Below are positions 1-64,000 of a stretch of DNA of 64,000 nucleotides, piece after piece (within the stretch, counting starts at the first letter, position 1; every line of letters starts with the position of its first letter). Position numbers and translations under genes: made by a program. Source of the DNA: Rossellomorea sp. AcN35-11 (GTDB lineage: Bacteria; Bacillota; Bacilli; Bacillales; Bacillaceae_B); NCBI GenBank assembly GCA_030388825.1, contig CP128835.1:310001-374000 (forward strand), given 5' to 3'. Under the pieces are notes generated by a model. It was given only the letters and a program-made list of their open reading frames with translations, was not told where the DNA came from and did not search any database.

Positions 1-239
1 GTACAGCTGATCTCATGGTGGAGCTTGCCTCTACACAACAAGGGTTTCTGGGGGTTGAAAGCTCAAGAGATCAACACGGCTTCGGCATAACGGTTTCCTA
101 TTGGGATTCCCTTGATTCCATCAAACAGTGGAAAGAACATGTGACTCATCGAGAAGTTCAGGAAAAAGGAAAACAAGATTGGTACTCTTCCTACATCACT
201 CGAATCTGCAAAGTCGAGCGTGATTACTACTCAGTGTGA
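1..239 (+). CDS. Antibiotic biosynthesis monooxygenase-like protein, C-terminal part
   Basis: The reading frame is open to the left edge, so the gene begins outside the window and the ATG at 15 is probably internal. The visible 78 residues resemble the C-terminal part of the small ABM/YqjZ-like ferredoxin-fold family (about 95-110 aa in full): a GFLGVES strand, then FGITVSYWDSLDSIKQWKEH, then a WYSSY segment and an ICKVERDY ending. Members are small dimeric oxygenases or stress proteins of mostly unknown substrate. The function is a family-level assignment only. Confidence 0.75.
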   Translation, partial: TADLMVELASTQQGFLGVESSRDQHGFGITVSYWDSLDSIKQWKEHVTHREVQEKGKQDWYSSYITRICKVERDYYSV

Positions 240-273
240 CAGAAGGATGCTCATACTTTTTGTAACCCCATAA

Positions 274-316
274 AAAAAGGACCCCTCCCAAAGACTTTGA
301 ACAAGCCTGGGGAGAA
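274..316 (-). terminator. Possible rho-independent terminator of the 341-1970 unit
   Basis: Read on the minus strand, an imperfect hairpin (CTCCCC against GGGAGGGG) is followed by GTCC and seven Ts just downstream of the stop at 341. The stem is imperfect, so support is moderate. Confidence 0.45.
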
Positions 317-340
317 ATCCATTTTTCCAGCGTGAAACCT

Positions 341-820
341 TCACGCCCCTATTCTTTCACGTACAACTTCCTGTTCTCCGTCCGTCGTCCGCTTCTCAAG
401 CTTATACACCAACACCCCGCCGATCAACAAGGCGATTCCAAGGAGCTTCTCCCAGGACAGGGCAGACGGTTCAAAGCCGAACCAGCCCCCTGTGTTGACG
501 ACGAGGGCAATCGTGATTTGGGAAATCAGGGCGATGGAGATGGCATACGCCGGACCGATCAACGTGACCCCCCTCATGAGGAAGAACACAATGCCGACTC
601 CGAAGACGCCGCTGAACAGAAAGACCGGGTTGACGCCGCTGAAGTCAAAGAGACTCTTGTCTTCCATCGTATAAAAGACCGGCAGTGAGCAGACGAGGCC
701 AAGACCTAGGACGAGGCTTGTCGTGGCCCAGGGGCCCGTTTTTTCACTGACACGTGCATTGAAAACATTTTGTAGACTGATTAAAATTCCTGCCATGATG
801 GCTAATCCGATTCCGATCAT
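341..820 (-). CDS. DMT-superfamily YdcZ (DUF606) membrane transporter
   Basis: A 159-residue protein of about five hydrophobic segments belonging to the small YdcZ/DUF606 branch of the drug/metabolite transporter superfamily. The N-terminus (MIGIGLAIMAGILISLQNVF, followed by NARVS) and the GGWFGFEP motif near residue 112 are family hallmarks, and the gene at 1545-1970 has the same two signatures. Such proteins probably work as pairs or dimers. It is the last gene of a three-gene unit with a Crp/Fnr regulator in the middle. The substrate is unknown. Confidence 0.85.
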   Translation of the reverse strand: MIGIGLAIMAGILISLQNVFNARVSEKTGPWATTSLVLGLGLVCSLPVFYTMEDKSLFDFSGVNPVFLFSGVFGVGIVFFLMRGVTLIGPAYAISIALISQITIALVVNTGGWFGFEPSALSWEKLLGIALLIGGVLVYKLEKRTTDGEQEVVRERIGA

Positions 821-832
821 ACGGGACCCTCC

Positions 833-1528
833 TTATTCATAGATGTTTCCTTTTGCAAGGACGCTGAGCTTTTCAAGATCCTTGATGGTGATGGAGCCGT
901 TGACCCGTTCGATGAGTCCGTCCGTCACCATTTTCTTCAGAACCCGGTTCAGGTGACGGTAGCTGGTGCCGATCCATTCAGCCAGCTCCATGAGGTTTGA
1001 GGTGTGCATCTCCTGATGGAACATGGTTCCCTCACCCGCTTCTGAAATGGACAAGAGATAGCTTGCCAGGCGGACCTCGACGGGATAGAGCATATGCATG
1101 CTCGTGATATGTGATTCCGTGTAAAATTTATGGGCTACCGTATCAAATAGAAAGCGCATGATGGGGGGATGCTCTTGTTCAAGTCTTGCCAGGTCAGTGA
1201 ACGCCACTGACAGGAACACCCCGTCCGTCACGGCTTCCACTGAATTGAGGACGGCCGTGCCTTTTGAATATTCCACATCCCCGATGAGGGCAGGGGGACG
1301 CTTGAACCGGTTGATCAACAGCTTCCCTTCAGGGGTGTGGGTGAAGATCTTGATTTTCCCTTCTGTAAGGAAGTACAGGTCGTCGAGTTCTTCTCCAGTT
1401 GAGAAGAGGACATCTCCTTTTTCAAAGGAATAGACCTTGAGATGCTTTCTGAACCCTTCGGGAAATAAGGAACCCAGTTCGAATTCTTCTATATATGGAT
1501 GGGGATCGACCCCTTGTATTTCTTTCAT
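833..1528 (-). CDS. Crp/Fnr-family transcriptional regulator
   Basis: A 231-residue regulator with an N-terminal cyclic-nucleotide-binding-like beta roll (KVYSFEKGDVLFSTGEELDD to about residue 120) and a C-terminal winged helix (MELAEWIGTSYRHLNRVLKK). The start at 1528 is chosen because AAGGAG lies seven bases before that ATG. The frame is open further upstream to an ATG at 1570, but that start would overlap the upstream gene and lacks a ribosome site. It resembles the YeiL-like branch, with no Fe-S cysteine cluster. Lying between two paired transporter genes, it probably controls them and itself through the palindrome at 2024-2037. The ligand is unknown. Confidence 0.85.
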   Translation of the reverse strand: MKEIQGVDPHPYIEEFELGSLFPEGFRKHLKVYSFEKGDVLFSTGEELDDLYFLTEGKIKIFTHTPEGKLLINRFKRPPALIGDVEYSKGTAVLNSVEAVTDGVFLSVAFTDLARLEQEHPPIMRFLFDTVAHKFYTESHITSMHMLYPVEVRLASYLLSISEAGEGTMFHQEMHTSNLMELAEWIGTSYRHLNRVLKKMVTDGLIERVNGSITIKDLEKLSVLAKGNIYE

Positions 1529-1544
1529 TGCATGGCTCCTTTTT

Positions 1545-1970
1545 CTACAATTGGAACAGGATGACCCCAATCAGCATCATGGAGAGGCCGACACCCTGAC
1601 GCAGCGTCACCGGGATCTTCTCCTCTCCGAACCAGCCGCGTGATTCAATGAGGAAAGCCGTCCCGATCTGGGCAACCAGCAGGATCGCAATCGCTGCTGC
1701 CGGGCCGATCATATGGATCGCTGTCAGTTCCGAGAATACCACAATCACGCCGAATGTGCCCCCGATCAGATACAGTCCCGGCACCTGCCTGAAGCTTTTT
1801 CCTTTTCCATCTCTTACTTTCATATAAATCGCCATGGCGATCACAAAGGCCACCAGGTGGACCATGGAAGTCGTATGCCACCCGCCGATGGCGTCACTCA
1901 TCCTTGCATTGAAGATTCCCTGCATGGTGATGGAGAGCCCTCCGAGTAAAGCAAAAATAGCACCTTTCAT
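1545..1970 (-). CDS. DMT-superfamily YdcZ (DUF606) membrane transporter
   Basis: A 141-residue membrane protein homologous to the one at 341-820 (shared NARM/NARV motif near residue 21 and RGWFGEE/GGWFGFE motif). It is the first gene of the unit and its stop is 16 bases before the regulator start, so the three genes are probably co-transcribed. Transporter, Crp regulator, transporter suggests a heteromeric or dual-topology exporter under local control. Start ATG at 1970 follows AGGAGGATGAACG. Confidence 0.85.
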   Translation of the reverse strand: MKGAIFALLGGLSITMQGIFNARMSDAIGGWHTTSMVHLVAFVIAMAIYMKVRDGKGKSFRQVPGLYLIGGTFGVIVVFSELTAIHMIGPAAAIAILLVAQIGTAFLIESRGWFGEEKIPVTLRQGVGLSMMLIGVILFQL

Positions 1971-2023
1971 CGTTCATCCTCCTATTCTTTGTTCTATTAA
2001 ATAGGAAGATCGATTTTTGTGAA

Positions 2024-2037
2024 AGGACATATGTCCT
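2024..2037. promoter_or_regulatory. Perfect palindrome, likely operator of the Crp/Fnr regulator
   Basis: AGGACATATGTCCT is a 14-bp perfect palindrome centred about 60 bases upstream of the first gene of the transporter-regulator unit, with an AT-rich TATTTAAT between it and the ribosome site. Position and symmetry fit a dimeric regulator. The link to the 833-1528 protein is inference. Confidence 0.5.
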
Positions 2038-2072
2038 AAGGATACCCAAATGTGTGAGATGGTACTCAAAAA

Positions 2073-2112
2073 GGACAGGCAGAGGGGATCTCATCATCCA
2101 CTCTGCCTGTCC
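2073..2112 (-). terminator. Strong rho-independent terminator (minus strand)
   Basis: GGACAGGCAGAG and its exact reverse complement CTCTGCCTGTCC are separated by 16 bases, and on the minus strand the stem is followed by TTTTTGAG. It must end a minus-strand transcript arriving from the right, where only a tiny open frame (2175-2261) is visible. Confidence 0.75.
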
Positions 2113-2174
2113 TGGTGAAGTCTTTCTCTAGAGCTCTTATTTCAAAGATTGTTGCTTAGCCCTGCAAGGCTCTG

Positions 2175-2261
2175 TCAATCAGTGTGCGGGATGATGAGGA
2201 GAAATTCTTCGCTTGCCGAAAAGGTCTCGGCACACCCATACTTCTCCAGGAGACTACTCAG
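2175..2261 (-). other. Possible tiny ORF or gene remnant
   Basis: A 28-codon frame (from CTG at 2261; stop TGA) preceded by GAGGAGGGG and followed about 60 bases later by a strong terminator. Its product would read SSLLEKYGCAETFSASEEF and end IIPHTD. The frame is closed by a stop just upstream and there is no ATG, so it may be the C-terminal remnant of a decayed gene. I recognise no family. Confidence 0.25.
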
Positions 2262-2410
2262 TTTCCCCTCCTCTTTCAGAGTTTATAGTGACAGTCCTCA
2301 AAGTTTCAATGCACAAAACTAAAAGGGATATTCTTCTTTACAGAACAGCAATCCCTATTCACCTGCTATGAGGTTGATCATTCATTTCTATTAAGAATAC
2401 ATACTGAGAA

Positions 2411-2504
2411 AGTTGATTGGAGCGGAAGGATGCTCGACTCCTGCGGGAGTTGCTGGACAGGTGAGACCCGCGGAAAGCGAGCATCCTGCAGTGGAAATCA
2501 ACTT
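2411..2504 (+). repeat. Intergenic repeat family A, copy 1
   Basis: Begins GTTGATTGGAGCGGAAGG and ends GTGGAAATCAACTTC, giving terminal inverted repeats, with an internal GCTCGACTCCTGCGGGAG and a matching GCGAGCATCC. Similar elements lie at 25528-25661 and, inverted and shortened, at 35764-35820. It has no coding capacity. The family is a MITE-like or REP-like element widespread in Bacillus intergenic DNA. Confidence 0.8.
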
Positions 2505-2540
2505 CTACTCTCTTCTCTATAGTAAGAATGTGTACAAAAA

Positions 2541-4163
2541 CTATAAAGATTTCTGTACCAAATGATCCTTCAATTGCTCACGTAGCGCACGCTTCAGAAA
2601 TTTCCCGACGGATGTTTTCGGTATTTCGTCCATAAAGACGATATCATCAGGAAGCCACCACTTAGCAAATTGCGGTGCAATGAAGTCAATCAATTCTTGT
2701 TTACCGACTGTATCTTTGTACGGTTCCTTCAGCACTACACAGGCGACGGGACGCTCCTGCCACTCTTCGTGGGGAACGGCAACGATGCTCGCTTCGAAGA
2801 CGGCTTCGTGGGCCATCAATGCGTTCTCAAGGTCAACAGACGAGATCCATTCCCCGCCGCTTTTGATCAGGTCCTTGGTCCGGTCAACCAGTTTAATGAT
2901 CCCTTCCTCATCCACTGTGGCAACGTCCCCTGTATAGAGCCAGCCATCCCTGAAGGCCTCAACGGAACGTTCATCCTTGTAATATTCATCTGCGATCCAC
3001 GGTCCACGGAGGATGATCTCCCCCATTTCCTCGCCGTTCCACTCGACCTCCCCGTCCACTCCCATTACTTTCATTTCAAGTCCCGGTACGATGAGCCCCT
3101 GCTTGGAACGGATATCGAGGATTTCCTCCTCATCAAGGCCGGTCTGGTAACTCTTCAGTCGTGACACAGACGCAAGCGGAGTCGTTTCCGTCATGCCGTA
3201 TGCGTGGAGAAATGGGATGTTGTATTTCGTTTCGAACGTTTTGATCATTCCCCTCGGTGCGGCTGATCCCCCGCAAATGATGGACCTTAGGGAGGAAGTG
3301 GCGTAGCTCCCGCTTTCCAGTTCATTCAGGAGCCCGAGCCAAATCGTCGGTACACCGGCAGTAAGGGTGACGTGTTCCTCTTCAATCAGTTCAGCAAGTA
3401 GCTTCGGGGTAAAGGACGGACCCGGCAATACTTGAGTGGAGCCGAACCAGGTGGCGGCAAACGGCATTCCCCAGGCATTGGCATGGAACATGGGCACAAC
3501 CGGCATCACCACATCTCTTTCGGACAGGGCGACCGTATCCGCCAAGCCAAAGGCAAAGCTGTGAAGGACAATGCCTCTATGGGAGTAGACCACTCCCTTT
3601 GGTTTACCTGTCGTCGCAGATGTATAGCACATTCCCGCCGGTTCATTTTCATCGAGATCCTTCACGAATTCGAAGTCGGGATCGGCTTCTTCCAGGAGTT
3701 CTTCATAGGAGTAGACGGGTTCGAGGGTCGTTTCCGGAAGTTCCTCCTTGTCGGTCATGATGATATACCCTTCCACGGTTTCCAATTGGTCTTTGCACTT
3801 TTCAATGATGGGCAGTAAATCTTCATCGACGAGTAACACCTTGTCTTCAGCGTGATTGACAATGTACGAGATATGTTCAGAAGCCAGGCGGATATTGATG
3901 GTATGGAGGACGGCCCCCATTCCCGGTGCGGCAAAATAGACCTCCAGGTGCCGGTGGTGATTCCAGGCAAATGTCCCGACCCTGTCACCTTTTCCTACCC
4001 CCAGTTTCTCCAGGGCACCCGCGAGTCTCCTCGTACGTTCTCCGATTTCTTTATACGTCAGCCGATGGATTCCTGATAGCGTCCTTGAAACAATCTGCTT
4101 TTTCGGAAAATACATTTCAGCTCTTTCCAGCAATGAGCCTACTGTCATTGGAACATTCATCAT
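2541..4163 (-). CDS. Acyl-CoA ligase (AMP-binding, fatty-acid type)
   Basis: A 540-residue adenylate-forming enzyme that activates a carboxylic acid to its CoA thioester. The P-loop reads YTSATTGKPKGV, with Ala in place of the more usual Gly. Also present are YGMTETT, the DGWLYTGD core motif, and a C-terminal PKTSVGKFLKR carrying the adenylation Lys. The start at 4163 follows GGAAGGGG. It is the last gene of the sigma-54 operon beginning at 10842, and one of three different ligases in it. This one is closest in motif style to medium/long-chain fatty-acyl ligases. Chain-length specificity cannot be read from the sequence. Confidence 0.9.
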   Translation of the reverse strand: MMNVPMTVGSLLERAEMYFPKKQIVSRTLSGIHRLTYKEIGERTRRLAGALEKLGVGKGDRVGTFAWNHHRHLEVYFAAPGMGAVLHTINIRLASEHISYIVNHAEDKVLLVDEDLLPIIEKCKDQLETVEGYIIMTDKEELPETTLEPVYSYEELLEEADPDFEFVKDLDENEPAGMCYTSATTGKPKGVVYSHRGIVLHSFAFGLADTVALSERDVVMPVVPMFHANAWGMPFAATWFGSTQVLPGPSFTPKLLAELIEEEHVTLTAGVPTIWLGLLNELESGSYATSSLRSIICGGSAAPRGMIKTFETKYNIPFLHAYGMTETTPLASVSRLKSYQTGLDEEEILDIRSKQGLIVPGLEMKVMGVDGEVEWNGEEMGEIILRGPWIADEYYKDERSVEAFRDGWLYTGDVATVDEEGIIKLVDRTKDLIKSGGEWISSVDLENALMAHEAVFEASIVAVPHEEWQERPVACVVLKEPYKDTVGKQELIDFIAPQFAKWWLPDDIVFMDEIPKTSVGKFLKRALREQLKDHLVQKSL

Positions 4164-4194
4164 ACCGCTTTTTCCCCTTCCGTTTACGTATTCG

Positions 4195-5310
4195 TTATTC
4201 AATAACGCCTTTTTCCTTCCACTTCTGCAACTCCTCATCCGTCACGCCCAGAAAGTCCCGCAGGATCTCATCGGTCTGCTCCCCTTTTACCGGCGGGGAT
4301 GTGACAGCCTTTTTTTCTAAGTCACTGTGGATGTTCACCTGCCCGGTGTCTGAAAACATGTCCTTTTCCTGAAAAACAGGATAGTCCGCCAGTTGTTCCG
4401 TTTCAAGGACAGGCGTGAGACAGCAGTCCACTTCCTGTCCGAATGCAGACCACTCGGATTGTGACTTGCTTTTAAACACATCCACCAGTTCCGTGTAAAC
4501 CGCGTTTTCCGGTTCCGGTTTCGTATAGTGAGACGCGAGCCACTCCCTCCTTCCAAGAGCGTGGCAGAAGTTCCGCCAAAATTTAGGCTCAAGGGCGGCA
4601 AGGCTGACATATCGGTTATCCTTCGTTTCATACAGTCCATAGGAAATCACAGTATCATGCAAGATGTGAACCCCGTTCCGATAACCGGTTTCCTTCTGGA
4701 TCAGGGCATGATTGAGCATCATGGAAGCCATGCTGTCGGCAATGGAAATGCAGTGGTAGCTTCCTTCCCCTGACATTCCCCGGGCGACAAGTCCAGCCAG
4801 CACCCGTTCACTTGCCGCCATACCGCCGACATAATCAGCAAAGGTCTGACTGGGATGAACCGGCTTCCCTTCCCTGTCCTTAAGCTGGGCAAGGGCCCCG
4901 CTTATGCTCATATAATTCAGATCATGACTGCCGAGCCCGGCCATCTTCCCCTTGTTTCCATACCCTGTAATGGAACAATAGATGATGGAAGGGTTGATCC
5001 CTTTTACAGTCTCATACCCGAGGCCGAGCTTTTCCATGACTCCAGGCCGGAAGCTTTCCATGACAGCATCCGCCTTTTCAAGCAAGCCCAGGGCAATCCT
5101 TCTCCCCTCTTCCTGCTTCAGATTCAGGGAGATGCTTTTTTTGCCGGGGTTATGAGCTTTAAAAACAAGTCCCTTCTCATTATGTCTCGCAGGGTCCCCT
5201 TCGGGAGGTTCGATCTTGATGACCTCCGCTCCCAGTTCAGCCAGTCGCAAGGTGGCAAAAGGACCGGGTATATAATGGGTGAAATCGATTAGTTTAATCC
5301 CCTTCAACAT
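4195..5310 (-). CDS. Alpha-methylacyl-CoA racemase / family III CoA-transferase
   Basis: A 371-residue CaiB/BaiF-family protein. With the start at 5310 (MLKGIKLIDF) the fold-typical ADLGAEVIKIE-like segment is at residues 24-34. GSHD places His at 129 and TFADYVGG places Asp at 159. This 30-residue His/Asp spacing matches the catalytic pair described for bacterial alpha-methylacyl-CoA racemases (His126/Asp156), so racemase is favoured over CoA transferase. A racemase would epimerise (2R)-methylacyl-CoA so that the S-specific dehydrogenase next door can act. The longer upstream extension to 5529 overlaps the neighbouring ligase and is rejected. Confidence 0.8.
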   Translation of the reverse strand: MLKGIKLIDFTHYIPGPFATLRLAELGAEVIKIEPPEGDPARHNEKGLVFKAHNPGKKSISLNLKQEEGRRIALGLLEKADAVMESFRPGVMEKLGLGYETVKGINPSIIYCSITGYGNKGKMAGLGSHDLNYMSISGALAQLKDREGKPVHPSQTFADYVGGMAASERVLAGLVARGMSGEGSYHCISIADSMASMMLNHALIQKETGYRNGVHILHDTVISYGLYETKDNRYVSLAALEPKFWRNFCHALGRREWLASHYTKPEPENAVYTELVDVFKSKSQSEWSAFGQEVDCCLTPVLETEQLADYPVFQEKDMFSDTGQVNIHSDLEKKAVTSPPVKGEQTDEILRDFLGVTDEELQKWKEKGVIE

Positions 5311-5329
5311 GGTGAGCGCCTCGTCCTCC

Positions 5330-6901
5330 TTATGTGGTGCGTCCGTTGGCCAATACATCCTCCATTTGCTTACGGAGCATGAATTTTTGAATTTTCCCGC
5401 TGGCATTCCGCGGCAGTTCTGCAACGAATACATACTTCCTCGGTCGTTTATAATTGGCCAGGCTGTCGCTTCCTTTGCACCATTGATCAAGCTCTTCACT
5501 TGTAACATCAGGATCTTTCTTGACCACAAAGGCGGTCACACTTTCTCCCCAGCGATCATCCGGCTGCCCTATTATCGCGACGTCCAGGACTCCCTTATGG
5601 GAATGAAGCACATCCTCCACCTCCCGTGGGTAAATATTTTCCCCGCCGCTGATGATCATATCGTCCACCCTGTCCTTGACCCAGAGATAGCCGTCTTCAT
5701 CCAGGTAGCCAATATCCCCGGAATGATACCAGCCTTTATACATGGCTTTCTCCGATGCCTCGTCCCGGTTAAAATAACCGGACATCATGCACGGGCCCTG
5801 TACAATGATTTCCCCGCTTTCGCCAGGGGGAAGGATCTCATCGGGATCAGACGGTCCATCTTCATTCGGTCTGACAATCCGGATGTCATGATTCAGGCAT
5901 GCCTTCCCGGCTGCGCCGGCCTTTGAAAGCTGGTCTTCTTCAGAGAGAAAGGTGATGGCCGGTCCCATTTCCGTCATACCATATGCCTGAACGAGTGATA
6001 TTCCAAGCTGTTCATGACAGGCATGAACAAGAGAGGGCGCCATTGGGGCTGCACCGTATAGTCCTCGTTTTAAGCTTTTGATATCGTAATCGGCAAGATT
6101 CTCCTGCAGCACCATATTCCACATCGTCGGCGCAGCAAAGAACGTAGTTATTTTCTCAGAATCAATCAGTCCCAGGACGTTCTTCGGTGCAAACTGATGA
6201 AGGATGACATTCTTCCCGCCACTATGCACCCTTGGAAGAAAGGCACAATGAAGCTCCGCACAGTGGAACATGGGGGCGGTCACAAGCCCGACGTCACTGG
6301 CGCTTAGTTTCGTCGCCCCAATGGTGATCAGACTTTGCTCCACCATACTCCGATGCCTGTGCATGACTCCCTTTGGCCGTCCCGTCGTCCCGCTTGTGTA
6401 CATGATGGCGTATGGATCATTCTCATGGACATCCGCCACAACCGGATCCGGTTCCGCCCCTTTCACTTTTTCATGATAGCTCGCTGCATAGGAAGGGGGT
6501 TCCTCGTCAATGAACCAGAAGGCCGTGTAAGGAAATCGTTTCTCAATCGAAGCGATGACAGGCTCCACCGCCTTCTCAAACAGGACGACCTTAGGGGCAG
6601 CATCCTCCAGGATGAACGCCACCTCTTCCCCCATCAACCGGAAGTTAATCGGATTAAACACCGCTCCGATTTTGGCACAGGCGAAAAAGGCCGATCCCAA
6701 TTCCTCTGTATTAAACATCAGCGTCGATACCCGGTCGCCCTTTTTCACCCCCTCCTTCATCAGGGCATGGGCAAGGCGGTTCACCTCATCATTCCATTCA
6801 CTGTAAGTAAAGCGGACCTGTTTCCGTACATCATAGAGGGCTTCCTTATTCGGAAATTTCTTTACGGTCAGGTCAAATATGCGGCCGATCGTTGTACTCA
6901 T
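5330..6901 (-). CDS. Acyl-CoA ligase (AMP-binding)
   Basis: A 523-residue ligase with YTSGTTGRPKGVMHRH as P-loop, YGMTEMGP, GWYHSGDIGYLDEDGY, and PRNASGKIQK with the catalytic Lys near the C-terminus. Two ATGs lie at 6907 and 6901. AGGAGGA abuts the first and is seven bases from the second, so 6901 is preferred. It lies 19 bases upstream of the racemase-like gene, so the two are probably translated from one message. It belongs to the same operon as two other ligases, which suggests a mixed or branched substrate range. Confidence 0.9.
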   Translation of the reverse strand: MSTTIGRIFDLTVKKFPNKEALYDVRKQVRFTYSEWNDEVNRLAHALMKEGVKKGDRVSTLMFNTEELGSAFFACAKIGAVFNPINFRLMGEEVAFILEDAAPKVVLFEKAVEPVIASIEKRFPYTAFWFIDEEPPSYAASYHEKVKGAEPDPVVADVHENDPYAIMYTSGTTGRPKGVMHRHRSMVEQSLITIGATKLSASDVGLVTAPMFHCAELHCAFLPRVHSGGKNVILHQFAPKNVLGLIDSEKITTFFAAPTMWNMVLQENLADYDIKSLKRGLYGAAPMAPSLVHACHEQLGISLVQAYGMTEMGPAITFLSEEDQLSKAGAAGKACLNHDIRIVRPNEDGPSDPDEILPPGESGEIIVQGPCMMSGYFNRDEASEKAMYKGWYHSGDIGYLDEDGYLWVKDRVDDMIISGGENIYPREVEDVLHSHKGVLDVAIIGQPDDRWGESVTAFVVKKDPDVTSEELDQWCKGSDSLANYKRPRKYVFVAELPRNASGKIQKFMLRKQMEDVLANGRTT

Positions 6902-6948
6902 TTCCATTCCTCCTATTCGTCTGTCCTCTTCTTTCGGTTGAAACCGCG

Positions 6949-8103
6949 CTACCCGAGACGCTCAATGATGGTCGCATTCGCCATCCCATGACCCTCGCAC
7001 ATGGTCTGCAGTCCATAGCGGCCTCCGGACCTTTCCAGCTCATGCATCATGGTGATCATGAGACGTGCTCCACTCGCTCCGAGGGGATGTCCAAGGGCAA
7101 TCGCTCCGCCATTCGGATTGACCTTCGCAGGATCTGCTCCTGTTTCCTTGAGCCATGCCAGAGGAACCGGGGCAAATGCCTCGTTGACCTCGAATACATC
7201 GATCTCCTCAAGGGATAATCCCGCTTTTTTCAGGACTTTCTCTGTTGCCGGAATCGGTCCGGTCAGCATCAGGGTAGGATCGGAACCAACCACCACTCTC
7301 GTATGTACCTTGAAGCGTGGTTTCAGGCCGAGTTCTTCTGCCTTTTCACGGCTCATCAAGAGAACCGCCGCAGCCCCGTCACTGATCTGGCTCGAGTTTC
7401 CGGCATGGATGACACCGTCTTCTTTGAAGACCGTTTTCAACTCCGAAAGGGTTTCTGGTGTCGTGCCTTCCCTTGGACCCGAGTCCTCGGTCACGACGGC
7501 TGTTTCCCCGTTTTCCATCGTCACCTCAAGGGGCATGATTTCGTTTGTAAAATAGCCTTCCGCCTGTGCTTTCAAGGCGCGTCGGTGACTTTCCGAAGAG
7601 AATTCATCGAGCTCCGCGCGGGTCAATCCATATTCTTCAGCGATTCTTTCCGCCGATAACCCCTGATGAATGATCTCATAGCGGTCTTTCAGCTTCGGAC
7701 TGAACGGTTCGGCACTTCCATAGTTCGATCCCATGGGCACCCTGGACATACTCTCCACGCCTCCTGCGATCACAATGTCCATGTCGCCGGCCAAAATGGC
7801 CTGTGCCGCGAAATGGACGGCCTGCTGGCTCGAGCCGCACTGACGATCGATGGTCGTGCCCGGCACCTGAATGGGAAACCCAGCAATCAGGGCTGCCACC
7901 CTGGCAATATCACCAGCCTGCTCGCCGGCCTGTGTGACGCACCCGAGAATGACATCCTCCACCAGCTCAGCCCCGATTCCTGACCGCTTCATAAGCTCCT
8001 GCAACACCTGAGCAGCCAGATCGTCCGGACGGATATCCTTTAGTGCTCCCTTCCTTCTTCCAACAGGTGTTCTTACACCTTCTACAATGACTACTTCCCG
8101 CAT
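6949..8103 (-). CDS. Acetyl-CoA C-acyltransferase (thiolase)
   Basis: A 384-residue biosynthetic/degradative thiolase that cleaves 3-ketoacyl-CoA with CoA. The nucleophilic Cys is at 89 (DRQCGSSQQA), the catalytic His at 339 (GGAIALGHPLGASG) and the second Cys at 369 (TMCEGHGMANA, where most relatives have CEGGG). Length is normal for the family. It sits between the acyl-CoA dehydrogenase and a ligase. With the dehydrogenase and the HSD10-like SDR it gives three of the four beta-oxidation steps; no enoyl-CoA hydratase is present. Confidence 0.93.
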   Translation of the reverse strand: MREVVIVEGVRTPVGRRKGALKDIRPDDLAAQVLQELMKRSGIGAELVEDVILGCVTQAGEQAGDIARVAALIAGFPIQVPGTTIDRQCGSSQQAVHFAAQAILAGDMDIVIAGGVESMSRVPMGSNYGSAEPFSPKLKDRYEIIHQGLSAERIAEEYGLTRAELDEFSSESHRRALKAQAEGYFTNEIMPLEVTMENGETAVVTEDSGPREGTTPETLSELKTVFKEDGVIHAGNSSQISDGAAAVLLMSREKAEELGLKPRFKVHTRVVVGSDPTLMLTGPIPATEKVLKKAGLSLEEIDVFEVNEAFAPVPLAWLKETGADPAKVNPNGGAIALGHPLGASGARLMITMMHELERSGGRYGLQTMCEGHGMANATIIERLG

Positions 8104-8139
8104 CTTCCATCTCTCCTTTTACTCTCTCTAACTGGCAGT

Positions 8140-9285
8140 CTATAAACCCATATTCTTGGCAATAATCGTCTTCATGATTTCATTTGTTCCTGCGTAAATA
8201 CTCGCTACGGGAATATCCCGGAATCTCCTGGCAATCTCGTATTCTTCCATATACCCGTATCCTCCATGGAGCTGCATGCATTCGGCGGCGATTCTCTTGG
8301 CGATGTCCGTCAGCTTCCACTTAGCCATGGACACCTTCGTGACAATATCCTTTCCATCCATATGCTCAGCAATCAACTGATCGAGGAATGCCCTGCCCAT
8401 TTCGATATCAGTGGCCATTTCCGCTATCTTGAATTGGGTGTTCTGGAATTTGCTCACCGGTTTCCCGAAGGCATCCCGGCTCTTCACATACTCAATGGTT
8501 TGCTTCAGCATCACCTCTGATGCCGTCTGGGCGGCGATGGCCACCAGCAGGCGCTCCTGTTGAAGCTTTTCCATCAGGTAAACGAAGCCCTTGCCTTCTT
8601 CACCCAGGAGATTTTCCTTCGGTACGGCACAATCCTCAAAGATCAGCTCCGCCGTGTCCTGGGAATGAAGGCCCACCTTGTTCAGCTTCCTTCCCCGGGA
8701 AAACCCCGGAGTATCCCGTTCCACAACGAGGAGACTGACCCCCTTATGCTTCGGATTCGCTTTCGGATCCGTTTTACAAGCCACAATGATGAGATCCGAG
8801 TGGATTCCGTTGGTAATGAACGTTTTCGATCCATTTAAGATGTAGTGGTCACCATGGAGAAGAGCCGTTGTCTGGATGTTTGCCAGGTCCGATCCGGTTC
8901 CAGGCTCCGTCATGGCAATCGCCGTAATGATTTCACCCGTCGTGCATTTCGACAGCCACCGTTTCTTCTGCTCCTCTGTCCCATACGCTGTCAGATAAGG
9001 AACGACAATATCATTATGAAGTCCAACCCCGACAAGCCCCGAGCCGACTCGCTCAATCTCTTCATTGATGATGACGGAAAATCCCCAATCGACCTCGCTG
9101 CCTCCATATTTCTCTTCAATATCCGGGCACAGATAGCCCTGCTCTCCCATTTTCGTCCAGAAGGAGCGCGGAATCATCCGCTCCTCCTCCCACTGTTCAT
9201 AAAAGGGATACGCCTCCTTCTCTAGAAACTTCCGTAAGGAACTGCGGAAGATGTCGTGATCGTCCGTTAGATAAGGGTGTTTCAT
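8140..9285 (-). CDS. Acyl-CoA dehydrogenase
   Basis: A 381-residue FAD flavoprotein introducing the alpha-beta double bond into acyl-CoA. It shows the AMTEPGTGSD motif near residue 125, the LHGGYGYMEEY motif near 344, and the catalytic-base Glu in YAGTNEIMK at about 369, the short/medium-chain position. Electrons would go to ETF, which is not encoded here. It is the second gene of the sigma-54 operon, 33 bases after the frameshifted ligase. Confidence 0.93.
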   Translation of the reverse strand: MKHPYLTDDHDIFRSSLRKFLEKEAYPFYEQWEEERMIPRSFWTKMGEQGYLCPDIEEKYGGSEVDWGFSVIINEEIERVGSGLVGVGLHNDIVVPYLTAYGTEEQKKRWLSKCTTGEIITAIAMTEPGTGSDLANIQTTALLHGDHYILNGSKTFITNGIHSDLIIVACKTDPKANPKHKGVSLLVVERDTPGFSRGRKLNKVGLHSQDTAELIFEDCAVPKENLLGEEGKGFVYLMEKLQQERLLVAIAAQTASEVMLKQTIEYVKSRDAFGKPVSKFQNTQFKIAEMATDIEMGRAFLDQLIAEHMDGKDIVTKVSMAKWKLTDIAKRIAAECMQLHGGYGYMEEYEIARRFRDIPVASIYAGTNEIMKTIIAKNMGL

Positions 9286-9317
9286 GATAACCTCTCCTCA
9301 CTGGTATAAATAACTCC

Positions 9318-10842
9318 CTATTGCTTGACTGTGTTCAGCGACTGTCGCAGCTGATATTTCAAGATCTTCCCTGAAGCATTTCTCGGAAGAGCTTCTTCCA
9401 CAAAGATTCTCCTTGGAACCTTATAGCCAGCCAGCTTCTGACGGCAGAAGCTTTTCAATTCCTGTTCATCTATCACCGCATCCTGCTTAGCCACGATGAC
9501 GGCACAGACCGCTTCTCCCCACGTTTCATCAGGGAGACCGATGATGGCTGCCTCGAGTACGGCAGGGTGCTCATAGAGAACTTCCTCCACTTCGATGGAA
9601 TAGACATTTTCCCCTCCGGATATGATCATGTCTTTCTTCCGGTCCACAAGGGTGATGTAGCCATCTTCATCCCTGGTGGCAAGATCCCCCGTATACAGCC
9701 ATCCATTCTTGATCGTTTTCGCGGTTTCTTCCGGCTTCCGGTAATATTCCTTCATGATGGATTCCCCTTTTAGGATAAACTCACCTACCGCACCCGGCTC
9801 AATATCCAGCCCTTCTTCATTGACCACTCTTGCTTCCGTCAGAAACGCTGCTTTCCCGCCTTTTCCAAAATGGGTCCTATGCCCTTCCGGTGTGAGAAGA
9901 ATTCCTCCTGGGCCTGCTTCTGTGAGTCCGCACAGATTGTAAAACTGGTCTGTCTTGAATAGTTCAATGCTCTTCCTTACGACCTCAGGGGCCATCGGTG
10001 CCGCCCCGTAACCGCATCGCTTGATGGAAGAAAGGTCGTAATCCGCGGCATTTGGGACCTGCAGCCATAAACGTATACATGGCAGGCACTCCAAAGAAAT
10101 GAGTGATGGAGTGCTCCTGAATTGCTTCCAGTGTCTTCACAGGATGAAATTCACGCTGGATGATATGAGTCGCCCCGAGTACCACCCCTGAAATAAGGAA
10201 CAGGTTCAGCTGGGCAGAATGGAACAATGGCGCAATATGAAGGAAGCGTTCTTCTTCATTGATGCCCATGCTGATCATCATCGTTAGCCCCACATTGAAG
10301 ATGCGCTTGTGGTCGAATAGCGCCCCTTTCGGTTTTCCTGTTGTACCGGACGTGTATAAGATTTCGAGATCGTCGTCTTCACTGACGAGGACAGACGGTT
10401 CCCGGGTTTCGACCCCAACAACCTTTTCAAACGAATGATGGCCTACAACCCTCGGTGTCCCCGTCGTGATCACATGGAGGACATTGGTTCCTTCTCTCGC
10501 CGTTGTGATCGTTTCCTCGAACTCACCGTCACAGAACACGACGGATGACTCGGACTGCTCCAGAATGTAGTGGACCTCGGATGACGTCAGACGGAAATTG
10601 ATCGGGACGATGACGGCACCGATCTTCGCACCAGCAAAGAAAGCCAGCACAAACTGATCTGAATTCTTCATCATTAACGCTACTTTTTCCCCTTTCTGAA
10701 CCCCCAGGTCAAGGAGCCCGTGCGCCAATTTATTCACTTCCTGATTGAACTGCTCATACGTGTAGGTCCGTCCCTCACATACCATTGCCAGCTTTTCCGG
10801 CTTCTTCCTCGCGTTTTGTGCTAAATAAGATCCGATATCCAT
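9318..10842 (-). pseudogene. Acyl-CoA ligase split by a frameshift
   Basis: The first 260 or so codons from 10842 (YTSGTTGKPKGALFDHKR P-loop) run to FFGVPAMYTFM and then enter a wrong frame. The remaining two thirds of the domain (LQVPNAADYDLSSIKRCGYG onward, LTEAGPGG, NGWLYTGD, PRNASGKILK) continue in another frame to 9318. Removing one of the two C bases at 10065-10066 restores a normal ligase of about 507 residues. This is the first gene of the sigma-54 operon. Either the gene is broken or the base call is wrong; all catalytic motifs survive, which favours recent damage or an error. Confidence 0.88.
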
Positions 10843-10896
10843 CCTTTTATTCCCCCTTAAATAATAGATAGTGAAAACGCCTTCATTCTTCTGTTA

Positions 10897-10913
10897 TGCA
10901 ATAATTGTGCCAA
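10897..10913 (-). promoter_or_regulatory. Sigma-54 (-24/-12) promoter of the acyl-CoA operon
   Basis: On the minus strand the sequence reads TTGGCACAATTATTGCA, matching the sigma-54 consensus TGGCAC-N5-TTGCA exactly. It lies about 60 bases upstream of the first ligase start at 10842. The adjacent gene encodes a sigma-54 activator, which strongly supports the call. Confidence 0.9.
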
Positions 10914-10960
10914 CTTTCAGAAATCAACAAACTCACCCTTTATGTGAAGAAGGGACAAGA

Positions 10961-10987
10961 AAAGGTGTCCAGAAATTGGACACCTTT
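10961..10987. promoter_or_regulatory. Probable upstream activator site for the sigma-54 activator
   Basis: AAAGGTGTCCA and TGGACACCTTT form an 11-bp perfect inverted repeat around GAAAT, about 60 bases upstream of the -24 element. Its core TGTCCAGAAATTGGACA recurs with two changes before the second sigma-54 promoter (14114-14130). It could also serve as a weak terminator for the activator gene ending at 11027. Confidence 0.7.
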
Positions 10988-11026
10988 ATGTGTACAGTAC
11001 AGGTGGTCGACAGGGAGCTCCCCTGT

Positions 11027-13075
11027 CTAGACAGACAGCTCGTACTTTTTCAGTTTCTCATATAAGCCTGAGCGGCTGATGCCGAGAAGCCTGGCCGCCT
11101 GGGCTTTGTTGCCGTTCGCCTGGGTCAGGGCCTTCCGGATCGCTCCAAGCTCAGCATCGTCAGCAAGTCCGGTGTGCTGAATCACCGGCTCCTGCAGCTG
11201 GCCCAGGAGATATTCCGGCAGGTCCTCGGTCTGAATGTTTCCGTGCTCGGCAAACGTCATGGCACGCTCAAGAACATTTCGAAGCTCCCGGACATTCCCC
11301 GGCCACCTGTATTGACTCAAGGCTTCCTCTGCCTTTGCCGATATTCCCGTAATGCTGGTACCCAGCATGGAATTCAGCTCAACCATCAGCTTATTGGTCA
11401 GATGCCCGACATCATGAACCCGCTCCCGCAATGGAGGAATCGTCAGGGAGATCACGTTCAGCCTGTAATATAAATCCTCCCTGAATTCTCCTTCCTGCAC
11501 CATTTTCTCCAGGTTCCGGTTGGTGGCAGCGATGATGCGCACATCCACCTTGATGCGCTCATTCCCCCCTACACGATAAAATTCACGTTCCTGGAGGACC
11601 CGTAACAGCTTTGCCTGGAGGGCAATGGACATATCCCCGATTTCATCAAGAAACAGCGTCCCCCCATTGGCTAAATCGAACTTCCCTACCTTGCCGCGCT
11701 GCTTCGCTCCAGTGAACGCCCCTTCCTCATAACCGAAAAACTCTGACTCCAGAAGATCTTCAGGGATGGCTGCACAGTTGACGATGACAAACCGGCCGTC
11801 ACTTCTTGCACTGCTGTTATGAATCGCATGGGCAAATAACTCCTTGCCCGTTCCGCTTTCCCCCCTGATCAGAACGGTCGACCGTCCTTTCGCAGCCTTG
11901 GCGGCACTCTTCTTCAGTTTATCCATATAGGGATATTCACTCAGGATATGGTCCCACGTAAACCGGGCTGATTCTGACTTTTGCAGCTGACGGTGATAAA
12001 AGCTTGCCTTATTCTCAGCCTTCTGGAGGCGTTTGAACAGCTCACTCACCTCGTTCAACTGACGGAACATCACCTTCCCGATCGCCCCGATGACCTTGCC
12101 GTCCTTCTTGATGGGAATTCTATGTACAATGTATTTAATCCCTTTTCTCTCGTTAAAGTCACTGATTTCAGCTGTTTCCGTCTTAAATACATGGGCAAGC
12201 TTCAACTGGGGAAGCACCTTGTCCGCATCTTGATGAAGCACCTCGGATCGGTCCATGTCGAAAAGTTCAAGGAGAGGCGGACTGACCATCGTAATGATGT
12301 TCTGTTCATCGGTCATCAAGATTCCATCGTAGGCGTGCTCCAATGAAGTCTCGATGGTCAGCTTCAGCTTTTTAACCGTCTGCAGCTCCTCAGCCATCTT
12401 TTCAATTTCCGAAATGTCCTGGAATAAGATGATCTTCCCTTCTTTATGATTCACGGTTTCATAGGATGAAAGATGGACGATCGATTGATACGTCTCATCA
12501 TAGTGATGCCCCTGATGTGAGAGGGAGAGACTCGGGAAGACGTCCCCAACCCGGCGGGACAGGATGGAATCCACAGACCGGCCTGTGATCTTCACTAAAG
12601 CATCATTGGCATACATGATCTGCAAATGCTCATCTGTCATCAGCACCCCCATATGGGAATGGCTTAAGATGGTTTCCAGCTGCTCTTTCAGGGTATTGGC
12701 CGACTTTACTAACGCCATCACCATTTCTGTCTTCGTCAATAAGCCCATCAGCTTGCCTTCTTCATCAAGGACCACCCCGGTACCCGCCTTGCTTGTCTTC
12801 ACCAATTCCTCGATCCGGTGGAAAGGGGTATCGACCTGAATCGCCAGTGCATCCCTTTTTATGTATGACTCAATCGTGGTTTCAAGCGGCAATCCATCGA
12901 GAATCATTTGATAGAGCCCGCTCCGTGTAAACACACCCTTTAGATTCCGGTCTTCATCTGTAACAGGCAGCAAGTTCCATTTCTTCTCTTTGATGATTTC
13001 GATCGCTTCTTTCAGCGTTGTTCCTTCCGTGATCACACCCTCGACAGGTGTGACAATATCCCGGAACTGAAGCAT
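11027..13075 (-). CDS. Sigma-54-dependent enhancer-binding activator with CBS and PAS domains
   Basis: A 682-residue activator. Two CBS domains (about residues 5-115) and two PAS domains (about 125-230 and 245-350) precede an AAA+ domain with Walker A GESGTGKE, the sigma-54 contact motif GAFTGA and Walker [12 protein letters not shown], then a Fis-type helix-turn-helix ([20 protein letters not shown]). The start at 13075 has GAGGGGGA seven bases upstream; the longer frame to 13156 lacks a site. CBS domains usually bind adenine nucleotides and PAS domains small ligands, so it may sense energy or acyl state. It sits between the two operons carrying sigma-54 promoters and almost surely activates both. 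Confidence 0.93.
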
Positions 13076-13209
13076 CTCAAGGTCCCCCTCTATCATTCTC
13101 TTTTTATCGTTGATGGCGGCCCTCGGAGACCACACTGATAAAATCTGAAAATTCAATTTGTTACTTTCAGTATAAAGCTTTCCGTACGAAAGGTCACTTC
13201 TTCCACGTG

Positions 13210-13244
13210 AAAAGACCCCCTTTTTTTTATTTAAAAGGGGGCCC
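13210..13244 (-). terminator. Rho-independent terminator after the SDR gene
   Basis: Minus-strand hairpin of CCCCCTTTT against AAAAGGGGG followed by TCTTTTC, just past the stop at 13249. It separates the SDR gene from the activator gene. Confidence 0.7.
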
Positions 13245-13248
13245 TGCT

Positions 13249-14017
13249 TTATTTCGGCTGCATCCTGATGCCGCCGTCCAGTCGGATCGTTTCTCCATTC
13301 AGCATGGGATTGGTGAGAATGCTTTCGACGAGATGGGCATATTCCTCCGGATGCCCGAGGCGTTGTGGAAATGGAACCATTTTGCCAAGGGATGTAACGG
13401 CTTCTTCCGGAAGAGATTCAAACATCGGAGTGTGGAACAATCCCGGCGCAATCGTCATCACCCGGATACCGTAAGCAGCAAGCTCCCTTGCGATGGGCAA
13501 GCGTCATCCCCACCACTCCGCCTTTGGAAGCACTATAGGCTGCCTGCCCGATTTGACCTTCATATGCCGCCACCGATGCCGTATTGATGACCACTCCCCT
13601 TTCACCATCCTTATCCGGTTCATTACTGGACATCTGTTCAGCTGCCAGCCTGATCACATTGAACGTGCCGATCAAGTTGATGGAAATCACCTTAGAGAAT
13701 GTCTCAAGGGCATGGATGCCTTTACGTGATAAGAGCTTGGAAGCAATCCCGATCCCTGCGCAGTTCACCACGGTATTCACCGCCCCGAACGAATCCACCG
13801 TTTGGTGAATGGCGTTTGCGACTTCTTCCTCACCCGTTACATCCGTTTGGATGTAAATCGCCCTTTCTCCCAGTTCATCTACAAGGGCCCGGCCTCTTTC
13901 CTCCGCTACATCCAGGATGGCTGCCTTTCCGCCGTTCCGGATGATCTGCCTCACTGTCGCTTCCCCTAAACCTGACGCTCCACCTGTCACAATTGCACTG
14001 GACTCCCTGATCTTCAT
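13249..14017 (-). pseudogene. HSD10-like 3-hydroxyacyl-CoA dehydrogenase (SDR) split by a frameshift
   Basis: From 14017 the protein shows the Rossmann glycine motif TGGASGLGE, NCAG, and the YSASK active site, then leaves frame after GVVGMTL. The rest ([20 protein letters not shown], ending GGIRMQPK) continues in another frame. Deleting one base near 13498-13500 gives a normal protein of about 255 residues. It resembles human HSD10 and bacterial 3-hydroxy-2-methylbutyryl-CoA dehydrogenases, which oxidise 3-hydroxyacyl-CoA including 2-methyl-branched ones. It has its own sigma-54 promoter at 14056-14072, placing it with the operon at 2.5-10.8 kb. Confidence 0.87.
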
Positions 14018-14055
14018 TACATGACCTCCTGAAATATCGATTCAACTCCCTACAT

Positions 14056-14072
14056 TGCAAGAAATGTGCCAA
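14056..14072 (-). promoter_or_regulatory. Sigma-54 promoter of the SDR gene
   Basis: Minus-strand TTGGCACATTTCTTGCA gives GGCAC-N5-TTGCA with the exact -24/-12 spacing, about 40 bases upstream of the SDR start. Confidence 0.9.
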
Positions 14073-14113
14073 AACTGTTTCGCCTGCCCCGAGCAGGTTA
14101 TAAACCTCGACCC

Positions 14114-14130
14114 TGTCCAGAATCCGGACA
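14114..14130. promoter_or_regulatory. Probable upstream activator site, second copy
   Basis: TGTCCAGAATCCGGACA is an inverted repeat identical in size and nearly identical in sequence to the core of 10961-10987. A further half site (GGACAC at 14147-14152) lies just beyond. Its position relative to the -24 element is similar to that of the first copy. Confidence 0.7.
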
Positions 14131-14217
14131 CTTCAGACAGCGATTTGGACACTTTGAGAGGGACGGACCTTTCTTTCCCTTAAACAAAAAGCTATGTTAA
14201 ATGGTTGATAATTGAAC

Positions 14218-14252
14218 TAAAAAAGGGAACTCCGCAACAGTGGGGGTTCCCT
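14218..14252 (-). terminator. Terminator of the ECF sigma/anti-sigma unit
   Basis: Minus-strand hairpin AGGGAACCCC with GGAGTTCCCT (one mismatch), followed by TTTTTT. It is about 230 bases beyond the anti-sigma stop; nothing else recognisable lies between. Confidence 0.65.
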
Positions 14253-14478
14253 GAGTTATTCAACAATCCCTCCTTTTTAGAGGGACTCTGATCAGTGGTG
14301 TTCAACCAATGCAAGGGATACTTTTTTGGCCATGTTTTAGAAATCTGAATCTATCTCGGTCCCCTCGGTATCAAGTCATATAGAACTAAAATGAAGAAAA
14401 AAATCGCTGATTGGTTAGCCTATTATTAACCAGTGAAAGCAACAACTATGATAACGTGCTTTTCGGCTTCTTCATTGA

Positions 14479-15354
14479 TCATTTTTTTAATATGTTCCTT
14501 CCAGCTAACAACCCAACATATAAAGACATTGTGACAAGTACTATTACATAAAGGTCTCGTCCAGCAAGGTAAGTGGCAGAGTGAAGGCCTTTTATAAGTA
14601 AGTGAGCAAACAGGTACGAGATAGGCAATAGAATCATTTTTTCTAGAGCATTTCTTATTTTTTCGTTCTTACGGAATATGACCAATCCCATTCCACAAAT
14701 AAGTAAAAATCCTATAGCAAACAACACATAGTAGCTTAAAACAAGCCGAGGTAACGTCATGACAGAACCATCCGTTAGTGGATCTCCATAAATTAACGTA
14801 TTTTCAATTCCATCGGTATTGTAATAGTAGATCGAAGCGACCGTTTCCCCATTCGGGTTTAAGACCGTATTTTCCAGGTTGTTTTTGTTTATTTTCTGTT
14901 GCCAAATCGTTTCCCATGTCGTTATATCATAGACATAACCTGAATGGTCTGCTGCTGGATATTGATTTACATTAAATCCAGAGACTTCTTCGCTAAAATT
15001 CAAAAGGACAGTTCCGTCATCCTTTTCCATAATTGAAACCGGATTTTCATTATAAGAGATGTATGCTGGGGTAGTCAGATAAGCGATTGTAACCACTGCA
15101 AAAACCAATGTTACCATGACTGAAAGAATAATCGTTTGCAGCTTTTTCTTACGCAATGTATGTTGTATGTTTCTTAAGGGAGCTATATCGGTATCTACTG
15201 GCGGTTCTTCAAAAGTCCTCATTTCTTCAAGTCGTTTTTTACAGTTCTCACAAGAAGCGATATGTTCTTCAACTAGATCTCTAGTATCTTGACTTGCCAT
15301 ATCCTCGACATATAACGGCAGTATATCTCTAATCATATTACAGCTACTTTTCAT
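14479..15354 (-). CDS. Zinc-finger anti-sigma factor, membrane-bound
   Basis: A 291-residue protein with an N-terminal zf-HC2 domain: HIASCENC at residues 31-38 supplies the His-x3-Cys-x2-Cys ligands. A transmembrane segment follows (about 73-95), then an extracytoplasmic region, then several more hydrophobic segments from about residue 205 to the end. The domain should hold the ECF sigma factor at the membrane until a signal arrives. Its ATG overlaps the sigma-factor stop (ATGA), so the two are translationally coupled. The multi-pass C-terminal part is unusual for simple anti-sigma factors. Confidence 0.85.
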   Translation of the reverse strand: MKSSCNMIRDILPLYVEDMASQDTRDLVEEHIASCENCKKRLEEMRTFEEPPVDTDIAPLRNIQHTLRKKKLQTIILSVMVTLVFAVVTIAYLTTPAYISYNENPVSIMEKDDGTVLLNFSEEVSGFNVNQYPAADHSGYVYDITTWETIWQQKINKNNLENTVLNPNGETVASIYYYNTDGIENTLIYGDPLTDGSVMTLPRLVLSYYVLFAIGFLLICGMGLVIFRKNEKIRNALEKMILLPISYLFAHLLIKGLHSATYLAGRDLYVIVLVTMSLYVGLLAGRNILKK

Positions 15355-15839
15355 CTATAATCCTCCGATCGCGCTTTAATTTTTTCTCTAGCACGGTGAT
15401 AAGTAACACAAGCCCAGTTTTCACTTTTTCCAAACAATTTGCCAATTTGCTTAAATGACAGTTCTCCAAATGCACGGAGAGTAAAGACCTTTTTGTATGG
15501 CTCTTTCAAATTCTGGATCACTTCATGTACCTTCGTAGACGCTTCTGAAATGGCTATTTCTTGTTCTACATTGTCTCCACTAGCTGATTCTGGAGCCGAC
15601 TCAAGATCCACCAAGCTTTTATTCTTACGCAAATAAGAGTAATAACTGTTTTTGGCAATTTGGCATAACCAAACACGGATATCACTATTTCCTCTGAAAC
15701 TGTCTAGCGAGGTTAATGCCTTCATAAAAGTTTCCGAAGTGATATCTTCAGAGATATGCTTATCGCCAGATAAACTATACACATATAAAAATACATCTTT
15801 AAAGTATGTATTATAAATATCCTCAAGCTGTGTCACCAT
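15351..15839 (-). CDS. ECF-type RNA polymerase sigma factor
   Basis: A 162-residue sigma-70 family protein containing only regions 2 (YNTYFKDVFLYVYSLSGDKH to ALTSLDSFRGN, with the DITSETFMK motif) and 4 (LKEPYKKVFTLRAFGELSFK, then IGKLFGKSENWACVTYHRAR). It directs polymerase to extracytoplasmic-stress promoters. The start follows AAGGAGGTGAG. A matching ECF promoter sits just upstream (15859-15884), so it probably activates its own transcription. The overlapping next gene is its anti-sigma factor. Confidence 0.92.
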   Translation of the reverse strand: MVTQLEDIYNTYFKDVFLYVYSLSGDKHISEDITSETFMKALTSLDSFRGNSDIRVWLCQIAKNSYYSYLRKNKSLVDLESAPESASGDNVEQEIAISEASTKVHEVIQNLKEPYKKVFTLRAFGELSFKQIGKLFGKSENWACVTYHRAREKIKARSEDYR

Positions 15840-15858
15840 CTCACCTCCTTACATATAA

Positions 15859-15884
15859 GACGCGATAAACTCAACGATCTTACA
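15859..15884 (-). promoter_or_regulatory. ECF-type autoregulatory promoter
   Basis: Minus strand TGTAAG, a 16-base spacer and CGTC, the arrangement typical of Bacillus ECF promoters (TGAAAC-N16-CGT), ending 20 bases before the sigma-factor ATG. Confidence 0.6.
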
Positions 15885-15973
15885 AAAATATAAAAAAACC
15901 GAACAAAGTACGCCCGGTCCTTTTCAATTGTTCCTGGGATACAACTATCAACAGAGTTATTGAACATAGCTAA

Positions 15974-16001
15974 ACAAAAAAAAGGATAGGAGCCCCTATC
16001 C
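15974..16001 (-). terminator. Terminator of the histidine kinase gene
   Basis: GGATAGG and CCTATCC around a four-base loop, followed on the minus strand by TTTTTTTTG. The stem overlaps the kinase stop codon. Confidence 0.85.
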
Positions 16002-17238
16002 TAACGGAAGACTGATTGTGATGCTTGTCCCTCCGCCAACTTCACTCTCGATCTGTATCTCTCCTTTCATGGCATCAATGACCCGGAAGACGACCATCAT
16101 CCCAAGGCCTGTCCCCTTCCCTTCTTTCGTGGAGAAGTAGGGTTCGCCGAGGCGGGTAATTTGATGGGGGGTCATCCCGACTCCTTCGTCCTCGATGATC
16201 ATGCACACCATATGATCGTCCGTCTTGGACGATACCCGAATCTGCCCACCTTGAGGCATGGCTTCAATGCTGTTTTTAAACAGATTCACAAGAACCTGCA
16301 AAAATAGTCCCGGATTCCCTTTCACCTGATGGGGAGCAACGGTGGACTCAATGATAACGTTATTCATATTGGAAAGAGGATTGATGACCTGGATCGCTTT
16401 CTCGGTCATTTCCTTTATAGAAAGACTCTCGACTCTTTCAGGGGAAGGCTTGGCAAAGGTCAGATAATCATGGATGATATCGGTTGCCCTGTCCATTTCC
16501 TCAATGGCGATTTTCAAAAATTCCTTTTCCTTCTCTGTGACGGTGGATGACTCTCTGACCATCTGAACAAAGCCTCTTGAAGAAGTAAGGGGATTTCGGA
16601 TCTCATGGGAAATGCTTGCAGCCAAGTGACTGACGATCTCTACTTTCTCCATACGGATGAGCTTCGTCAGGAGCAGATTCTGCTCTCTGAAGTATTCCAC
16701 CAGGGAAACAGATAAGATCATTCCGAGAACATGGATGATGATGAACGTAAAGGTGAACGACAAAGTAATGACATGCTGGAATAACAGATGAATGCTGACC
16801 AATATTCCGGTGCAGGTGATGAAGACCAGGGAGGAGGTGATGACTAAACGGACGTTCAGCTTTTTCCGGTGAAAAACCGGACGCAGCCACATGGACAACA
16901 AGTATAAAATAGGAAGGGTGACGACGGGAATCCAAACCCCTACTCCCCCCATTGATGAACCTGATAACCGCAATCAGCACACCGAGGGCAGCCGCCGTAA
17001 TGGGATGAGTATAAAAACAGGCCAGAAGAAACGGGATAAAACGAAGATCAAAAATAAGCCCGTCACTTATCTTAAACGGGAACATCATGCAGAATAGGAT
17101 GGAAAATCCCAGTGAGAAGAAAAACAGATACTCCTGCCTCCTGCTGCTGAGCCCCCGCTTATGCATCCAAAACTGGATAAAGAAAATGGAAAGAAAAATA
17201 ACTAGTAAATTGATCAAAAAATGCTGCAAACTATCCAT
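15996..17238 (-). pseudogene. Sensor histidine kinase split by a frameshift
   Basis: The N-terminal part from 17238 is a multi-pass membrane sensor resembling the 5TM LytS/YhcK type (ITAAALGVLIAVIRFINGG). The C-terminal part begins VGVWIPVVTLPILYLLSMWL, adds more membrane helices, then the H-box ASISHEIRNPLTS and the ATPase G-box GKGTGLGM. The two parts join cleanly if the run of six C at 16935-16940 is five. The kinase lacks a neighbouring response regulator, like the orphan KinB-type sporulation kinases; that parallel is inference. Start ATG follows AAGGGGGATCGTTGA. Confidence 0.87.
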
Positions 17239-17333
17239 TCAACGATCCCCCTTGTATACCCTACTATTATAAACGAAGGGAATCCATGCGACTAGGGGGG
17301 GGGAAAGGGGTATATTGTCTTACCTGGCTCTCC

Positions 17334-17374
17334 ATAAAAAGAAGGGGCGGATTTCCCCGGCCCCTTCTTTTCTC
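17334..17374 (-). terminator. Rho-independent terminator near cdr
   Basis: AAGAAGGGGC and GCCCCTTCTT around ggatttccccg, with T-rich flanks on both strands. It lies beyond the cdr stop at 17463 on the minus strand. Confidence 0.7.
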
Positions 17375-17462
17375 TCTACTCATTCCCATGAGGCCTATTG
17401 ACGACGGCCGCCATTGGTTACCCTGCAACCTGCACCATGATCCGATCGGGGACGGACCTTCC

Positions 17463-19106
17463 CTATTTCCCCAGCCTATACGTTTTATAGCCGCCGCTTA
17501 GATTACTCGCCTTAAATCCATGGTTCGTTAAGATTCTCGTTGCCAGGTATCCTCTCAGCCCCACCTGACAAGTCACGTAAATGGGTTGTGCGTCAGGCAG
17601 CTCCGTCAACCGGTCTCTTAACTCTCCTAAAGGAATGTTGACGGAACCCGTGATGTAGCCAAACTCTCTTTCTTCCGGCTCTCTTACGTCCAGGAGATAG
17701 CCTCCTTTTTGGATGATGCTGTCGATTTCATGATGATGCACGACGCTCAGCTCTCCGTCCACGACGTTTCCAGCTACGTACCCTGCCATGTTGACCGGGT
17801 CCTTGGCAGATGAATAAGGAGGGGCATAAGCGAGTTCAAGATCAGCCAGGTCCCATACCTTCAACTTTCCTTTGATGCTCGTCGCGATGACATCGATCCG
17901 TTTCTCCACGCCTTTATACCCTACCGCCTGGGACCCGAATATCTCACCTGTTTCAGGATCGAACAAGAGCTTCAACGACAGCTGACTTCCCCCTGGATAA
18001 TAGGCGGCATTGGAATTAGGATGGATGTGCACCGCTTCATACGGGATTCCCATCCGCTTTAACATTTTTTCATTGTTCCCTGTTGCGGCAACGGTCAATC
18101 CGAACACCTTGGCAACAGAGGTACCAAGACTTCCTTTATACTCGGCATCCTTCCCGTTGATATGATCAGCCGCCAGCCTCCCCTGACGATTAGCCGGCCA
18201 TGCAAGGGGAATCATGGCAGGTGTTCCCTGGATGTAATCTCTCACTTCAATGGCATCACCGATGGCATAAATATCGGGATCATCCGTCTGCAGATGCGGG
18301 TTGACCACGATTCCTCCCCGGTCCCCCACTGTCAATCCCGCTTGAACCGCGAGTTCATTTTCAGGTCTCACCCCAATGGACAGGATCGTCAACTCACTCG
18401 TTAATTCCCTGCCGCTCTGAAGGACAATGGTCCGGCCATGATCCTTAATGGCCTTCACTCCATCGTTCAGATATAAATCGACATGTTCATTCTCCAATTC
18501 ACGATGGACAATCGAAGCCATCTCATAATCGATGGGTGCCATCACCTGATTCCCAAGCTCCACCACCGTCACCCGCACACCGCGGTGATGCAGGTTCTCA
18601 GCCATTTCCAGGCCAATGAATCCCCCGCCGATGATCACAGCATCTTTCGGCTTCGTTTCATCCACCCATGCCTTGATTCGATCAGTGTCGGGCACATTCC
18701 GGAGAGTGAACACATTCATAGCTTCCTTCAATCCCTCTAAAGGCGGGACGATGGGACGGGCCCCAGGTGAAAGGATCAGCTTATCATAGCTTTCTTCATA
18801 CACCTCTCCCGTCTCCACTCGTTTGATGGATACGGTTTTCCGGTCGCGATGAATCTCCACCACCTCACTCAGGTTTCGGATATCTAGATTGAATTTCTTT
18901 GACATCCCCTCTACGGTTTGAACGAGCAATGCCTCTCTATTGGTAATCACTTCACCGATATAATACGGAAGCCCGCAGTTGGCGAAAGAGATATATTCTC
19001 CCTTTTCTATCAAGACTATCTCATCTTCCTCACTGATCCTGCGAAGTCTTGCCGCCGCAGTCGCTCCCCCGGCAACCCCGCCTACAATCACAATTTTCTT
19101 CCTCAT
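17463..19106 (-). CDS. cdr: CoA-disulfide reductase with C-terminal rhodanese domain
   Basis: A 547-residue flavoprotein that reduces CoA disulfide or CoA-persulfide/polysulfide with NAD(P)H. The FAD motif VGGVAGGATAAARL opens the protein, the single active-site Cys is at 44 (SFANCGLPYYIG), the NAD motif is GGGFIGLEMAE, and the dimerisation domain runs to about 445. The rhodanese domain ends with active-site Cys513 (VTCQVGLRGY). The fused rhodanese indicates a role in sulfane-sulfur handling. A strong promoter with an overlapping palindrome lies upstream (19169-19217). Length and motifs are complete. Confidence 0.93.
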   Translation of the reverse strand: MRKKIVIVGGVAGGATAAARLRRISEEDEIVLIEKGEYISFANCGLPYYIGEVITNREALLVQTVEGMSKKFNLDIRNLSEVVEIHRDRKTVSIKRVETGEVYEESYDKLILSPGARPIVPPLEGLKEAMNVFTLRNVPDTDRIKAWVDETKPKDAVIIGGGFIGLEMAENLHHRGVRVTVVELGNQVMAPIDYEMASIVHRELENEHVDLYLNDGVKAIKDHGRTIVLQSGRELTSELTILSIGVRPENELAVQAGLTVGDRGGIVVNPHLQTDDPDIYAIGDAIEVRDYIQGTPAMIPLAWPANRQGRLAADHINGKDAEYKGSLGTSVAKVFGLTVAATGNNEKMLKRMGIPYEAVHIHPNSNAAYYPGGSQLSLKLLFDPETGEIFGSQAVGYKGVEKRIDVIATSIKGKLKVWDLADLELAYAPPYSSAKDPVNMAGYVAGNVVDGELSVVHHHEIDSIIQKGGYLLDVREPEEREFGYITGSVNIPLGELRDRLTELPDAQPIYVTCQVGLRGYLATRILTNHGFKASNLSGGYKTYRLGK

Positions 19107-19168
19107 GTAACTTCCCCTCTTCTCTCATCAAAGTTTGTTAAACAATTCACAAAATTTCTCACACCTTT

Positions 19169-19217
19169 ATTATAAGAGCCCTGCACCTCAAAATCAATAT
19201 ACCCCCATGTGTATATT
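19169..19217 (-). promoter_or_regulatory. Promoter of cdr with overlapping CsoR/CstR-like operator
   Basis: Minus strand TTGATT, 17 bases, TATAAT forms a good sigma-A promoter (-10 at 19169-19174, -35 at 19192-19197). AATATAC and GTATATT (19196-19202 and 19211-19217) form an inverted repeat overlapping the -35, enclosing a C-rich centre (TATACCCCCATGTGTATA) reminiscent of CsoR/CstR operators. CstR-type persulfide sensors control cdr genes elsewhere. No such regulator is in the window. Confidence 0.55.
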
Positions 19218-19286
19218 CTGTGACAAAAAAAGAGGGACGGACCTCTACCCTCATGGCAGTAGATCCACCCCGTTTTATAATGATTT

Positions 19287-19622
19287 TCAATCAGCTAACG
19301 ACTTCTTTCCCCATACTCTTTTACGAATGAACATTCCCCACCAAATCACTATCCAAAGATAACCGGACAATAGATAATAGGCCCATAAAGATCCGCTTCC
19401 CAGGTGTGCAAGCCACTGCTCCCATTCATCCTGATGTTCCTCTCGGTATATGCCGTTGGCAATCCCGACCACAGGAATCGATAGGGTGATGAAGATCGTC
19501 ATCAGTGACCGCCACACCATCTGTTTCTGTTTAATCGAATAAACAGCCGCAGCAATCGTCAGGAAACCGAGAGAGTAATAGATGATCCAGAACCACTGGG
19601 GCAAGGTTTCTGTAGTGTACAT
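19287..19622 (-). CDS. Small membrane protein of unknown function
   Basis: A 111-residue protein with three predicted membrane segments (about residues 8-30, 38-58, 80-100), a conserved-looking EEHQDEWEQWLAHLG loop between the second and third, and a basic C-terminus. It is in the same direction as the acetyltransferase at 19661 and may share its transcript. I recognise no family. Confidence 0.65.
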   Translation of the reverse strand: MYTTETLPQWFWIIYYSLGFLTIAAAVYSIKQKQMVWRSLMTIFITLSIPVVGIANGIYREEHQDEWEQWLAHLGSGSLWAYYLLSGYLWIVIWWGMFIRKRVWGKKSLAD

Positions 19623-19660
19623 TTGACCCCTCCTTCTTACAAAAGCTATTTGTCAGAAAT

Positions 19661-20089
19661 CTACACCTTCCTCCTGAACGAATAACTCTTCTTCTCATAC
19701 CCCATCTTCTCCTCATAAAAGCGGTGGGCATCAACCCGTGGAAAACCCGAATCCAGTGCCACGCAGTCAGCCCCGCTCTCCTCGGCAAACGTATGGATAT
19801 ACTCCAGCAGCTGCTTTCCATATCCCTTTGAACGGTGGTTTGAAGACGTAATCAAATCATAGATGAAGATATGATGCTTATGATAAAAATTCACCCGCTT
19901 CACAATGCCGGCCAGGGACACGATCTCATCGTCCACACACAGAGCAAAGAGACGGTACCCTTCCAGCTTCATCTCATCATATAAGGCCAAATATTCTGCT
20001 TCGGATAAATCCGTCCGTAATTCCTTCATCACCGGGTAGGACCCTATCACTTCACCCTTAGTTAGAAGCTCTTTAACCGTCGTCGTCAT
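19661..20089 (-). CDS. GNAT-family N-acetyltransferase
   Basis: A 142-residue acetyl-CoA-dependent transferase. The acetyl-CoA binding motif A is visible as RSKGYGKQLLEYI near residue 87, after the beta-strand IYDLITSSNHR, and the C-terminus has the usual RFYEEKMGYEKKSYSF element. The acceptor is unknown. The gene is 21 bases downstream of the ATP-pyrophosphatase, so the two are probably co-transcribed. Confidence 0.85.
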   Translation of the reverse strand: MTTTVKELLTKGEVIGSYPVMKELRTDLSEAEYLALYDEMKLEGYRLFALCVDDEIVSLAGIVKRVNFYHKHHIFIYDLITSSNHRSKGYGKQLLEYIHTFAEESGADCVALDSGFPRVDAHRFYEEKMGYEKKSYSFRRKV

Positions 20090-20110
20090 GTTTCATCCCT
20101 CTTCACTAGT

Positions 20111-20818
20111 TTATTTATCTTTCAGATCTGAATCTCTTTGTAACACCACATCCCTGTACAGAAAACGGTCCTTGCCGCTCACATAATCCCGTGTCACTCT
20201 CTCCTCCCCGAGCTCATACTGAATCGGGAACCGGAAGTTCGGCCCATTAAACACGAATGTATGAAACTCCCCGTTCTCCCCGCAAATGTTTCGGGTGTCC
20301 TCAGGATAATCCTCAATGAACGCCTCATCATAGACTCTTCCGGCGAAGGATCGGTCCAGCTGCTCCATATCCACACACGTCAGCACGGTTTTAAAACCAA
20401 GCTCGATGAACTCACGGCTCAGTTTCCCGACAGACCTCCCCCACAAAGGGAATAGTGGTGTAATGCCCGTATCTGTAAGCATCTTCTCCCTGTACTCCCT
20501 CACATCCTCCAGGTGGATGTCCCCGAATACCATATGTGTGATTTCGTCATCGGCCATGTCCGAAACGGCTTTGCCCATCCGTTCCTGGTACACCTCATAC
20601 GAGCAATCCTCCGGGATCCATACCTCACGGAGGGAAATCCCCAGGGACTCGGCCTGGAGCTTCAACAATTCATGCCGGACACCGTGTATCGAAACCCGGC
20701 CAAACCCTTCCGTCAGCGTCACAAGGAGTGAATCCACTTCATATTCAGGATGTTGTTGAATGGTATATAAAGCCAGGGTGGAATCTTTTCCACCGCTGAA
20801 TGCTATCACTGTTTTCAT
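20111..20818 (-). CDS. Dph6-related ATP pyrophosphatase
   Basis: A 235-residue PP-loop ATPase: the N-terminal FSGGKDSTLAL is the pyrophosphate-binding loop, and GDIHLEDVREYRE and PLWG are typical of the Dph6/MJ0570 family, which ligates ammonia to diphthine in archaea and eukaryotes. Bacteria lack diphthamide, so the substrate here is unknown. The start at 20818 is preferred because GGAGGT lies before it; the ATG at 20830 is itself part of that site. Confidence 0.88.
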   Translation of the reverse strand: MKTVIAFSGGKDSTLALYTIQQHPEYEVDSLLVTLTEGFGRVSIHGVRHELLKLQAESLGISLREVWIPEDCSYEVYQERMGKAVSDMADDEITHMVFGDIHLEDVREYREKMLTDTGITPLFPLWGRSVGKLSREFIELGFKTVLTCVDMEQLDRSFAGRVYDEAFIEDYPEDTRNICGENGEFHTFVFNGPNFRFPIQYELGEERVTRDYVSGKDRFLYRDVVLQRDSDLKDK

Positions 20819-20942
20819 AGAGACCTCCATGTATATGTATTTTTTCCTTATGTGACATGTTCATTTGATCAGGGACGGACCTTCCATCGACTCCCCCATA
20901 CCAAACGAACTCTAAATGGAGCGTTTCAAGGTCCGTTCCTCT

Positions 20943-21326
20943 TTACCCTTCTCTCTCAACTCCCGTCTCAATATAGCTTCTCACCAGCTTCCAGTCGTCG
21001 TTCTCCCCTTTCTTGAACGTATGAAAGAATAAGTGACATGTTTCGAACGGCTTCCCTTCCATTACAATCGCAGCCGAAAGAATCGCCATCACTTCATCCT
21101 CTTTCAAAGGAATGACCGAAACCTCTTTTACCTCCCACTCACCTTGATTCTCTCTGACATATTGAAATCCCTGCTTCCAGCCTTGAATCGATTCCTCATA
21201 GCCAAAATCAACGATTTCCCCGTCCCTGATTTCCCTTGCCTGATAATCTGTCGATATGAATGACTCGAACTCTATAAAAGAAGAATTCTTCCAAGCTTCT
21301 AAAAATGCATCTAGATATTCGCGCAT
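20943..21326 (-). CDS. SnoaL/DUF4440-like small protein
   Basis: A 127-residue protein with an NTF2-like pattern: an N-terminal helix (YLDAFLEAWKNSSFIEFESF), then strands including CHLFFHTFKK and WKLVRSYIETG. Start ATG 21326 follows AGGAGGGGTGTT; the open frame to 21362 is not needed. Such folds bind small ligands or act as enzymes, and no catalytic residue can be assigned. The conserved motif at 21352-21375 lies just upstream. Confidence 0.6.
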   Translation of the reverse strand: MREYLDAFLEAWKNSSFIEFESFISTDYQAREIRDGEIVDFGYEESIQGWKQGFQYVRENQGEWEVKEVSVIPLKEDEVMAILSAAIVMEGKPFETCHLFFHTFKKGENDDWKLVRSYIETGVEREG

Positions 21327-21351
21327 AACACCCCTCCTGTAAACGTTTTTA

Positions 21352-21375
21352 CCTACTGCCAATTATTTCAAAACA
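21352..21375 (-). promoter_or_regulatory. Conserved upstream motif B, copy 1 (sigma-B-like promoter)
   Basis: Minus strand GTTTTGAAATAATTGGCAGT followed by AGGTAAAAA. The ends resemble a sigma-B promoter (GTTT...GGGTAA), but the spacer itself is conserved with copies at 28591-28619 and 37986-38006, each upstream of an unrelated minus-strand gene. Confidence 0.45.
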
Positions 21376-21497
21376 AGAAGGTGAACTCAATCCCTTTTTA
21401 GAACTCTCCTATCCATACCCCTGAATGTTCCAATTAACGTTTATAGTCATCCCACATGGGAATAAAACAAACAACTACCATTAAGGAGGAATTCATT

Positions 21498-21800
21498 ATC
21501 GCACAAGATCCAAAACAAGCAGCCACTCAAATGAATGAAGACAAAAAAGAAGACATCCTCAAACACTTCGATTCGTTCAAGGACTACCTGGGAGATCAGG
21601 TGCAAAAAGGGGAAAAGCTTGGTCTAAGTGAGGAAGCCTTGTCAAAAGGCGCCAAGCGGGTCGCTGATTACCTGTCGAAACACGAAGAACCACGAAACCG
21701 TGAAGAAAAAGTCCTGAATGAATTATGGAATGCAGCGAACAAGGAAGAGCGTGAACATATGGCCCATGTTCTAGTGAAACTTGCTGATCAAACCAATTAA
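21498..21800 (+). CDS. DUF3243 domain protein with a non-ATG start
   Basis: The 100-residue protein contains the DUF3243 pattern (FDSFKDYLGDQVQKGEKLGL, SKGAKRVADYL, VLNELWNAANKEE). An excellent AAGGAGGA site stands eight bases before ATC at 21498, where an ATG would be expected, and ATT lies at 21495. The ATG at 21456 has no ribosome site and the next in-frame ATG is codon 12 (MNEDKK). Either a rare start codon is used or ATG was changed to ATC. Function of the family is unknown; relatives are small soluble Bacillus proteins. Confidence 0.75.
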   Translation: MAQDPKQAATQMNEDKKEDILKHFDSFKDYLGDQVQKGEKLGLSEEALSKGAKRVADYLSKHEEPRNREEKVLNELWNAANKEEREHMAHVLVKLADQTN

Positions 21801-21842
21801 CTGCACTAGAAACACCTCCTAGAATCTAAGGAGTGTTAGTTT

Positions 21843-21874
21843 AAAAAGACCTGTCGTCCTTTGACAGGTCTTTC
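21843..21874 (+). terminator. Terminator after the DUF3243 gene
   Basis: AGACCTGTC and GACAGGTCT around a short loop, followed by TTTCG. Its stem is almost the same as that of the terminator at 23008-23042. Confidence 0.75.
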
Positions 21875-22098
21875 GTGTTTGCCACATGCAAAAGGGGCCC
21901 GTCCTCTATTATTTCATCTAACCTCTTTCACAAAATCTTCTAACCCTAAACCTCTTAAATCCTTGTTCGACTCCATTTTCCCCATCACGAGTGAAAATCA
22001 TAGTATTAAACTATCAATCTGATAGACTGTCAGTATAGGTATATTTTTCTACCTTTACCTATAGTTGTACAAGACTTGCTGGGGAAGTAGGTGACAAA

Positions 22099-22929
22099 AT
22101 GACGAATACCCTGGACCCAACCTACAAATCGATTGAAGAAGCTGCGGAAGATGTTTTAGAACTCATAAGTAAGTTTGTAGACGTAAACACCTTTTTCCTT
22201 GCTAAAAATGATAAAAAAGAGGTGAGTATCCTCCGAGCCTTTAACCGTAATGACGTCGTTCTTCCGTCGGGCTTTGAAACCCTTTATCGTGATTCATTCT
22301 GACAATTTATTGTAAAGGGTGGTCGTGAACCACTCATCATTGAAAACCTGAACACTTCAGCCCTTACGAAAAACATGGAAGTGACGAAAAGTCTTGGAGG
22401 CGGATCGCTTATCGGAGTACCCATTTATTATAAAAATGGCGATAATTATGGGACTCTTTGCGGTATGGACTTACGTCCGTATCATTTTACACAGAAGCAT
22501 AAGGATATATTTATGACGATGGCGACATTACTTGGGAATGTGCTGGATTTAGAAAAGAAAAGCGCACAAATCCAGATGCTATCCGTGCCTCTCGTGCCGA
22601 TCTTTGATCATGTGGCTGTCCTCCCTCTTATTGGAGAGTGTGATTCAGAACGAACCTCTTTAATTATCGATCGTACTTTGCGAGAAGCTGCAAAAGGTGA
22701 ATTGGATTACATCATCCTTGATCTATCCGGCCTTTCCCACATCCATTCACAAAGTATCGGGAATCTAATGAAAATTACTGATTCTCTTAAATTGGTCGGT
22801 GTAACGATACTCTTTACGGGCATTCACCCCGACCTTGCCAAAAAAGCCGTTGAAAACTGGAATGACTTCTCAGACATTCAAGTAGAATCAACGCTCAAGC
22901 AAGCTATCAAATCTTTAAGACTCACATAA
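22099..22929 (+). pseudogene. GAF-STAS regulatory protein interrupted by TGA
   Basis: From the ATG at 22099 a GAF-like domain reads SKFVDVNTFFLAKN and PSGFETLYRDSF, stops at TGA (22300-22302), then continues in the same frame as QFIVKGGREPLIIENL, GSLIGVPIYYKNG and LCGMDLRPYHF. A C-terminal STAS domain follows (VPLVPIFDHVAVLPLIGECD, DLSGLSHIHSQSIG) of the RsbR/RsbT-coantagonist type. The full protein would be 276 residues, resembling stressosome-like regulators of sigma-B. One base change (for example TGC or TGG to TGA) explains the stop. Confidence 0.82.
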
Positions 22930-23007
22930 GACCGATGAAGGCACTGGAACCTTTCTTATCCCTAATGACCGATTATTAAGATTGGAATTTCACAATAGAA
23001 TAAAACG

Positions 23008-23042
23008 CAAAAAGACCTGTCGTTAGGACGACAGGTCTTTTT
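23008..23042. terminator. Bidirectional terminator
   Basis: AAAAAGACCTGTCGT and ACGACAGGTCTTTTT around TAGG form a perfect hairpin with A and T runs on both sides, between the convergent GAF-STAS gene and KGG gene. Confidence 0.88.
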
Positions 23043-23067
23043 GGTTTACCTGGACTATACCCGGCTT

Positions 23068-23331
23068 CTAGTTATTACTGCTGTTTGAATTACTTGAACT
23101 ATTGGAGCTGTTGGAACTTCCGGACTCTCTTCCGCCCTTCGCCCCGATTTCCTGATAGAATTTCTTATCATGATTCTGTGCGGTGGCTTCTCCACCCTTC
23201 TCACCGATCTCTTGGTAGAATTCCTTGTCGTGGTTCTTCGCTGTCTGTTCCCCACCCTTACGGCCAGCTTCTTCATAACTCATTTTGTTGCTGTTGCTGC
23301 TGTTGTTATTACTGTTGTTACTGTTTGCCAT
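23068..23331 (-). CDS. KGG-repeat general stress protein (GsiB-like)
   Basis: An 87-residue hydrophilic, low-complexity protein: an Asn/Ser-rich head, three KGG units (AGRKGGEQTAKNHDKEFYQE, IGEKGGEATAQNHDKKFYQE, IGAKGGRES) and an Asn/Ser-rich tail. KGG proteins are hydrophilin-like desiccation or stress proteins, in B. subtilis GsiB under sigma-B. The start at 23331 follows AAGGAGGATTTTATTT. A sigma-B-like promoter lies at 23390-23414. Confidence 0.88.
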   Translation of the reverse strand: MANSNNSNNNSSNSNKMSYEEAGRKGGEQTAKNHDKEFYQEIGEKGGEATAQNHDKKFYQEIGAKGGRESGSSNSSNSSSNSNSSNN

Positions 23332-23389
23332 AAATAAAATCCTCCTTAAGTATAGTGAAAATGGTGCTGTACGTTTGTACATTGGTTAT

Positions 23390-23414
23390 ATACCTCGTGA
23401 GGGTAAAGCCAAAC
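23390..23414 (-). promoter_or_regulatory. Sigma-B-like promoter of the KGG gene
   Basis: Minus strand GTTTGG, 13 bases, AGGTAT, close to the GTTTAA-N12..14-GGGTAT consensus, about 60 bases upstream of the start. It fits the GsiB-like product. The rest of 23415-23745 shows nothing I can assign. Confidence 0.5.
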
Positions 23415-23745
23415 ACCGTATGGATGTTTTTAACATTTCTGTAATTTAATTTATACCGAATGATCCATCCCAATCCTGGAATAAAATTCACATACAGGGG
23501 GGGCACCATCTGAACTAAACCGGCTTCCAGAAACCATCGCCATAGTCGTTGACCATATATTCTTTTTCCCACGCTCCTAAAAAACAACGTTATAATCCTA
23601 AAAGAATATTCCGGGATGATTCCCTGAGAATTTATGGGTACAAAGCATGAAATCCAACCATAAAGCTCCCGGATTAGAAAGTCGGATCTGCTCAAAGATT
23701 GGTAATATAGTCATGGGTCTATTGCATTGATAAGTGGGTGAATGA

Positions 23746-23898
23746 TTGAATTTTACAGAATACAACCTTGGTGACAAAGTTTTATATAACAACGAAGTAT
23801 ATAAGATCTTCTGGATTTACGGAAATGGACAAATAGAAATTACCAAAGACGTGTACACTACTGAGCTTGTTCATATTAATGATGTAACGCTTTTATAA
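23746..23898 (+). CDS. Small hypothetical protein, TTG start
   Basis: A 50-codon frame from TTG at 23746 preceded by GGTGAATGA: LNFTEYNLGDKVLYNNEVYK, then IFWIYGNGQIEI and a TELVHINDVTLL ending. The pattern of a short beta-rich domain (GDKVLYN, VYKIFWIYGNGQ) is like small SH3-like or KOW-like folds. Codon use looks genuine, but no family is recognised. Confidence 0.5.
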   Translation: MNFTEYNLGDKVLYNNEVYKIFWIYGNGQIEITKDVYTTELVHINDVTLL

Positions 23899-24036
23899 CA
23901 GCTTGGTAAGAACGTAGCATTAACCTGCAATAGACCCGCCTGGCGATTAACGGGTCACGTAACAATGTATGAGAAAAAAAGGGAAATTATGTTACTATCA
24001 AGATACTAGTATTCTGTCAATCACTCACAGGAGATC

Positions 24037-24249
24037 ATGGAGGGATGCCCTATACAACCGGTTAAACGACATATATTTCTATCCATTGCAGGATGTTTAT
24101 TTTTTTCGGGCATTGTCCTTTTTTCGTACAAGTTGTTTATGTGGGGAATGCTTCCGGTCTCGATCTTACTTTTCATCTCCCTCTTAACCCCTGTCTATCG
24201 TTCTACTGTTTCATTGTTTCTATTCTTTTTTATCCAATCAATCCAATAA
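24037..24249 (+). CDS. Hypothetical small membrane protein
   Basis: A 70-residue frame with two hydrophobic segments (about 13-34 and 38-68) and a basic KRH before the first. AGGAG lies only three or four bases before the ATG, so the true start may differ. It overlaps the end of the opposite frame at 24230-24508. Support is limited to composition. Confidence 0.4.
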   Translation: MEGCPIQPVKRHIFLSIAGCLFFSGIVLFSYKLFMWGMLPVSILLFISLLTPVYRSTVSLFLFFFIQSIQ

Positions 24250-24508
24250 GTAGAAAATAGGATAACTTGATCGAGTGATAGGGAAACACAATGCGTTTCT
24301 GCCAATCTGGTATGGCGGCAAAAAGAAACACCTTTTGCCTGGAGAATAAAAGGGAAAGCAGCAGTCCACAAATGATCAATAGGAGCAGACTTCTGTTTAC
24401 GATGATCTTCATCTCTTCCGATATGTCCCATTCAGAGTAATAACCGGTTCCCAATTGAAACAATAACGTCCCTGCTTTAGGAATGGTATGGAATGGATGG
24501 ATCTTCAT
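24230..24508 (-). CDS. Doubtful hypothetical protein
   Basis: A 92-residue frame starting MKIHPFHTIPKAG with a central hydrophobic segment (SLLLLIICGLLLSLLF). There is no clear ribosome site and it overlaps the convergent frame at 24037-24249. At most one of the two may be real. Confidence 0.25.
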   Translation of the reverse strand: MKIHPFHTIPKAGTLLFQLGTGYYSEWDISEEMKIIVNRSLLLLIICGLLLSLLFSRQKVFLFAAIPDWQKRIVFPYHSIKLSYFLLIGLIG

Positions 24509-24523
24509 AGAGTGATAGCCAAA

Positions 24524-24564
24524 GGGAAAAGGCAGGTACAATTCTTATGAGAATCAGCCTGCCT
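24524..24564 (-). terminator. Probable terminator of the HAD gene
   Basis: AGGCAGG and CCTGCCT around 21 bases, followed on the minus strand by TTTTCCC, just past the stop at 24577. Confidence 0.5.
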
Positions 24565-24576
24565 CTTACCTTTCCA

Positions 24577-25331
24577 TTATAAAGCGGGCTCTGCCACCGG
24601 CGGTTTTCTTCCTATTTCTTTGATGGTAAATGAAACCTCATCCCTGTCGATCACAGTCGAAGCACTCTCTTTAACAGGGTGTTGCCCCACACAGACACTG
24701 TACGCCGCATTCTGAAATAAGGAAAGGTCGTTTTGATCATTTCCGAAAGCAACGAACTCTCCCGGACGGACTCCCATCTGCATCAGACCCACCATTTTAT
24801 GGATGCCCTGTGGACTGATATCAAGTAATGCCTCATTTCCGTGCTCATATAATGTAACAGGGAGCTGAGACAGCTTCTGCCTGATGCGGTTGTCGGTTGT
24901 AAATAATACCACCTTCGTAATCACCCTTAATTCATTCAATTCCTTGTTGACCGCCCTTTTATCAGGATCAAGATTTCGGAAGATTGGATGATGGTGATCA
25001 CCCGTATAGCTGTAATCCCAGTCACTGTCGATCAAATGGAGGTGAGCTGATTCTCTTCGATGATTTCTTTTATCCTATGGACGGTCTCTTCTTCAAACGT
25101 ATGTACGTTCACTTTCTCATTTTCATACGTAAATGCGCCGTTCCCTCCAATCATTCGAAAGCCATGATAGTCTTTTGGCAGTACAGGTAGTAAATCACGG
25201 ATCGGCCGGGCCGAAGCAAAGATGATCTCATGCCCCTTCTCCATGCACGCATCCAATGCCTGACAAATCTCCTTGCTCAAAGGCTCCCCTTTGAAACAAA
25301 TCGTCCCGTCCAAATCAAAAACAAACTTCAT
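24577..25331 (-). pseudogene. Cof-type HAD phosphatase split by a frameshift
   Basis: The N-terminal 99 residues carry motif I FDLDGTICFKG and motif II FASARPIRD, and stop after EIIEENQLTS. The C-terminal part, starting LIDSDWDYSYTGDHH, carries motif III/IV (VAFGNDQNDLSLFQNA) in another frame, overlapping near 25030-25036. Adding one base there restores a normal 250-residue Cof-family sugar-phosphate or cofactor phosphatase. Unlike most lesions in this window this one is a missing base. Start ATG follows GGGAGGAAAAGAGG. Confidence 0.83.
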
Positions 25332-25527
25332 CCTCTTTTCCTCCCTTTTGATCAGCTATAGATACATAGAATCATAGTCTTATCATTCAGATTTTTCAAT
25401 GTTAGAATAGAAATATTAGGAAAAAACGATGATGATATCCAAGTGGAAGAAGAGGTCTAAAATCTTGTAACAACATTCTCTTTATTCACCCTTTTTATTT
25501 ATCTGAATTTAGTTAGAATTTCAAGCT

Positions 25528-25661
25528 CTGAAAGTTGATTGGAGCGGAAGGTGCTCGACTCCTGCGGGAGAAGCTGGACAGGTGAGACCCCGGAGGCGCA
25601 GCTGAGGAGGCTCACCACCAGCCCCGCGAAAAGCGAGCATCCTGTAGCGGAAATCAACTAC
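25528..25661 (+). repeat. Intergenic repeat family A, copy 2
   Basis: Begins GTTGATTGGAGCGGAAGG and ends GCGGAAATCAAC, with the insert GGAGGCGCAGCTGAGGAGG that copy 1 lacks. The surrounding 25332-25767 holds no other feature I can support. Confidence 0.8.
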
Positions 25662-25767
25662 TACTTTCTACTTTAGAATGGTCATAATGTGTACCAAAAT
25701 TAAATTTGTATCGGGGTAGTAAGCAAGTGAAGAATCCTAGAGTTCTCTAATAAAGGAGTGAAAGATC

Positions 25768-25956
25768 CTGAACAAAAAGCTGCGAAAATCCACTACTGAC
25801 AAATCCATTTCAGGTGTGTGCGGAGGAATTGCCGAATACTTTGAAGTCTCCTCTTTCATGGTAAGACTGCTCTTCATCTTTTTACCTGTTAATGTCCTGA
25901 TCTACATCATTCTTGCCAATACGCTCCCTGATGGACCTGTACAATTAAGGAGGTGA
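25768..25956 (+). CDS. PspC-domain small membrane protein, CTG start
   Basis: A 62-residue PspC protein: NKKLRKSTTDKSISGVCGGI, AEYFEVSSFMVRLLFIFL, ending LPDGP. The N-terminal amphipathic GVCGGIAEYF segment and single membrane helix are family hallmarks. AAGGAG is nine bases before CTG (25768), exactly where ATG is expected, so either CTG initiates or ATG was altered. The stop lies within the next gene's ribosome site, so they are coupled. Confidence 0.75.
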   Translation: MNKKLRKSTTDKSISGVCGGIAEYFEVSSFMVRLLFIFLPVNVLIYIILANTLPDGPVQLRR

Positions 25957-25961
25957 ATTCA

Positions 25962-26156
25962 ATGAAAATGAAACGATTTCTCTTCTCCCTGGGCATCACG
26001 TTCACCCTCGTTTTTGGTGGGAGCTTTCTCATCCGGCTGATACGGGATGGAGAGTTCTATATTGCAGAGTTCACTGCAGGCCTGATAGGAATTGTACTAG
26101 TATTGACCGGAACACTTGTAAAGAAAAATACGCAAAAAGCCCGCGGCAGGGGATGA
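25962..26156 (+). CDS. Small two-helix membrane protein
   Basis: A 64-residue protein (MKMKRFLFSLGITFTLVFGG onward) with membrane segments at about 5-24 and 34-54 and a basic tail. The ATG at 25962 is eight bases after AAGGAGG, which overlaps the end of the PspC gene, so it is part of the same transcript. The longer GTG start at 25953 lies inside the ribosome site and is rejected. It probably works with PspC in envelope stress; that is inference. Confidence 0.7.
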   Translation: MKMKRFLFSLGITFTLVFGGSFLIRLIRDGEFYIAEFTAGLIGIVLVLTGTLVKKNTQKARGRG

Positions 26157-26172
26157 TGCGGAGGAGTATGTA

Positions 26173-26467
26173 TTGGAACAAATCAGTAAAAAGTACGAAA
26201 ACATCACCCGTTATTTCTTAACCCTTTTTTTTCATCCTATTGACGTTTAAAACGTTTGCGGTGGAAGCAACTTGGTTTGACTACGTATGGGCCTTATTTA
26301 TTCTAATCTATCTATCGTTCTTTTTGTTCAGGAGTATAATCGAACGCAAAAAGATTTATGCCATCATTCTAGCGCTGCTTTTCCTTGCCAATTTATTCTG
26401 GCTGATGGGAGATGTGATGTATAGCAGCCAGGTACTATCCAGAAGCTTGGCAGAAGTTACTTTATAA
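26173..26467 (+). pseudogene. Small membrane protein with a frameshift in T8
   Basis: From TTG at 26173 (GGAGGAG six bases upstream) the frame reads LEQISKKYENITRYFLTLFF and meets a stop soon after the run of eight T (26225-26232). With seven T it continues as ILLTFKTFAVEATWFDYVWA to the stop at 26465, giving a three-helix protein of about 97 residues. A competing frame from 26168 is stopped by TAA at 26219. It follows the two-gene PspC unit closely, so it may be its third member. Confidence 0.6.
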
Positions 26468-26502
26468 AACAATCAGCATTCGCCAATTGGAGGAAAAGCG
26501 TC

Positions 26503-26991
26503 ATGAGAGAAATCACCTTATCAAACGGTACCACCGTGGAAGTCGAGTGTTTAAGCTGTGCTTTAACGAGGGGATTGATTGAGCCTGACGGGGGCGTCGT
26601 CATGGAAACGGAATACTTCCACGCCCACCAGGATGTGGCTTATCCGATTCGAGGGTTAATCATACTGGCTTCCAAACGGCATATCACATGCTTCGATGAA
26701 TTAACCGAAGAAGAAAAGCTGGATTACATCAACAGTTTAACCAGGATCCGAAAAGCACAGCGGGACGTGTTGGGAATTGACTATGTCTACTACTTCTACA
26801 ATGAAGACACCACCCACCATTTCCATACCTGGATGGTTCCGAGATATGAATGGATGTACGAATTCGGACGCTCCGTCGAGTCCGTGAGACCCGTCCTGCT
26901 TCATGCCCGAAATGAAATGAATGACGGGGAAAATGTGAAAGAGGTATTGGAAGCGATACGTGCTTTGACCCGGGCACTCAATGGGGATTGA
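26503..26991 (+). CDS. HIT-like hydrolase/transferase
   Basis: A 162-residue protein with an HHFHTWM motif near residue 105, a divergent form of the histidine triad (HxHxH), after the strand DYVYYFYNED. CLSCAL near residue 17 may add a metal site. HIT-family enzymes hydrolyse or transfer nucleotidyl groups, for example diadenosine polyphosphates. Start ATG follows GGAGGAAAAGCGTC. The departure from the classic triad makes the reaction uncertain. Confidence 0.7.
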   Translation: MREITLSNGTTVEVECLSCALTRGLIEPDGGVVMETEYFHAHQDVAYPIRGLIILASKRHITCFDELTEEEKLDYINSLTRIRKAQRDVLGIDYVYYFYNEDTTHHFHTWMVPRYEWMYEFGRSVESVRPVLLHARNEMNDGENVKEVLEAIRALTRALNGD

Positions 26992-27045
26992 AACGTATCC
27001 CCTCCTACACTATCTTCTTAGTTAACGAACATAGTAGATATAAGA

Positions 27046-27083
27046 AAAACGATCAGTGGCCCATGGCAGTCACTGATCGTCTT
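27046..27083. terminator. Terminator between convergent genes
   Basis: CGATCAGTG and CACTGATCG around a ten-base loop, followed by TCTTC, between the HIT-like gene and the convergent phosphoesterase. Confidence 0.7.
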
Positions 27084-27125
27084 CTATATTCCCCGAAGAA
27101 CCATTAAACAGAATGGATGCTCCTC

Positions 27126-28539
27126 TCAGATCGTAACGGATGATTCCCTGCGTTCTCTTAAATACTTTATAAACACATCCTTCACCATCACGTTTTTTCC
27201 GACTTTCAACAGCGTGTTCCCTGTTACCGACGAATATCCGCAAACCTCTTCATACAATAACGGAGATCCTGTTCCTACTCTGTATCTCTTGTCATCTACT
27301 AGACTCTCTCCATTTACTTCTATATGTGAAACGACGCCGTCACGTTGCTTCCAAGTCACTCCCGAGAAGGCCAATGCACCGATTGGGATTCCGTGTGGAC
27401 GAAACCCGTTTCCATATACAGGCTTAGAGTTGACCTCTTCGTGGAGTGAATCTGTTATCAATCCGGCCAATTGTTCACCCTTCAGCTCCATCAAAACAGG
27501 GGAGTGCATGCTTTTGCACCGATTCAATACATCCCCTATGGTCACATCTCCTGCATTCAATCCTTCTTCGACAGCGGCCCCTCCATACATGATTCCAATG
27601 TCCGCCTTCCAATAGTCCCGAACCGCTTCTGCCATGAGTTGAATGACCCCGGCATGAGTCAGGGATTCACTTGTTGTGTATAATACCTCCGATAAAAACT
27701 CCCTTGTTTCTTCACGTCCCTTTTCTAAGATCGCCTTCATGTCAGGATCAGCCTCGGACTCTGGAGTCATTTCCACTAATCTTCCCTCAAACGATCCAAT
27801 CCGATGATGGCCGTTTTCCATGATGACATCCAAGACTAACTCCCCCACGTATTGTCCATAGGATCCCGCTTGCACAATCACAACACCTGATTCCACAACA
27901 GGGCTTTCGAGAACCGTATGAGAATGTGCCCCCACTATCACATCGACCAAGCCGCTGACTTCCTTCGCCATCTCCACATCCGCTTCATAACCCAGATGGG
28001 ATAAGAAGACAATAACATGGGCTCCCCGTTCTTTAAGGTCAGCCACTGCTTCTTTCATGAACTGAACAGTGTCACGGTTCCTGAATCCATGCTTATTTTC
28101 ATAAAGATCACCGAATTGATCCGTTGCACCAAACAACCCTATTTTCACACCGTTCTCTACAGTCAGAAGAAGGGTTTCCTTCATCCCGCCGATGGTTGTC
28201 CCGTCACCCTCTGTCAGATTCCCTAGCAACCAGGGAACACTGGACTCGCGGCTGTGCTTACGTACAAGCTCCGTCGTCGATCGCAGCAGCTCATTATTCC
28301 CAACAGACATGGCATGATAACCGACGTTTTCAAGCATCTCTAAATGCATACGGCCATCCGTCGCCAGGCATTCGTTGATGCTCATATCCAAATGATCCCC
28401 GCCGTCCAATAAGAGGTAACTTTCCCCCTCCGCCTTCAGCTCACTGACCCGTTTCTTTATGTATGCAGCCTGTCTGATCACTAATTCATAGTTTCCGTGT
28501 AGATCATTGGTGTGAAGAATGGTGATGTTTTTTTTTCAT
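27126..28539 (-). pseudogene. 5'-nucleotidase/metallophosphoesterase with an N-terminal frameshift
   Basis: A UshA/YfkN-type protein: LLLDGGDHLDMS, GNNEL, FLSHLGYEADVE and GAHSHT supply the metallophosphatase ligands, and a C-terminal 5'-nucleotidase domain runs from about residue 270. The first motif (ILHTNDLHGNYE) is only in frame with an ATG if the run of nine T at 28528-28536 is eight. Then the gene starts MKKNITILHTNDLHGN at 28539, after AAGGGGGATCATCG. The corrected protein is about 470 residues, has no signal peptide and is probably cytoplasmic. Confidence 0.85.
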
Positions 28540-28590
28540 CGATGATCCCCCTTATCGTTTATCTCTACTATCATCCATCTAAAAGGCTTT

Positions 28591-28619
28591 ATACCCACTA
28601 CCAATTATTCCAAAATAAC
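28591..28619 (-). promoter_or_regulatory. Conserved upstream motif B, copy 2 (sigma-B-like promoter)
   Basis: Minus strand TTATTTTGGAATAATTGGTA then GTGGGTATAAA, about 50 bases before the phosphoesterase start. The GGGTAT fits a sigma-B -10 element. Confidence 0.45.
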
Positions 28620-28648
28620 CCAAAGAACTCAATCGTTTATTTTATTGC

Positions 28649-28680
28649 CAAAAAAAGGCTCATCCCTCCCAGGATAAGCC
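28649..28680 (-). terminator. Terminator of the YhdH-type gene
   Basis: Minus strand GGCTTATCC and GGGATGAGCC form a hairpin followed by TTTTTTT, directly after the stop at 28689. Confidence 0.8.
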
Positions 28681-28688
28681 TCCTCTGC

Positions 28689-29694
28689 CTATTCTAAAAT
28701 ATTCACGATCGTTCTTCCTCTTGCTTTGCCGGCCAGGATGTCAGACAGTGCTTGAGGCAGCTCATGGAATGAAACTTCATTTTGAATCTCATTCAATCCC
28801 TCAGGCATTAAGTCACCAGCCATTCGCTCCCATAAGGTGACTCTCAGGTCTTTAGGGCAATAGACCGAATCGATTCCCAACAGGTTGACTCCTCTCAGGA
28901 TGAAAGGAAATACCGTTGTCGGGACATCCACTCCGCCGGTGAGTCCACTGACAGCGACGGATCCGCCATACTGTGTATGGCTCAAAACAGCAGCCAATGT
29001 CTTGCCGCCCACGGGATCGACGGCACCTGCCCAGCGCTGTTTCCCTATTGGACGGATCTTCTCAGGCGTCACTTCATCACGGGAGATCACGTCTTTCGCC
29101 CCTAACTTCTTCAAGTAGTCATGCTCCGATTCTTTCCCGGTACTGGCGACGACTTCATAGTTGCGCTTCGCAAGCATGGATACGGCCATGCTTCCGACAC
29201 CGCCTGTCGCCCCTGTTACTAAAACGGGACCGTCTTCAGGCGTCAAGCCGTTCTTCTCCAATTGATGGATGGACAGGGCGGCTGTAAATCCTGCCGTCCC
29301 CAACGTCATGGCTTCTTTCATCGTCAAGTTCTCCGGCAGCGGGACCACCCAATCTGCAGGGACCCTTGCGTATTCACTGTATCCACCGTAGTGGGAAACG
29401 CCCAGTTCATAGCTCGTTACAATGACCTTATCCCCTTCCTGATAGCGGGAGTCACTGGACGAAGTCACGATTCCGGCGAGGTCAATCCCCGGGACGAACG
29501 GATAAGACTTCACAATATTCCCCTTAGGGATACTTGCCAGCCCGTCTTTATAATTTACGCTTGAATAATGGACCCGGATCGTCACATCCCCTTCCGGCAG
29601 GTCATCAAACGTCAGTGATTCAACGTTCACTGAAAAATCTTCCCCCGGATTTATTTACGACAAGAGCCTTAAATTCTTTAGACAACTGAATCAT
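28689..29694 (-). pseudogene. YhdH/AcuI-type NADPH oxidoreductase with a frameshift
   Basis: A zinc-free MDR-family reductase (acryloyl-CoA reductase/quinone oxidoreductase group): VHYSSVNYKDGLAS, PFVPGIDLAGIV, the nucleotide motif VTGATGGVGSMAVSML and AVDPVGG. The N-terminus MIQLSKEFKALVVNKSG starts at 29694 but is separated from the rest by an extra C in the run of five at 29642-29646; with four the protein is about 334 residues. It stands opposite a TetR regulator gene across a shared operator region. Confidence 0.87.
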
Positions 29695-29737
29695 TCCCCT
29701 TTCCAATTGATTGACTCCATCATAGTACATTTTATGC

Positions 29738-29765
29738 TGACCGGTCAATTTATTTTGTCCAGTCA
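29738..29765. promoter_or_regulatory. Tandem palindromic operator between yhdH-type gene and tetR
   Basis: TGACCGGTCA (29738-29747, perfect palindrome) and TGTCCAGTCA (29756-29765) lie 18 bases apart in the divergent intergenic region, just before the TATAAA of the tetR gene. The likely ligand protein is the adjacent TetR regulator. Confidence 0.6.
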
Positions 29766-29840
29766 GTATAAAATGGTCGTACAAGTGTAAAATGTTTTGT
29801 ATAATAGAGGTGAGGTTTCAAATGGAGGTTCGATGCAGCA

Positions 29841-30435
29841 ATGGCTAATAAAGCAGAACAGCGACGCAAACAAATACTGAAAGCCGCCTTTCAGGCAGCC
29901 ATCAGAAAAAGGCTATGAATCCGTGACCCTGCAGGATATTGCCGACTATGCAGATGTGAGTAAAGGCGTCACCAACTACTATTTTGACAATAAAGCAGAC
30001 GTATTCGCCCATCTTTTTGAGTGGATCACCACAAGGATCTATGAAAAAGAAGCCGAAGCGATGGAAGAAAAAGAAACCGCCCTCGACAAGCTGGAAGCCT
30101 ATATCAATCAGGTCTTCATCAGTCCCGGTGAAAACAAATCCTTCTACCGGGTCTACCTGGATTTCCTGGCCCAGGTCAAAAACGATGACCGCTACAAAGA
30201 AATCAACCAGGCATTCTATGAAAACTGCTGGTCCATCGGCGAAAGCATCATCACACAGGGGATCGAAGAACACATCTTTCATGTAGACAACATCGAACAA
30301 GCGGCCAAGGCCATGCGTGCCATGATCGACGGCAGTCTGATCCAGTGGCTCATGCGGGATGACGATTCCCTCCACGGTTATTATCGAACCGTGTGCTACG
30401 AATCGATTCTTCAGATCCTGAACGTCAGGAAATAG
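29841..30435 (+). pseudogene. TetR-family regulator with a frameshift
   Basis: The start at 29841 follows GGAGGT by eleven bases and reads MANKAEQRRKQILKAAFQAA. An extra base near 29898-29904 then breaks the frame; the continuation SEKGYESVTLQDIADYADVS and KGVTNYYF completes a normal TetR helix-turn-helix, with a ligand domain to 30435. The corrected length is 198 residues. It is divergent from the YhdH-type reductase and probably represses it. Confidence 0.85.
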
Positions 30436-30437
30436 TA

Positions 30438-30483
30438 CGAAACCGGGTCCTGCCTCCTTTCATTGAAGACAGGACCCGGTTGC
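30438..30483. terminator. Bidirectional terminator
   Basis: AACCGGGTCCTG and CAGGACCCGGTT around 17 bases, between tetR and the convergent small gene at 30486. Confidence 0.75.
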
Positions 30484-30485
30484 CA

Positions 30486-30617
30486 TCATTTTTTCAGTAT
30501 CCAAACAATCATGATCCCCACCCCGACGATCACCATCCCAAGATGTAAAAACCAATAATCCACCATTAGTTCCCATTGAAGGCGCTGGATTTCTTTCACC
30601 CGTTGAACGTAATTCAT
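30486..30617 (-). CDS. Small single-helix membrane protein
   Basis: A 43-residue protein: MNYVQRVKEIQRLQWELMVD, then a membrane helix (LGMVIVGVGIMIVWIL) ending in KK. The ATG at 30617 is preceded by GAAGGGTG. It is 13 bases downstream of another small membrane protein gene, so both probably share a transcript. No family recognised. Confidence 0.6.
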   Translation of the reverse strand: MNYVQRVKEIQRLQWELMVDYWFLHLGMVIVGVGIMIVWILKK

Positions 30618-30630
30618 ATATACACCCTTC

Positions 30631-30843
30631 TCAACCAGACTTACGCAGTACCTTAATAGACAAACCGGCTAAAATAAACGAAACCGCCACCAGCAGAGGC
30701 ATCACGAAAAAAAGCCCGATCAGATCCGTCTTATAATTCCAAGGGACAAATGCCTCCCATACTTTAAATGTCATTTTCCCCAACAGTATTAAAATGAAAA
30801 GGGTAAAGACGTAATAAATGACCTTTTCCAGCACTTGTTTCAT
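30631..30843 (-). CDS. Small membrane protein
   Basis: A 70-residue protein with two membrane segments (about 8-28 and 40-62), starting MKQVLEKVIYYVFTLFILIL after AAAAGG. It follows the signal peptidase gene by 37 bases on the same strand. I cannot assign a family. Confidence 0.65.
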   Translation of the reverse strand: MKQVLEKVIYYVFTLFILILLGKMTFKVWEAFVPWNYKTDLIGLFFVMPLLVAVSFILAGLSIKVLRKSG

Positions 30844-30880
30844 CCTTTTCAGTCCCTTCCCATTCCCAAAATGCTTGTTC

Positions 30881-31419
30881 TTACTGTTTCACGATCCTCA
30901 TATCCTTAAGAGGGTAAAATACGACATTCGTCGTCCCTATCACCTCTTCCATTGGGACCGCCCCAATATGTCTGCTGTCCTTGCTGTCCCTCCTGTTATC
31001 CCCCATGACGAATAAATGCCCCTCCGGCACGGTGGATTGTGAGACCGCTGTATCCTCTAAAAGGCATCGTTAAGTCCCCAGCGACTTCCTTTTTTTTGCT
31101 TGTCGAGGTACGGCTCATCATACGCTTTCCCATTCACATACAGCGTATCATCTTTGTACTCGATCTTATCTCCCGGGAGACCAATCACACGCTTTATATA
31201 GTCCTGCTCCTCATTTGCGTGAAACACCAGGATGTCAAAACGCTCTATATCACCTAACTTGGAGACAATCATCCGTTCCTGGTCTTGCAGGGTCGCATTC
31301 ATGGAAGATCCTTTCACCATGATCGGTGTGTACAGGAAAGTCCTGACCACCAATACCACCATCAGGGCGATCCCCACCGCCTTCATCCATTCCAGTACCT
31401 CATTATCCTTTTTCGCCAC
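30881..31419 (-). pseudogene. Type I signal peptidase with two frameshifts
   Basis: From 31419: a membrane anchor (VGIALMVVLVVRTFLYTP), the catalytic Ser motif KGSSMNATL and the catalytic Lys motif DYIKRVIGLPGD. After PYLDKQKK the frame is lost at the A/T run of eight (31090-31097) and again at the run of four (31059-31062). Shortening each by one base restores EVAGDLTMPLEDTAVSQSTV and the conserved VMGDNRRDSKDSR box, ending IVKQ at 30881. The repaired protein of about 177 residues is a normal SipS-type leader peptidase that cleaves secretory signal peptides. Confidence 0.85.
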
Positions 31420-31441
31420 ACTCTTCTCCCTCTCCCTGGTC

Positions 31442-31654
31442 TTAAAAAGAAAAGTAGCAGCTTACACACTGCTGACCATTCTTTTGCCGTCTATTTCTTT
31501 CCCCGCATTGAGGACATAGGACCTCAGCCGAATTTTGATGGATCCCCTTGTTTCCATGCATATAGCGATTCAATGCCACATTGGCAAACCAAACGGTTCC
31601 GACAATCACGCAGCCTGATACCGTTAAAATCCCTATCAGTACAACCGCATCCAT
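31442..31654 (-). CDS. Small membrane protein with a zinc ribbon
   Basis: A 70-residue protein with one N-terminal helix (VVLIGILTVSGCVIVGTVWF) and a C-terminal Cys-x2-Cys pair set, CPQCGE and CVSC, spaced like a zinc ribbon. The start at 31654 follows GGGATGGATGAG. It lies just upstream of the signal peptidase gene on the same strand. Confidence 0.6.
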   Translation of the reverse strand: MDAVVLIGILTVSGCVIVGTVWFANVALNRYMHGNKGIHQNSAEVLCPQCGERNRRQKNGQQCVSCYFSF

Positions 31655-31810
31655 CTCATCCATCCCTTTCCTTTTTCTTACATACGTTAAAGACACAGGA
31701 AAGTTTCACTTTTTGCTGTCTCCTTAATGAAATAAATGGAGGAACACTTCCTTGAATGCTGAATCAATATCTGGAAATAGTAAGAATAACTCAATTAAAA
31801 AGGAGCCTGC

Positions 31811-32362
31811 ATGATGACCAATACGTTGGAAGCCATTTCCGCCATAGTGAAAAATTTTGTAGATGACTCACCGAAACCACCCTTGCACGTAGGGGAAGTC
31901 ATGGATCTTTGGACAGCCTTTACGGCATTTCATGAGGCCCATGCCCTCTATCAGGTTGCCTTGAATACCACGATGGACAAAGAGTTGAAACAGCTTGTGC
32001 GGGATGCCCTGGATGGCAGTTTGGCAGACACCAAAAAGATTGAAAAGCTCCTTCTCAAAGAAGGGGTTCCCCTGCCCCTTGTAAATCCTAAAAAGCCCGT
32101 CTCCGATCCTACAGCCATCCCGGAAGGAGTCAAATTGAATGATGATGAAATCGCCAATCTCATGTCAGCGAAGATTGCCGCTTCCATCACTTTTTGCGGA
32201 CAGGCCATCTCGAAAACCGTCCGTACCGATGCAGGTTTACTGTTTTTCTCGATCCAAATCAATCTGATGAAACTGGCTACACCTTTAAAAACGATCATGA
32301 TCGAGAAAAATTGGCTCAAAATGCCGCCTACCTATCAACCCCCTGGCGCACCCCACCAGTAA
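31811..32362 (+). CDS. DUF3231 family protein
   Basis: A 183-residue protein of one DUF3231 unit, predicted all-helical and ferritin-like: HVGEVMDLWTAFTAFHEAHA, then LVRDALDGSLADTKKIEKLL and LKEGVPLP. AAGGAG precedes two consecutive ATGs at 31811 and 31814. Family members occur in spore-formers, often as longer two-unit proteins; this is the short form. The function is unknown. Confidence 0.85.
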   Translation: MMTNTLEAISAIVKNFVDDSPKPPLHVGEVMDLWTAFTAFHEAHALYQVALNTTMDKELKQLVRDALDGSLADTKKIEKLLLKEGVPLPLVNPKKPVSDPTAIPEGVKLNDDEIANLMSAKIAASITFCGQAISKTVRTDAGLLFFSIQINLMKLATPLKTIMIEKNWLKMPPTYQPPGAPHQ

Positions 32363-32392
32363 TCGTCGCCTCTCCTACTCAATGTAAAAGCG

Positions 32393-32438
32393 GCAATCCG
32401 TCCACCGGGGATACGCCCCTGTTGACGGATTGCTCTTT
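32393..32438 (+). terminator. Terminator of the DUF3231 gene
   Basis: GCAATCCGTC and GACGGATTGC around 21 bases with a T-rich TCTTTG after the stem. Confidence 0.65.
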
Positions 32439-32463
32439 GACCGGGGGTGTGCACCCTGATTTC

Positions 32464-32670
32464 CTATACGTGAATGTGTCGATCTCCATCACGTTCAACC
32501 GTCGACTCTAGCACTTCATTCCTTACTTCCAGTATGTACTTTTGATGAACGTTTTCTTTCCCACCGTATTTTTCGTACCAATCCCTGATCCTCTGGGGTA
32601 ACTCAATCTTTTTTTCATAAAAAAAGAAGCATATCGATAGACAATATGCCTCCCCGCCGTGACCATACAT
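32464..32670 (-). CDS. Hypothetical protein downstream of the uridine-kinase-like gene
   Basis: The C-terminal 50 residues (KIELPQRIRDWYEKYGGKEN, then VHQKYILEVRNEVLE) look like a real soluble domain. The N-terminal 20 come from DNA with a short hairpin and T7 run that could be a terminator, so the true start is uncertain. The ATG at 32670 sits four bases past the kinase stop and would be coupled to it. Confidence 0.4.
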   Translation of the reverse strand: MYGHGGEAYCLSICFFFYEKKIELPQRIRDWYEKYGGKENVHQKYILEVRNEVLESTVERDGDRHIHV

Positions 32671-32673
32671 CCC

Positions 32674-33306
32674 TCAGATAACAGCTTTCTCCACATCCGC
32701 AGAGTTCCGTATCACCACATCAAAATGCTCGTGGTACGGATGCATGAATAATTCATATTGAATTCTTCGTTCATCATGGGTTCGTTTTAAATAGTCAAGC
32801 TCCATTCCTCTTTCAGCAATATCCCGGGTACTCCTTCTCATGAACTCTGTTTCACCGTCCGTATAGAAATAAATCTTCAGATCATATAAATCAGGATCGG
32901 TAAACGCCACGCTCATGCCCTCCACAATCGATACCCTGTTTTGTGAAGAAATCAGCCTCCTCTTTTCATAAGGGGTTTCCATTGTATAAACATCCATCCC
33001 CTCCCTGATCATGCGAACGTCCCTCTCTAGGGCCCAGACATGATGGGCGGCAGAATGGCACGCCGTCATTTTGGAATGATGCTTTTCATTTTGATACTCA
33101 TATTCCACCAGCGTCCCTTTTCTTACTGGGGAACTGACGATATACGCATCTGTATTGATGGCATTGACTTGGTTTCGTCCAAGGTGCTCCATGAGGTGAC
33201 CGGTAAAGGTCGTCTTTCCGGACGCACCATGCCCTGAGATCCCGATGATGACTCTCTTATCATCTCTTTTTATCCTCTCTGCCACTCTATGTATGATTTC
33301 TTCCAT
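32674..33306 (-). CDS. Uridine kinase-like P-loop kinase
   Basis: A 210-residue P-loop NTPase of the Udk/phosphoribulokinase group, with Walker A GISGHGASGKTTF near residue 22, the substrate-region DAYIVSSPVRKG, and VEGMSVAF as the second acidic motif. The DIAERG and MRRST segment matches the lid of uridine kinases. Start ATG follows GGGGGAGAAGG. The substrate is probably a nucleoside or related alcohol. Confidence 0.82.
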   Translation of the reverse strand: MEEIIHRVAERIKRDDKRVIIGISGHGASGKTTFTGHLMEHLGRNQVNAINTDAYIVSSPVRKGTLVEYEYQNEKHHSKMTACHSAAHHVWALERDVRMIREGMDVYTMETPYEKRRLISSQNRVSIVEGMSVAFTDPDLYDLKIYFYTDGETEFMRRSTRDIAERGMELDYLKRTHDERRIQYELFMHPYHEHFDVVIRNSADVEKAVI

Positions 33307-33360
33307 CCTTCTCCCCCATTCAACAAAGGCATCGCCTGGAGCAATACCTTCTACTAAGAC

Positions 33361-33981
33361 TTATTCTTTAACCTGTAGACTCCATTTCAAATATTCCAAG
33401 AGCAACTCTGTCTGCTCCTTCAACCGGATGCTTTCTGAATCCAGGATGGCATGATCCACTGCCATCCCGTCGATCCAGGAAATGATCGACCTGGCGATGA
33501 CTTCAGGTTCGAACCTTGGCGTGAATTCCCCTGCGTTCACACCTTCTTCGATGATCCGAACGGTCATTTTATTGCCTTGCATGAACCTTTTCCTGGCATG
33601 CTCCTGCCTTCTCTTGTCATTCCGTCCCGTGATGAAGTATTCAAGCTTGGACGGGGCTAACGGGTCCATGTGATCGGTGGGCTTCTTTTCATCCCCGAGA
33701 AAGGTCATGACCAGCGCTTCCCAATACGATCCCTGATGCTTGAGCATGGCCTGGAGGGACTCATCGAACGCCTCCATCTGTTGAAGCTCGATCAACGCTT
33801 CAAAGAGATCTTCTTTATTGTCAAAGTACTGATACAGTCCACCCCGGCTCACACCGGCCTTTACCATCACATGCTTCATGGTGGCCTTCTCGTATCCGTG
33901 CTCGATGAAAACCTTCCTTGCTGCTTCCAATAAATTAGAGCGGCGTTGCGCCTTGTGTTCCTGACTGACTTTCGGTGACAT
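33361..33981 (-). CDS. TetR-family transcriptional regulator
   Basis: A 206-residue regulator with the N-terminal helix-turn-helix KVFIEHGYEKATMKHVMVKA and GVSRGGLYQYFDNKEDLF, and a variable helical ligand domain. Its start lies 47 bases inside the upstream MFS gene, so the two are tightly coupled. It probably represses its own operon through the ACACGAGTRT sites at 35234-35277. Confidence 0.9.
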   Translation of the reverse strand: MSPKVSQEHKAQRRSNLLEAARKVFIEHGYEKATMKHVMVKAGVSRGGLYQYFDNKEDLFEALIELQQMEAFDESLQAMLKHQGSYWEALVMTFLGDEKKPTDHMDPLAPSKLEYFITGRNDKRRQEHARKRFMQGNKMTVRIIEEGVNAGEFTPRFEPEVIARSIISWIDGMAVDHAILDSESIRLKEQTELLLEYLKWSLQVKE

Positions 33982-35209
33982 CGGTCTCCTCCTCCCCTAC
34001 TTTCTTTCGCACGGCAATGGACACCAAGAAAAGAATGATCAACAATGACCCCGTCACGATGAAGGAAGGGATGATCCCAATGACAGTGGCAAGGGCCCCT
34101 CCTGCCAACGGACCGATGATCGTGGCGGTCGTCGTGACGCTGTTGACAACGCCAAAGACCCTCCCTGTCATATGAACGGGGGTTTTCTCCTGGGTGGCTG
34201 CCTGAAATGGAATGAACACAAACCCTGCCGATCCCCCTGCAAGAAAACCAAGGGCCGGAACCCAAAGCATGGACAGACTCAAATCATAATACGTCAGGAT
34301 CCCCATCATGCCAAACCCCAGGCCGATCCCAAGTACCCCGGTACACATATAGACGTAAGCATTGTAATCCGTCTTCTTTGAAAGATAGATCCCTGTAAAC
34401 AGCATTCCGACCCCTGCACTCGTCACCAGGTACCCTAGTAGATTCGGAGAAACATCAGTTAGCTGGCGAAGCAGGATAATGAATTGGGAGTCCGATAACT
34501 GCAGAATCAGCAAACTGACTCCAAGCAAGAACAATCCGTACAGTAAGAAATGGCTTTTCTGAATAAAGGAGAAGCCCACTTTGATTTCCTCCTTGAAGGA
34601 CGGTGCATCCTTCTTGACCACTTCCCCTGATACTTCCTGCTCCTTCAATGCTTTAGGCAACAGAAAAATCAGGACGGCCGACAGAAAGAACGTAGCGGAA
34701 TCAAGATAAAAGACGTTGTACGTTCCCATGGTGGAAACGAGGATCCCGCTTACAAGCGGACCTACGACTTTCGTACTGGAATCGATGGTGGACGACAGGG
34801 ACATGGCCCCCTTGATGTGTTCATCTGGTACTATTTCCTTCAGTTTCCCATTCTTCGCCGGAATGAAGACCGAGGAGAACATCCCAACCAGGAACAAACA
34901 CCCGTACACCATCCATACATTATCCGCCACGGTCAGAAGAAGGATGAGTACTCCCCTTACCACATCGGACAACACCATCAGCCACTTCCGTTCCATCCTG
35001 TCTGCAAGTGTTCCCGTTACAGGTCCAAGGAGCGCCATAGGCAGAGCCAGGCTCAGGATGATCAACGACATCTGCATCGGTGTCGCTTCCCATTTTAATC
35101 CCACAAGCGTAATCACCGCTATGATACTCAACCAATCCCCCAAGCCAGAAATCGCCTGTGCCGTCATCAACGTTATGAAATGCTTATTCTTTCTCAATGA
35201 AGACTCCAT
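33935..35209 (-). CDS. MFS transporter
   Basis: A 424-residue, 12-helix major facilitator, closest in style to the drug/macrolide efflux branch (N-terminal FITLMTAQAISGLGDWLSII; loop motif GTLADRMERKW near residue 65). The C-terminal tail is hydrophilic and acidic. It is the first gene of a two-gene operon with an overlapping TetR regulator, the classic layout for an inducible efflux pump. Start ATG follows GAGGAGGGACAGA. Confidence 0.9.
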   Translation of the reverse strand: MESSLRKNKHFITLMTAQAISGLGDWLSIIAVITLVGLKWEATPMQMSLIILSLALPMALLGPVTGTLADRMERKWLMVLSDVVRGVLILLLTVADNVWMVYGCLFLVGMFSSVFIPAKNGKLKEIVPDEHIKGAMSLSSTIDSSTKVVGPLVSGILVSTMGTYNVFYLDSATFFLSAVLIFLLPKALKEQEVSGEVVKKDAPSFKEEIKVGFSFIQKSHFLLYGLFLLGVSLLILQLSDSQFIILLRQLTDVSPNLLGYLVTSAGVGMLFTGIYLSKKTDYNAYVYMCTGVLGIGLGFGMMGILTYYDLSLSMLWVPALGFLAGGSAGFVFIPFQAATQEKTPVHMTGRVFGVVNSVTTTATIIGPLAGGALATVIGIIPSFIVTGSLLIILFLVSIAVRKKVGEEETDVTESQSGTQGATPL

Positions 35210-35233
35210 TCTGTCCCTCCTCTTTAAAAATAA

Positions 35234-35287
35234 ACACGAGTGTCGTTTTTCTTATTTCATTATATCGACACGAGTATTTTTTTACAA
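35234..35287 (-). promoter_or_regulatory. Promoter with two TetR operator copies
   Basis: Minus strand TTGTAA (35282-35287), 17 bases, TATAAT (35259-35264). ACACGAGTAT (35268-35277) lies inside the spacer and ACACGAGTGT (35234-35243, ACAC-GA-GTGT palindrome) just downstream. Two copies of one motif around a promoter fit repression by the TetR protein of the operon. Confidence 0.65.
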
Positions 35288-35565
35288 CTAAAAATTGGAA
35301 TTTTTTAGATCTTTTTTCCCATTATTAAACTATCCACGTTTTAGGAACGTGTTATGAGCAATCATTACCGTTTTCTTAAAAATATTTAAAAAGAAGTTAT
35401 AAAAGACATGTACGCCGACTATAATAACGACATATATGTCACTTTTTATTCTGGTCTCACATATGATTAAAGGGTAACAAAACGGATAAGAGAGCGATCA
35501 TGCCGCTTCATTTTCAATCAGCGTATGCATCTTCCATCCCTATCCATTTAAAAAGGAGAGATTTT

Positions 35566-35670
35566 GTGTTAATCATTATGAAACTCTTTTTCTTCCGCAG
35601 TCCTGAAATAAAACGAATCCAAGAAGACATCCTCGACCGTCGCGCCAGCTATCACAACCGCATTCTTTAA
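35566..35670 (+). CDS. Very small protein, YrzI-like
   Basis: A 34-residue frame from GTG at 35566 after AAAAGGAGAG: a hydrophobic start MLIIMKLFFFRS and a charged tail (PEIKRIQEDILDRRASYHNR). Size and composition resemble YrzI-type small Bacillus peptides. The preceding 270 bases (35292-35565) hold nothing else I can assign. Confidence 0.5.
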   Translation: MLIIMKLFFFRSPEIKRIQEDILDRRASYHNRIL

Positions 35671-35763
35671 TGTGACCTTTTGTCTGTTTTCTGAGAGAAA
35701 TGGATTTAAGATTGTCTTTTTTTAAAGCTCTTTTCCTAAACAGCTTGCCATCCTATAGAAGAA

Positions 35764-35820
35764 AGTAGAAGTTGATTTCCGCTGCAGGAGTCGAGCATCC
35801 TGCAGCGAGAATCAACTTTC
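35764..35820 (-). repeat. Intergenic repeat family A, copy 3 (inverted, short)
   Basis: GTTGATTTCCGCTGCAGGAG to GAGAATCAACTTT in inverted orientation relative to copies 1 and 2, with the centre deleted so that the ends form a hairpin. Flanks also match: the CAAGCTC(A/T)GAAAG before GTTGATT is shared with copy 2. Confidence 0.75.
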
Positions 35821-36077
35821 TGAGCTTGTATCGGGAATAAAAATGCACACCAAAAGGTTAGATTAGAGATTGCATCTATTAAAAAGAACGATTTTTGCTC
35901 ATGATTACATGGTTCATCAACTCAGATGCTACATACTCATCATCCGGCATATAGTTATTCACAAAGCCTTGCAGAGCTTATGTATAATCATCACTCTTTA
36001 CGAAAAGAGCTTTTTGAAAGGTATGACGAGGTAGAATTCGGGGTGATAGTGCTGATGAGGGATCTCTTTTTAGAGTG

Positions 36078-36185
36078 ATTGATCCGAATGAGCTATTTTC
36101 AATCCGGATTGCCCATTATTGATCCTGTTGAAAGATTATTAATCCTGCTGATGAATGATTAATCCCGTTTTCAACTCATTGATCC
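36078..36185 (+). repeat. Degenerate 20-bp tandem repeat
   Basis: ATTGATCC-like cores begin at 36078, 36098, 36118, 36138, 36158 and 36178, exactly 20 bases apart (ATTGATCCG, TTCAATCCGG, ATTGATCCTG, ATTAATCCTG, ATTAATCCCG, ATTGATCCTC). The second half of each unit is variable. The core resembles the AATCCGG of the array at 59221-59428, which has the same period. Confidence 0.65.
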
Positions 36186-36273
36186 TCCATGTCGAATTTT
36201 CTTTACAAAGGCAACTCGAAAAGGAGTATGAGCACTGAAGAAAATCTTCTACATCCCATCACTCCATTTCTGT

Positions 36274-36723
36274 TTATTCAAATTCAATTTCCCCTGTTGG
36301 TTCAACGCCGCCCGCCTCTTCTATATCCTTCTTTAATGCGGCGACGGATTCTTCCTTTAACCTATACGTTAAGCTGTCTTCTTCTATAAGGCTCTGAATG
36401 TACCCTTTCCCGTCTTTAGTCAGCCAAAGATGGTACCCCCGGCCTTCACCGTCTTCCAGGACAATGGTATAGGTCAGAACAGGCGGGGTCTTGATCACGT
36501 TTTGATTTTCCAGCTTTTCAGCTCCATTCGTGGCTTCTACAAATTGGTTGATCGTTTCTTCTTTGACAATGAATTCTGAATCAGCCTGCACGTTTTTCCC
36601 GATCCATTTTTTCACTTCTATTTCCTTCACTTCTCCCACATGGATCTCAGAGCAGGCACTCAAAGTGAGAATGAATATGATGAAAATCATATTCTTTTTG
36701 ATTCTGAACAAGTCACCATTCAT
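36274..36723 (-). CDS. Putative lipoprotein
   Basis: A 149-residue protein with a signal peptide and lipobox (IFIIFILTLSAC; Cys near residue 24), then a hydrophilic domain with two extended strands (PPVLTYTIVLEDGEGRGYHL, WLTKDGKGYI). It should be anchored outside the membrane. Its start overlaps the end of the DUF2332 gene by about 11 bases, so translation is coupled. I recognise no family. Confidence 0.7.
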   Translation of the reverse strand: MNGDLFRIKKNMIFIIFILTLSACSEIHVGEVKEIEVKKWIGKNVQADSEFIVKEETINQFVEATNGAEKLENQNVIKTPPVLTYTIVLEDGEGRGYHLWLTKDGKGYIQSLIEEDSLTYRLKEESVAALKKDIEEAGGVEPTGEIEFE

Positions 36724-37741
36724 TCCATTCAAACCATCTTCCATGCCCGTCTGTTTCCCCCATGGTATGTGACGATTCCACTCCGTTCACAATGGAATCA
36801 ACGTGAAGCTTCCGGTCCCACATATTGTTGTATATGTGGAAGACATCCCGTTTTCTACCGATGCTTTTGACCTTTTCCATCAGTTCATTCTTCAACTCTT
36901 CAGGGAACTGATTCGCCACGTGAGTATGAAATAGGCACACGACGCTGTCTTCAGGGATGTTCCGGATCACTTCCGATAATAAAGCGACCCCGTCCCCTTC
37001 CAACAGGTTTACCGGGTTCTTTCGGAAATACGCTGCGGCATTCTCGAATAATTCCCGCCTTTCCTTGTGCTCCGGCCATATAAGAGACTTCAGCCATACA
37101 TAGTCTTCATCCGTTCGCAGATCACTGACATGAAGATCCAGTCCGATTCTCGACGCGACGGGAGGAGCACTGTCCGGTAGAAAGGAAGGGGGCTTGCCTT
37201 TGATCCGAGAGGTGAGGTGAACGGGAGAATGAGGATGACCGAAGACTTCCTCCGTTCCGTAAGAGTAGCTGTACTGGTCCCATAAAAGCTGAAGTCCCGC
37301 ACTTGTTCCGATTTCAATGAGGGATAAAGGCTTTTCAACCCTCTGATAGATCATGGAAAAGACGGGATACAGATAAGCACAGCGCCTCACTTCATTCGTC
37401 TGAACCCGCTTTTCCTTTAGAAGCGAAATGATCTCGTCCCTGTAAAGAGAACAGAACGATTTGAACATAGTGAACGTTTCATCATCGATCCTTACAGCAT
37501 TCCCGGTGACACTCGGGTAATACGTCTTCAGCGGATGATCTACTCCTGTCCATAATAGATAGTGAACAGCACCCAGCAAAAGATTGGGCACCGGCTGACC
37601 CTTTTGAGCGTTGGCGCTTAGTGCAAGAATGTCTTCGTCTTCTGAAATCTTCACGGATAAATATTCATACAGCTCACTTGACCCTTTGCATTCCCTGGAA
37701 GCAAAATGCTGAAAGGTTTTTGATAATGCTGAGATATCCAT
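36713..37741 (-). CDS. DUF2332 domain protein
   Basis: A 342-residue protein matching DUF2332 throughout: FASRECKGSSELYEYLS, PVPNLLLGAVHYLLWTG, LIEIGTSAGLQLLWDQYSY and VCLFHTHVANQFP. The EIGTSAGL segment resembles a methyltransferase-like binding loop, but no reaction is known. The start at 37741 follows GGAGGAGGAGTTTG; the frame extends to 37780 without a site. Confidence 0.85.
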   Translation of the reverse strand: MDISALSKTFQHFASRECKGSSELYEYLSVKISEDEDILALSANAQKGQPVPNLLLGAVHYLLWTGVDHPLKTYYPSVTGNAVRIDDETFTMFKSFCSLYRDEIISLLKEKRVQTNEVRRCAYLYPVFSMIYQRVEKPLSLIEIGTSAGLQLLWDQYSYSYGTEEVFGHPHSPVHLTSRIKGKPPSFLPDSAPPVASRIGLDLHVSDLRTDEDYVWLKSLIWPEHKERRELFENAAAYFRKNPVNLLEGDGVALLSEVIRNIPEDSVVCLFHTHVANQFPEELKNELMEKVKSIGRKRDVFHIYNNMWDRKLHVDSIVNGVESSHTMGETDGHGRWFEWNEW

Positions 37742-37792
37742 CAAACTCCTCCTCCAAATAAGATCACCTATGTAGAACATCAGGCTTCGCAG

Positions 37793-37821
37793 AAGAAGAG
37801 GGGAATCCTTCCCCCTCTTTC
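37793..37821 (-). terminator. Terminator of the 47-residue membrane protein gene
   Basis: AGAGGGGGAA and TTCCCCTCTT around a three-base loop on the minus strand, immediately past the stop at 37826. The T-run is short (CTTCTTC). Confidence 0.55.
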
Positions 37822-37825
37822 CAGC

Positions 37826-37969
37826 TTACAGCCCTCCACCGAACCCGCCACTATTTGACTTGATCCGTTCTAATTCCTGTAACTGCTCATCCCTGCTCCC
37901 CTTCAAAACCCTTCTCCCGAGAGCTCCTGCAAGCCCCAGAAACACGATGATGCCGATCCATAAGTCCAT
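37826..37969 (-). CDS. Small single-helix membrane protein
   Basis: A 47-residue protein: helix MDLWIGIIVFLGLAGALGRR, then a charged coil (DEQLQELERIKS) and a Gly-rich tail (GGFGGGL). Start ATG at 37969 follows GAGGGGGTGGCGAG. Motif B copy 3 lies directly upstream. No family recognised. Confidence 0.65.
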   Translation of the reverse strand: MDLWIGIIVFLGLAGALGRRVLKGSRDEQLQELERIKSNSGGFGGGL

Positions 37970-37985
37970 CTCGCCACCCCCTCTT

Positions 37986-38006
37986 TACTACCAATTATTT
38001 CAAAAT
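37986..38006 (-). promoter_or_regulatory. Conserved upstream motif B, copy 3
   Basis: Minus strand TATTTTGAAATAATTGGTAG, 17 bases before the 47-residue gene's start, almost identical to the copies at 21352 and 28591. Here the downstream part does not match a sigma-B -10, so its role is less clear. Confidence 0.4.
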
Positions 38007-38087
38007 ACCTTTACAGGCACAATGTTTTTTTTCAAGCAAATTGAATAAAAAAAGGCCCTCGATGACGAGAGCCTTCTTCCTGCTGAT

Positions 38088-38517
38088 TTATGCTTTTGTC
38101 CAGTTTGCAACCATTTCTACATCTGCTGCTACCATAGTGGTGTAGATCGGGCAAGCGGGCATCGACGATTTGCTGCAGTTCTTGTACCCGTTCCTCGGAT
38201 TCACTTGTGCTGACTTTCGCATTGACGGTGATCTTCTGGAAGTAAGGGCGCACGCCTTCTTCTCCCATCATTCCACGGGGATCGATTTCTCCTTTGACTT
38301 CGAAATCGATTCCTTGCAGGTCAAATTTGATTTCCTTGGCGACAAAGTTAGCAATGGCATTTTCACAACCTGTCAGGGAAATTAACATCGTAGCTAATGG
38401 ATTGGCTCCTTTATCTGTGCCTCCCATGTTAGCCGGTTCATCAATGATGACCTTATGATCATGTGACGTCCCTTCTGTATACATTCCTTTAGATACTGCT
38501 GTAATTTGTTCGATCAT
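38088..38517 (-). pseudogene. OsmC-family protein with a C-terminal frameshift
   Basis: An OsmC/YhfA-type protein (DEPANMGGTDKGANPLATML, TGCENAIANFVAKEI). It leaves frame after QQIVDAR because of an extra A at 38153-38154 on the plus strand. The corrected sequence reads CPIYTTMVAADVEMVANW, restoring the second conserved Cys of the peroxidase or persulfide-reactive pair; as called, that Cys is lost and a foreign tail is added. The repaired length is about 142 residues. It is divergent from the thioredoxin unit. Confidence 0.85.
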
Positions 38518-38743
38518 TCTTCATCACTCCTCTTTCTTTTCACATTTTTGTACCGATCAAGTGGTACTGGGGATAATGTAACACGCGTCATTTCTCATTT
38601 CAAAAACGCTGACTCACTATGTAATCCAGCTTACATTTTCCATCAACCAGTAAGCACATTCCTTGCTTAATCCCTGCAATGGCCACTCTGTTTGTTACTA
38701 TACCCATGAGACAGAAGGACCATCCAAGAGAAAAAAAGGATTT

Positions 38744-38759
38744 CGTAATGTACATTACA
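38744..38759. promoter_or_regulatory. TGTAAT-N4-ATTACA box, copy 1
   Basis: CGTAATGTACATTACA, containing the perfect palindrome GTAATGTACATTAC, shares spacing and both half sites with 41761-41776. A -10-like TACACT follows at 38781-38786, placing the box near -41.5, typical of class II activation by Crp/Fnr proteins. Confidence 0.65.
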
Positions 38760-38816
38760 GATTTTTCAGATAAATCACTTTACACTTAAGGTACTTTCTT
38801 AAAAGGAGTGAGTGAA

Positions 38817-39251
38817 ATGAACAAAGGGATGAGTACTGTCGTATCGAATGGAGTCATTGGAGGAATTGTCGGGGGCATCGTGTTCGGCATTCTGATGCAG
38901 ATGATGGGCATGATGGGCATGATCGCCGGTATGATGGGGAGTGAAAGTCTGGCGGTGGGATGGATCATTCATATGATCATAAGTGTCATATTTGGGGTCT
39001 CATACGGGATTTTGACCCTATTTGTGAAAAACCTCTGGGTTGCTGCCGTCTTATTTGGAATCGGCATCTGGATCATCGGACCATTGCTGATCATGCCGAT
39101 GATGATGGGCATGGGGACCAATTTTGCCAATGCGTTTACACCCGATATGTTGATGAGTTTAGGGACTCATTTATTCTTCTCTTTCCTGGTCGCCATAGTA
39201 TTCAAGGTTCGTTCAACACATGCATCAACCCATTCACAGATTCAAGCTTAA
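38817..39251 (+). CDS. Met-rich membrane protein of unknown function
   Basis: A 144-residue protein with four membrane segments and Gly/Met-rich patches (GGIVGGIVFGILMQMMGMMG, LLIMPMMMGMG). The ATG at 38817 is eight bases after AAAGGAG; a GTG at 38808 is less suitable. It heads a unit with the thioredoxin-like gene under the TGTAAT box. The clustered methionines could bind copper or simply pack in the membrane. Confidence 0.7.
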   Translation: MNKGMSTVVSNGVIGGIVGGIVFGILMQMMGMMGMIAGMMGSESLAVGWIIHMIISVIFGVSYGILTLFVKNLWVAAVLFGIGIWIIGPLLIMPMMMGMGTNFANAFTPDMLMSLGTHLFFSFLVAIVFKVRSTHASTHSQIQA

Positions 39252-39268
39252 TGTAAGGAGGAAAGTCA

Positions 39269-39595
39269 ATGAACACCATTACAACAGAGAAGCAATTCAG
39301 AGAGGTTACTCGGCAGTCGTCACCAGTGGTTGTTAAATTTTATACAAACTGGTGTCCCGATTGCAGAAGGATGGATGCCTTCATGCCTTCGGTTCTTGAA
39401 GAATTGAACCACGTGCCCTTTTACGAACTGAACAAGGATTCCCTTCCTGACATTGGGGAACAAGAGGGTGTGATGGGCATCCCGAGTCTCCTCGTTTATC
39501 AACATGGAGAAAAGCTTGCCCATCTTCACAGTGCACATGCTAAAACACCGGAAGAAGTCATTGCCTTTTTATCTGCCTATTATTCTAAATCATAA
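39269..39595 (+). CDS. Thioredoxin-like protein
   Basis: A 108-residue thioredoxin-fold protein with active site NWCPDC at about residues 28-33 and the cis-Pro loop MGIPSLLVYQ near 70. No signal peptide, so it is cytoplasmic. The PD between the cysteines differs from the classic GP, suggesting a special redox potential or partner. Start ATG follows AAGGAGGAAAGTCA; it is 17 bases after the membrane protein gene. Confidence 0.88.
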   Translation: MNTITTEKQFREVTRQSSPVVVKFYTNWCPDCRRMDAFMPSVLEELNHVPFYELNKDSLPDIGEQEGVMGIPSLLVYQHGEKLAHLHSAHAKTPEEVIAFLSAYYSKS

Positions 39596-39600
39596 CAGAT

Positions 39601-39638
39601 AAACCGCGGCTTGCTTTAGGGGAGGCCGCGGTTTTTTT
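39601..39638 (+). terminator. Terminator of the thioredoxin unit
   Basis: AACCGCGGC and GCCGCGGTT with a 14-base loop, followed by TTTTTT. Confidence 0.88.
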
Positions 39639-39689
39639 CCATGCCATGCACCGGCTTAGCCATTATCGACTATGTAGGAGAGACGTGAA

Positions 39690-40796
39690 TTGATCCATAC
39701 CATCAGCATCTTGTCGTTACCGATCATCTATTATATCAGCCGCAGTCTGGCCCGGTTCATCTCCAGTGAGCGATATTATATATCCATTCCATACATGGGA
39801 AGCACCCTGGCCATCCTGCTCTACATGAGCCAGTCTCAACCCTTTGACATACCTGAAATAGTGGAGAGGATCTTTCTGAGCGTCTTTTTATTTTCGATCG
39901 GCTATCAAACCGTTCCTTTTTTGAAGAAGGCGTTTTTTTACCGTTCCGTGGGGCTGGTCTTCTTGACGATGACCCTGATCGCATCCATGGAGCTGTCTTC
40001 TGGCTTTCTTGACGACCCCTATCGATCTTTGTTTGGTTCGGTTTTCTTTGCCTACAACAAAGATGTTCTACTGTATACGTTTGACAGCCGGGTGGTTCCC
40101 TTTATTGAATTTTGGGGAAGCCTTCATTTAATTCTGGTCTTTGCTGTGACACCCTTTTTTCTCCTTTTTGCTGAAAGAGTGATCAAGCCCGTTTCTTCTT
40201 TTCTGAAAGAAGAAACAGATGCATTCTCTGTGAAGGATTCGGGATTCCTGTATGTTTCCCTCTGGCTTGGCATGCTGATCTTGATTCTGTTAGCTGATTT
40301 ACTGAAGGACCATTTTCTCTTTCTATATGATTATGTTTTCGCTATGGCTGCAGGAGGGATAGTAAGGGTGATGGAACGATGGAGTCAAATGGATACACAA
40401 AAAAGAGCCCGCCTTATTCATCAGACCGGGTCTCTCCATTTATATGTATTCATCATCATCACGATAACTGAGCAATTTCATTCTGTCACAGACGACTTTC
40501 ACACCTATTTCCAAACAAACATCTTCATCCTGATCCTGTTCAAAACCGTCCTGATGGGGATTCTGTCTATTTATGTGGTAAAGAAATGGCAGACAAGCTG
40601 GGATGGATCAGAGATGATGGTCGCTGCCGTGGCAGGTTGGACCTTCAGCCTCAATGCACCTGTTGTCTGTATGCATGGGATGAGAACGGCAGTCAATAAG
40701 TGTGGACCTGCCCCCTTGCTGTTCATCATCCCTCCCATCATCCTTTGGCTTGTAAACTATATACATCTATGGCTTCTTGCAGTCCTTCGGATATAA
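39690..40796 (+). CDS. Multi-pass membrane protein, possible ion/solute symporter
   Basis: A 368-residue protein with about ten membrane segments, starting at TTG (39690) after AGGAGAG. The internal two-fold look and the C-terminal [20 protein letters not shown] region vaguely recall GltS-type or ion-transporter families, but I cannot place it firmly. Its 3' end overlaps the convergent chemoreceptor gene by 59 bases. Confidence 0.6.
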
Positions 40797-41487
40797 TTTT
40801 TCGATTCACTGAGATGGTTTTACTTATTTCATGGGCGCCTGTGCTTTCCTGTTTGATATCCCTGGAGATCCGTTGTAAATCATTTTTCTGATGATCCACC
40901 TTGGAAATGGACTGGTTGATTTCATGAAAGTATTCTTCAGTTTCAACTACACTCTTAATTCCAGTCAAAGCGAGGTCCGCTCCCTTTTTGACCGTAAGGC
41001 GGATACCTTCCATTTCCTTGTGGATGGATTGAATAGACACCTCGGCAAGTTCAGTCGCCTGTTTGCTTTCATTGGAAAGCTTTCGGATTTCCTTCGCTAC
41101 AACATCGAACCCCTTCCCGGCAGCCCCTGCTCTAGCTGCTTCAATAGAGGCATTTAATGCTAATAAATTCGTCTGGGAGGAAATTCGCTTTAAATGGTCC
41201 ACAATGTCTGTCAGTTTACTTGATACGTCAGAAAGGGACTCGATCTTCTCGAGGATATGCTGGGACGATTCCTTCATTCCTTCCATATTCGAGACCGTAT
41301 TCGATATGGATTCCTTCCCCATAAGGGATTGTTCCGAAGCCTTCGTAGCGCTTTCATTAATGGAATGAGCAAGATCAAACAAGATTTGGGAATGGCCGAC
41401 GATTTGTTCGGCACTGGATAAAAAACGCTCCATTTCTATTTTTTGAACTTCCATGATATCATTTGCTTGAACGATCTTTGAGTGCAT
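40738..41487 (-). CDS. Soluble methyl-accepting chemotaxis signalling protein
   Basis: A 249-residue protein consisting almost only of the MCP signalling coiled coil. The CheA/CheW-binding tip reads [20 protein letters not shown], then [20 protein letters not shown]. It lacks membrane helices and an obvious sensor domain, so it is a cytoplasmic receptor. The start at 41487 overlaps the glutaredoxin-like gene end by 29 bases, so it is coupled to a redox protein, which may hint at redox signalling to the motor. Confidence 0.88.
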
Positions 41488-41713
41488 ATGCACCCTCCTC
41501 TTCTAAGTATTGGAGTAATTCCTTCCCTGCCCAAATCGACCGGCCTGATTTCAATGCAGGTGTTCGCACTTCCCCGAGCATGTGAATCAGTTCATTCGCT
41601 GCATCCCGCTCATGGAAAAGATTTTTCTCTATATAAGAAATGCCGTGATACTCGAGCATCTTCTTAGCGTTATGACATCTGATGCAACCATCTATCGTGT
41701 AAAGTGTTAACAT
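41459..41713 (-). CDS. Glutaredoxin-like protein
   Basis: An 84-residue small thioredoxin fold: strand LTLYTIDG, active site CIRC at about residues 10-13 followed by [14 protein letters not shown], and the cis-Pro region [10 protein letters not shown]. The start at 41713 is after AGGAGGCGTATCAAT. It is under a TGTAAT box at about -41.5 and co-transcribed with the chemoreceptor. Confidence 0.85.
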
Positions 41714-41760
41714 ATTGATACGCCTCCTGTTTATACCATACCATATACGCCATTTACGTC

Positions 41761-41776
41761 TGTAATTCACATTACA
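41761..41776. promoter_or_regulatory. TGTAAT-N4-ATTACA box, copy 2
   Basis: TGTAATTCACATTACA is a perfect 6+4+6 inverted repeat between the glutaredoxin-like gene and the Crp/Fnr gene. On the minus strand a -10-like TATAAA (near 41735) places it near -41.5; for the regulator it lies 17 bases before the ATG, where it could repress. Confidence 0.7.
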
Positions 41777-41792
41777 TATTCAAGGAAAGGGG

Positions 41793-42482
41793 ATGACGAA
41801 AGTGGATAAAATGATGCTGCTTTCTCAAATCAGTTTATTTGATGAACTGCCCATGGATGAACTTCAGGTCATCGATGACCTGAGCGAAATGCGCCCTGTC
41901 AAGAAAGGTTCCGTCATCATATCACCAGATAAACCGCTGCAGGCTTTATTTTTTCTAAAAGAGGGACAGGTCCGCCTCTACCGGATGAACCATCAGGGGA
42001 AGCAATTTACCGTGGACATTCTGACAAGCGGAAACATCTTCGGAGAAACATCGACGTTGTCATTAACGGATGACCAGATCTACGCTGAAGCCATGACGGA
42101 TACCTACCTCTGCATCATGGGAGTGGACGAATTCGAAGATTTCATCGTGAAAAATCCGAAAATAGCGATTAAATTAATCAACATCCTCTCCAACCGGTTA
42201 AAGGAAGTCTACTCCTTAAGCGAAAAAATCGCCTTGAGCGACGTCAAATACCGGGTCGTCTATCTACTGGTCAAACTGAGCGAAAAAACCGGGAAAAGAA
42301 AAAAAGAATGGCAGACCATCAACATGAAATTGACCCATGCCGATATCGCCAACATGATTGGATCTACAAGGGAAACCACCAGTGCCATCATCAGCCAACT
42401 AAAAAAAGACGGACTCATCAAAAAAGGCCTGCGACTCTCCATTGACGCTGACCGGGCCTACGAACTTCTAAACGACCTGTAA
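41793..42482 (+). CDS. Crp/Fnr-family transcriptional regulator
   Basis: A 229-residue regulator with the cyclic-nucleotide-type beta roll (LFFLKEGQVRLYRMNHQGKQ, SGNIFGETSTLSL) and a C-terminal winged helix (LTHADIANMIGSTRETTSAI, ISQLKKDGLI). The recognition helix keeps R-E-x-x-S. Only one cysteine is present, so no Fe-S cluster. It is divergent from the glutaredoxin gene across a TGTAAT box and is the obvious candidate to bind both copies. The signal is unknown. Start ATG follows AAGGAAAGGGG. Confidence 0.9.
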   Translation: MTKVDKMMLLSQISLFDELPMDELQVIDDLSEMRPVKKGSVIISPDKPLQALFFLKEGQVRLYRMNHQGKQFTVDILTSGNIFGETSTLSLTDDQIYAEAMTDTYLCIMGVDEFEDFIVKNPKIAIKLINILSNRLKEVYSLSEKIALSDVKYRVVYLLVKLSEKTGKRKKEWQTINMKLTHADIANMIGSTRETTSAIISQLKKDGLIKKGLRLSIDADRAYELLNDL

Positions 42483-42665
42483 GGCGAGGGACGGACCTTC
42501 CATGTAATCAGCAGGCATGTCAATAGAATGGTCATTCCAGTGATGATAATTTAAGAATGATCATTCTGTCTCTTTTCTAACATCTTATGAAAGTCTAAAC
42601 TTGAAAGACTTGGATCATAATAGAACTTGTTTCTCGTATGACGTTCCCCTAGGAGGACCCATCCC

Positions 42666-43133
42666 ATGACCCGCCCACAACAAATCGAATACTGGGACCT
42701 GACAGAAAACCCTACAGATCATACGTACCAGTCCCTTATGAAAGTGCTTTGCGACCATTCAGATACGTTTTACTTCATTACTAGAAAAGAACTTTCTTAT
42801 GATCAGAATGTTCTGGCAGTCTTTCATCCACACATCATCCAAACCTACCAAACGAAAGAATGGGCAAACACCCTCACCTTGGGCCCACCGGCCACCGCCC
42901 ATCTAATAGAAGCAAATGAAGGGACCTGCAAGCTGTTGCAGCAGCTTGCCAACGGTTTGTATGACTGGGTGGCTCCACGGTTACCTGAAGACTTAACGTT
43001 CATCAAAAATAACTTCACCTGGTTCTCATCCACCACTCATGAGGAATGTGGCGGCTTTTCCATCCGGTCCGATTATTACAGGAGATTCATCCATACGATC
43101 CCTGGCTTAAAGGTTGAGAAAGTAGAATCATAG
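42666..43133 (+). CDS. Hypothetical protein
   Basis: A 155-residue soluble protein with Trp/Tyr-rich segments (YDWVAPRLPEDLTFIKNN, FTWFSSTTHEECGGF). Start ATG follows AGGAGGACCCATCCC. The 180 bases before it hold a copy of the GGGACGGACCTT repeat (42487) and nothing else I can assign. No family recognised. Confidence 0.65.
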   Translation: MTRPQQIEYWDLTENPTDHTYQSLMKVLCDHSDTFYFITRKELSYDQNVLAVFHPHIIQTYQTKEWANTLTLGPPATAHLIEANEGTCKLLQQLANGLYDWVAPRLPEDLTFIKNNFTWFSSTTHEECGGFSIRSDYYRRFIHTIPGLKVEKVES

Positions 43134-43227
43134 ACACGTACCTCAAAAATATGAAAAGAATGATAAAACAGAATGTAACGGGAAATATCTAACAATACCC
43201 ATCCCAACATTCCAACAGGAGTCCTAT

Positions 43228-43881
43228 ATGCAGAATAAATTAAAGCCATTTTTGAAAAAGCATTTTAACGGTCTAGAGCTCAGACCGGCTCTTTATTACT
43301 CTTCTGAATATGGCCTGCGCTTTGAAATCTGTATTCCCGGCGTCGAACATGTGAGCAAAAGAAATCTGCAGCAAATAAAAATTCGGACGACTGGTCTATT
43401 CGACCAAATCTTTTCTGACTCCGATGATCTTCTTCTGATAACAGACGTTCATACCCTTGAAAATGACCGCTTTCTTGAGAAGAGACCTACGAAAGTGTAT
43501 CAGAAATATATCAAAGATAAAGCCTTGAGGTACAAGCTTCAATATGAGCTTTATAAAGTTGAAGAAGAGGATGAAGACATGGTCACACACCGGTTCTTCC
43601 TTCCCTGTCATAAGCGGGATATCCGGTATCACCAGCTCCTCATGGCGATTTCCTACGAGGACTTTCCCCATCCCACACAATTATTGAAAGGGGACCAGCA
43701 TGCAGGGATCGACATTTATTTCGTCAATCTTACACGAAGGATGATTTTTCATCTATACGATGACCGTGGCTGCGACATCATTGCGTCTGATAAAGAGGAT
43801 CTGCGTGCTGTATATAATGAATTCAATGATTGGATACTCGATTATGACCGGGAGCAGATCGATGACATGATGAAAGCATAA
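43228..43881 (+). CDS. DUF3885 family protein
   Basis: A 217-residue protein with the DUF3885 C-terminal signature IDIYFVNLTRRMIFHLYDDR and GCDIIASDKEDL, ending WILDYDREQID. The N-terminal half contains FEICIPGVEH and KRPTKVYQKYIKDK. Start ATG after AACAGGAGTCCTAT. Members are soluble Bacillus proteins; some resemble immunity-type proteins, but the role is unknown. Confidence 0.85.
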   Translation: MQNKLKPFLKKHFNGLELRPALYYSSEYGLRFEICIPGVEHVSKRNLQQIKIRTTGLFDQIFSDSDDLLLITDVHTLENDRFLEKRPTKVYQKYIKDKALRYKLQYELYKVEEEDEDMVTHRFFLPCHKRDIRYHQLLMAISYEDFPHPTQLLKGDQHAGIDIYFVNLTRRMIFHLYDDRGCDIIASDKEDLRAVYNEFNDWILDYDREQIDDMMKA

Positions 43882-43924
43882 AAGCGCATGGTCAGAAGGG
43901 GAACCTCTCTGACCATGCGCTTTT
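43882..43924. terminator. Bidirectional terminator
   Basis: AAGCGCATGGTCAG and CTGACCATGCGCTT around a short loop with TTTTTC after it, between the convergent DUF3885 and YkvA-type genes. Confidence 0.88.
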
Positions 43925-43945
43925 TCATTTTGAAGGTATGGGATG

Positions 43946-44314
43946 CTACAGCTTCCCATCAACCTCTGACGTATCCACATCCTCCCCGAACCACTCAATC
44001 AGCTTCGCCTTAGCCTGGGCTTTCACATCGTCATCGATATACATGGCTACCTGTAATAACGCAATACCCAACGCTCCCAGGTCGTCTGTAAATCCGACTC
44101 CTACGGCAAAGTCCGGAATGAAGTCGGTTGGAAGAATGAAATAGCCCAGTGCCCCGATGATCACCATCTTCGCTTTCTTCGGAATATCCGGCTTTTGCAG
44201 GACATAATAGAGAAGTAATGCAGTGTAAACGACAGAATGCCCCGCTTTCAGTCCATACCTTTTCAACTTATCCCAAAACTTTTCTTCTGAGAAATGTTTC
44301 TCTGTGTTGCTCAT
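43946..44314 (-). CDS. YkvA-family (DUF1232) protein
   Basis: A 122-residue protein with the DUF1232 core: [40 protein letters not shown]. Usually one or two membrane-associated helices. Start ATG 44314 follows GGAGGTGGATGTGAA. The function is unknown. Confidence 0.88.
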
Positions 44315-44436
44315 TTCACATCCACCTCCGTATAGCTATTCTTCTCTTTATTGTAGAAGGTTTGGCTGGAATTAACAAATTTCCGGAAGCACGGGTTATA
44401 ATCCAAGTACACAATCGTAGAGAGGAAGTGTTCTAC

Positions 44437-44763
44437 ATGCTGCATGCCATCATCCTATTTATTCTTGCAGGGATCGCAGAAATCGGCGGAGGCTATCTGA
44501 TCTGGTTATGGCTCCGGGAAGGAAAGCCTTCGTATTGGGGACTGGCCGGCGGAATCGCCCTCGCCCTCTATGGAGTCATCGCAACCTTCCAATCCTTCCC
44601 CTCATTCGGCCGTGTATACGCCGCTTATGGCGGGGTGTTCATTGTACTGTCCGTCCTATGGGGATGGGGAATCGACAAAAAGACACCGGACCTGTATGAC
44701 TGGGCCGGTGCCGTCATTTGTCTCATCGGGGTGGCTGTGATGTTGCTGGGTCCCAGGCAATAA
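44437..44763 (+). CDS. YnfA/UPF0060 family membrane protein
   Basis: A 108-residue, four-helix protein ([40 protein letters not shown]) of the small-multidrug-resistance-related UPF0060 family. The ATG at 44437 is preferred over the upstream open frame; AGAGGAAG lies upstream. Its substrate is unknown. Confidence 0.88.
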
Positions 44764-44793
44764 CGGAGGGCCGGACCTTAGGCCGCAACATTC

Positions 44794-46365
44794 TTAAAAC
44801 AAAACGCTCAGGATAAATGTCCATATACATACGAAGGCGAGCAATCCAAAGCTGTATTTCAGCGTCATTTTCATAAGGGCGGCTTCGTTCCCGGTCTGCC
44901 CAACAGCAGCTGTTGCAATGGCAATAGATTGAGGGGACACGAGCTTCGCCATGACGCCCCCTGCAGTATTCGCCGCCACCAGGAGGGAAGAATTGGTTCC
45001 GAGAATCGTGCCGGCAGTTGCCTGAATCGGTGCAAACAGGGTGTTATTATTCACAACAGATCCCGTCATGAATACCCCGATCCAGCCAAGGATGGGAGAT
45101 AGAAGCGGGAATACTTGTCCCGTTTTCGCCACCGTTTCGCCTAATGCCGTCGTCATGCCTGCATACGTCATGAGCTTGGCGATCCCAAGGATGGCGCAGA
45201 TCATGACGATGGGAATACTAAATTCCTTCACGGTTCTTAAAAGGAGACCGAAGCTATCCTTGAAACGGATATTCTTTGTAGTCGCAACCGTTGTTAAAGC
45301 GGCGAACAGGATGGCGGTACCGGTTGCTCCGATCAAATCCACGCTCACAGGGATGGATGACCCTGGTATCACACCCTTCAAGATAGCAAAGCTGAGCCAT
45401 CCCCCTTCCGCGAAAAGTCCTTTGAAGACAGGGAGACTCCAAATCATGATGAAGACCGTTAACAGGTAAAAAGGAGACCATGCTTTCACCACTTCACCAA
45501 GGGTATATGTCTCCACCCTGGTTTGTGTCTCTTCAAATTGAAAGATGTTTTTGGGCTGCCACTTTTTAAGGAACATGGCGAGGACCCCCATGGTCAGTAA
45601 AGAAGGCAGGATATCAGCCAGTTCCGGTCCGATGGTCACTGTTATAATGGCCTGGGACACCGTATAGGTGGCAGAGGTCACCAGGATGGCCGGGAGCACT
45701 TCTTTCATCCCTTTCCAGCCGTCCATCAGCCAAATCAGTAAAAACGGAATCGTGAAATTGATGATCGGCAGTGTAAAGGCCGTCATGACGGAAACCTTCA
45801 TAGACGTTACATTCTCCAGTGCGAAGGCATCGATGATCCCGACAGGAATCCCGATGGCACCGAATGCACCGGAAGCCCCGTTGGCAATCAAACACAGCAT
45901 CGCCGCCTGCAATGGCTTAAAGCCTAGGGAAACGAGGAGGACCGCACAGATGGCAATGGGCACACCGAATCCTGCCGCCCCTTCAAGAAAGGCATTGAAG
46001 CAGAAGCCGATCAATAAAAGCTGAAGGCGCTGGTCATGGGAAATCCCCGCGATACTGCCTCGAAGCACATCAAATTTCCCGGATTCCACGGCAATTTTAT
46101 ACAACCATACGGCCATGACAATAATATATCCAATGGGCCATAATCCAAGCAGCGCCCCCTGGCCGATGCTTCCAAGTGATTCTCCCAAAGGAAGCTTAAA
46201 CACGAACAGGGCGATCACAAAGGTCACACCAAGGTTCAGTAAGGCCGCATAAACACCCTTCATTTTAAAAACCGTAAGACTTAAAAGAAATAATAAGATC
46301 GGGATGGCTGCCACTGCAGCTGTGATTCCAAGATGATGAAACGGATTGATGTTTTCCACTAGCAT
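44794..46365 (-). CDS. lctP: L-lactate permease
   Basis: A 523-residue, roughly 13-helix LctP/LldP lactate transporter: FLEGAAGFGVPIAICAVLLV, CLIANGASGAFGAIGIPVGI, TGSVVNNNTLFAPIQATAGT and ANTAGGVMAKLVSPQSIAIA are family signatures. It lies 41 bases downstream of ldh and is presumably co-transcribed under Rex control, exporting or importing lactate as redox state demands. Confidence 0.93.
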   Translation of the reverse strand: MLVENINPFHHLGITAAVAAIPILLFLLSLTVFKMKGVYAALLNLGVTFVIALFVFKLPLGESLGSIGQGALLGLWPIGYIIVMAVWLYKIAVESGKFDVLRGSIAGISHDQRLQLLLIGFCFNAFLEGAAGFGVPIAICAVLLVSLGFKPLQAAMLCLIANGASGAFGAIGIPVGIIDAFALENVTSMKVSVMTAFTLPIINFTIPFLLIWLMDGWKGMKEVLPAILVTSATYTVSQAIITVTIGPELADILPSLLTMGVLAMFLKKWQPKNIFQFEETQTRVETYTLGEVVKAWSPFYLLTVFIMIWSLPVFKGLFAEGGWLSFAILKGVIPGSSIPVSVDLIGATGTAILFAALTTVATTKNIRFKDSFGLLLRTVKEFSIPIVMICAILGIAKLMTYAGMTTALGETVAKTGQVFPLLSPILGWIGVFMTGSVVNNNTLFAPIQATAGTILGTNSSLLVAANTAGGVMAKLVSPQSIAIATAAVGQTGNEAALMKMTLKYSFGLLAFVCIWTFILSVLF

Positions 46366-46406
46366 GTTCAGGACTCCCTTTTATGTTGAGTATCTAAGAT
46401 GTCTGT

Positions 46407-47417
<1,011 letters not shown>

Positions 47418-47631
47418 TAAGTTGTAAATAAAAAAGCTTTCTGAGTAAATGTTATTTAAGTTTGTTCACCATTTCACAAATTGATTATATCCTATCTTGT
47501 TTTTACTTTGCAATCCTTTTTTTTAAAAAAATCAAATAAGCCCAAAGAACTCACCTTGAGCTTTTTGCAGCATGACCGTACAGTACAAACCATGTCTCGT
47601 CACGATCCCAGCCATCCGTTTTGTACCCCAC

Positions 47632-47892
47632 TCAATGATACATAGACACTATTTTCTCCATGTCCGTGATCAGTAGACTCCATTCATTCTGAGACAAACG
47701 TACAAGCATTTGATCGTTCAACGTGATAATCTGCCCATCTTCGTCCTGATGATTGATTAAATACTGATAAAGACTATCCACCTGATTTCTATTGAGGACC
47801 GATTGTGTATCGAAATCTTTTACCTTCTGTATCGAAAATTCATTCATAGACGCATCAAATTCCCCTGAAATGATACTCCCTTGCAAGAACAT
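47632..47892 (-). CDS. Hypothetical protein
   Basis: An 86-residue soluble protein, MFLQGSIISGEFDASMNEFS, with a Gln/Asn/Asp-rich middle (VLNRNQVDSLYQYLINHQDE) and a VRLSQNEWSLLITDMEKIVS tail. GAGGAGTGAAGTC precedes the ATG. No family recognised. Confidence 0.6.
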   Translation of the reverse strand: MFLQGSIISGEFDASMNEFSIQKVKDFDTQSVLNRNQVDSLYQYLINHQDEDGQIITLNDQMLVRLSQNEWSLLITDMEKIVSMYH

Positions 47893-47965
47893 GACTTCAC
47901 TCCTCGGTGTGTAAAGATAAAGTTAGGATGTCCAGTTTGAAGAGCCACATCCATCTAAATGGGCA

Positions 47966-47999
47966 GAAAGAGCATCCCCTTTTATGAGAATGCTCTTTT
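47966..47999 (-). terminator. Probable terminator
   Basis: AAGAGCAT and ATGCTCTT around a 14-base loop with T-rich flanks on both strands, past the 48087-49528 unit. Confidence 0.5.
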
Positions 48000-48086
48000 G
48001 CAACCGGATCGTACGTTAAAATAGAGGGACGGACCTTCTCAGCATCGACATACATCGGCGCAACCTTTTAACACACCTTTTCTAAT

Positions 48087-48830
48087 CTAATATAAACCCT
48101 GTTCAAGCTGTTTCTTACTTACCCTCTGCATATATTCCTCACGGATGTCGCCGGTGGAGTAACTCGAGTTGTTCATGGGATCCTTCCATTCGGCTTCCTT
48201 GCCATCTTCATCAACGGGCATCCAGCCGAAGATCGAGTGCATCCCCGGATGGAACTCATTTCCAAAGGTTACATCCGGACCCTGACTTCCATCGGATAAT
48301 GTCATGGCATACACCCATTCCTTGGGAAGTTTCATGACTCCATAGGAGGTTTCTTCCATGGAGACCTCCGCCTTCATTAAAATACTGGGAACATAATGCT
48401 GCTGATCACCGCTGATGGAATATCCCCTGTCTCTTATGAAGTAATACTGCATAGTGTGAGCCTTGTTGTCAGGAGCCATATTCCAGACGATATGAAAACT
48501 GGACGGATCACTTCCGTCTACCATCCACATCTTAGGGTCACCATCGGTCCGGATGCCTTTAACCCTCCAGCCAATTAGGGTGTGCTCCCAATAGCTAATG
48601 CCGTAATTCTCTGTTCCCGAGCGAAAAGGCGCAACCCCGTGACGGTCATCCACCTTTAGAAAATCCTGGATCTCGGTGACATCAGCATCGTGCAGGGCAG
48701 AATCAATGCCAGACAAGATTTCTTCCTCTTTTGGAAGTGAATCTGCCCTCTCCACATACAGCCAGTTGTATGCCAGTACCCCTGCTAATAGAACCACATA
48801 TCCCAGGAGTAGGATTCTTCTTTTGTTCAT
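48087..48830 (-). CDS. Hypothetical membrane-anchored extracellular protein
   Basis: A 247-residue protein with an N-terminal membrane helix (ILLLGYVVLLAGVLAYNWLY) and a large outside domain rich in Trp, Tyr and Gly. Its ATG overlaps the stop of the upstream gene (ATGA), so it works with it. No family recognised. Confidence 0.65.
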   Translation of the reverse strand: MNKRRILLLGYVVLLAGVLAYNWLYVERADSLPKEEEILSGIDSALHDADVTEIQDFLKVDDRHGVAPFRSGTENYGISYWEHTLIGWRVKGIRTDGDPKMWMVDGSDPSSFHIVWNMAPDNKAHTMQYYFIRDRGYSISGDQQHYVPSILMKAEVSMEETSYGVMKLPKEWVYAMTLSDGSQGPDVTFGNEFHPGMHSIFGWMPVDEDGKEAEWKDPMNNSSYSTGDIREEYMQRVSKKQLEQGLY

Positions 48831-49528
48831 CCTTCCACCTCCTCAAGCACGGTTTCAGGAGAGCGGAAGTAATACTGAGTCTTAGGGGTTGAAATGAGTA
48901 TGCCTTTTCCGTCCCTTTCCATATAAACGTCCGGTTCGTGACCGAATCCCCATTTTGGGGTGGTGCCGATGAGTTGATACGGAAAGCGCTCATCCTTGTT
49001 TTTCATGCTGCCCGATTCCAGGTACATCTCTTCATACCAGAACGCGCTATTGAATTGAACCCGTTCCATGGAAGGAAGTTGGTTCATCAGTTTTTCCTGA
49101 TCCAAGGTCCGTCCCTCACCAGCCGGATGGATGGTTATGATGGAAGCTTCATCTGTTGCTTTTATGTAAGTAGATAGTTCGTTTTCCGGATAGATGAGGG
49201 GATGAATGAGGATCGTGATCAAGGTTCCAGCAAGGAAGATGAAATTGGAAAAGAATCCGATCCAGGCAAACCTGCGATACGTATTCCACCTGTCTTCCCC
49301 GCTGCCGAGGGCACCATTAAGGATCCACACGCCAATAGGTAAAATGGGGACACTCACCAGGGTGTGAAACCACTCCATGTTAATGGAAAAGGAAAACACA
49401 CCTACGAAGGTGGCAAAAACCACCTTCCACACTTTTGGTTTTGTCTCAAGTCTTTTATACACACGATAAGCGAGATACCCGATTATGCTCCACTCGATGA
49501 TGGACATTACGAAGGATACGATGTTCAC
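48827..49528 (-). CDS. Hypothetical membrane protein
   Basis: A 233-residue protein with four N-terminal membrane segments (to about residue 115) and a C-terminal outside domain ending with a YYFRSPETVLEEVEG segment. It overlaps the next gene by four bases. The pair is probably one membrane complex of unknown role. Confidence 0.65.
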   Translation of the reverse strand: MNIVSFVMSIIEWSIIGYLAYRVYKRLETKPKVWKVVFATFVGVFSFSINMEWFHTLVSVPILPIGVWILNGALGSGEDRWNTYRRFAWIGFFSNFIFLAGTLITILIHPLIYPENELSTYIKATDEASIITIHPAGEGRTLDQEKLMNQLPSMERVQFNSAFWYEEMYLESGSMKNKDERFPYQLIGTTPKWGFGHEPDVYMERDGKGILISTPKTQYYFRSPETVLEEVEG

Positions 49529-49598
49529 TGAAAAGTCAAAATGGATGATGGTATCCCCTCCTCTTTCTTCTGTTTATATCATTCACTCCCTTTACATT

Positions 49599-49796
49599 TT
49601 ACCATCTATATCCATATATAGGGCTGCTTTTTTCATGCAAAATGAACGTTCCACTTCCTCCACCCTTACACTTGTGTACTCCTACTCCCCCCATTACCTG
49701 AGGAAACGAATCATGTTGTTGTCGGGTTACTCTTCGGAACCGTTGATTGTTAAACAGAAGAAATGCTATCGCCAATATCTTTATCACCGCTATCAT
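49599..49796 (-). CDS. Doubtful small protein after the YwaF-like gene
   Basis: A 65-residue frame with a hydrophobic start (MIAVIKILAIAFLLF) seven bases past the YwaF stop and GAGAGGGGCTG upstream. The rest has odd composition (KCKGGGSG), so it may be truncated or spurious. The remainder of 49529-49802 shows nothing else. Confidence 0.3.
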   Translation of the reverse strand: MIAVIKILAIAFLLFNNQRFRRVTRQQHDSFPQVMGGVGVHKCKGGGSGTFILHEKSSPIYGYRW

Positions 49797-49802
49797 CCCG
49801 TT

Positions 49803-50514
49803 TCAGCCCCTCTCCCTCTCCCGCCTCATAACCACTCCCATGGGAACATACGTCACCAAAAACACCACCAGTGCCGCAATCTCCAGATTGATATAATACA
49901 TGACACCTGACCCGAAAAAGGACAGAATGGTTTTCGATTCAGTAGGATTGGCTAAATAGAAGAAATTGGTACCGAGAAAGAGATTAAGGAAGAAGATCGG
50001 CAGGGCGAGCAGATTCACCATAAGGAAGCCGGTCCAAATGGCTTTTTTTCGGAACCCTGTAGTCCTCATACACGATGAAATAAAGGACAGACCATGCAAT
50101 GGCTCCATGATGAAGGAAATATTTAAGAAAACGGTAATGAGGAAATTGGTACGCCATTTCAGGTGTCACCATGCTGAGGATCGGGGGCAGGAGTCCGATA
50201 AAGAACAGCAGATAAAATGCCTTCGGATCCGGTTTCAGGAATAAATAAACCGCAATGAATGTGCTGACGGAACAGAGCTGAAGGGGCAGGTCACCAACCT
50301 CCCACGTCCCTGTGACAACGAGCCACATATGCCATGACACTTCACACAGGACCAGCATCCAGAATAACGCCCACTTTAAGACGGACTGATACCTTTTGAG
50401 ATAATGCCTAAAGTACACCAGCCAACACGATATCGTCACAAACATCAACAGCACCGAGATATGGGGAACAGAAAACAACTCGAATGTGCGCATCTCTGTT
50501 ACCGAAAACATCAT
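49803..50514 (-). pseudogene. YwaF/TIGR02206 membrane protein with a frameshift
   Basis: A six- to seven-helix protein of the TIGR02206 family: PLQLCSVSTFIAVYLFLKPD, FHYRF-like PHYRFLKYFLHHGA and YFIVYEDYRVPKK. An extra T in the run of seven at 50043-50049 (A7 on the coding strand) shifts the frame; with six it continues as AIWTGFLMVNLLALPIFFLN to MRRERERG. The repaired length is about 236 residues. The function is unknown. Confidence 0.87.
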
Positions 50515-50594
50515 GCCACCCCTATTCTTTTTGAAAAGTGGTTATCATGAATAGTCTATTCGGCTTATGTGGTGATAAGACGGATGGCACATAG

Positions 50595-50622
50595 AAAAAG
50601 AGTCCCCTTTCATAGGGGACCC
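50595..50622 (-). terminator. Terminator of the SDR gene
   Basis: GTCCCCT and AGGGGAC around TTTCAT-like five bases, followed on the minus strand by TCTTTTTC, just past the stop at 50629. Confidence 0.8.
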
Positions 50623-50628
50623 GTGAAT

Positions 50629-51462
50629 CTAGATCGTAAACGGCGGAATGTAACGACCGTCCACATCGGTAAATCCGTATTCTTCTGCGAGATCTCCGGC
50701 TCTTAGCACCTGCCCTGTCTTCTCCATCACATTTGGATCCAAGGCCAGGGCCTTGATGGCACGACCCACATAAAAAGGTGTTTCGGTTTTGGTTAAGTGT
50801 TCAGATTCCTGCCAGTTTTCCTCGTCCACTCCCATATGCTCAAGTACAAGCTCTGTCCTCATGAAACCAGGGGAGACGGCGAGGACCGCGATACGGTCAC
50901 CCTTTAATTCTTCTGAAAGTCCGTACGCCATGCGGACCAGAGCGTTCTTGGCCAGATCATAATAAAACTGGCCTGAGTACGATCCTTTATCCCAGAAGGT
51001 GGTGTGAATGATCAGGGCTTCGTCGTTTTCCCTGAGTAAAGGAATGGCGTAATGATTCGTCGCCAGCTGGGCACGCACTCCTGCTGTGAACATCGTATCC
51101 CAATTGTCCAAAGACTGTTCCCAGAATGGCCCCGGGTTCACGCCAATGTCATGGGCTCCCCACACATTATTGACGAGGATATCGAGTTTTCCCTGCTCTT
51201 CACGGATTTGCTTTATGACCGCTTCCGTTTCTGCATCCATCGTATGATCACATCGGACGGCGATTCCCTTCCCCCCGGCTTCGTCGATTTGAGCAGCCGT
51301 GGCATCGATCGTCCCCGGAAAGTTTTGCGTCGAATGACCATTCGTACTGCGCCCCGTCACATACACCGTCGCTCCCGCTTTTCCCAGTTCAATCGCAATC
51401 CCTCGACCTGCTCCTCTGCTTCCTCCTGTTACAAGTGCCACTTTTCCTGTCAGTGATTTCAT
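50629..51462 (-). CDS. Short-chain dehydrogenase/reductase
   Basis: A 277-residue SDR: TGGSRGAGRGIAIELG cofactor loop, VNNVWG in place of the usual NNAG, and FYYDLAKNAL as active site (Tyr and Lys). Start at 51462 (MKSLTGKVALV) after GGAAAGGAATGATTGG. It is divergent from a WYL regulator that may control it. Substrate unknown. Confidence 0.88.
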   Translation of the reverse strand: MKSLTGKVALVTGGSRGAGRGIAIELGKAGATVYVTGRSTNGHSTQNFPGTIDATAAQIDEAGGKGIAVRCDHTMDAETEAVIKQIREEQGKLDILVNNVWGAHDIGVNPGPFWEQSLDNWDTMFTAGVRAQLATNHYAIPLLRENDEALIIHTTFWDKGSYSGQFYYDLAKNALVRMAYGLSEELKGDRIAVLAVSPGFMRTELVLEHMGVDEENWQESEHLTKTETPFYVGRAIKALALDPNVMEKTGQVLRAGDLAEEYGFTDVDGRYIPPFTI

Positions 51463-51570
51463 CCAATCATTCCTTTCCTTCCTCTTGCCTTCATTATACT
51501 TATCTATTCTTGACATCCACTGTCATATTTAATTAAATAAACGTATTATATCTTGGAAAGGGTGGGACCT

Positions 51571-52536
51571 GTGAGGGGAGACCGTTTGGTATCGATTCTA
51601 TTACTATTACAATCACACGGACAAATGAGCGCCAGGGAACTGGCAGAAAGATTAGAAGTATCTGAGCGGACCATTTACCGTGATATGGACGCCCTGAGCG
51701 GAACCGGAATCCCCGTCGTGGCAGAGCGTGGCAAGAACGGGGGCTGGTCTTTGCTTGAAGACTATCAGACGGACCTCACCGGATTTAAAGAATCTGAAAT
51801 CCGGGCATTGTTCGTCCCCCCGTCCACGCACCTGCTGGATGATCTAGGACTTACCCGTATATCCCGGGAAGCCCGGACCAAGCTCATCGCCTCTCTTCCG
51901 TCCACCTATCGGGAAAACGCCAAAGACGTATGGAACCGTATCCATATCGACACGAGCGCATGGCGAAAGAAAAGAGAAAAGACCGACTCCTTCGAAGAGA
52001 TCAAAGAGGCAATCTGGAATGAACATAAGCTGTCCATCACCTATCAGGGTGCAGACGGAAAAACCGGCGACCGCATCGTGGAACCACTGGGACTTGTGGC
52101 CAAGGGTGACCTTTGGTATTTGATTGCCGCCAAGGAAAATGGTGACATCCGGAATTACAGGGCCTCAAGGATCCAACGTGCCGAGCTTATGAGGGAGACG
52201 TTTCAAAGACCTACCGATTTTGACCTGGCGGAATACTGGACATCTTCCACTCAATCCTTTATTCAACATCTTCCTTCCTACGAGGTGAAGGTTGAAGTCA
52301 CCCGATCAGCCTTGCCGAGGTTGACCTTCACAGGCCGCTTCGCCCGAGTCCTTGAAACCGGAGATGCACATAACCGGGAATGGGTGCCTGTGACACTGTC
52401 CTTTGATTCAGAAGAAGAAGCGAAAGGATACCTATTGGGATTTGCCGACCAGGTCAAAATCGTCGAACCTCAACCACTCCGCCGGAAGATCCTCCAAATG
52501 GCAGAAGCAACCGTAGCGTCATACAAACCAAATTGA
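51571..52536 (+). CDS. WYL-domain transcriptional regulator
   Basis: A 321-residue regulator with an N-terminal DeoR-type helix-turn-helix (MSARELAERLEVSERTIYRD) and a central WYL domain (LSITYQGADGK to IEPLGLVAKGDLWYLIA-like). The GTG at 51571 has AAAGGGTGGG upstream; the TTG at 51553 does not. WYL domains often bind nucleic acid or nucleotide ligands. It is divergent from the SDR gene, its likely target. Confidence 0.88.
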   Translation: MRGDRLVSILLLLQSHGQMSARELAERLEVSERTIYRDMDALSGTGIPVVAERGKNGGWSLLEDYQTDLTGFKESEIRALFVPPSTHLLDDLGLTRISREARTKLIASLPSTYRENAKDVWNRIHIDTSAWRKKREKTDSFEEIKEAIWNEHKLSITYQGADGKTGDRIVEPLGLVAKGDLWYLIAAKENGDIRNYRASRIQRAELMRETFQRPTDFDLAEYWTSSTQSFIQHLPSYEVKVEVTRSALPRLTFTGRFARVLETGDAHNREWVPVTLSFDSEEEAKGYLLGFADQVKIVEPQPLRRKILQMAEATVASYKPN

Positions 52537-52581
52537 AAGGTCCGTCCCTCATCGCGTTAAAGCGTTGAGGGACGGACCTTT
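52536..52581. terminator. Hairpin made of two inverted GGGACGGACCTT repeat copies
   Basis: AAAGGTCCGTCCCTCA and TGAGGGACGGACCTTT form 16-bp perfect arms around a 14-base loop with an inner CGC/GCG pair, directly overlapping the WYL gene stop. It may serve as terminator, and it is the only place where the dispersed repeat occurs as a pair. Confidence 0.7.
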
Positions 52582-52663
52582 GTCGTCATTTCATGAACGT
52601 TTCTACAACAGCTGCCATTAATCCCGTTCTTCCATTACCTGCACCTTTCAAATCAGGTCAATT

Positions 52664-53059
52664 CTACTTCGCATCCTTATCCGGCTGATGAATTCCGAAC
52701 ACATTCCCTTCCGTGTCCACATAATACCCCTGCCACGCCATTCCCGGAAGGGCGTACTTCGGCATAGCCACTTTGCCGCCGTGCTCGAGGATGAGCTTCT
52801 CCGTTTCATCATAATTCTCGACGCCCATGGTGCACGAATATCCATTCATAGGCTGCTTCGGTTCTGGAGGGGCCGTTTGACGCTGCATCAAGGCACCATT
52901 GATCCCCATTTCCCCTTCTTCCCCCGTCACTGCCCCAAAGTAAGGCATTCCCGCATATTCGCTCCAGTCCTCGAATTTCCATCCGAACACCTCTCCATAA
53001 AACGTCTTTGCCCGCTCCATTTCTTCCACATGAACTTCAAAATGTACCAATCTTCCCAT
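52664..53059 (-). CDS. VOC-superfamily (glyoxalase-like) protein
   Basis: A 131-residue protein of two beta-alpha-beta-beta-beta modules: HFEVHVEEMERAKTFYGEVF, GWKFEDW, CTMGVENYDE and a YYVDTEGNVFGIHQPD ending. Possible metal ligands are His6 and the terminal Glu/His region. The start at 53059 follows GAAAGGGGAATCGGCA. Members include glyoxalases and resistance proteins; substrate unknown. Confidence 0.85.
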   Translation of the reverse strand: MGRLVHFEVHVEEMERAKTFYGEVFGWKFEDWSEYAGMPYFGAVTGEEGEMGINGALMQRQTAPPEPKQPMNGYSCTMGVENYDETEKLILEHGGKVAMPKYALPGMAWQGYYVDTEGNVFGIHQPDKDAK

Positions 53060-53159
53060 TGCCGATTCCCCTTTCGATTCTATCATTCACTATAAACATT
53101 CTATTTCAGATAAAAAAATCCTTCTCTTGCTGATGTATATTGAAAAAATCTGTGAATCA

Positions 53160-53173
53160 TTGATCCAAATCAC
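53160..53173. promoter_or_regulatory. Fnr-like box upstream of the DeoR-NosL gene
   Basis: TTGATCCAAATCAC matches TTGAT-N4-ATCAA except the last base, about 190 bases before the gene. The remaining 53060-53365 contains no other assigned site. The distance is large, so support is modest. Confidence 0.35.
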
Positions 53174-53365
53174 TTAAGCATCCGTTTTCCAGGTGAACAT
53201 CGGAAATGCGTGAACCCTATTTGTGTGGCAATTATGAAGAAAGCTTGTCTAATATGTTACACATGAACATTTTTTCACATTTTTCAACAATGATTCTATT
53301 GTTTAATCAATAAGCCCTCCATATGATTGATGTATAGAACGTTTACATAAGAAAGGACGCTGCCT

Positions 53366-53935
53366 ATGCTCCCCATCGACAGACAACAGAAGATTTTAGT
53401 TTGGCTGAAAGAGGAAGGGACCCTGCGGGTATCGGAAATCAGTTCCCGGCTGGGGGTGTCGGAAATGACGGTGTACCGAGACTTGAAGCCTCTCCTTGAA
53501 GAGAATAAGGTACAAAAGACTTCCAACGGCATTTCAACCTCAGAGAGAAGAGGTATACCGACAGATTCCTGCATCTACTGCCTTAAGCCCGCCACCTCCA
53601 GAAGGTCCGTTCAACTGGTGAAGAAGGATCACTCGATCGAGCAGGCGTGCTGCCCTCATTGCGGATTGCTCCGCTACGACGATATCAAAGAAGATGTGGT
53701 ACAGATACTCTGCCGTGATTTCCTGACGGATATGACCATCAGCGGGAAGACCGCCACCTTCGTGATCGGGGCTGATTTAAACTTGAATTGCTGCCACCCT
53801 CAGGTCATCGCCTTTGATTCGAACAAACAGGCCCGTCAATTTCAGACAGGATTTGGTGGGTACCTGTACAACTTTCAACGGGCCATCTCTGCCATATCAG
53901 AAGAAATGCAGGGATCAGGCTGCTGTCACGATTAA
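53366..53935 (+). CDS. DeoR-type HTH fused to a NosL-like metal-binding domain
   Basis: A 189-residue fusion. Residues 1-55 form a DeoR winged helix (LRVSEISSRLGVSEMTVYRD). From about residue 68 a NosL-like domain follows: CIYC, CCPHCG, the strand FVIGADLNLNCCHPQVIAFD and the QTGFGGYLYNFQRAI end, with a GCCHD tail. NosL is a Cu(I)-binding lipoprotein of nitrous-oxide reductase assembly; here the domain is in the cytoplasm and joined to a DNA-binding domain, so a copper or other metal-sensing regulator is likely. It heads a unit with PepSY and FixH-like proteins. Confidence 0.8.
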   Translation: MLPIDRQQKILVWLKEEGTLRVSEISSRLGVSEMTVYRDLKPLLEENKVQKTSNGISTSERRGIPTDSCIYCLKPATSRRSVQLVKKDHSIEQACCPHCGLLRYDDIKEDVVQILCRDFLTDMTISGKTATFVIGADLNLNCCHPQVIAFDSNKQARQFQTGFGGYLYNFQRAISAISEEMQGSGCCHD

Positions 53936-53952
53936 GAAAAGAGGAAACCACA

Positions 53953-55296
53953 ATGGAGAAAAAATCAACGAACTCACCTTATCAGACCATTTGGAGATGG
54001 CATTTCTATGCTGGAATCATCATCTCGCCGTTTTTACTGATCCTGGCTGTGACGGGATCGATCTATCTCTTCAAGCCCCAAATTGAGCAAAACCTTTATA
54101 AAGAGTACTACCAAGTCACCCCACAGGAAGACAGACTCTCTGCCACTGAATTGATGGGTAAGGTGAAGGCCCTCCATCCAGATGCTCAGATTACCAGCTA
54201 CCGTCCAGGTGAAAGCCCTGACCGGTCCAGCGAATTCGGCGTCAGTACGGAAGCTGGTTCCACCACTGTCTTTATGGATCCATACACTGGAAAGTCACTG
54301 GGGGCGCTGAAACCGGAAGACCGGATCATGAATAAAATCATAGAATTCCACGGAGAACTGATGGCGGGGACTTTAGGGGACCGGATCGTCGAGCTTGTTG
54401 CCTGCTGGGCGATCGTCCTGATTGTGACTGGACTGTTCCTTTGGTTCCCACGTAAAAAGGACAAGCTGTCCGGGATCCTGTTCCCTCGATTCCATAAAGG
54501 AAAAAGCATCCTTCGTAGGGACCTGCATGCTGTACCGGGATTCTGGATCACAGCAGGCATGCTGTTCCTGATCATGACCGGTCTGCCGTGGTCCGGATTC
54601 TGGGGCACCAACTTCCAGAATCTCATAACCAATGCCGGTGCAGGCTATCCTCCTTCCATCTGGTCAGGAGAGGCACCGGAATCCGTCCTTCAAACGAAGG
54701 AAATCGCAGAGGTTCCATGGGCGGCAGAAAACCTTGAGGTACCTATATCGGCCCTTCAAGGCTACACCCAAGTATCCATGAATGATGTTGTAGATATTGC
54801 CAAAAGAGAAGGAATTGATCCAGGCTATAAAGTATTCATCCCTCAGGATGAAAAAGGGGTGTTTACGTTATCCGCTTTCCCTGCCAAGGCCCAGAACGAA
54901 GTCACCATGCACCTTGATCAATATACAGGAGCTGTTCTCGCTGATTACCGATATGACAACTACGGAGTCGGAGGAAAGATCGTGGCCATGGGTATCACCC
55001 TTCATACAGGCACGCAATTCGGCTTTTTCAACCAGCTGCTGAGCCTGTTCATATGTCTTGGCATCATCCTTGTCGTAGTCAGCGGTGTTTATTTATGGCT
55101 AAAGCGGAAGCCGAACAAAGGAATGGGTGCACCGAAAGCACCCACCATCCTGAAGATGAAGCTGTTCCTGGCCCTAATGATTGGACTGGGCATCCTGTTC
55201 CCCCTTGTGGGAGTGTCATTGATTGTCATCCTGCTCGTTGACCGTCTGCTGATCAAACGGATCCCTGCTACAAAAAAATTCTTCGGTGCAGCATAA
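53953..55296 (+). CDS. PepSY-associated transmembrane protein
   Basis: A 447-residue protein with four or more membrane helices and two PepSY-like regions: IWRWHFYAGIIISPFLLILA, FHGELMAGTLGDRIVELVAC, FLWFPRKK, LHAVPGFWITAGMLFLIMTG, MGITLHTGTQFGF. Conserved histidines in the helices (WHFYAG, FHGEL, DLHAVPG, LHTG) suggest haem b ligation as in the PiuB/FRE-like family of iron/copper reductases. Start ATG is 15 bases after the previous stop. Confidence 0.88.
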   Translation: MEKKSTNSPYQTIWRWHFYAGIIISPFLLILAVTGSIYLFKPQIEQNLYKEYYQVTPQEDRLSATELMGKVKALHPDAQITSYRPGESPDRSSEFGVSTEAGSTTVFMDPYTGKSLGALKPEDRIMNKIIEFHGELMAGTLGDRIVELVACWAIVLIVTGLFLWFPRKKDKLSGILFPRFHKGKSILRRDLHAVPGFWITAGMLFLIMTGLPWSGFWGTNFQNLITNAGAGYPPSIWSGEAPESVLQTKEIAEVPWAAENLEVPISALQGYTQVSMNDVVDIAKREGIDPGYKVFIPQDEKGVFTLSAFPAKAQNEVTMHLDQYTGAVLADYRYDNYGVGGKIVAMGITLHTGTQFGFFNQLLSLFICLGIILVVVSGVYLWLKRKPNKGMGAPKAPTILKMKLFLALMIGLGILFPLVGVSLIVILLVDRLLIKRIPATKKFFGAA

Positions 55297-55312
55297 GAAA
55301 GGAAGATGCGTC

Positions 55313-55777
55313 ATGAAATCCAAGATAACCTTAAGTAGTATCCTTCTCCTCTCCATGCTTCTCGGAGCCTGCGCACCGAAAGAAGATGCAGCGGAACTCT
55401 ATCGTCAGGAGTCCCCTCTTCAGGCAGATATCACCATGCCTAAGGACTTCTCCGGCGATGAGCCGATTCACATCGCACTCACTCAAGACGGGCAAACCGT
55501 CGATGATGCCCAGTTTGTCCATGTGGAAATCTGGAAAGGGGACGGCTCCTTCCATCATCAAATGGAAGATGCTGAGAATGCAGGGGATGGTACGTGTACA
55601 TTCTCCAAAGAGCTGACGGAAGAAGGCCTTTATTACATCAAGGTCCATGCCGGCAGCAACGGGTCCACCATCATGCCTACTCTTCCCTTTGCCGTAGGTG
55701 AACTTTCCAAGGCCGACGTGGAAGCTCTGAGCGAAGAAGTCCCTGATGGAAACGGAAGTCATGAGGGGCATCACTGA
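55313..55777 (+). CDS. FixH-like (YtkA-like) lipoprotein
   Basis: A 154-residue lipoprotein: signal and lipobox SMLLGAC (Cys near residue 20), then a YtkA/FixH-type beta domain (IHIALTQDGQTVDDAQFVHV, HHQMEDAENAGDG) and a His-rich GSHEGHH tail. It may bind copper outside the membrane. The ATG at 55313 follows AAAGGAAGATGCGTC and overlaps the same transcript as the PepSY gene. Confidence 0.82.
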   Translation: MKSKITLSSILLLSMLLGACAPKEDAAELYRQESPLQADITMPKDFSGDEPIHIALTQDGQTVDDAQFVHVEIWKGDGSFHHQMEDAENAGDGTCTFSKELTEEGLYYIKVHAGSNGSTIMPTLPFAVGELSKADVEALSEEVPDGNGSHEGHH

Positions 55778-55792
55778 TCCAATTAAGATATA

Positions 55793-55829
55793 AAAAAGGG
55801 GGACCGGCTTATGTACCGGTCCCCCTTCT
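55793..55829 (+). terminator. Terminator of the DeoR-NosL/PepSY/FixH unit
   Basis: GGGGGACCGG and CCGGTCCCCC around an eight-base loop, followed by TTCTTC. Confidence 0.82.
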
Positions 55830-55849
55830 TCATGATGCCGATAGTCCAG

Positions 55850-56221
55850 TCAGGCAAGCAGAGCGTCTGCGATCAGCTTGTCAAACTTCCTGACATCAAT
55901 TCCTTTTTTCAGCTTCACTTTCATATGACCGGCCTTGGTCCACAGCTCGACTTCTGCGTTCACGTCAAGAAAACTGCCGGCATTCTCTGTCGACCACATA
56001 GTGATGGAAGAATACGGGAGGGAATAGATTTCGACCTTTTTCCCCGTCAGCCCCTGAGAGTCCCTTACAATCAATCTCTTCGTAGTAAAGATGGCGCTGT
56101 CCCGGATGGTCTTATACGCAGCCACCGCCTCTTCCCCGTTAATCAAAAGATCATTCACGTCATCTGGAATTGGACATTCTGAAAGAAACGTCCATTCCAG
56201 CATTCCTGTCGCTACAGCCAT
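55850..56221 (-). CDS. Bacterial PH-domain protein
   Basis: A 123-residue protein of one bPH domain: AAYKTIRDSAIFTTKRLIVR, KKVEIYSLPYSSITMWSTEN, ELWTKAGHMKVKLKKGIDVR. The strand pattern and FTTKRLIV motif are typical. The role of these domains in Bacillus is not known. Start ATG follows AAGGAGGTTATAACGA. Confidence 0.88.
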   Translation of the reverse strand: MAVATGMLEWTFLSECPIPDDVNDLLINGEEAVAAYKTIRDSAIFTTKRLIVRDSQGLTGKKVEIYSLPYSSITMWSTENAGSFLDVNAEVELWTKAGHMKVKLKKGIDVRKFDKLIADALLA

Positions 56222-56400
56222 TCGTTATAACCTCCTTAATAAAATCACTCCATATTACCCATTCTCTGTCTGGAATGGAAACCCTTCTTTTTCAAACATC
56301 TTTCATGTGGCACTTTGGTGAATAGGGAGTAATCTCCCCCATTAGACTGCTCCTCTGCTATACTAAAAGCATGGACGTACCTACAGAAAGGAGCCCGCTT

Positions 56401-57162
56401 ATGATCATCCGGGAAACCAATGACTCATTCATCATGATCAGACAGCATGATCACGCCTTTTTATCAGGGGAAACCATCAAGTACTTCAACCGAGACCTCC
56501 TACTATCAGATGACTTCTTCGACGATGCCTTATACGCCTCCTATCAGCATGACCGGAGCTGGATCAGTCTTGATGAAACACCGATTTGGAATGACCGCGA
56601 CAACATTCCTTACACCTTTTCAGACTACCCCCTCCTCCCAAAGCTCGCCTTCTATAAAATCGGTGTGGATGAAATCGAGAGGGTGAACACCTATGCCAGC
56701 CTCCTTTGCAGCATGCACTTCTGCTCCTTCTTTTCCGACTCAGCCAATAAAGACTGTGTTGTCTTTTTAACAGGAGAAGCAAGACGGCAGTCACGCCTCA
56801 AGGAGCAGTTCCATGATCTTGACGAAGACCTGCTGCAGCAGCATTTCCACCTGCTCCAATTCTCGGATAACCTCTCTTTATATCTGTGCCTGAACGAACC
56901 CGGTGTGAGCAAAGAAGAGGAACACCCCTGGTTCAGGAACGGCTTCCACCATACAGAAATGTTTCACCCGGAGAATCGCCCCTTCACGGCTAAGTGGGTG
57001 AACCCGAATCAAGTGACCCTTGATCCGTATCCATTTAATAGGGATTTCCACTTATCCATGCCGTTCAAAACCGTCTCCAAGAGCCTGGTTCAAGAGATGG
57101 GGATAGCAGAGGCTTATAAGAAAAGTGAATTGGAAGAAAAGAAGATTCATATCTCCCAATAG
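56401..57162 (+). CDS. DUF3891 family protein
   Basis: A 253-residue protein with the DUF3891 N-terminus (MIIRETNDSFIMIRQHDHAF, LSGE), YASYQHDRSWISLDETPIWN and FSDNLSLYLCLNEPG. The ATG at 56401 follows AAAGGAGCCCGCTT. His residues at the start and in HDRSW may form a metal site, as in HD-like proteins. The function is unknown. Confidence 0.85.
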   Translation: MIIRETNDSFIMIRQHDHAFLSGETIKYFNRDLLLSDDFFDDALYASYQHDRSWISLDETPIWNDRDNIPYTFSDYPLLPKLAFYKIGVDEIERVNTYASLLCSMHFCSFFSDSANKDCVVFLTGEARRQSRLKEQFHDLDEDLLQQHFHLLQFSDNLSLYLCLNEPGVSKEEEHPWFRNGFHHTEMFHPENRPFTAKWVNPNQVTLDPYPFNRDFHLSMPFKTVSKSLVQEMGIAEAYKKSELEEKKIHISQ

Positions 57163-57167
57163 AAAAA

Positions 57168-57201
57168 CAGGGTCTCCGTCTTGAAGGGACCCTGTTTTTT
57201 C
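57168..57201. terminator. Bidirectional terminator
   Basis: CAGGGTC and GACCCTG around a loop with TTTTTT after it and AAAAA before it, between the DUF3891 gene and the convergent MFS gene. Confidence 0.8.
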
Positions 57202-57231
57202 ATCTGTAAATATACGCTGAAACAACTCGTT

Positions 57232-58512
57232 CTAAGAAGACACTGGTACATTCTTACCCGGTACAGCCTTCTCCCTCACCTCTAACGTTTTCATGACCAC
57301 AGAGAATAAAGCCGTCCCTGTAAGGCCAAGCACAAGGAGGATTCCACCCATGGCCAATGGAGAGACCCATTCCCCAACGATGATGAGTAAAGAGGCGATG
57401 ATCATGGCCCCATAAAAGGTCAGGCTGTAAAAGGCCATGTACGTGCTCCGTGCATGGGCAGGGGCAATGTCCCCAATCATCGCCTGCTTGATGGGCACAT
57501 ACATGAGCTCCCCCATGGTCCCGATAAACCCCAGAATAAAGATGAAGAGGATGTTGTTCGTGAAGGCAAACGCGCTGAAACAAACAGAAAAGATGAACAT
57601 CCCCGTCACAAGGGTCCAGCGGTCCTTCCATTTCTTAAATAAAAATAAAACAACCGTGGAAAACAGCACGACCAATACCGTATTTTCCGTCTTGAGGAAT
57701 CCAAGCACTTTCGTTCCATCCATGACAAAATCAAAGCCGAAGAAGGAAGCGGATTGTTCCGGGATATCCTTCTCCAGGCGGATCCCCACATAATTGGTAA
57801 GGGATTGCTCCAGGGTGAGGATGAATACGGCACCCACAATATAAAACATGAATAATTTGTCTTTCAATACAACGGAATAACTGTGAACCATCCCTGAAGA
57901 GGGCTTGGCTTGAGAATCTGAAGTTTCTTTTGAAGGTGTGTAGGTTTCTGAGATGAAGGTGATGGTAATCAGGACGGACAGAAGTGAAATCGCCGAGATC
58001 CCGATGAATAATTCAAACAAATACGCCTTAAACAGAAAGGCTCCGATGATGCCGCCGATGGCAGTGGCGAGATTACTAAGCCAGTAGCTGACCGTAAAGA
58101 CAAGTTTCCTTGATTCTGAATCCGTCACATCGATGATCATGGCCTGTGCAGCCGGTTGAAACATCCCTCCGGCAAACATATTGAGGACGAAGATTCCGGC
58201 TGTTACATACGGAAGATCGAACCACGGGGAATTGCATATGGCAATCAATAAATAGGTGACGAGAACACCGGTTTCCGAATAGATCATGATGTTGCGACGG
58301 CCGACCTTATCCGATATATGGCCGCCGATGAATCCCCCGGCGACTCCGCTGATAACAATGAGGATCAGGATGATCCCGGTTTGTGCAGCCCCAATTTTCC
58401 CGGCAAAGTAAATGGCCAGGAAAGGGAACACCGCCATGGAAACGAGTCCACCGAGGAACTGCATGGCAAGTCTTAGTTTAACGTTCGGATGAATATCCCT
58501 CATTCTCATCAT
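57232..58512 (-). CDS. MFS transporter
   Basis: A 426-residue, 12-helix major facilitator (GGHISDKVGRRNIM loop motif near residue 65; IKQAMIGDIAPAHARSTYM in the C-terminal half), of the MdtG/YttB-like multidrug efflux type. It overlaps the upstream TetR gene by four bases and is probably the pump controlled by it. Confidence 0.9.
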   Translation of the reverse strand: MMRMRDIHPNVKLRLAMQFLGGLVSMAVFPFLAIYFAGKIGAAQTGIILILIVISGVAGGFIGGHISDKVGRRNIMIYSETGVLVTYLLIAICNSPWFDLPYVTAGIFVLNMFAGGMFQPAAQAMIIDVTDSESRKLVFTVSYWLSNLATAIGGIIGAFLFKAYLFELFIGISAISLLSVLITITFISETYTPSKETSDSQAKPSSGMVHSYSVVLKDKLFMFYIVGAVFILTLEQSLTNYVGIRLEKDIPEQSASFFGFDFVMDGTKVLGFLKTENTVLVVLFSTVVLFLFKKWKDRWTLVTGMFIFSVCFSAFAFTNNILFIFILGFIGTMGELMYVPIKQAMIGDIAPAHARSTYMAFYSLTFYGAMIIASLLIIVGEWVSPLAMGGILLVLGLTGTALFSVVMKTLEVREKAVPGKNVPVSS

Positions 58513-59117
58513 TCATCCCCCCATCCTTCCTTGACCGGACCGAACAGTCTCAGTGCCTGGATCTTCATATCGCTCCAGATCAGGTGGGTATGCTCGTCAA
58601 TAAACGTCAGCCTCAATCCGTTCAAAAGGGCTATATAGGATTGAGCCATCAACACTGGCGAACCTTCATAGAAGTGTCCCTGTTCCTGACCCTCCTTGAT
58701 GATGGGGAAGATGCTCTCTGCAAAGGCATCAACAAACCTACTCAATTCCTCAAAAAGCACCGGGTAGCGCTCCGGCCTGGCGAGGACCTGCTGGGACAGG
58801 CGAAGGAACTCCTTTTTCTTTGAAAACACATCCAGCTGGCAATCGATCATTTCTTTGACCATCTCCAACGGGCTCCCCTTATACCGTTCCTCGATTTCAA
58901 CAAAATACGGCTTGATATCTTCCAACGGCTCCAGGATCGCTGCCTCAAAAAGAACTTCCTTCGTGGAAAAATACGTGAACACCGATCCAAAGCTCACCCC
59001 TGCTTCCTTGGCGATGGCCGCGATGGTCGTCTCTGCAAACCCGTTCTCACTGTATAGTTTCACCGCCGCTTGAAGAATGTCTTCTCTCTTTTTCTTCTTT
59101 TTTTCCTCCAGTGACAT
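58509..59117 (-). CDS. TetR-family transcriptional regulator
   Basis: A 202-residue regulator with the helix-turn-helix AAVKLYSENGFAETTIAAIA, KEAGVSFGSVFTYFSTKEVL. The start at 59117 follows AAGGGGGATCAACC; the open frame further upstream runs into the operator. A 28-bp perfect palindrome sits 20 bases before the start, so autoregulation of the tetR-MFS operon is likely. Confidence 0.92.
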   Translation of the reverse strand: MSLEEKKKKKREDILQAAVKLYSENGFAETTIAAIAKEAGVSFGSVFTYFSTKEVLFEAAILEPLEDIKPYFVEIEERYKGSPLEMVKEMIDCQLDVFSKKKEFLRLSQQVLARPERYPVLFEELSRFVDAFAESIFPIIKEGQEQGHFYEGSPVLMAQSYIALLNGLRLTFIDEHTHLIWSDMKIQALRLFGPVKEGWGDE

Positions 59118-59136
59118 GGTTGATCCCCCTTTTTGA

Positions 59137-59164
59137 AATAATGATTGATTAATCAATCATTATT
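59137..59164. promoter_or_regulatory. 28-bp perfect palindrome, TetR operator
   Basis: AATAATGATTGATT is followed at once by its exact reverse complement. The inner TTGATTAATCAA is typical of TetR operators. It lies immediately before the tetR-MFS operon and next to the 20-bp array. Confidence 0.75.
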
Positions 59165-59220
59165 ATATTGGAAATGGAAGATTGGGTCAATATGGAAAAT
59201 GATTTTGGGAACTATGATTT

Positions 59221-59428
59221 TTGAAAATATAATCTTGTTTTTGAAAACATAATCCGGTTTTTGAAAATATAATTCTGTTTTTGAAAACATTATCCGATTT
59301 TTGAAAATATAATTCTGTTTTTGAAAACATAATCCGGTTTTTGAAAACATAATTCAATTTTTGAAAATATAATTCGGTTTTTGAAAACATAATCCGGTTT
59401 TTGAAAATATAATTCTGCTTTTGAAAAA
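59221..59428 (+). repeat. Ten-unit 20-bp tandem array with A-tracts
   Basis: Ten units of exactly 20 bp plus a partial one. Two unit types mostly alternate: TTGAAAATATAATTCTGTTT and TTGAAAACATAATCCGGTTT, giving a 40-bp higher order. Each unit junction makes TTTTTGAAAA, so A/T-tracts recur about every two helical turns, which favours curved DNA. All three minus-strand frames are open only because the unit has no stop; they are not genes. No spacers, so it is not a CRISPR array. Confidence 0.9.
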
Positions 59429-59478
59429 AAGGACTGCCCCCGTACCCAGTGATCACTCACACGTACAGGGGCAGTCCT
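59424..59478 (-). terminator. Terminator of the degV-type gene
   Basis: GGACTGCCCC and GGGGCAGTCC with GTAC/GTAC inside, followed on the minus strand by TTTTTTT; strong. It separates the DegV gene from the array. Confidence 0.9.
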
Positions 59479-59482
59479 GATT

Positions 59483-60376
59483 CTATTCTCTATCAAAAAA
59501 ACTCTTCTTTTCTCTTTTTTCCAGGAAAAACATTGAAATGGCACCCAATCCGACATGGGTGCCCACTGAGACGCCCATTTGCATGATGTAGATGTCTCCT
59601 GAATAATCGGTTTCCGACTCGATTTTCGCCTTAAGGTTCTCGGCGATTTTAATATCGGATGTGTACCCGATGATGACAAAGTCTGCCATGTCCCGGTCGT
59701 ACCGGCTGGAGAATTCCTCTACGTAATGCTTCAGGACCTTTTTCAGTCCTCTTTCTTTTCCAACGATGGCGCCTTTACCTTTTTTCATGGACATGATCGG
59801 CTTCAGCATGAGGAGCTTGCCGATAAAGGCACTGGCATTGGTGAGCCTGCCGCTTTTCAACAGATGATCCAGATCGTTTACAGAAAGGAAATGCTTAACC
59901 TTCTCCTTATAGGACTCATTGAATTCAACAATCTCTTCAAATGTCGCTCCTTCTTCCCTCATCTTGGCGCTTTTCAGAACAAGGAGGCCGCTTCCATGGC
60001 TCATACAGGTGGAGTCCACCACATGTATCTTCACAGTGGAGTCGCGGTCTTCTTCATAGAAATATCCTTTGGCAATCTCCGCTGACTGGTACGCACCACT
60101 CGTTCCACTGGACATACAGATACAGATGATTTCTTTATATCCATCCTTAACGGCCTGCTGCATAATCGCCACATACTCTGCCGGGCTCGGCATTCCCGTA
60201 GTGGGAAACTCCGGCAGCCCTTCCATCATTCCATATAATTCATCGGGTTGAATATCCACCCTGTCTCTATACATCTCTCCCCCGATATTAATTGTCAATG
60301 GGGCCAAGCTTATATCGTATAATTCCAACACCTCATCGGATAAATCACAAGTTGAATCAGCCATTATTTTTATCAT
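59483..60376 (-). CDS. DegV-family fatty-acid-binding protein
   Basis: A 297-residue DegV/FakB protein: MADSTCDLSDEVLE, the lipid-pocket SSGTSGAYQSAEIA with its conserved Ser/Thr, DSTCMSHGSGLLVL, and a SVGTHVGLGAISMFFL end. FakB proteins present fatty acids to a FakA kinase; no fakA is here. The start at 60376 follows GGAGGGCATAT. Confidence 0.9.
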   Translation of the reverse strand: MIKIMADSTCDLSDEVLELYDISLAPLTINIGGEMYRDRVDIQPDELYGMMEGLPEFPTTGMPSPAEYVAIMQQAVKDGYKEIICICMSSGTSGAYQSAEIAKGYFYEEDRDSTVKIHVVDSTCMSHGSGLLVLKSAKMREEGATFEEIVEFNESYKEKVKHFLSVNDLDHLLKSGRLTNASAFIGKLLMLKPIMSMKKGKGAIVGKERGLKKVLKHYVEEFSSRYDRDMADFVIIGYTSDIKIAENLKAKIESETDYSGDIYIMQMGVSVGTHVGLGAISMFFLEKREKKSFFDRE

Positions 60377-60549
60377 ATATGCCCTCCGATAGCAATCTAT
60401 CGCTATCATACCCTATGGAATGCCAGGATGAATACTTCTTTTTTTTTACTAATTTCATTTTTGTGGTCTATTTCGAACTTGATTTCACACCAAAGATGCC
60501 CCGCCCTCCATTCACGGAAGGCGGGGCATCTTGCTAAGAGGTCCGTCCC

Positions 60550-60939
60550 TTAGTCTTCACCGAAGTATGTTTTTAGGTTTTTCCAGTAGTTTTCGTTCCA
60601 GCCTGCCTTCAAGTGTTCTCCTTGTCCTTCAGGGAATCCTGCATGTTCGAACACCAAGCGTGTTCCGCTCTCTTGTTTCTCCAATTCGAATTTGACCAAT
60701 GAATAGGCACCAGGCTCCCAATTACCGGCACGCCACGCTTGTACAATGCGTTCACCTGGAACAAGTTCAATGTTTCTGCCTGTGATCATTCCTCCGAATA
60801 AAGAAAATGATCCCCCATCTTCCCCTTGAATGTCTGCTGGTGCTCCGCCTGTCAGCTCACTGAACTGCGACGAATCTGTCAGTGCTTTGTATAATTGATC
60901 CGGTGAAGCCTTAAATGTCAGTTCTTCATGTATAGTCAT
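60550..60939 (-). CDS. SRPBCC/AHSA1-like protein
   Basis: A 129-residue START-fold protein (MTIHEELTFKASPDQLYKAL, FSLFGGMITGRNIELVPGER, IVQAWRAGNWEPG, HAGFPEGQGEHLKAGW). This is the AHSA1/polyketide-cyclase type, binding a small hydrophobic ligand. The start at 60939 follows AAAAAGGAGCAATCGAC and overlaps the previous stop by four bases. Part of an ArsR operon. Confidence 0.85.
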   Translation of the reverse strand: MTIHEELTFKASPDQLYKALTDSSQFSELTGGAPADIQGEDGGSFSLFGGMITGRNIELVPGERIVQAWRAGNWEPGAYSLVKFELEKQESGTRLVFEHAGFPEGQGEHLKAGWNENYWKNLKTYFGED

Positions 60940-61397
60940 GTCGATTGCTCCTTTTTGTTGTTTGGTATTGACCAGGGATCTTCCCCGATCGATTCTCCTT
61001 GTGATAAACGTTTCAGACGATCCATGTAATGAGTCCATCCGTCATGGTTCGAGGTCCGTTTTTCCTCAGGTATATCGTGATGGGTTAACCGAAGGAGGGT
61101 CCCATCGTTTCTTGGTATCAGTAAGAATTCGACAGAGCTTGAACCGGGGGGCATGATGTCTGATCCGTCCCAGCCCCATGTCATGACGATTTTCTCATTG
61201 TGAATGATTTCCTTATACTCACCGAGGGCGATGTTTTCACCGTCGATATCGATGCGGTATTTCCCGGAGACCTTAGGTTCAAGGAGAATATGCCTCCCTA
61301 TCCAGCGAACCATTTTCTTCGGATCGATGAAAAAAGAAAAGAGGGTCTCCGGGCTGCATTCTATAAAAATTTCTTTGCGTAACGGTTCAGTCGTCAT
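60936..61397 (-). CDS. SRPBCC/AHSA1-like protein
   Basis: A 153-residue START-fold protein (MTTEPLRKEIFIECSPETLF, FFIDPKKMVRWIGRHILLEP, MTWGWDGSDIMPPGSSSVEF, HHDIPEEKR). Its start overlaps the ArsR stop by eleven bases. ArsR plus AHSA1 pairs are common, with the ArsR controlling the ligand-binding partner; the ligand is unknown. Confidence 0.87.
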   Translation of the reverse strand: MTTEPLRKEIFIECSPETLFSFFIDPKKMVRWIGRHILLEPKVSGKYRIDIDGENIALGEYKEIIHNEKIVMTWGWDGSDIMPPGSSSVEFLLIPRNDGTLLRLTHHDIPEEKRTSNHDGWTHYMDRLKRLSQGESIGEDPWSIPNNKKEQST

Positions 61398-61704
61398 GCT
61401 TCTTCCTTTCCTCCTCTTCAGCTGCTTCCTTTAAACGAAGCAGGCTGTCATCCCAGAACTGGTCAATGAACTGTCTTAATTCAGTAAAGCCTTCCCTTCT
61501 GATTCTGTAAATGCGTTTCGTGCCCTCTTTACGGACAACCACCAATCCTGAGTCTACAAGCACCTTCAAATGCTGGGAAACAGCAGGTGCAGATATGCTG
61601 AAATGGGATGCGATTTCCGATGAAGTCAGCTCTCCATCCCGTAAGAGCTCTAAAATGGTCAGACGTGTCGGTACCGACAATGAATGTATGGTTTGAATGA
61701 TCAT
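61387..61704 (-). CDS. ArsR-family transcriptional regulator
   Basis: A 105-residue winged-helix regulator (LSVPTRLTILELLRDGELTS, SEIASHFSISAPAVSQHLKV, KEGTKRIYRI) without metal-binding cysteines, the type paired with SRPBCC proteins. It heads a three-gene operon and probably binds the tandem ACTTAATTAAGT sites at 61723-61750. Confidence 0.9.
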   Translation of the reverse strand: MIIQTIHSLSVPTRLTILELLRDGELTSSEIASHFSISAPAVSQHLKVLVDSGLVVVRKEGTKRIYRIRREGFTELRQFIDQFWDDSLLRLKEAAEEEERKKHDD

Positions 61705-61722
61705 GCTTTTACTTTAGCATTC

Positions 61723-61750
61723 ACTTAATTAAGTGTCAACTTAATTAAGT
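61723..61750. promoter_or_regulatory. Two tandem palindromes, ArsR operator
   Basis: ACTTAATTAAGT occurs twice (61723-61734 and 61739-61750), each a perfect palindrome, 16 bp centre to centre, just upstream of the ArsR start. Confidence 0.75.
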
Positions 61751-61836
61751 ATAACATATTTTTCCTTATCCTTTCTTACTATGCCTGCAAGGCGATCACC
61801 TCATTCATTTATGTCGAAGAATATTTTCTGAAAATA

Positions 61837-61901
61837 TTGACAAATAAACTCGTCATCATTATATAATGGTATTACCAAATTATAAATTGGTCTTACCAAT
61901 T
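61837..61901 (+). promoter_or_regulatory. Promoter with two GntR operators
   Basis: TTGACA (61837-61842) and TATATAAT (61860-61867) form a strong sigma-A promoter. TGGTATTACCA (61867-61877) and AATTGGTCTTACCAATT (61885-61901) share TGGT-N3-ACCA, typical of FadR-type GntR operators, and lie over and after the start site, as expected for autorepression. Confidence 0.75.
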
Positions 61902-61914
61902 AGGAGGCACTCAT

Positions 61915-62601
61915 ATGAAAGAACGCTCATCTGATATCATTGCCACCAACATCCGATCAATGATTTTAGGAGGAGAACTGGAGGTTCAAGAACCGCTGCA
62001 ATCAGAAAGGGAATTGGCTTCCCAATACAAAGTAGGAAGGCCAACGATCCGGGAAGCGTTGCAGCGTTTGGAACGGGATGGCTGGATCACAAGCCGAAAA
62101 GGGATGCCGCCGATAGTCAACGATTATTGGAAGCAGGGGAATTTAATGACGATCGTCACCATCCTTCAACATGAGAAAGAGGTGCCCGATGAATTCATCC
62201 ACCATATGCTTGAGCTTAGAATCTCGATTACTTCCACCTATTTCAGGGATGCACTCCACCATCATCGGCCTAAGGTCATTTCCCTCCTCGTCCATTTCGA
62301 AGACATAGGGGACGATGCATCCTCCTATGCAGAATTTGACTGGAACGTCCAGCAGCAGGTCGCCATGCTATCGCCGAATCCTATCTACCTCCTCATCCTG
62401 AACAGCTTTCAAAGCATTTACAGAAAATTGGCGGAGAAATATTTTTCTGATCCCTCCCACCGGAAAGCCTCCAGGGACTATTACGCACAACTCCTTGAAA
62501 CGATTATAGATGGGGATGTAAAAAAGGCAGAAGCACTCATTCATGACATGATGAAAACGAGCTTGCGGCTTTGGAAGCAAAAAACGAACGGGGGTAAATA
62601 A
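61915..62601 (+). CDS. GntR/FadR-type transcriptional regulator
   Basis: A 228-residue regulator: N-terminal winged helix with QSERELASQYKVGRPTIREA and LQRLERDGWI, then a mostly helical FadR-like ligand domain (FIHHMLELRISITSTYFRDA). FadR-type proteins often bind acyl-CoA, matching the hydroxylase-like gene that follows two bases after its stop. Start ATG after TAGGAGGCACTCAT. Confidence 0.9.
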   Translation: MKERSSDIIATNIRSMILGGELEVQEPLQSERELASQYKVGRPTIREALQRLERDGWITSRKGMPPIVNDYWKQGNLMTIVTILQHEKEVPDEFIHHMLELRISITSTYFRDALHHHRPKVISLLVHFEDIGDDASSYAEFDWNVQQQVAMLSPNPIYLLILNSFQSIYRKLAEKYFSDPSHRKASRDYYAQLLETIIDGDVKKAEALIHDMMKTSLRLWKQKTNGGK

Positions 62602-62603
62602 GG

Positions 62604-63221
62604 ATGAAAGAAAATCGATTGTACCGGGATTTTTTCCTGCACGTTGATATTGTGATCATGATGGGGATTTTTCTTGTGGTGCTGGGCTTATTGATCAACA
62701 TGGACCTTACTTCATTCTCCCTCCTGGTCTTTGCAGTAGGAATCGTCACCTATATGTTCAGCGAATACCTTACCCACCGCTTCCTCTTTCACATCAAAGC
62801 ACCTGGGAACCCGTTTCTTCTCAAATTAATCAAACGTTTACACTACGATCATCATAAGAAACCGAATGACTTGAAGCTTCTTTTTCTTCCGATCTGGTAC
62901 AGTGCTCCAAACCTGTTCGCTCTCAGTCTCTTATTTTACTTCCTAACCGGGTCACTCACCGCCACCCTTTCCTTTGCCACAGGCGTTCTCTTCATGTTCT
63001 TTGTATACGAATGGAAACACTACATTGCGCATCGACCGCTCAAACCGAAAACACGTTTCGGTCGATGGCTCAAAAAAACACATATCCTTCACCACTATAA
63101 AAACGAAAACTACTGGTATGGAGTCTCGACTCCCTTTGTGGATGTGTTATTTGGCACCTTGAAGGATGAAAAGGAAGTGGAAACGAGTGAAACGGCAAAG
63201 GATTTGGAAAAGAGAGCATAA
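62604..63221 (+). CDS. Sterol-desaturase/fatty-acid-hydroxylase superfamily protein
   Basis: A 205-residue membrane protein with four helices and the di-iron histidine clusters HRFLFH, HYDHH, HYIAH and HILHHY. Such enzymes hydroxylate or desaturate lipids using di-iron and oxygen. It is co-transcribed with the FadR-like regulator, which suggests that acyl-CoA or fatty acid controls it. Confidence 0.9.
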   Translation: MKENRLYRDFFLHVDIVIMMGIFLVVLGLLINMDLTSFSLLVFAVGIVTYMFSEYLTHRFLFHIKAPGNPFLLKLIKRLHYDHHKKPNDLKLLFLPIWYSAPNLFALSLLFYFLTGSLTATLSFATGVLFMFFVYEWKHYIAHRPLKPKTRFGRWLKKTHILHHYKNENYWYGVSTPFVDVLFGTLKDEKEVETSETAKDLEKRA

Positions 63222-63224
63222 AAA

Positions 63225-63256
63225 AATCCAATCGGATCAGATCCGATTGGATTTTC
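63225..63256. terminator. Bidirectional terminator
   Basis: AATCCAATCGGAT and ATCCGATTGGATT around CAG, with A run before and TTTTC after, between the hydroxylase gene and the convergent ABC permease. Confidence 0.85.
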
Positions 63257-63261
63257 TTTAT

Positions 63262-64000
63262 TTATTCCCACTTAAACACATAACTGGCCAGGGCAAATCC
63301 GCCAACGAGCCATGCGCCCAAGATCAGGGTTTCCGTTCCCAATTCAAGGAACGGGGTCCCAAGGTTCATCGTTTCACGCAACGCCGAGCTCAAATGGGCA
63401 ATGGGCAGGACCTTCACGATGGGCTGGATGAGTTCCGGCATGTTGTTGATGGGGAAGAACACCCCGCCAAGGAACAGCATGGGAAACGTCACGAATCCAG
63501 CGATGGGACCGGCACTTTCCGGGTTCTTCGCGAGCCCTGCGATGATAAAGCCCAGGGCCATGAAGGCAAGGGTCCCGAGGATGATGAAGAAGATCATGGC
63601 GAGCCACGACCCTGCTACATTGATGTCAAAGATAAGATCGGCAATCAGGACGACAAGGAGGGCCTGTGTGCCGTTCAGGGTTAAACGCGCCGTGATCTGG
63701 GCCGCGATGAAGGTGGATGCCTTCAGTCTCGTTCCCTGCATCCTGCGGAGGATTCCCCTTTCACGCCAGGCGGAAATTTGACCGGCTACTCCGTTCATAT
63801 TGTTGCTCATTATCATCATGGCGACAATCCCAGGGACAAGGAAGTCCACATATCGAAGGTTCAGGGCTTCAATCCCTATTTTCTCAACCGTCACCAGTGG
63901 CTGATAATCAACCAGATCCTTGCTGTATTGATCGATGATTCCATTGACCACCGTCAATCCAAGCTCTGAAGTCGTCAGGTTTTTTTCGTTGTAGTACACA
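63262..64000 (-). CDS. ABC-2 type transporter permease, C-terminal part
   Basis: The frame is open at the right edge, so the N-terminal part lies outside. The visible 246 residues hold an outside region and about six membrane helices of the ABC-2 fold (YVDFLVPGIVAMMIMSNNMN, GVAGQISAWRERGILRRMQG, PMLFLGGVFFPINNMPELIQ). The GGVFFP and ERGILRRM segments are typical of multidrug or lipid exporters of this group. The ATPase partner is presumably outside the window. Confidence 0.87.
   Translation of the reverse strand, partial: VYYNEKNLTTSELGLTVVNGIIDQYSKDLVDYQPLVTVEKIGIEALNLRYVDFLVPGIVAMMIMSNNMNGVAGQISAWRERGILRRMQGTRLKASTFIAAQITARLTLNGTQALLVVLIADLIFDINVAGSWLAMIFFIILGTLAFMALGFIIAGLAKNPESAGPIAGFVTFPMLFLGGVFFPINNMPELIQPIVKVLPIAHLSSALRETMNLGTPFLELGTETLILGAWLVGGFALASYVFKWE

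Follow-up and report, generated by a model that had tools for sequence, protein, structure and literature searches.

A probable sigma-54 regulon linking an acyl-CoA operon and an SDR gene through a shared palindrome in Rossellomorea

An acyl-CoA operon, an SDR gene and the activator gene between them

The window, a stretch of 64,000 nucleotides from the genome of Rossellomorea sp. AcN35-11, carries on its minus strand an SDR gene, the gene of a sigma-54 activator and a six-gene operon (Table 1). The operon would be read in the order ligase-dehydrogenase-thiolase-ligase-CoA-transferase-ligase. Frameshifts affect two of the genes in this assembly: the SDR reading frame ends at 13418 and is intact at the same-species locus L112, and LIG1 is split into two ORFs (9985-10842 and 9318-10094) whose counterpart in the same-species genome is a single intact ORF. 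LIG2 is missing in eight of the nine congener loci compared and is found in Mesobacillus-type loci with the whole operon in view. No enoyl-CoA hydratase was found among the operon and locus proteins examined; the other steps of beta-oxidation (ligase, acyl-CoA dehydrogenase, hydroxyacyl-CoA dehydrogenase and thiolase) have candidates at the locus. The operon products would convert a carboxylic acid, the predicted substrate, into a CoA thioester and carry it through part of beta-oxidation, with the SDR product performing the 3-hydroxyacyl-CoA oxidation step.

Table 1. Genes and sequence features of the locus (window positions).
Feature	Position	Strand	Remarks
LIG3, AMP-forming acyl-CoA ligase	2541..4160 (start approximate)	-	profile match
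CoAT, class III CoA-transferase	4195..5389 (start approximate)	-	profile match
LIG2, AMP-forming acyl-CoA ligase	5330..6907	-	profile match
THL, thiolase	6949..8103	-	profile match
ACAD, acyl-CoA dehydrogenase	8140..9285	-	nearest solved chain of the congener protein, 2pg0_A
LIG1, AMP-forming acyl-CoA ligase, first operon gene	9318..10842	-	profile match; congener protein compared
Sigma-54 -24/-12 promoter of the acyl-CoA operon	10897..10913	-	exact match, TTGGCACAATTATTGCA
Inverted repeat, 10-base-pair arms around the operon-side palindrome	10961..10987	-	possible activator-gene terminator and enhancer
Proposed UAS of the operon, TGTCC-N7-GGACA	10966..10982	-	starts 69 bases before promoter; centre ~ -88, taking GC as -13/-12
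Sigma-54 activator, CBS-CBS-PAS-PAS-AAA+(GAFTGA)-Fis HTH	11027..13075	-	recognition helix SRSGLYEKL
Possible sigma-70-type promoter of the activator gene	13169..13197	-	9/12 matches; such sites no commoner than in shuffles
Probable intrinsic terminator after SDR	13209..13245	-	by eye, a hairpin rich in G+C with a T run
SDR gene, related to 3-hydroxyacyl-CoA dehydrogenase type 2	13249..14017	-	profile match; congener protein compared
Sigma-54 -24/-12 promoter of the SDR gene	14056..14072	-	exact match, TTGGCACATTTCTTGCA
Proposed UAS of the SDR promoter, TGTCC-N7-GGACA	14114..14130	-	starts 58 bases before promoter; centre ~ -77, taking GC as -13/-12
Extra TGTCC half-site, SDR side	14147..14151	-	starts 21 bases further upstream; conservation inconsistent

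The two promoters fit TTGGCAC-N5-TTGCW exactly, with GG and GC at the fixed spacing and each site before its gene, as the earlier note had claimed for the six-gene operon and the SDR gene, and comparison of loci finds the promoter form retained in relatives. A zero-mismatch pattern search of the window returned these two sites and no others. With up to two mismatches allowed, 25 matches were obtained against a shuffle mean of 25.5; since the window count equals the shuffle count, such loose matches are uninformative. The genome as a whole contains 35 sigma-54-like sites with at most one mismatch (8 exact and 27 one-mismatch) and a gene for the sigma-54 factor (PF04552, 214.4 bits, above the cut-off).

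Profile matches in the activator cover CBS, PAS, sigma-54 AAA+ (Sigma54_activat PF00158, 246.8 bits) and C-terminal Fis-type HTH (PF02954, 52.1 bits) domains. A structure model contains the CBS pair and two PAS folds, and GAFTGA is read in the translation, all in agreement with the architecture first proposed for the protein encoded between the two promoters. The start codon is more likely the ATG at 13075 than the TTG at 13156. The combination of CBS and PAS domains had been called unusual; activators with both form a conserved family in relatives, some members of which lack one PAS. The best NCBIfam match of a congener activator is the PrdR-type model NF041552 (508.8 bits, best stretch residues 234-679), a score below the curated cut-off of 795, and membership of the PrdR equivalog was rejected. 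The CBS pair matches AcuB proteins, among others, in sequence and fold (PDB 9s4z, 9s50, 9s51, 9s52 and 9qs7). By their PDB titles, AcuB structures include AMP, ADP and ATP complexes; AcuB differs from the activator in being an acetoin utilization protein and no transcription activator. Because the CBS pair resembles adenylate-binding pairs such as that of AcuB, our guess is that its ligand would be an adenine nucleotide or a CoA-derived signal.

Judged from its sequence context, SDR is probably transcribed on its own. The hairpin that follows it was not reported by an automated terminator scan of the window; among 27 related loci in which SDR and the activator gene lie close together, a script found a hairpin and T run after SDR at 16 and, by the criteria used, none at the other 11. 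Given this arrangement in the window and in those 16 loci, it is unlikely that the SDR promoter also drives the activator gene. The latter is probably transcribed from a promoter of its own.

Distribution of the palindrome in the genome, the genus and the order

A copy of TGTCC-N7-GGACA lies upstream of each promoter. The two near-identical copies described in the earlier note were recovered at their places (Table 1), and they are the only exact matches in the window. A distance of 80-150 bases had been expected of such sites; the operon site falls within this range and the SDR site lies slightly closer to its promoter. The SDR-side distance from palindrome to promoter is 57-58 bases in the window and nine congener loci.

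Genome-wide, the exact palindrome occurs at five places, against seven for the reversed control pattern. None of the three further copies is near any of the eight exact sigma-54 sites, and one of them sits inside an ORF (L003). When 30 of the 35 sigma-54-like sites were examined (8/8 exact and 22/27 one-mismatch), a palindrome no more than one mismatch from TGTCC-N7-GGACA was present 36-160 bases upstream of two, both at this locus, and the other 28 yielded no further regulon member. The site at C1:1892867, with TGTCCAGAAATCCGGAA at 68 bases and three mismatches, stands before a permease-like gene that has an activator of its own, and was rejected as a member.

The pairing of palindrome and promoter recurs in relatives. 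Within the genus the motif pair was found 20 times, all at this locus, in 11 of 36 genomes, and the reversed-control pattern gave no match; the full-length activator is present in the same 11 genomes, and the other 25 have no motif pair, in counts that, like those for the recognition helix below, ignore shared ancestry. Co-occurrence in relatives, whose absence had been set beforehand as grounds for refuting the regulon, was thus observed. At the level of the order, 15 of 397 genomes gave 22 motif-pair matches, each located before LIG1 or SDR, and the controls gave none. The pattern used here was strict (zero mismatches, distance only ~54-84 bases), and 28 of the 42 genomes with the sensor part of the activator have no match to it. 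Two genomes encode activators about half identical to this one: G057 has a palindrome with one mismatch, and G058 has none. At L154 the activator gene is separated from SDR by 6 kb on its upstream side and from LIG1 by 5 kb on its downstream side; even there, both genes have the promoter and an exact palindrome. By sequence, a common site stands before both units, is found with the activator and is not found elsewhere, which supports the earlier proposal that the two would form one regulon.

Recognition helix, helical phase and alternative readings

The palindrome varies with the recognition helix of the activator. The comparison covered 56 related loci and 87 promoter sites; a sigma-54-like site was counted if it preceded a matched SDR or operon gene by 5-160 bases. 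With SRSGLY activators a palindrome with at most one mismatch is present at 71 of 79 promoters (30/38 SDR and 41/41 operon), the remaining eight SDR promoters having at least two mismatches. The figure is 1 of 2 with SRSSLY and 0 of 6 with SRSVLY activators, and 35 of 17400 (0.2%) for base-shuffled upstream regions. L148 (SRSSLY, exact palindrome at 109 bases) is uncounted because of the gene-distance rule, L167 and four SRSVLY loci contributed no site, and SRSVLY loci differ also in gene order. TGTCC-N7-GGACA was not found near the promoters of Alkalihalobacillus-type loci (L147, L149-L153); weaker dyads are present at 66-67 bases in L150, L151 and L152.

The spacing between palindrome and promoter varies by whole helical turns. 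The 57 exact palindromes of 38 loci lie at 45, 56-58, 66-69, 77-80, 87, 99-101 and 109-112 bases, with a periodicity of R = 0.82 at 10.5 bases, and 70 of 72 palindromes fall in one 4.5-base phase window relative to the promoter. For the seven distance-cluster means, which leave out the L140 site (144 bases, one of the two out of phase), helical phasing has p = 0.001. The palindrome would always face the promoter from the same side of the DNA. Together, the helix covariation and the phasing point to the activator as the protein that binds the palindrome.

On this sequence evidence, the locus is very probably a two-promoter sigma-54 regulon, with both units run by one activator through TGTCC-N7-GGACA. 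The one-component activator would bind upstream of SDR and of the operon and would drive the sigma-54 polymerase to open both promoters, which would make both dependent on sigL.

By its sequence, the operon-side repeat may also end the activator transcript besides serving as UAS; because its hairpin arms are longer, its conservation may partly reflect a terminator. A more elaborate reading is that one inverted repeat is both the terminator hairpin of the activator mRNA and the operon UAS phased to the next promoter, and that the AcuB-like CBS pair senses a signal, adenylate or CoA-derived, from the AMP-forming ligases under the activator's control, so that the pathway would report its own flux. 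We consider this unlikely as a whole.

It is very unlikely that the operon-side repeat is the intrinsic terminator of the activator gene only, its likeness to the SDR side being coincidental or functionless. With sites of more than two palindrome mismatches left out, the operon side (48 sites) and the SDR side (38 sites) differ in extra stem pairs (median 3.5 vs 0) and in mean fold energy (-13.8 vs -7.7). The operon-side repeat lies 3-100 bases past the activator stop in 28 of 47 cases, three of the 47 distances being negative (L113, L137 and L141; the L113 value comes from the script reading past the stop). At least seven T occur in the nine bases after the stem in 6 of 48 operon-side repeats, and RNA pairing is preserved in L143 (CGTCC..GGACG) and L144 (TGTCC..GGACG). 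Yet the core is shared by the SDR-side copy, which lacks the longer hairpin, the helical phase to the promoter is nearly equal on both sides, the mean T content after the stem is little higher on the operon side (4.0/9 vs 3.3/9), and at L154 the repeat is found beside the promoter, with the activator gene ending 4.9 kb away.

Slighter still is the chance that a different regulator, such as a fatty-acid-responsive repressor, occupies the palindrome and that the activator has its site elsewhere. In Bacillus, genes of fatty-acid degradation are also repressor-controlled, and a 17-base dyad is a generic form, but the presence or absence of the palindrome tracks the activator gene in the genus, the site changes along with the recognition helix, and its distances are phased to the sigma-54 box. 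Least probable of all are two adjoining regulons with another sigma-54 activator serving one promoter: the genome encodes five more such activators by match, four of which have their own exact sigma-54 site no more than 1 kb away, but the same rare palindrome stands at both promoters and at 0/28 of the other sites examined, and an SDR relative lies inside the operon in L147 and L150-L153.

Relation to known sigma-54 systems

According to the available text on SoxR of Bacillus thuringiensis HD73, the gene of this sigma-54 activator adjoins two sigma-54-controlled target units, and an inverted repeat, its arms 7 bases apart, lies 54 bases upstream of the soxB start site and is supported by footprinting and mutation (PMC4941409). 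An activator at two target units and a repeat with a 7-base spacer are features that the present locus shares; the SoxR regulon differs in its 11-base A/T-rich arms, its single binding site for both units and its sarcosine genes (PMC4941409). The accessible part of a B. thuringiensis sigma-54 survey describes PAS and no CBS in SoxR (PMC4428206). The reconstructed sigma-54 regulons of Clostridiales, as far as the survey's main text presents them, likewise have a sigma-54 promoter and UAS before acyl-CoA genes and activators whose N-termini include PAS and CBS domains, but they serve butyrate synthesis, and a term search of that main text found neither TGTCC nor GGACA. Natural enhancer-promoter distances in steps of ~11 bases are described, in the text available, for the Vibrio qrr enhancers, which differ in belonging to the NtrC-like LuxO, to regulatory RNA genes and to another phylum (PMC4740811). 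Among the papers returned by searches of the openly licensed literature, no title or abstract opening described the TGTCC-N7-GGACA motif or its activator.

A genome survey, in its available portion, reports enrichment of genes for carboxylic-acid activation and beta-oxidation under sigma-54 control in Bacillaceae (PMC12316311). In several Bacillaceae genera, the present locus would tie such control to a specific activator, DNA site and set of genes. Its natural variants (loss of a PAS domain, a changed helix together with a changed site, and distances differing by whole turns) open sensing, recognition and looping to direct tests.

Promoters and palindromes of the acyl-CoA locus

The genome of Rossellomorea sp. 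AcN35-11 (4.8 Mb, two contigs) carries, on the minus strand, the SDR gene, the activator gene and the operon LIG1-ACAD-THL-LIG2-CoAT-LIG3 (LIG, AMP-forming acyl-CoA ligase; ACAD, acyl-CoA dehydrogenase; THL, thiolase; CoAT, class III CoA-transferase) in that order. The SDR gene and LIG1 are each preceded by an exact -24/-12 site with TGTCC-N7-GGACA upstream, which bears out the earlier note's claim of two consensus sigma-54 promoters with inverted repeats. Both genes are frameshifted in this genome's assembly and intact in a second genome assigned to the same species. Assembly error is the likely cause because split or broken matches are also obtained for two or three further activator genes; the estimated contamination of the assembly is 9.23%.

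Features with coordinates (window positions unless contig C1 of the same genome is named)
Feature	Position	Remark
Palindrome, SDR side	14114-14130	
Palindrome, operon side	10966-10982	
Frameshift, SDR gene	about 13418	
Frameshift, LIG1	9985-10094	
Window version of TTTTCTGAAAG	10914-10924	ATTTCTGAAAG
Crp-family regulator	833-1570	cNMP-binding and Crp-type HTH; flanked by two small membrane-protein-like ORFs
Another sigma-54 activator, then sigma-54 promoter and permease-like gene	C1:1891348-1892867	

The exact palindrome occurs at five places in this genome, against seven for a reversed control pattern, about one per megabase. Of the eight exact sigma-54 sites, two have it upstream, at 58 and 69 bases; only these two have it at up to one mismatch among the 30 sigma-54-like sites examined, out of 35 found. 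Conserved in the genus immediately 5' of the operon -24 box is TTTTCTGAAAG; CTGAAAG also precedes the sigma-54 site at C1:1892867, a promoter with the palindrome-like TGTCCAGAAATCCGGAA upstream (three mismatches). An additional TGTCC half-site stands 14 bases before the operon-side palindrome in eight of nine congener loci (L076-L084), TGTCCAAATCAAGG being exact in five of these operon promoters; the half-site is degenerate in the window.

Association of the palindrome with the activator

The activator was searched for in 60 relatives and its own genome (E <= 1e-100). Full-length orthologues (79-88% identity) were found in nine of 34 congeners, the remaining 25 giving either matches only from about residue 236 onward, which are to other activators, or none; the same-species genome also has the activator. 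The motif pair, a palindrome upstream of a -24/-12 promoter, gave 20 matches in 11 of the 36 genus genomes, namely the two of this species and the nine with an orthologue, and was absent from the 25 without the full-length activator; the control pattern gave no match in the 36. Two genomes (G009, G012) have one match rather than two because the other palindrome carries one mismatch. At the order level, 22 matches were obtained in 15 of 397 genomes, with no control matches; these, like the genus figures, are raw counts over genomes that ignore shared ancestry. Eight of the matches are genus loci found before, and at all 14 new loci a LIG1 or SDR relative adjoins the site. The activator's sensor part was detected in 42 of the 397 genomes (E <= 1e-60, two by partial match), among them 14 of the 15 motif genomes; the fifteenth (G378) has an activator beside the site (L179). 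No match to the strict motif pattern, confined to one distance range and zero mismatches, was found in 28 of the 42. The two motifs thus occur together elsewhere in relatives, as the regulon proposal had anticipated. A record titled Chryseobacterium sp. ISL-80 (L124) holds a Bacillaceae-type locus at 72% identity, and title or record is probably mislabelled.

Fifty-six loci (L113-L168, including Rossellomorea, Mesobacillus, Neobacillus, Peribacillus, Evansella, Sutcliffiella, Brevibacillus and Alkalihalobacillus) were compared by recognition helix, on 87 sigma-54-like sites that had up to two mismatches and stood 5-160 bases upstream of a matched gene (SDR or operon). Where the helix reads SRSGLY, the palindrome is exact at 21 of 38 SDR-side sites (one mismatch at nine, two at seven, more at one) and at 34 of 41 operon-side sites (one mismatch at seven). 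With at most one mismatch, it is present at one of two SRSSLY sites and at none of six SRSVLY sites; 35 of 17,400 base-shuffled upstream regions get to one mismatch. By these counts the palindrome goes with the recognition helix, as predicted for an activator that binds it directly, although the loci with SRSVLY are also less closely related and altered in gene order.

The palindrome begins 45, 56-58, 66-69, 77-80, 87, 99-101 or 109-112 bases before the start of the promoter (57 exact sites, 38 loci). Allowing one mismatch, 70 of 72 sites fall inside one 4.5-base window of the 10.5-base turn, a window that follows the histogram bins and was picked after the data were seen. With the lone site at 144 left out, the means of the seven clusters, rounded by hand, yield R = 0.895 at periods of 10-11 bases (p = 0.001 against random spaced sets), and the phase is nearly equal on the SDR and operon sides (4.5 and 5.1). 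Similarly clustered enhancer-promoter distances are described for Vibrio qrr sigma-54 enhancers (PMC4740811). The phasing probably reflects a need for activator and promoter to lie on one helix face for looping.

Transcript units and a possible terminator role

The operon-side repeat has a longer stem than the SDR-side copy (median extra stem pairs 3.5 against 0, mean fold energy -13.8 against -7.7; 48 and 38 sites, respectively, with at most two mismatches). It lies 3-100 bases past the activator stop in 28 of 47 loci, and in six of the 48, T makes up at least seven of the nine bases that follow the stem (four of nine in the window). Because of this stem, place and occasional T-rich tail, the repeat may also end the activator transcript in some lineages. 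We do not think that it is a terminator alone, given that the SDR-side copy lacks this context, that the palindrome is phased to the promoter, and that at L154, where 4.9 kb separate the repeat from the activator, it remains with the promoter. In the window, and likewise at 16 of 27 loci, the SDR gene is followed by a hairpin and a run of T, so the sigma-54 units are probably the operon and the SDR gene by itself. Upstream of the activator, the sigma-70-like match did not exceed chance.

Sensor domains and pathway

The activator matches CBS, PAS, sigma-54 AAA+ and Fis-type HTH domains. Structure prediction for 369 residues of the sensor part (mean pLDDT 80.9) gave a model that matches CBS pairs and PAS proteins; at a pTM of 0.43, the placing of the domains relative to one another is unsure. 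The combination of CBS and PAS, previously called unusual, is not a one-off, recurring at 56 loci and in 42 of 397 order genomes. Three loci (L157, L158, L165) matched one PAS region only, in a CBS-CBS-PAS-AAA-Fis protein about 100 residues shorter; because they retain the operon-side site, the first PAS is probably not essential. The usual adenosine-binding pattern of CBS domains is G-x-x-T-x-x-D/E; in 28 of 31 sequences the second CBS keeps it, the last residue being D or E. Fold matches of the sensor model include AcuB bound to AMP, ADP and ATP, and we infer a nucleotide or CoA-type ligand. A distant activator in Anaerospora hongkongensis (L167), 26% identical over the sensor part and having two stretches each of CBS and PAS, has thiolase, acyl-CoA dehydrogenase and SDR relatives nearby.

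By sequence, the congener SDR most resembles 3-hydroxyacyl-CoA dehydrogenase type 2; the congener ACAD most resembles 2pg0 and, after that, mitochondrial long-chain acyl-CoA dehydrogenase. The ligases match broad acyl-CoA ligase models, and no enoyl-CoA hydratase was seen among the operon proteins. LIG2 presence and SDR position vary among loci; an SDR relative inside the operon (L147, L150-L153) fits a shared pathway. Judged from these similarities, the pathway would activate and oxidise some carboxylic acid.

According to one survey (PMC12316311), the genes predicted to be sigma-54 targets in Bacilli or Bacillota are enriched in acyl-CoA dehydrogenases, acyl-CoA synthetases and short-chain-type dehydrogenases. 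Eight activators are listed in a study of B. thuringiensis HD73, whose main text contains no mention of 'CBS' (PMC4428206). The literature search returned no description of this CBS/PAS-activator sigma-54 regulon. The sigma-54 enrichment of such acyl-CoA genes was known; this particular regulon is, as far as that search goes, new.
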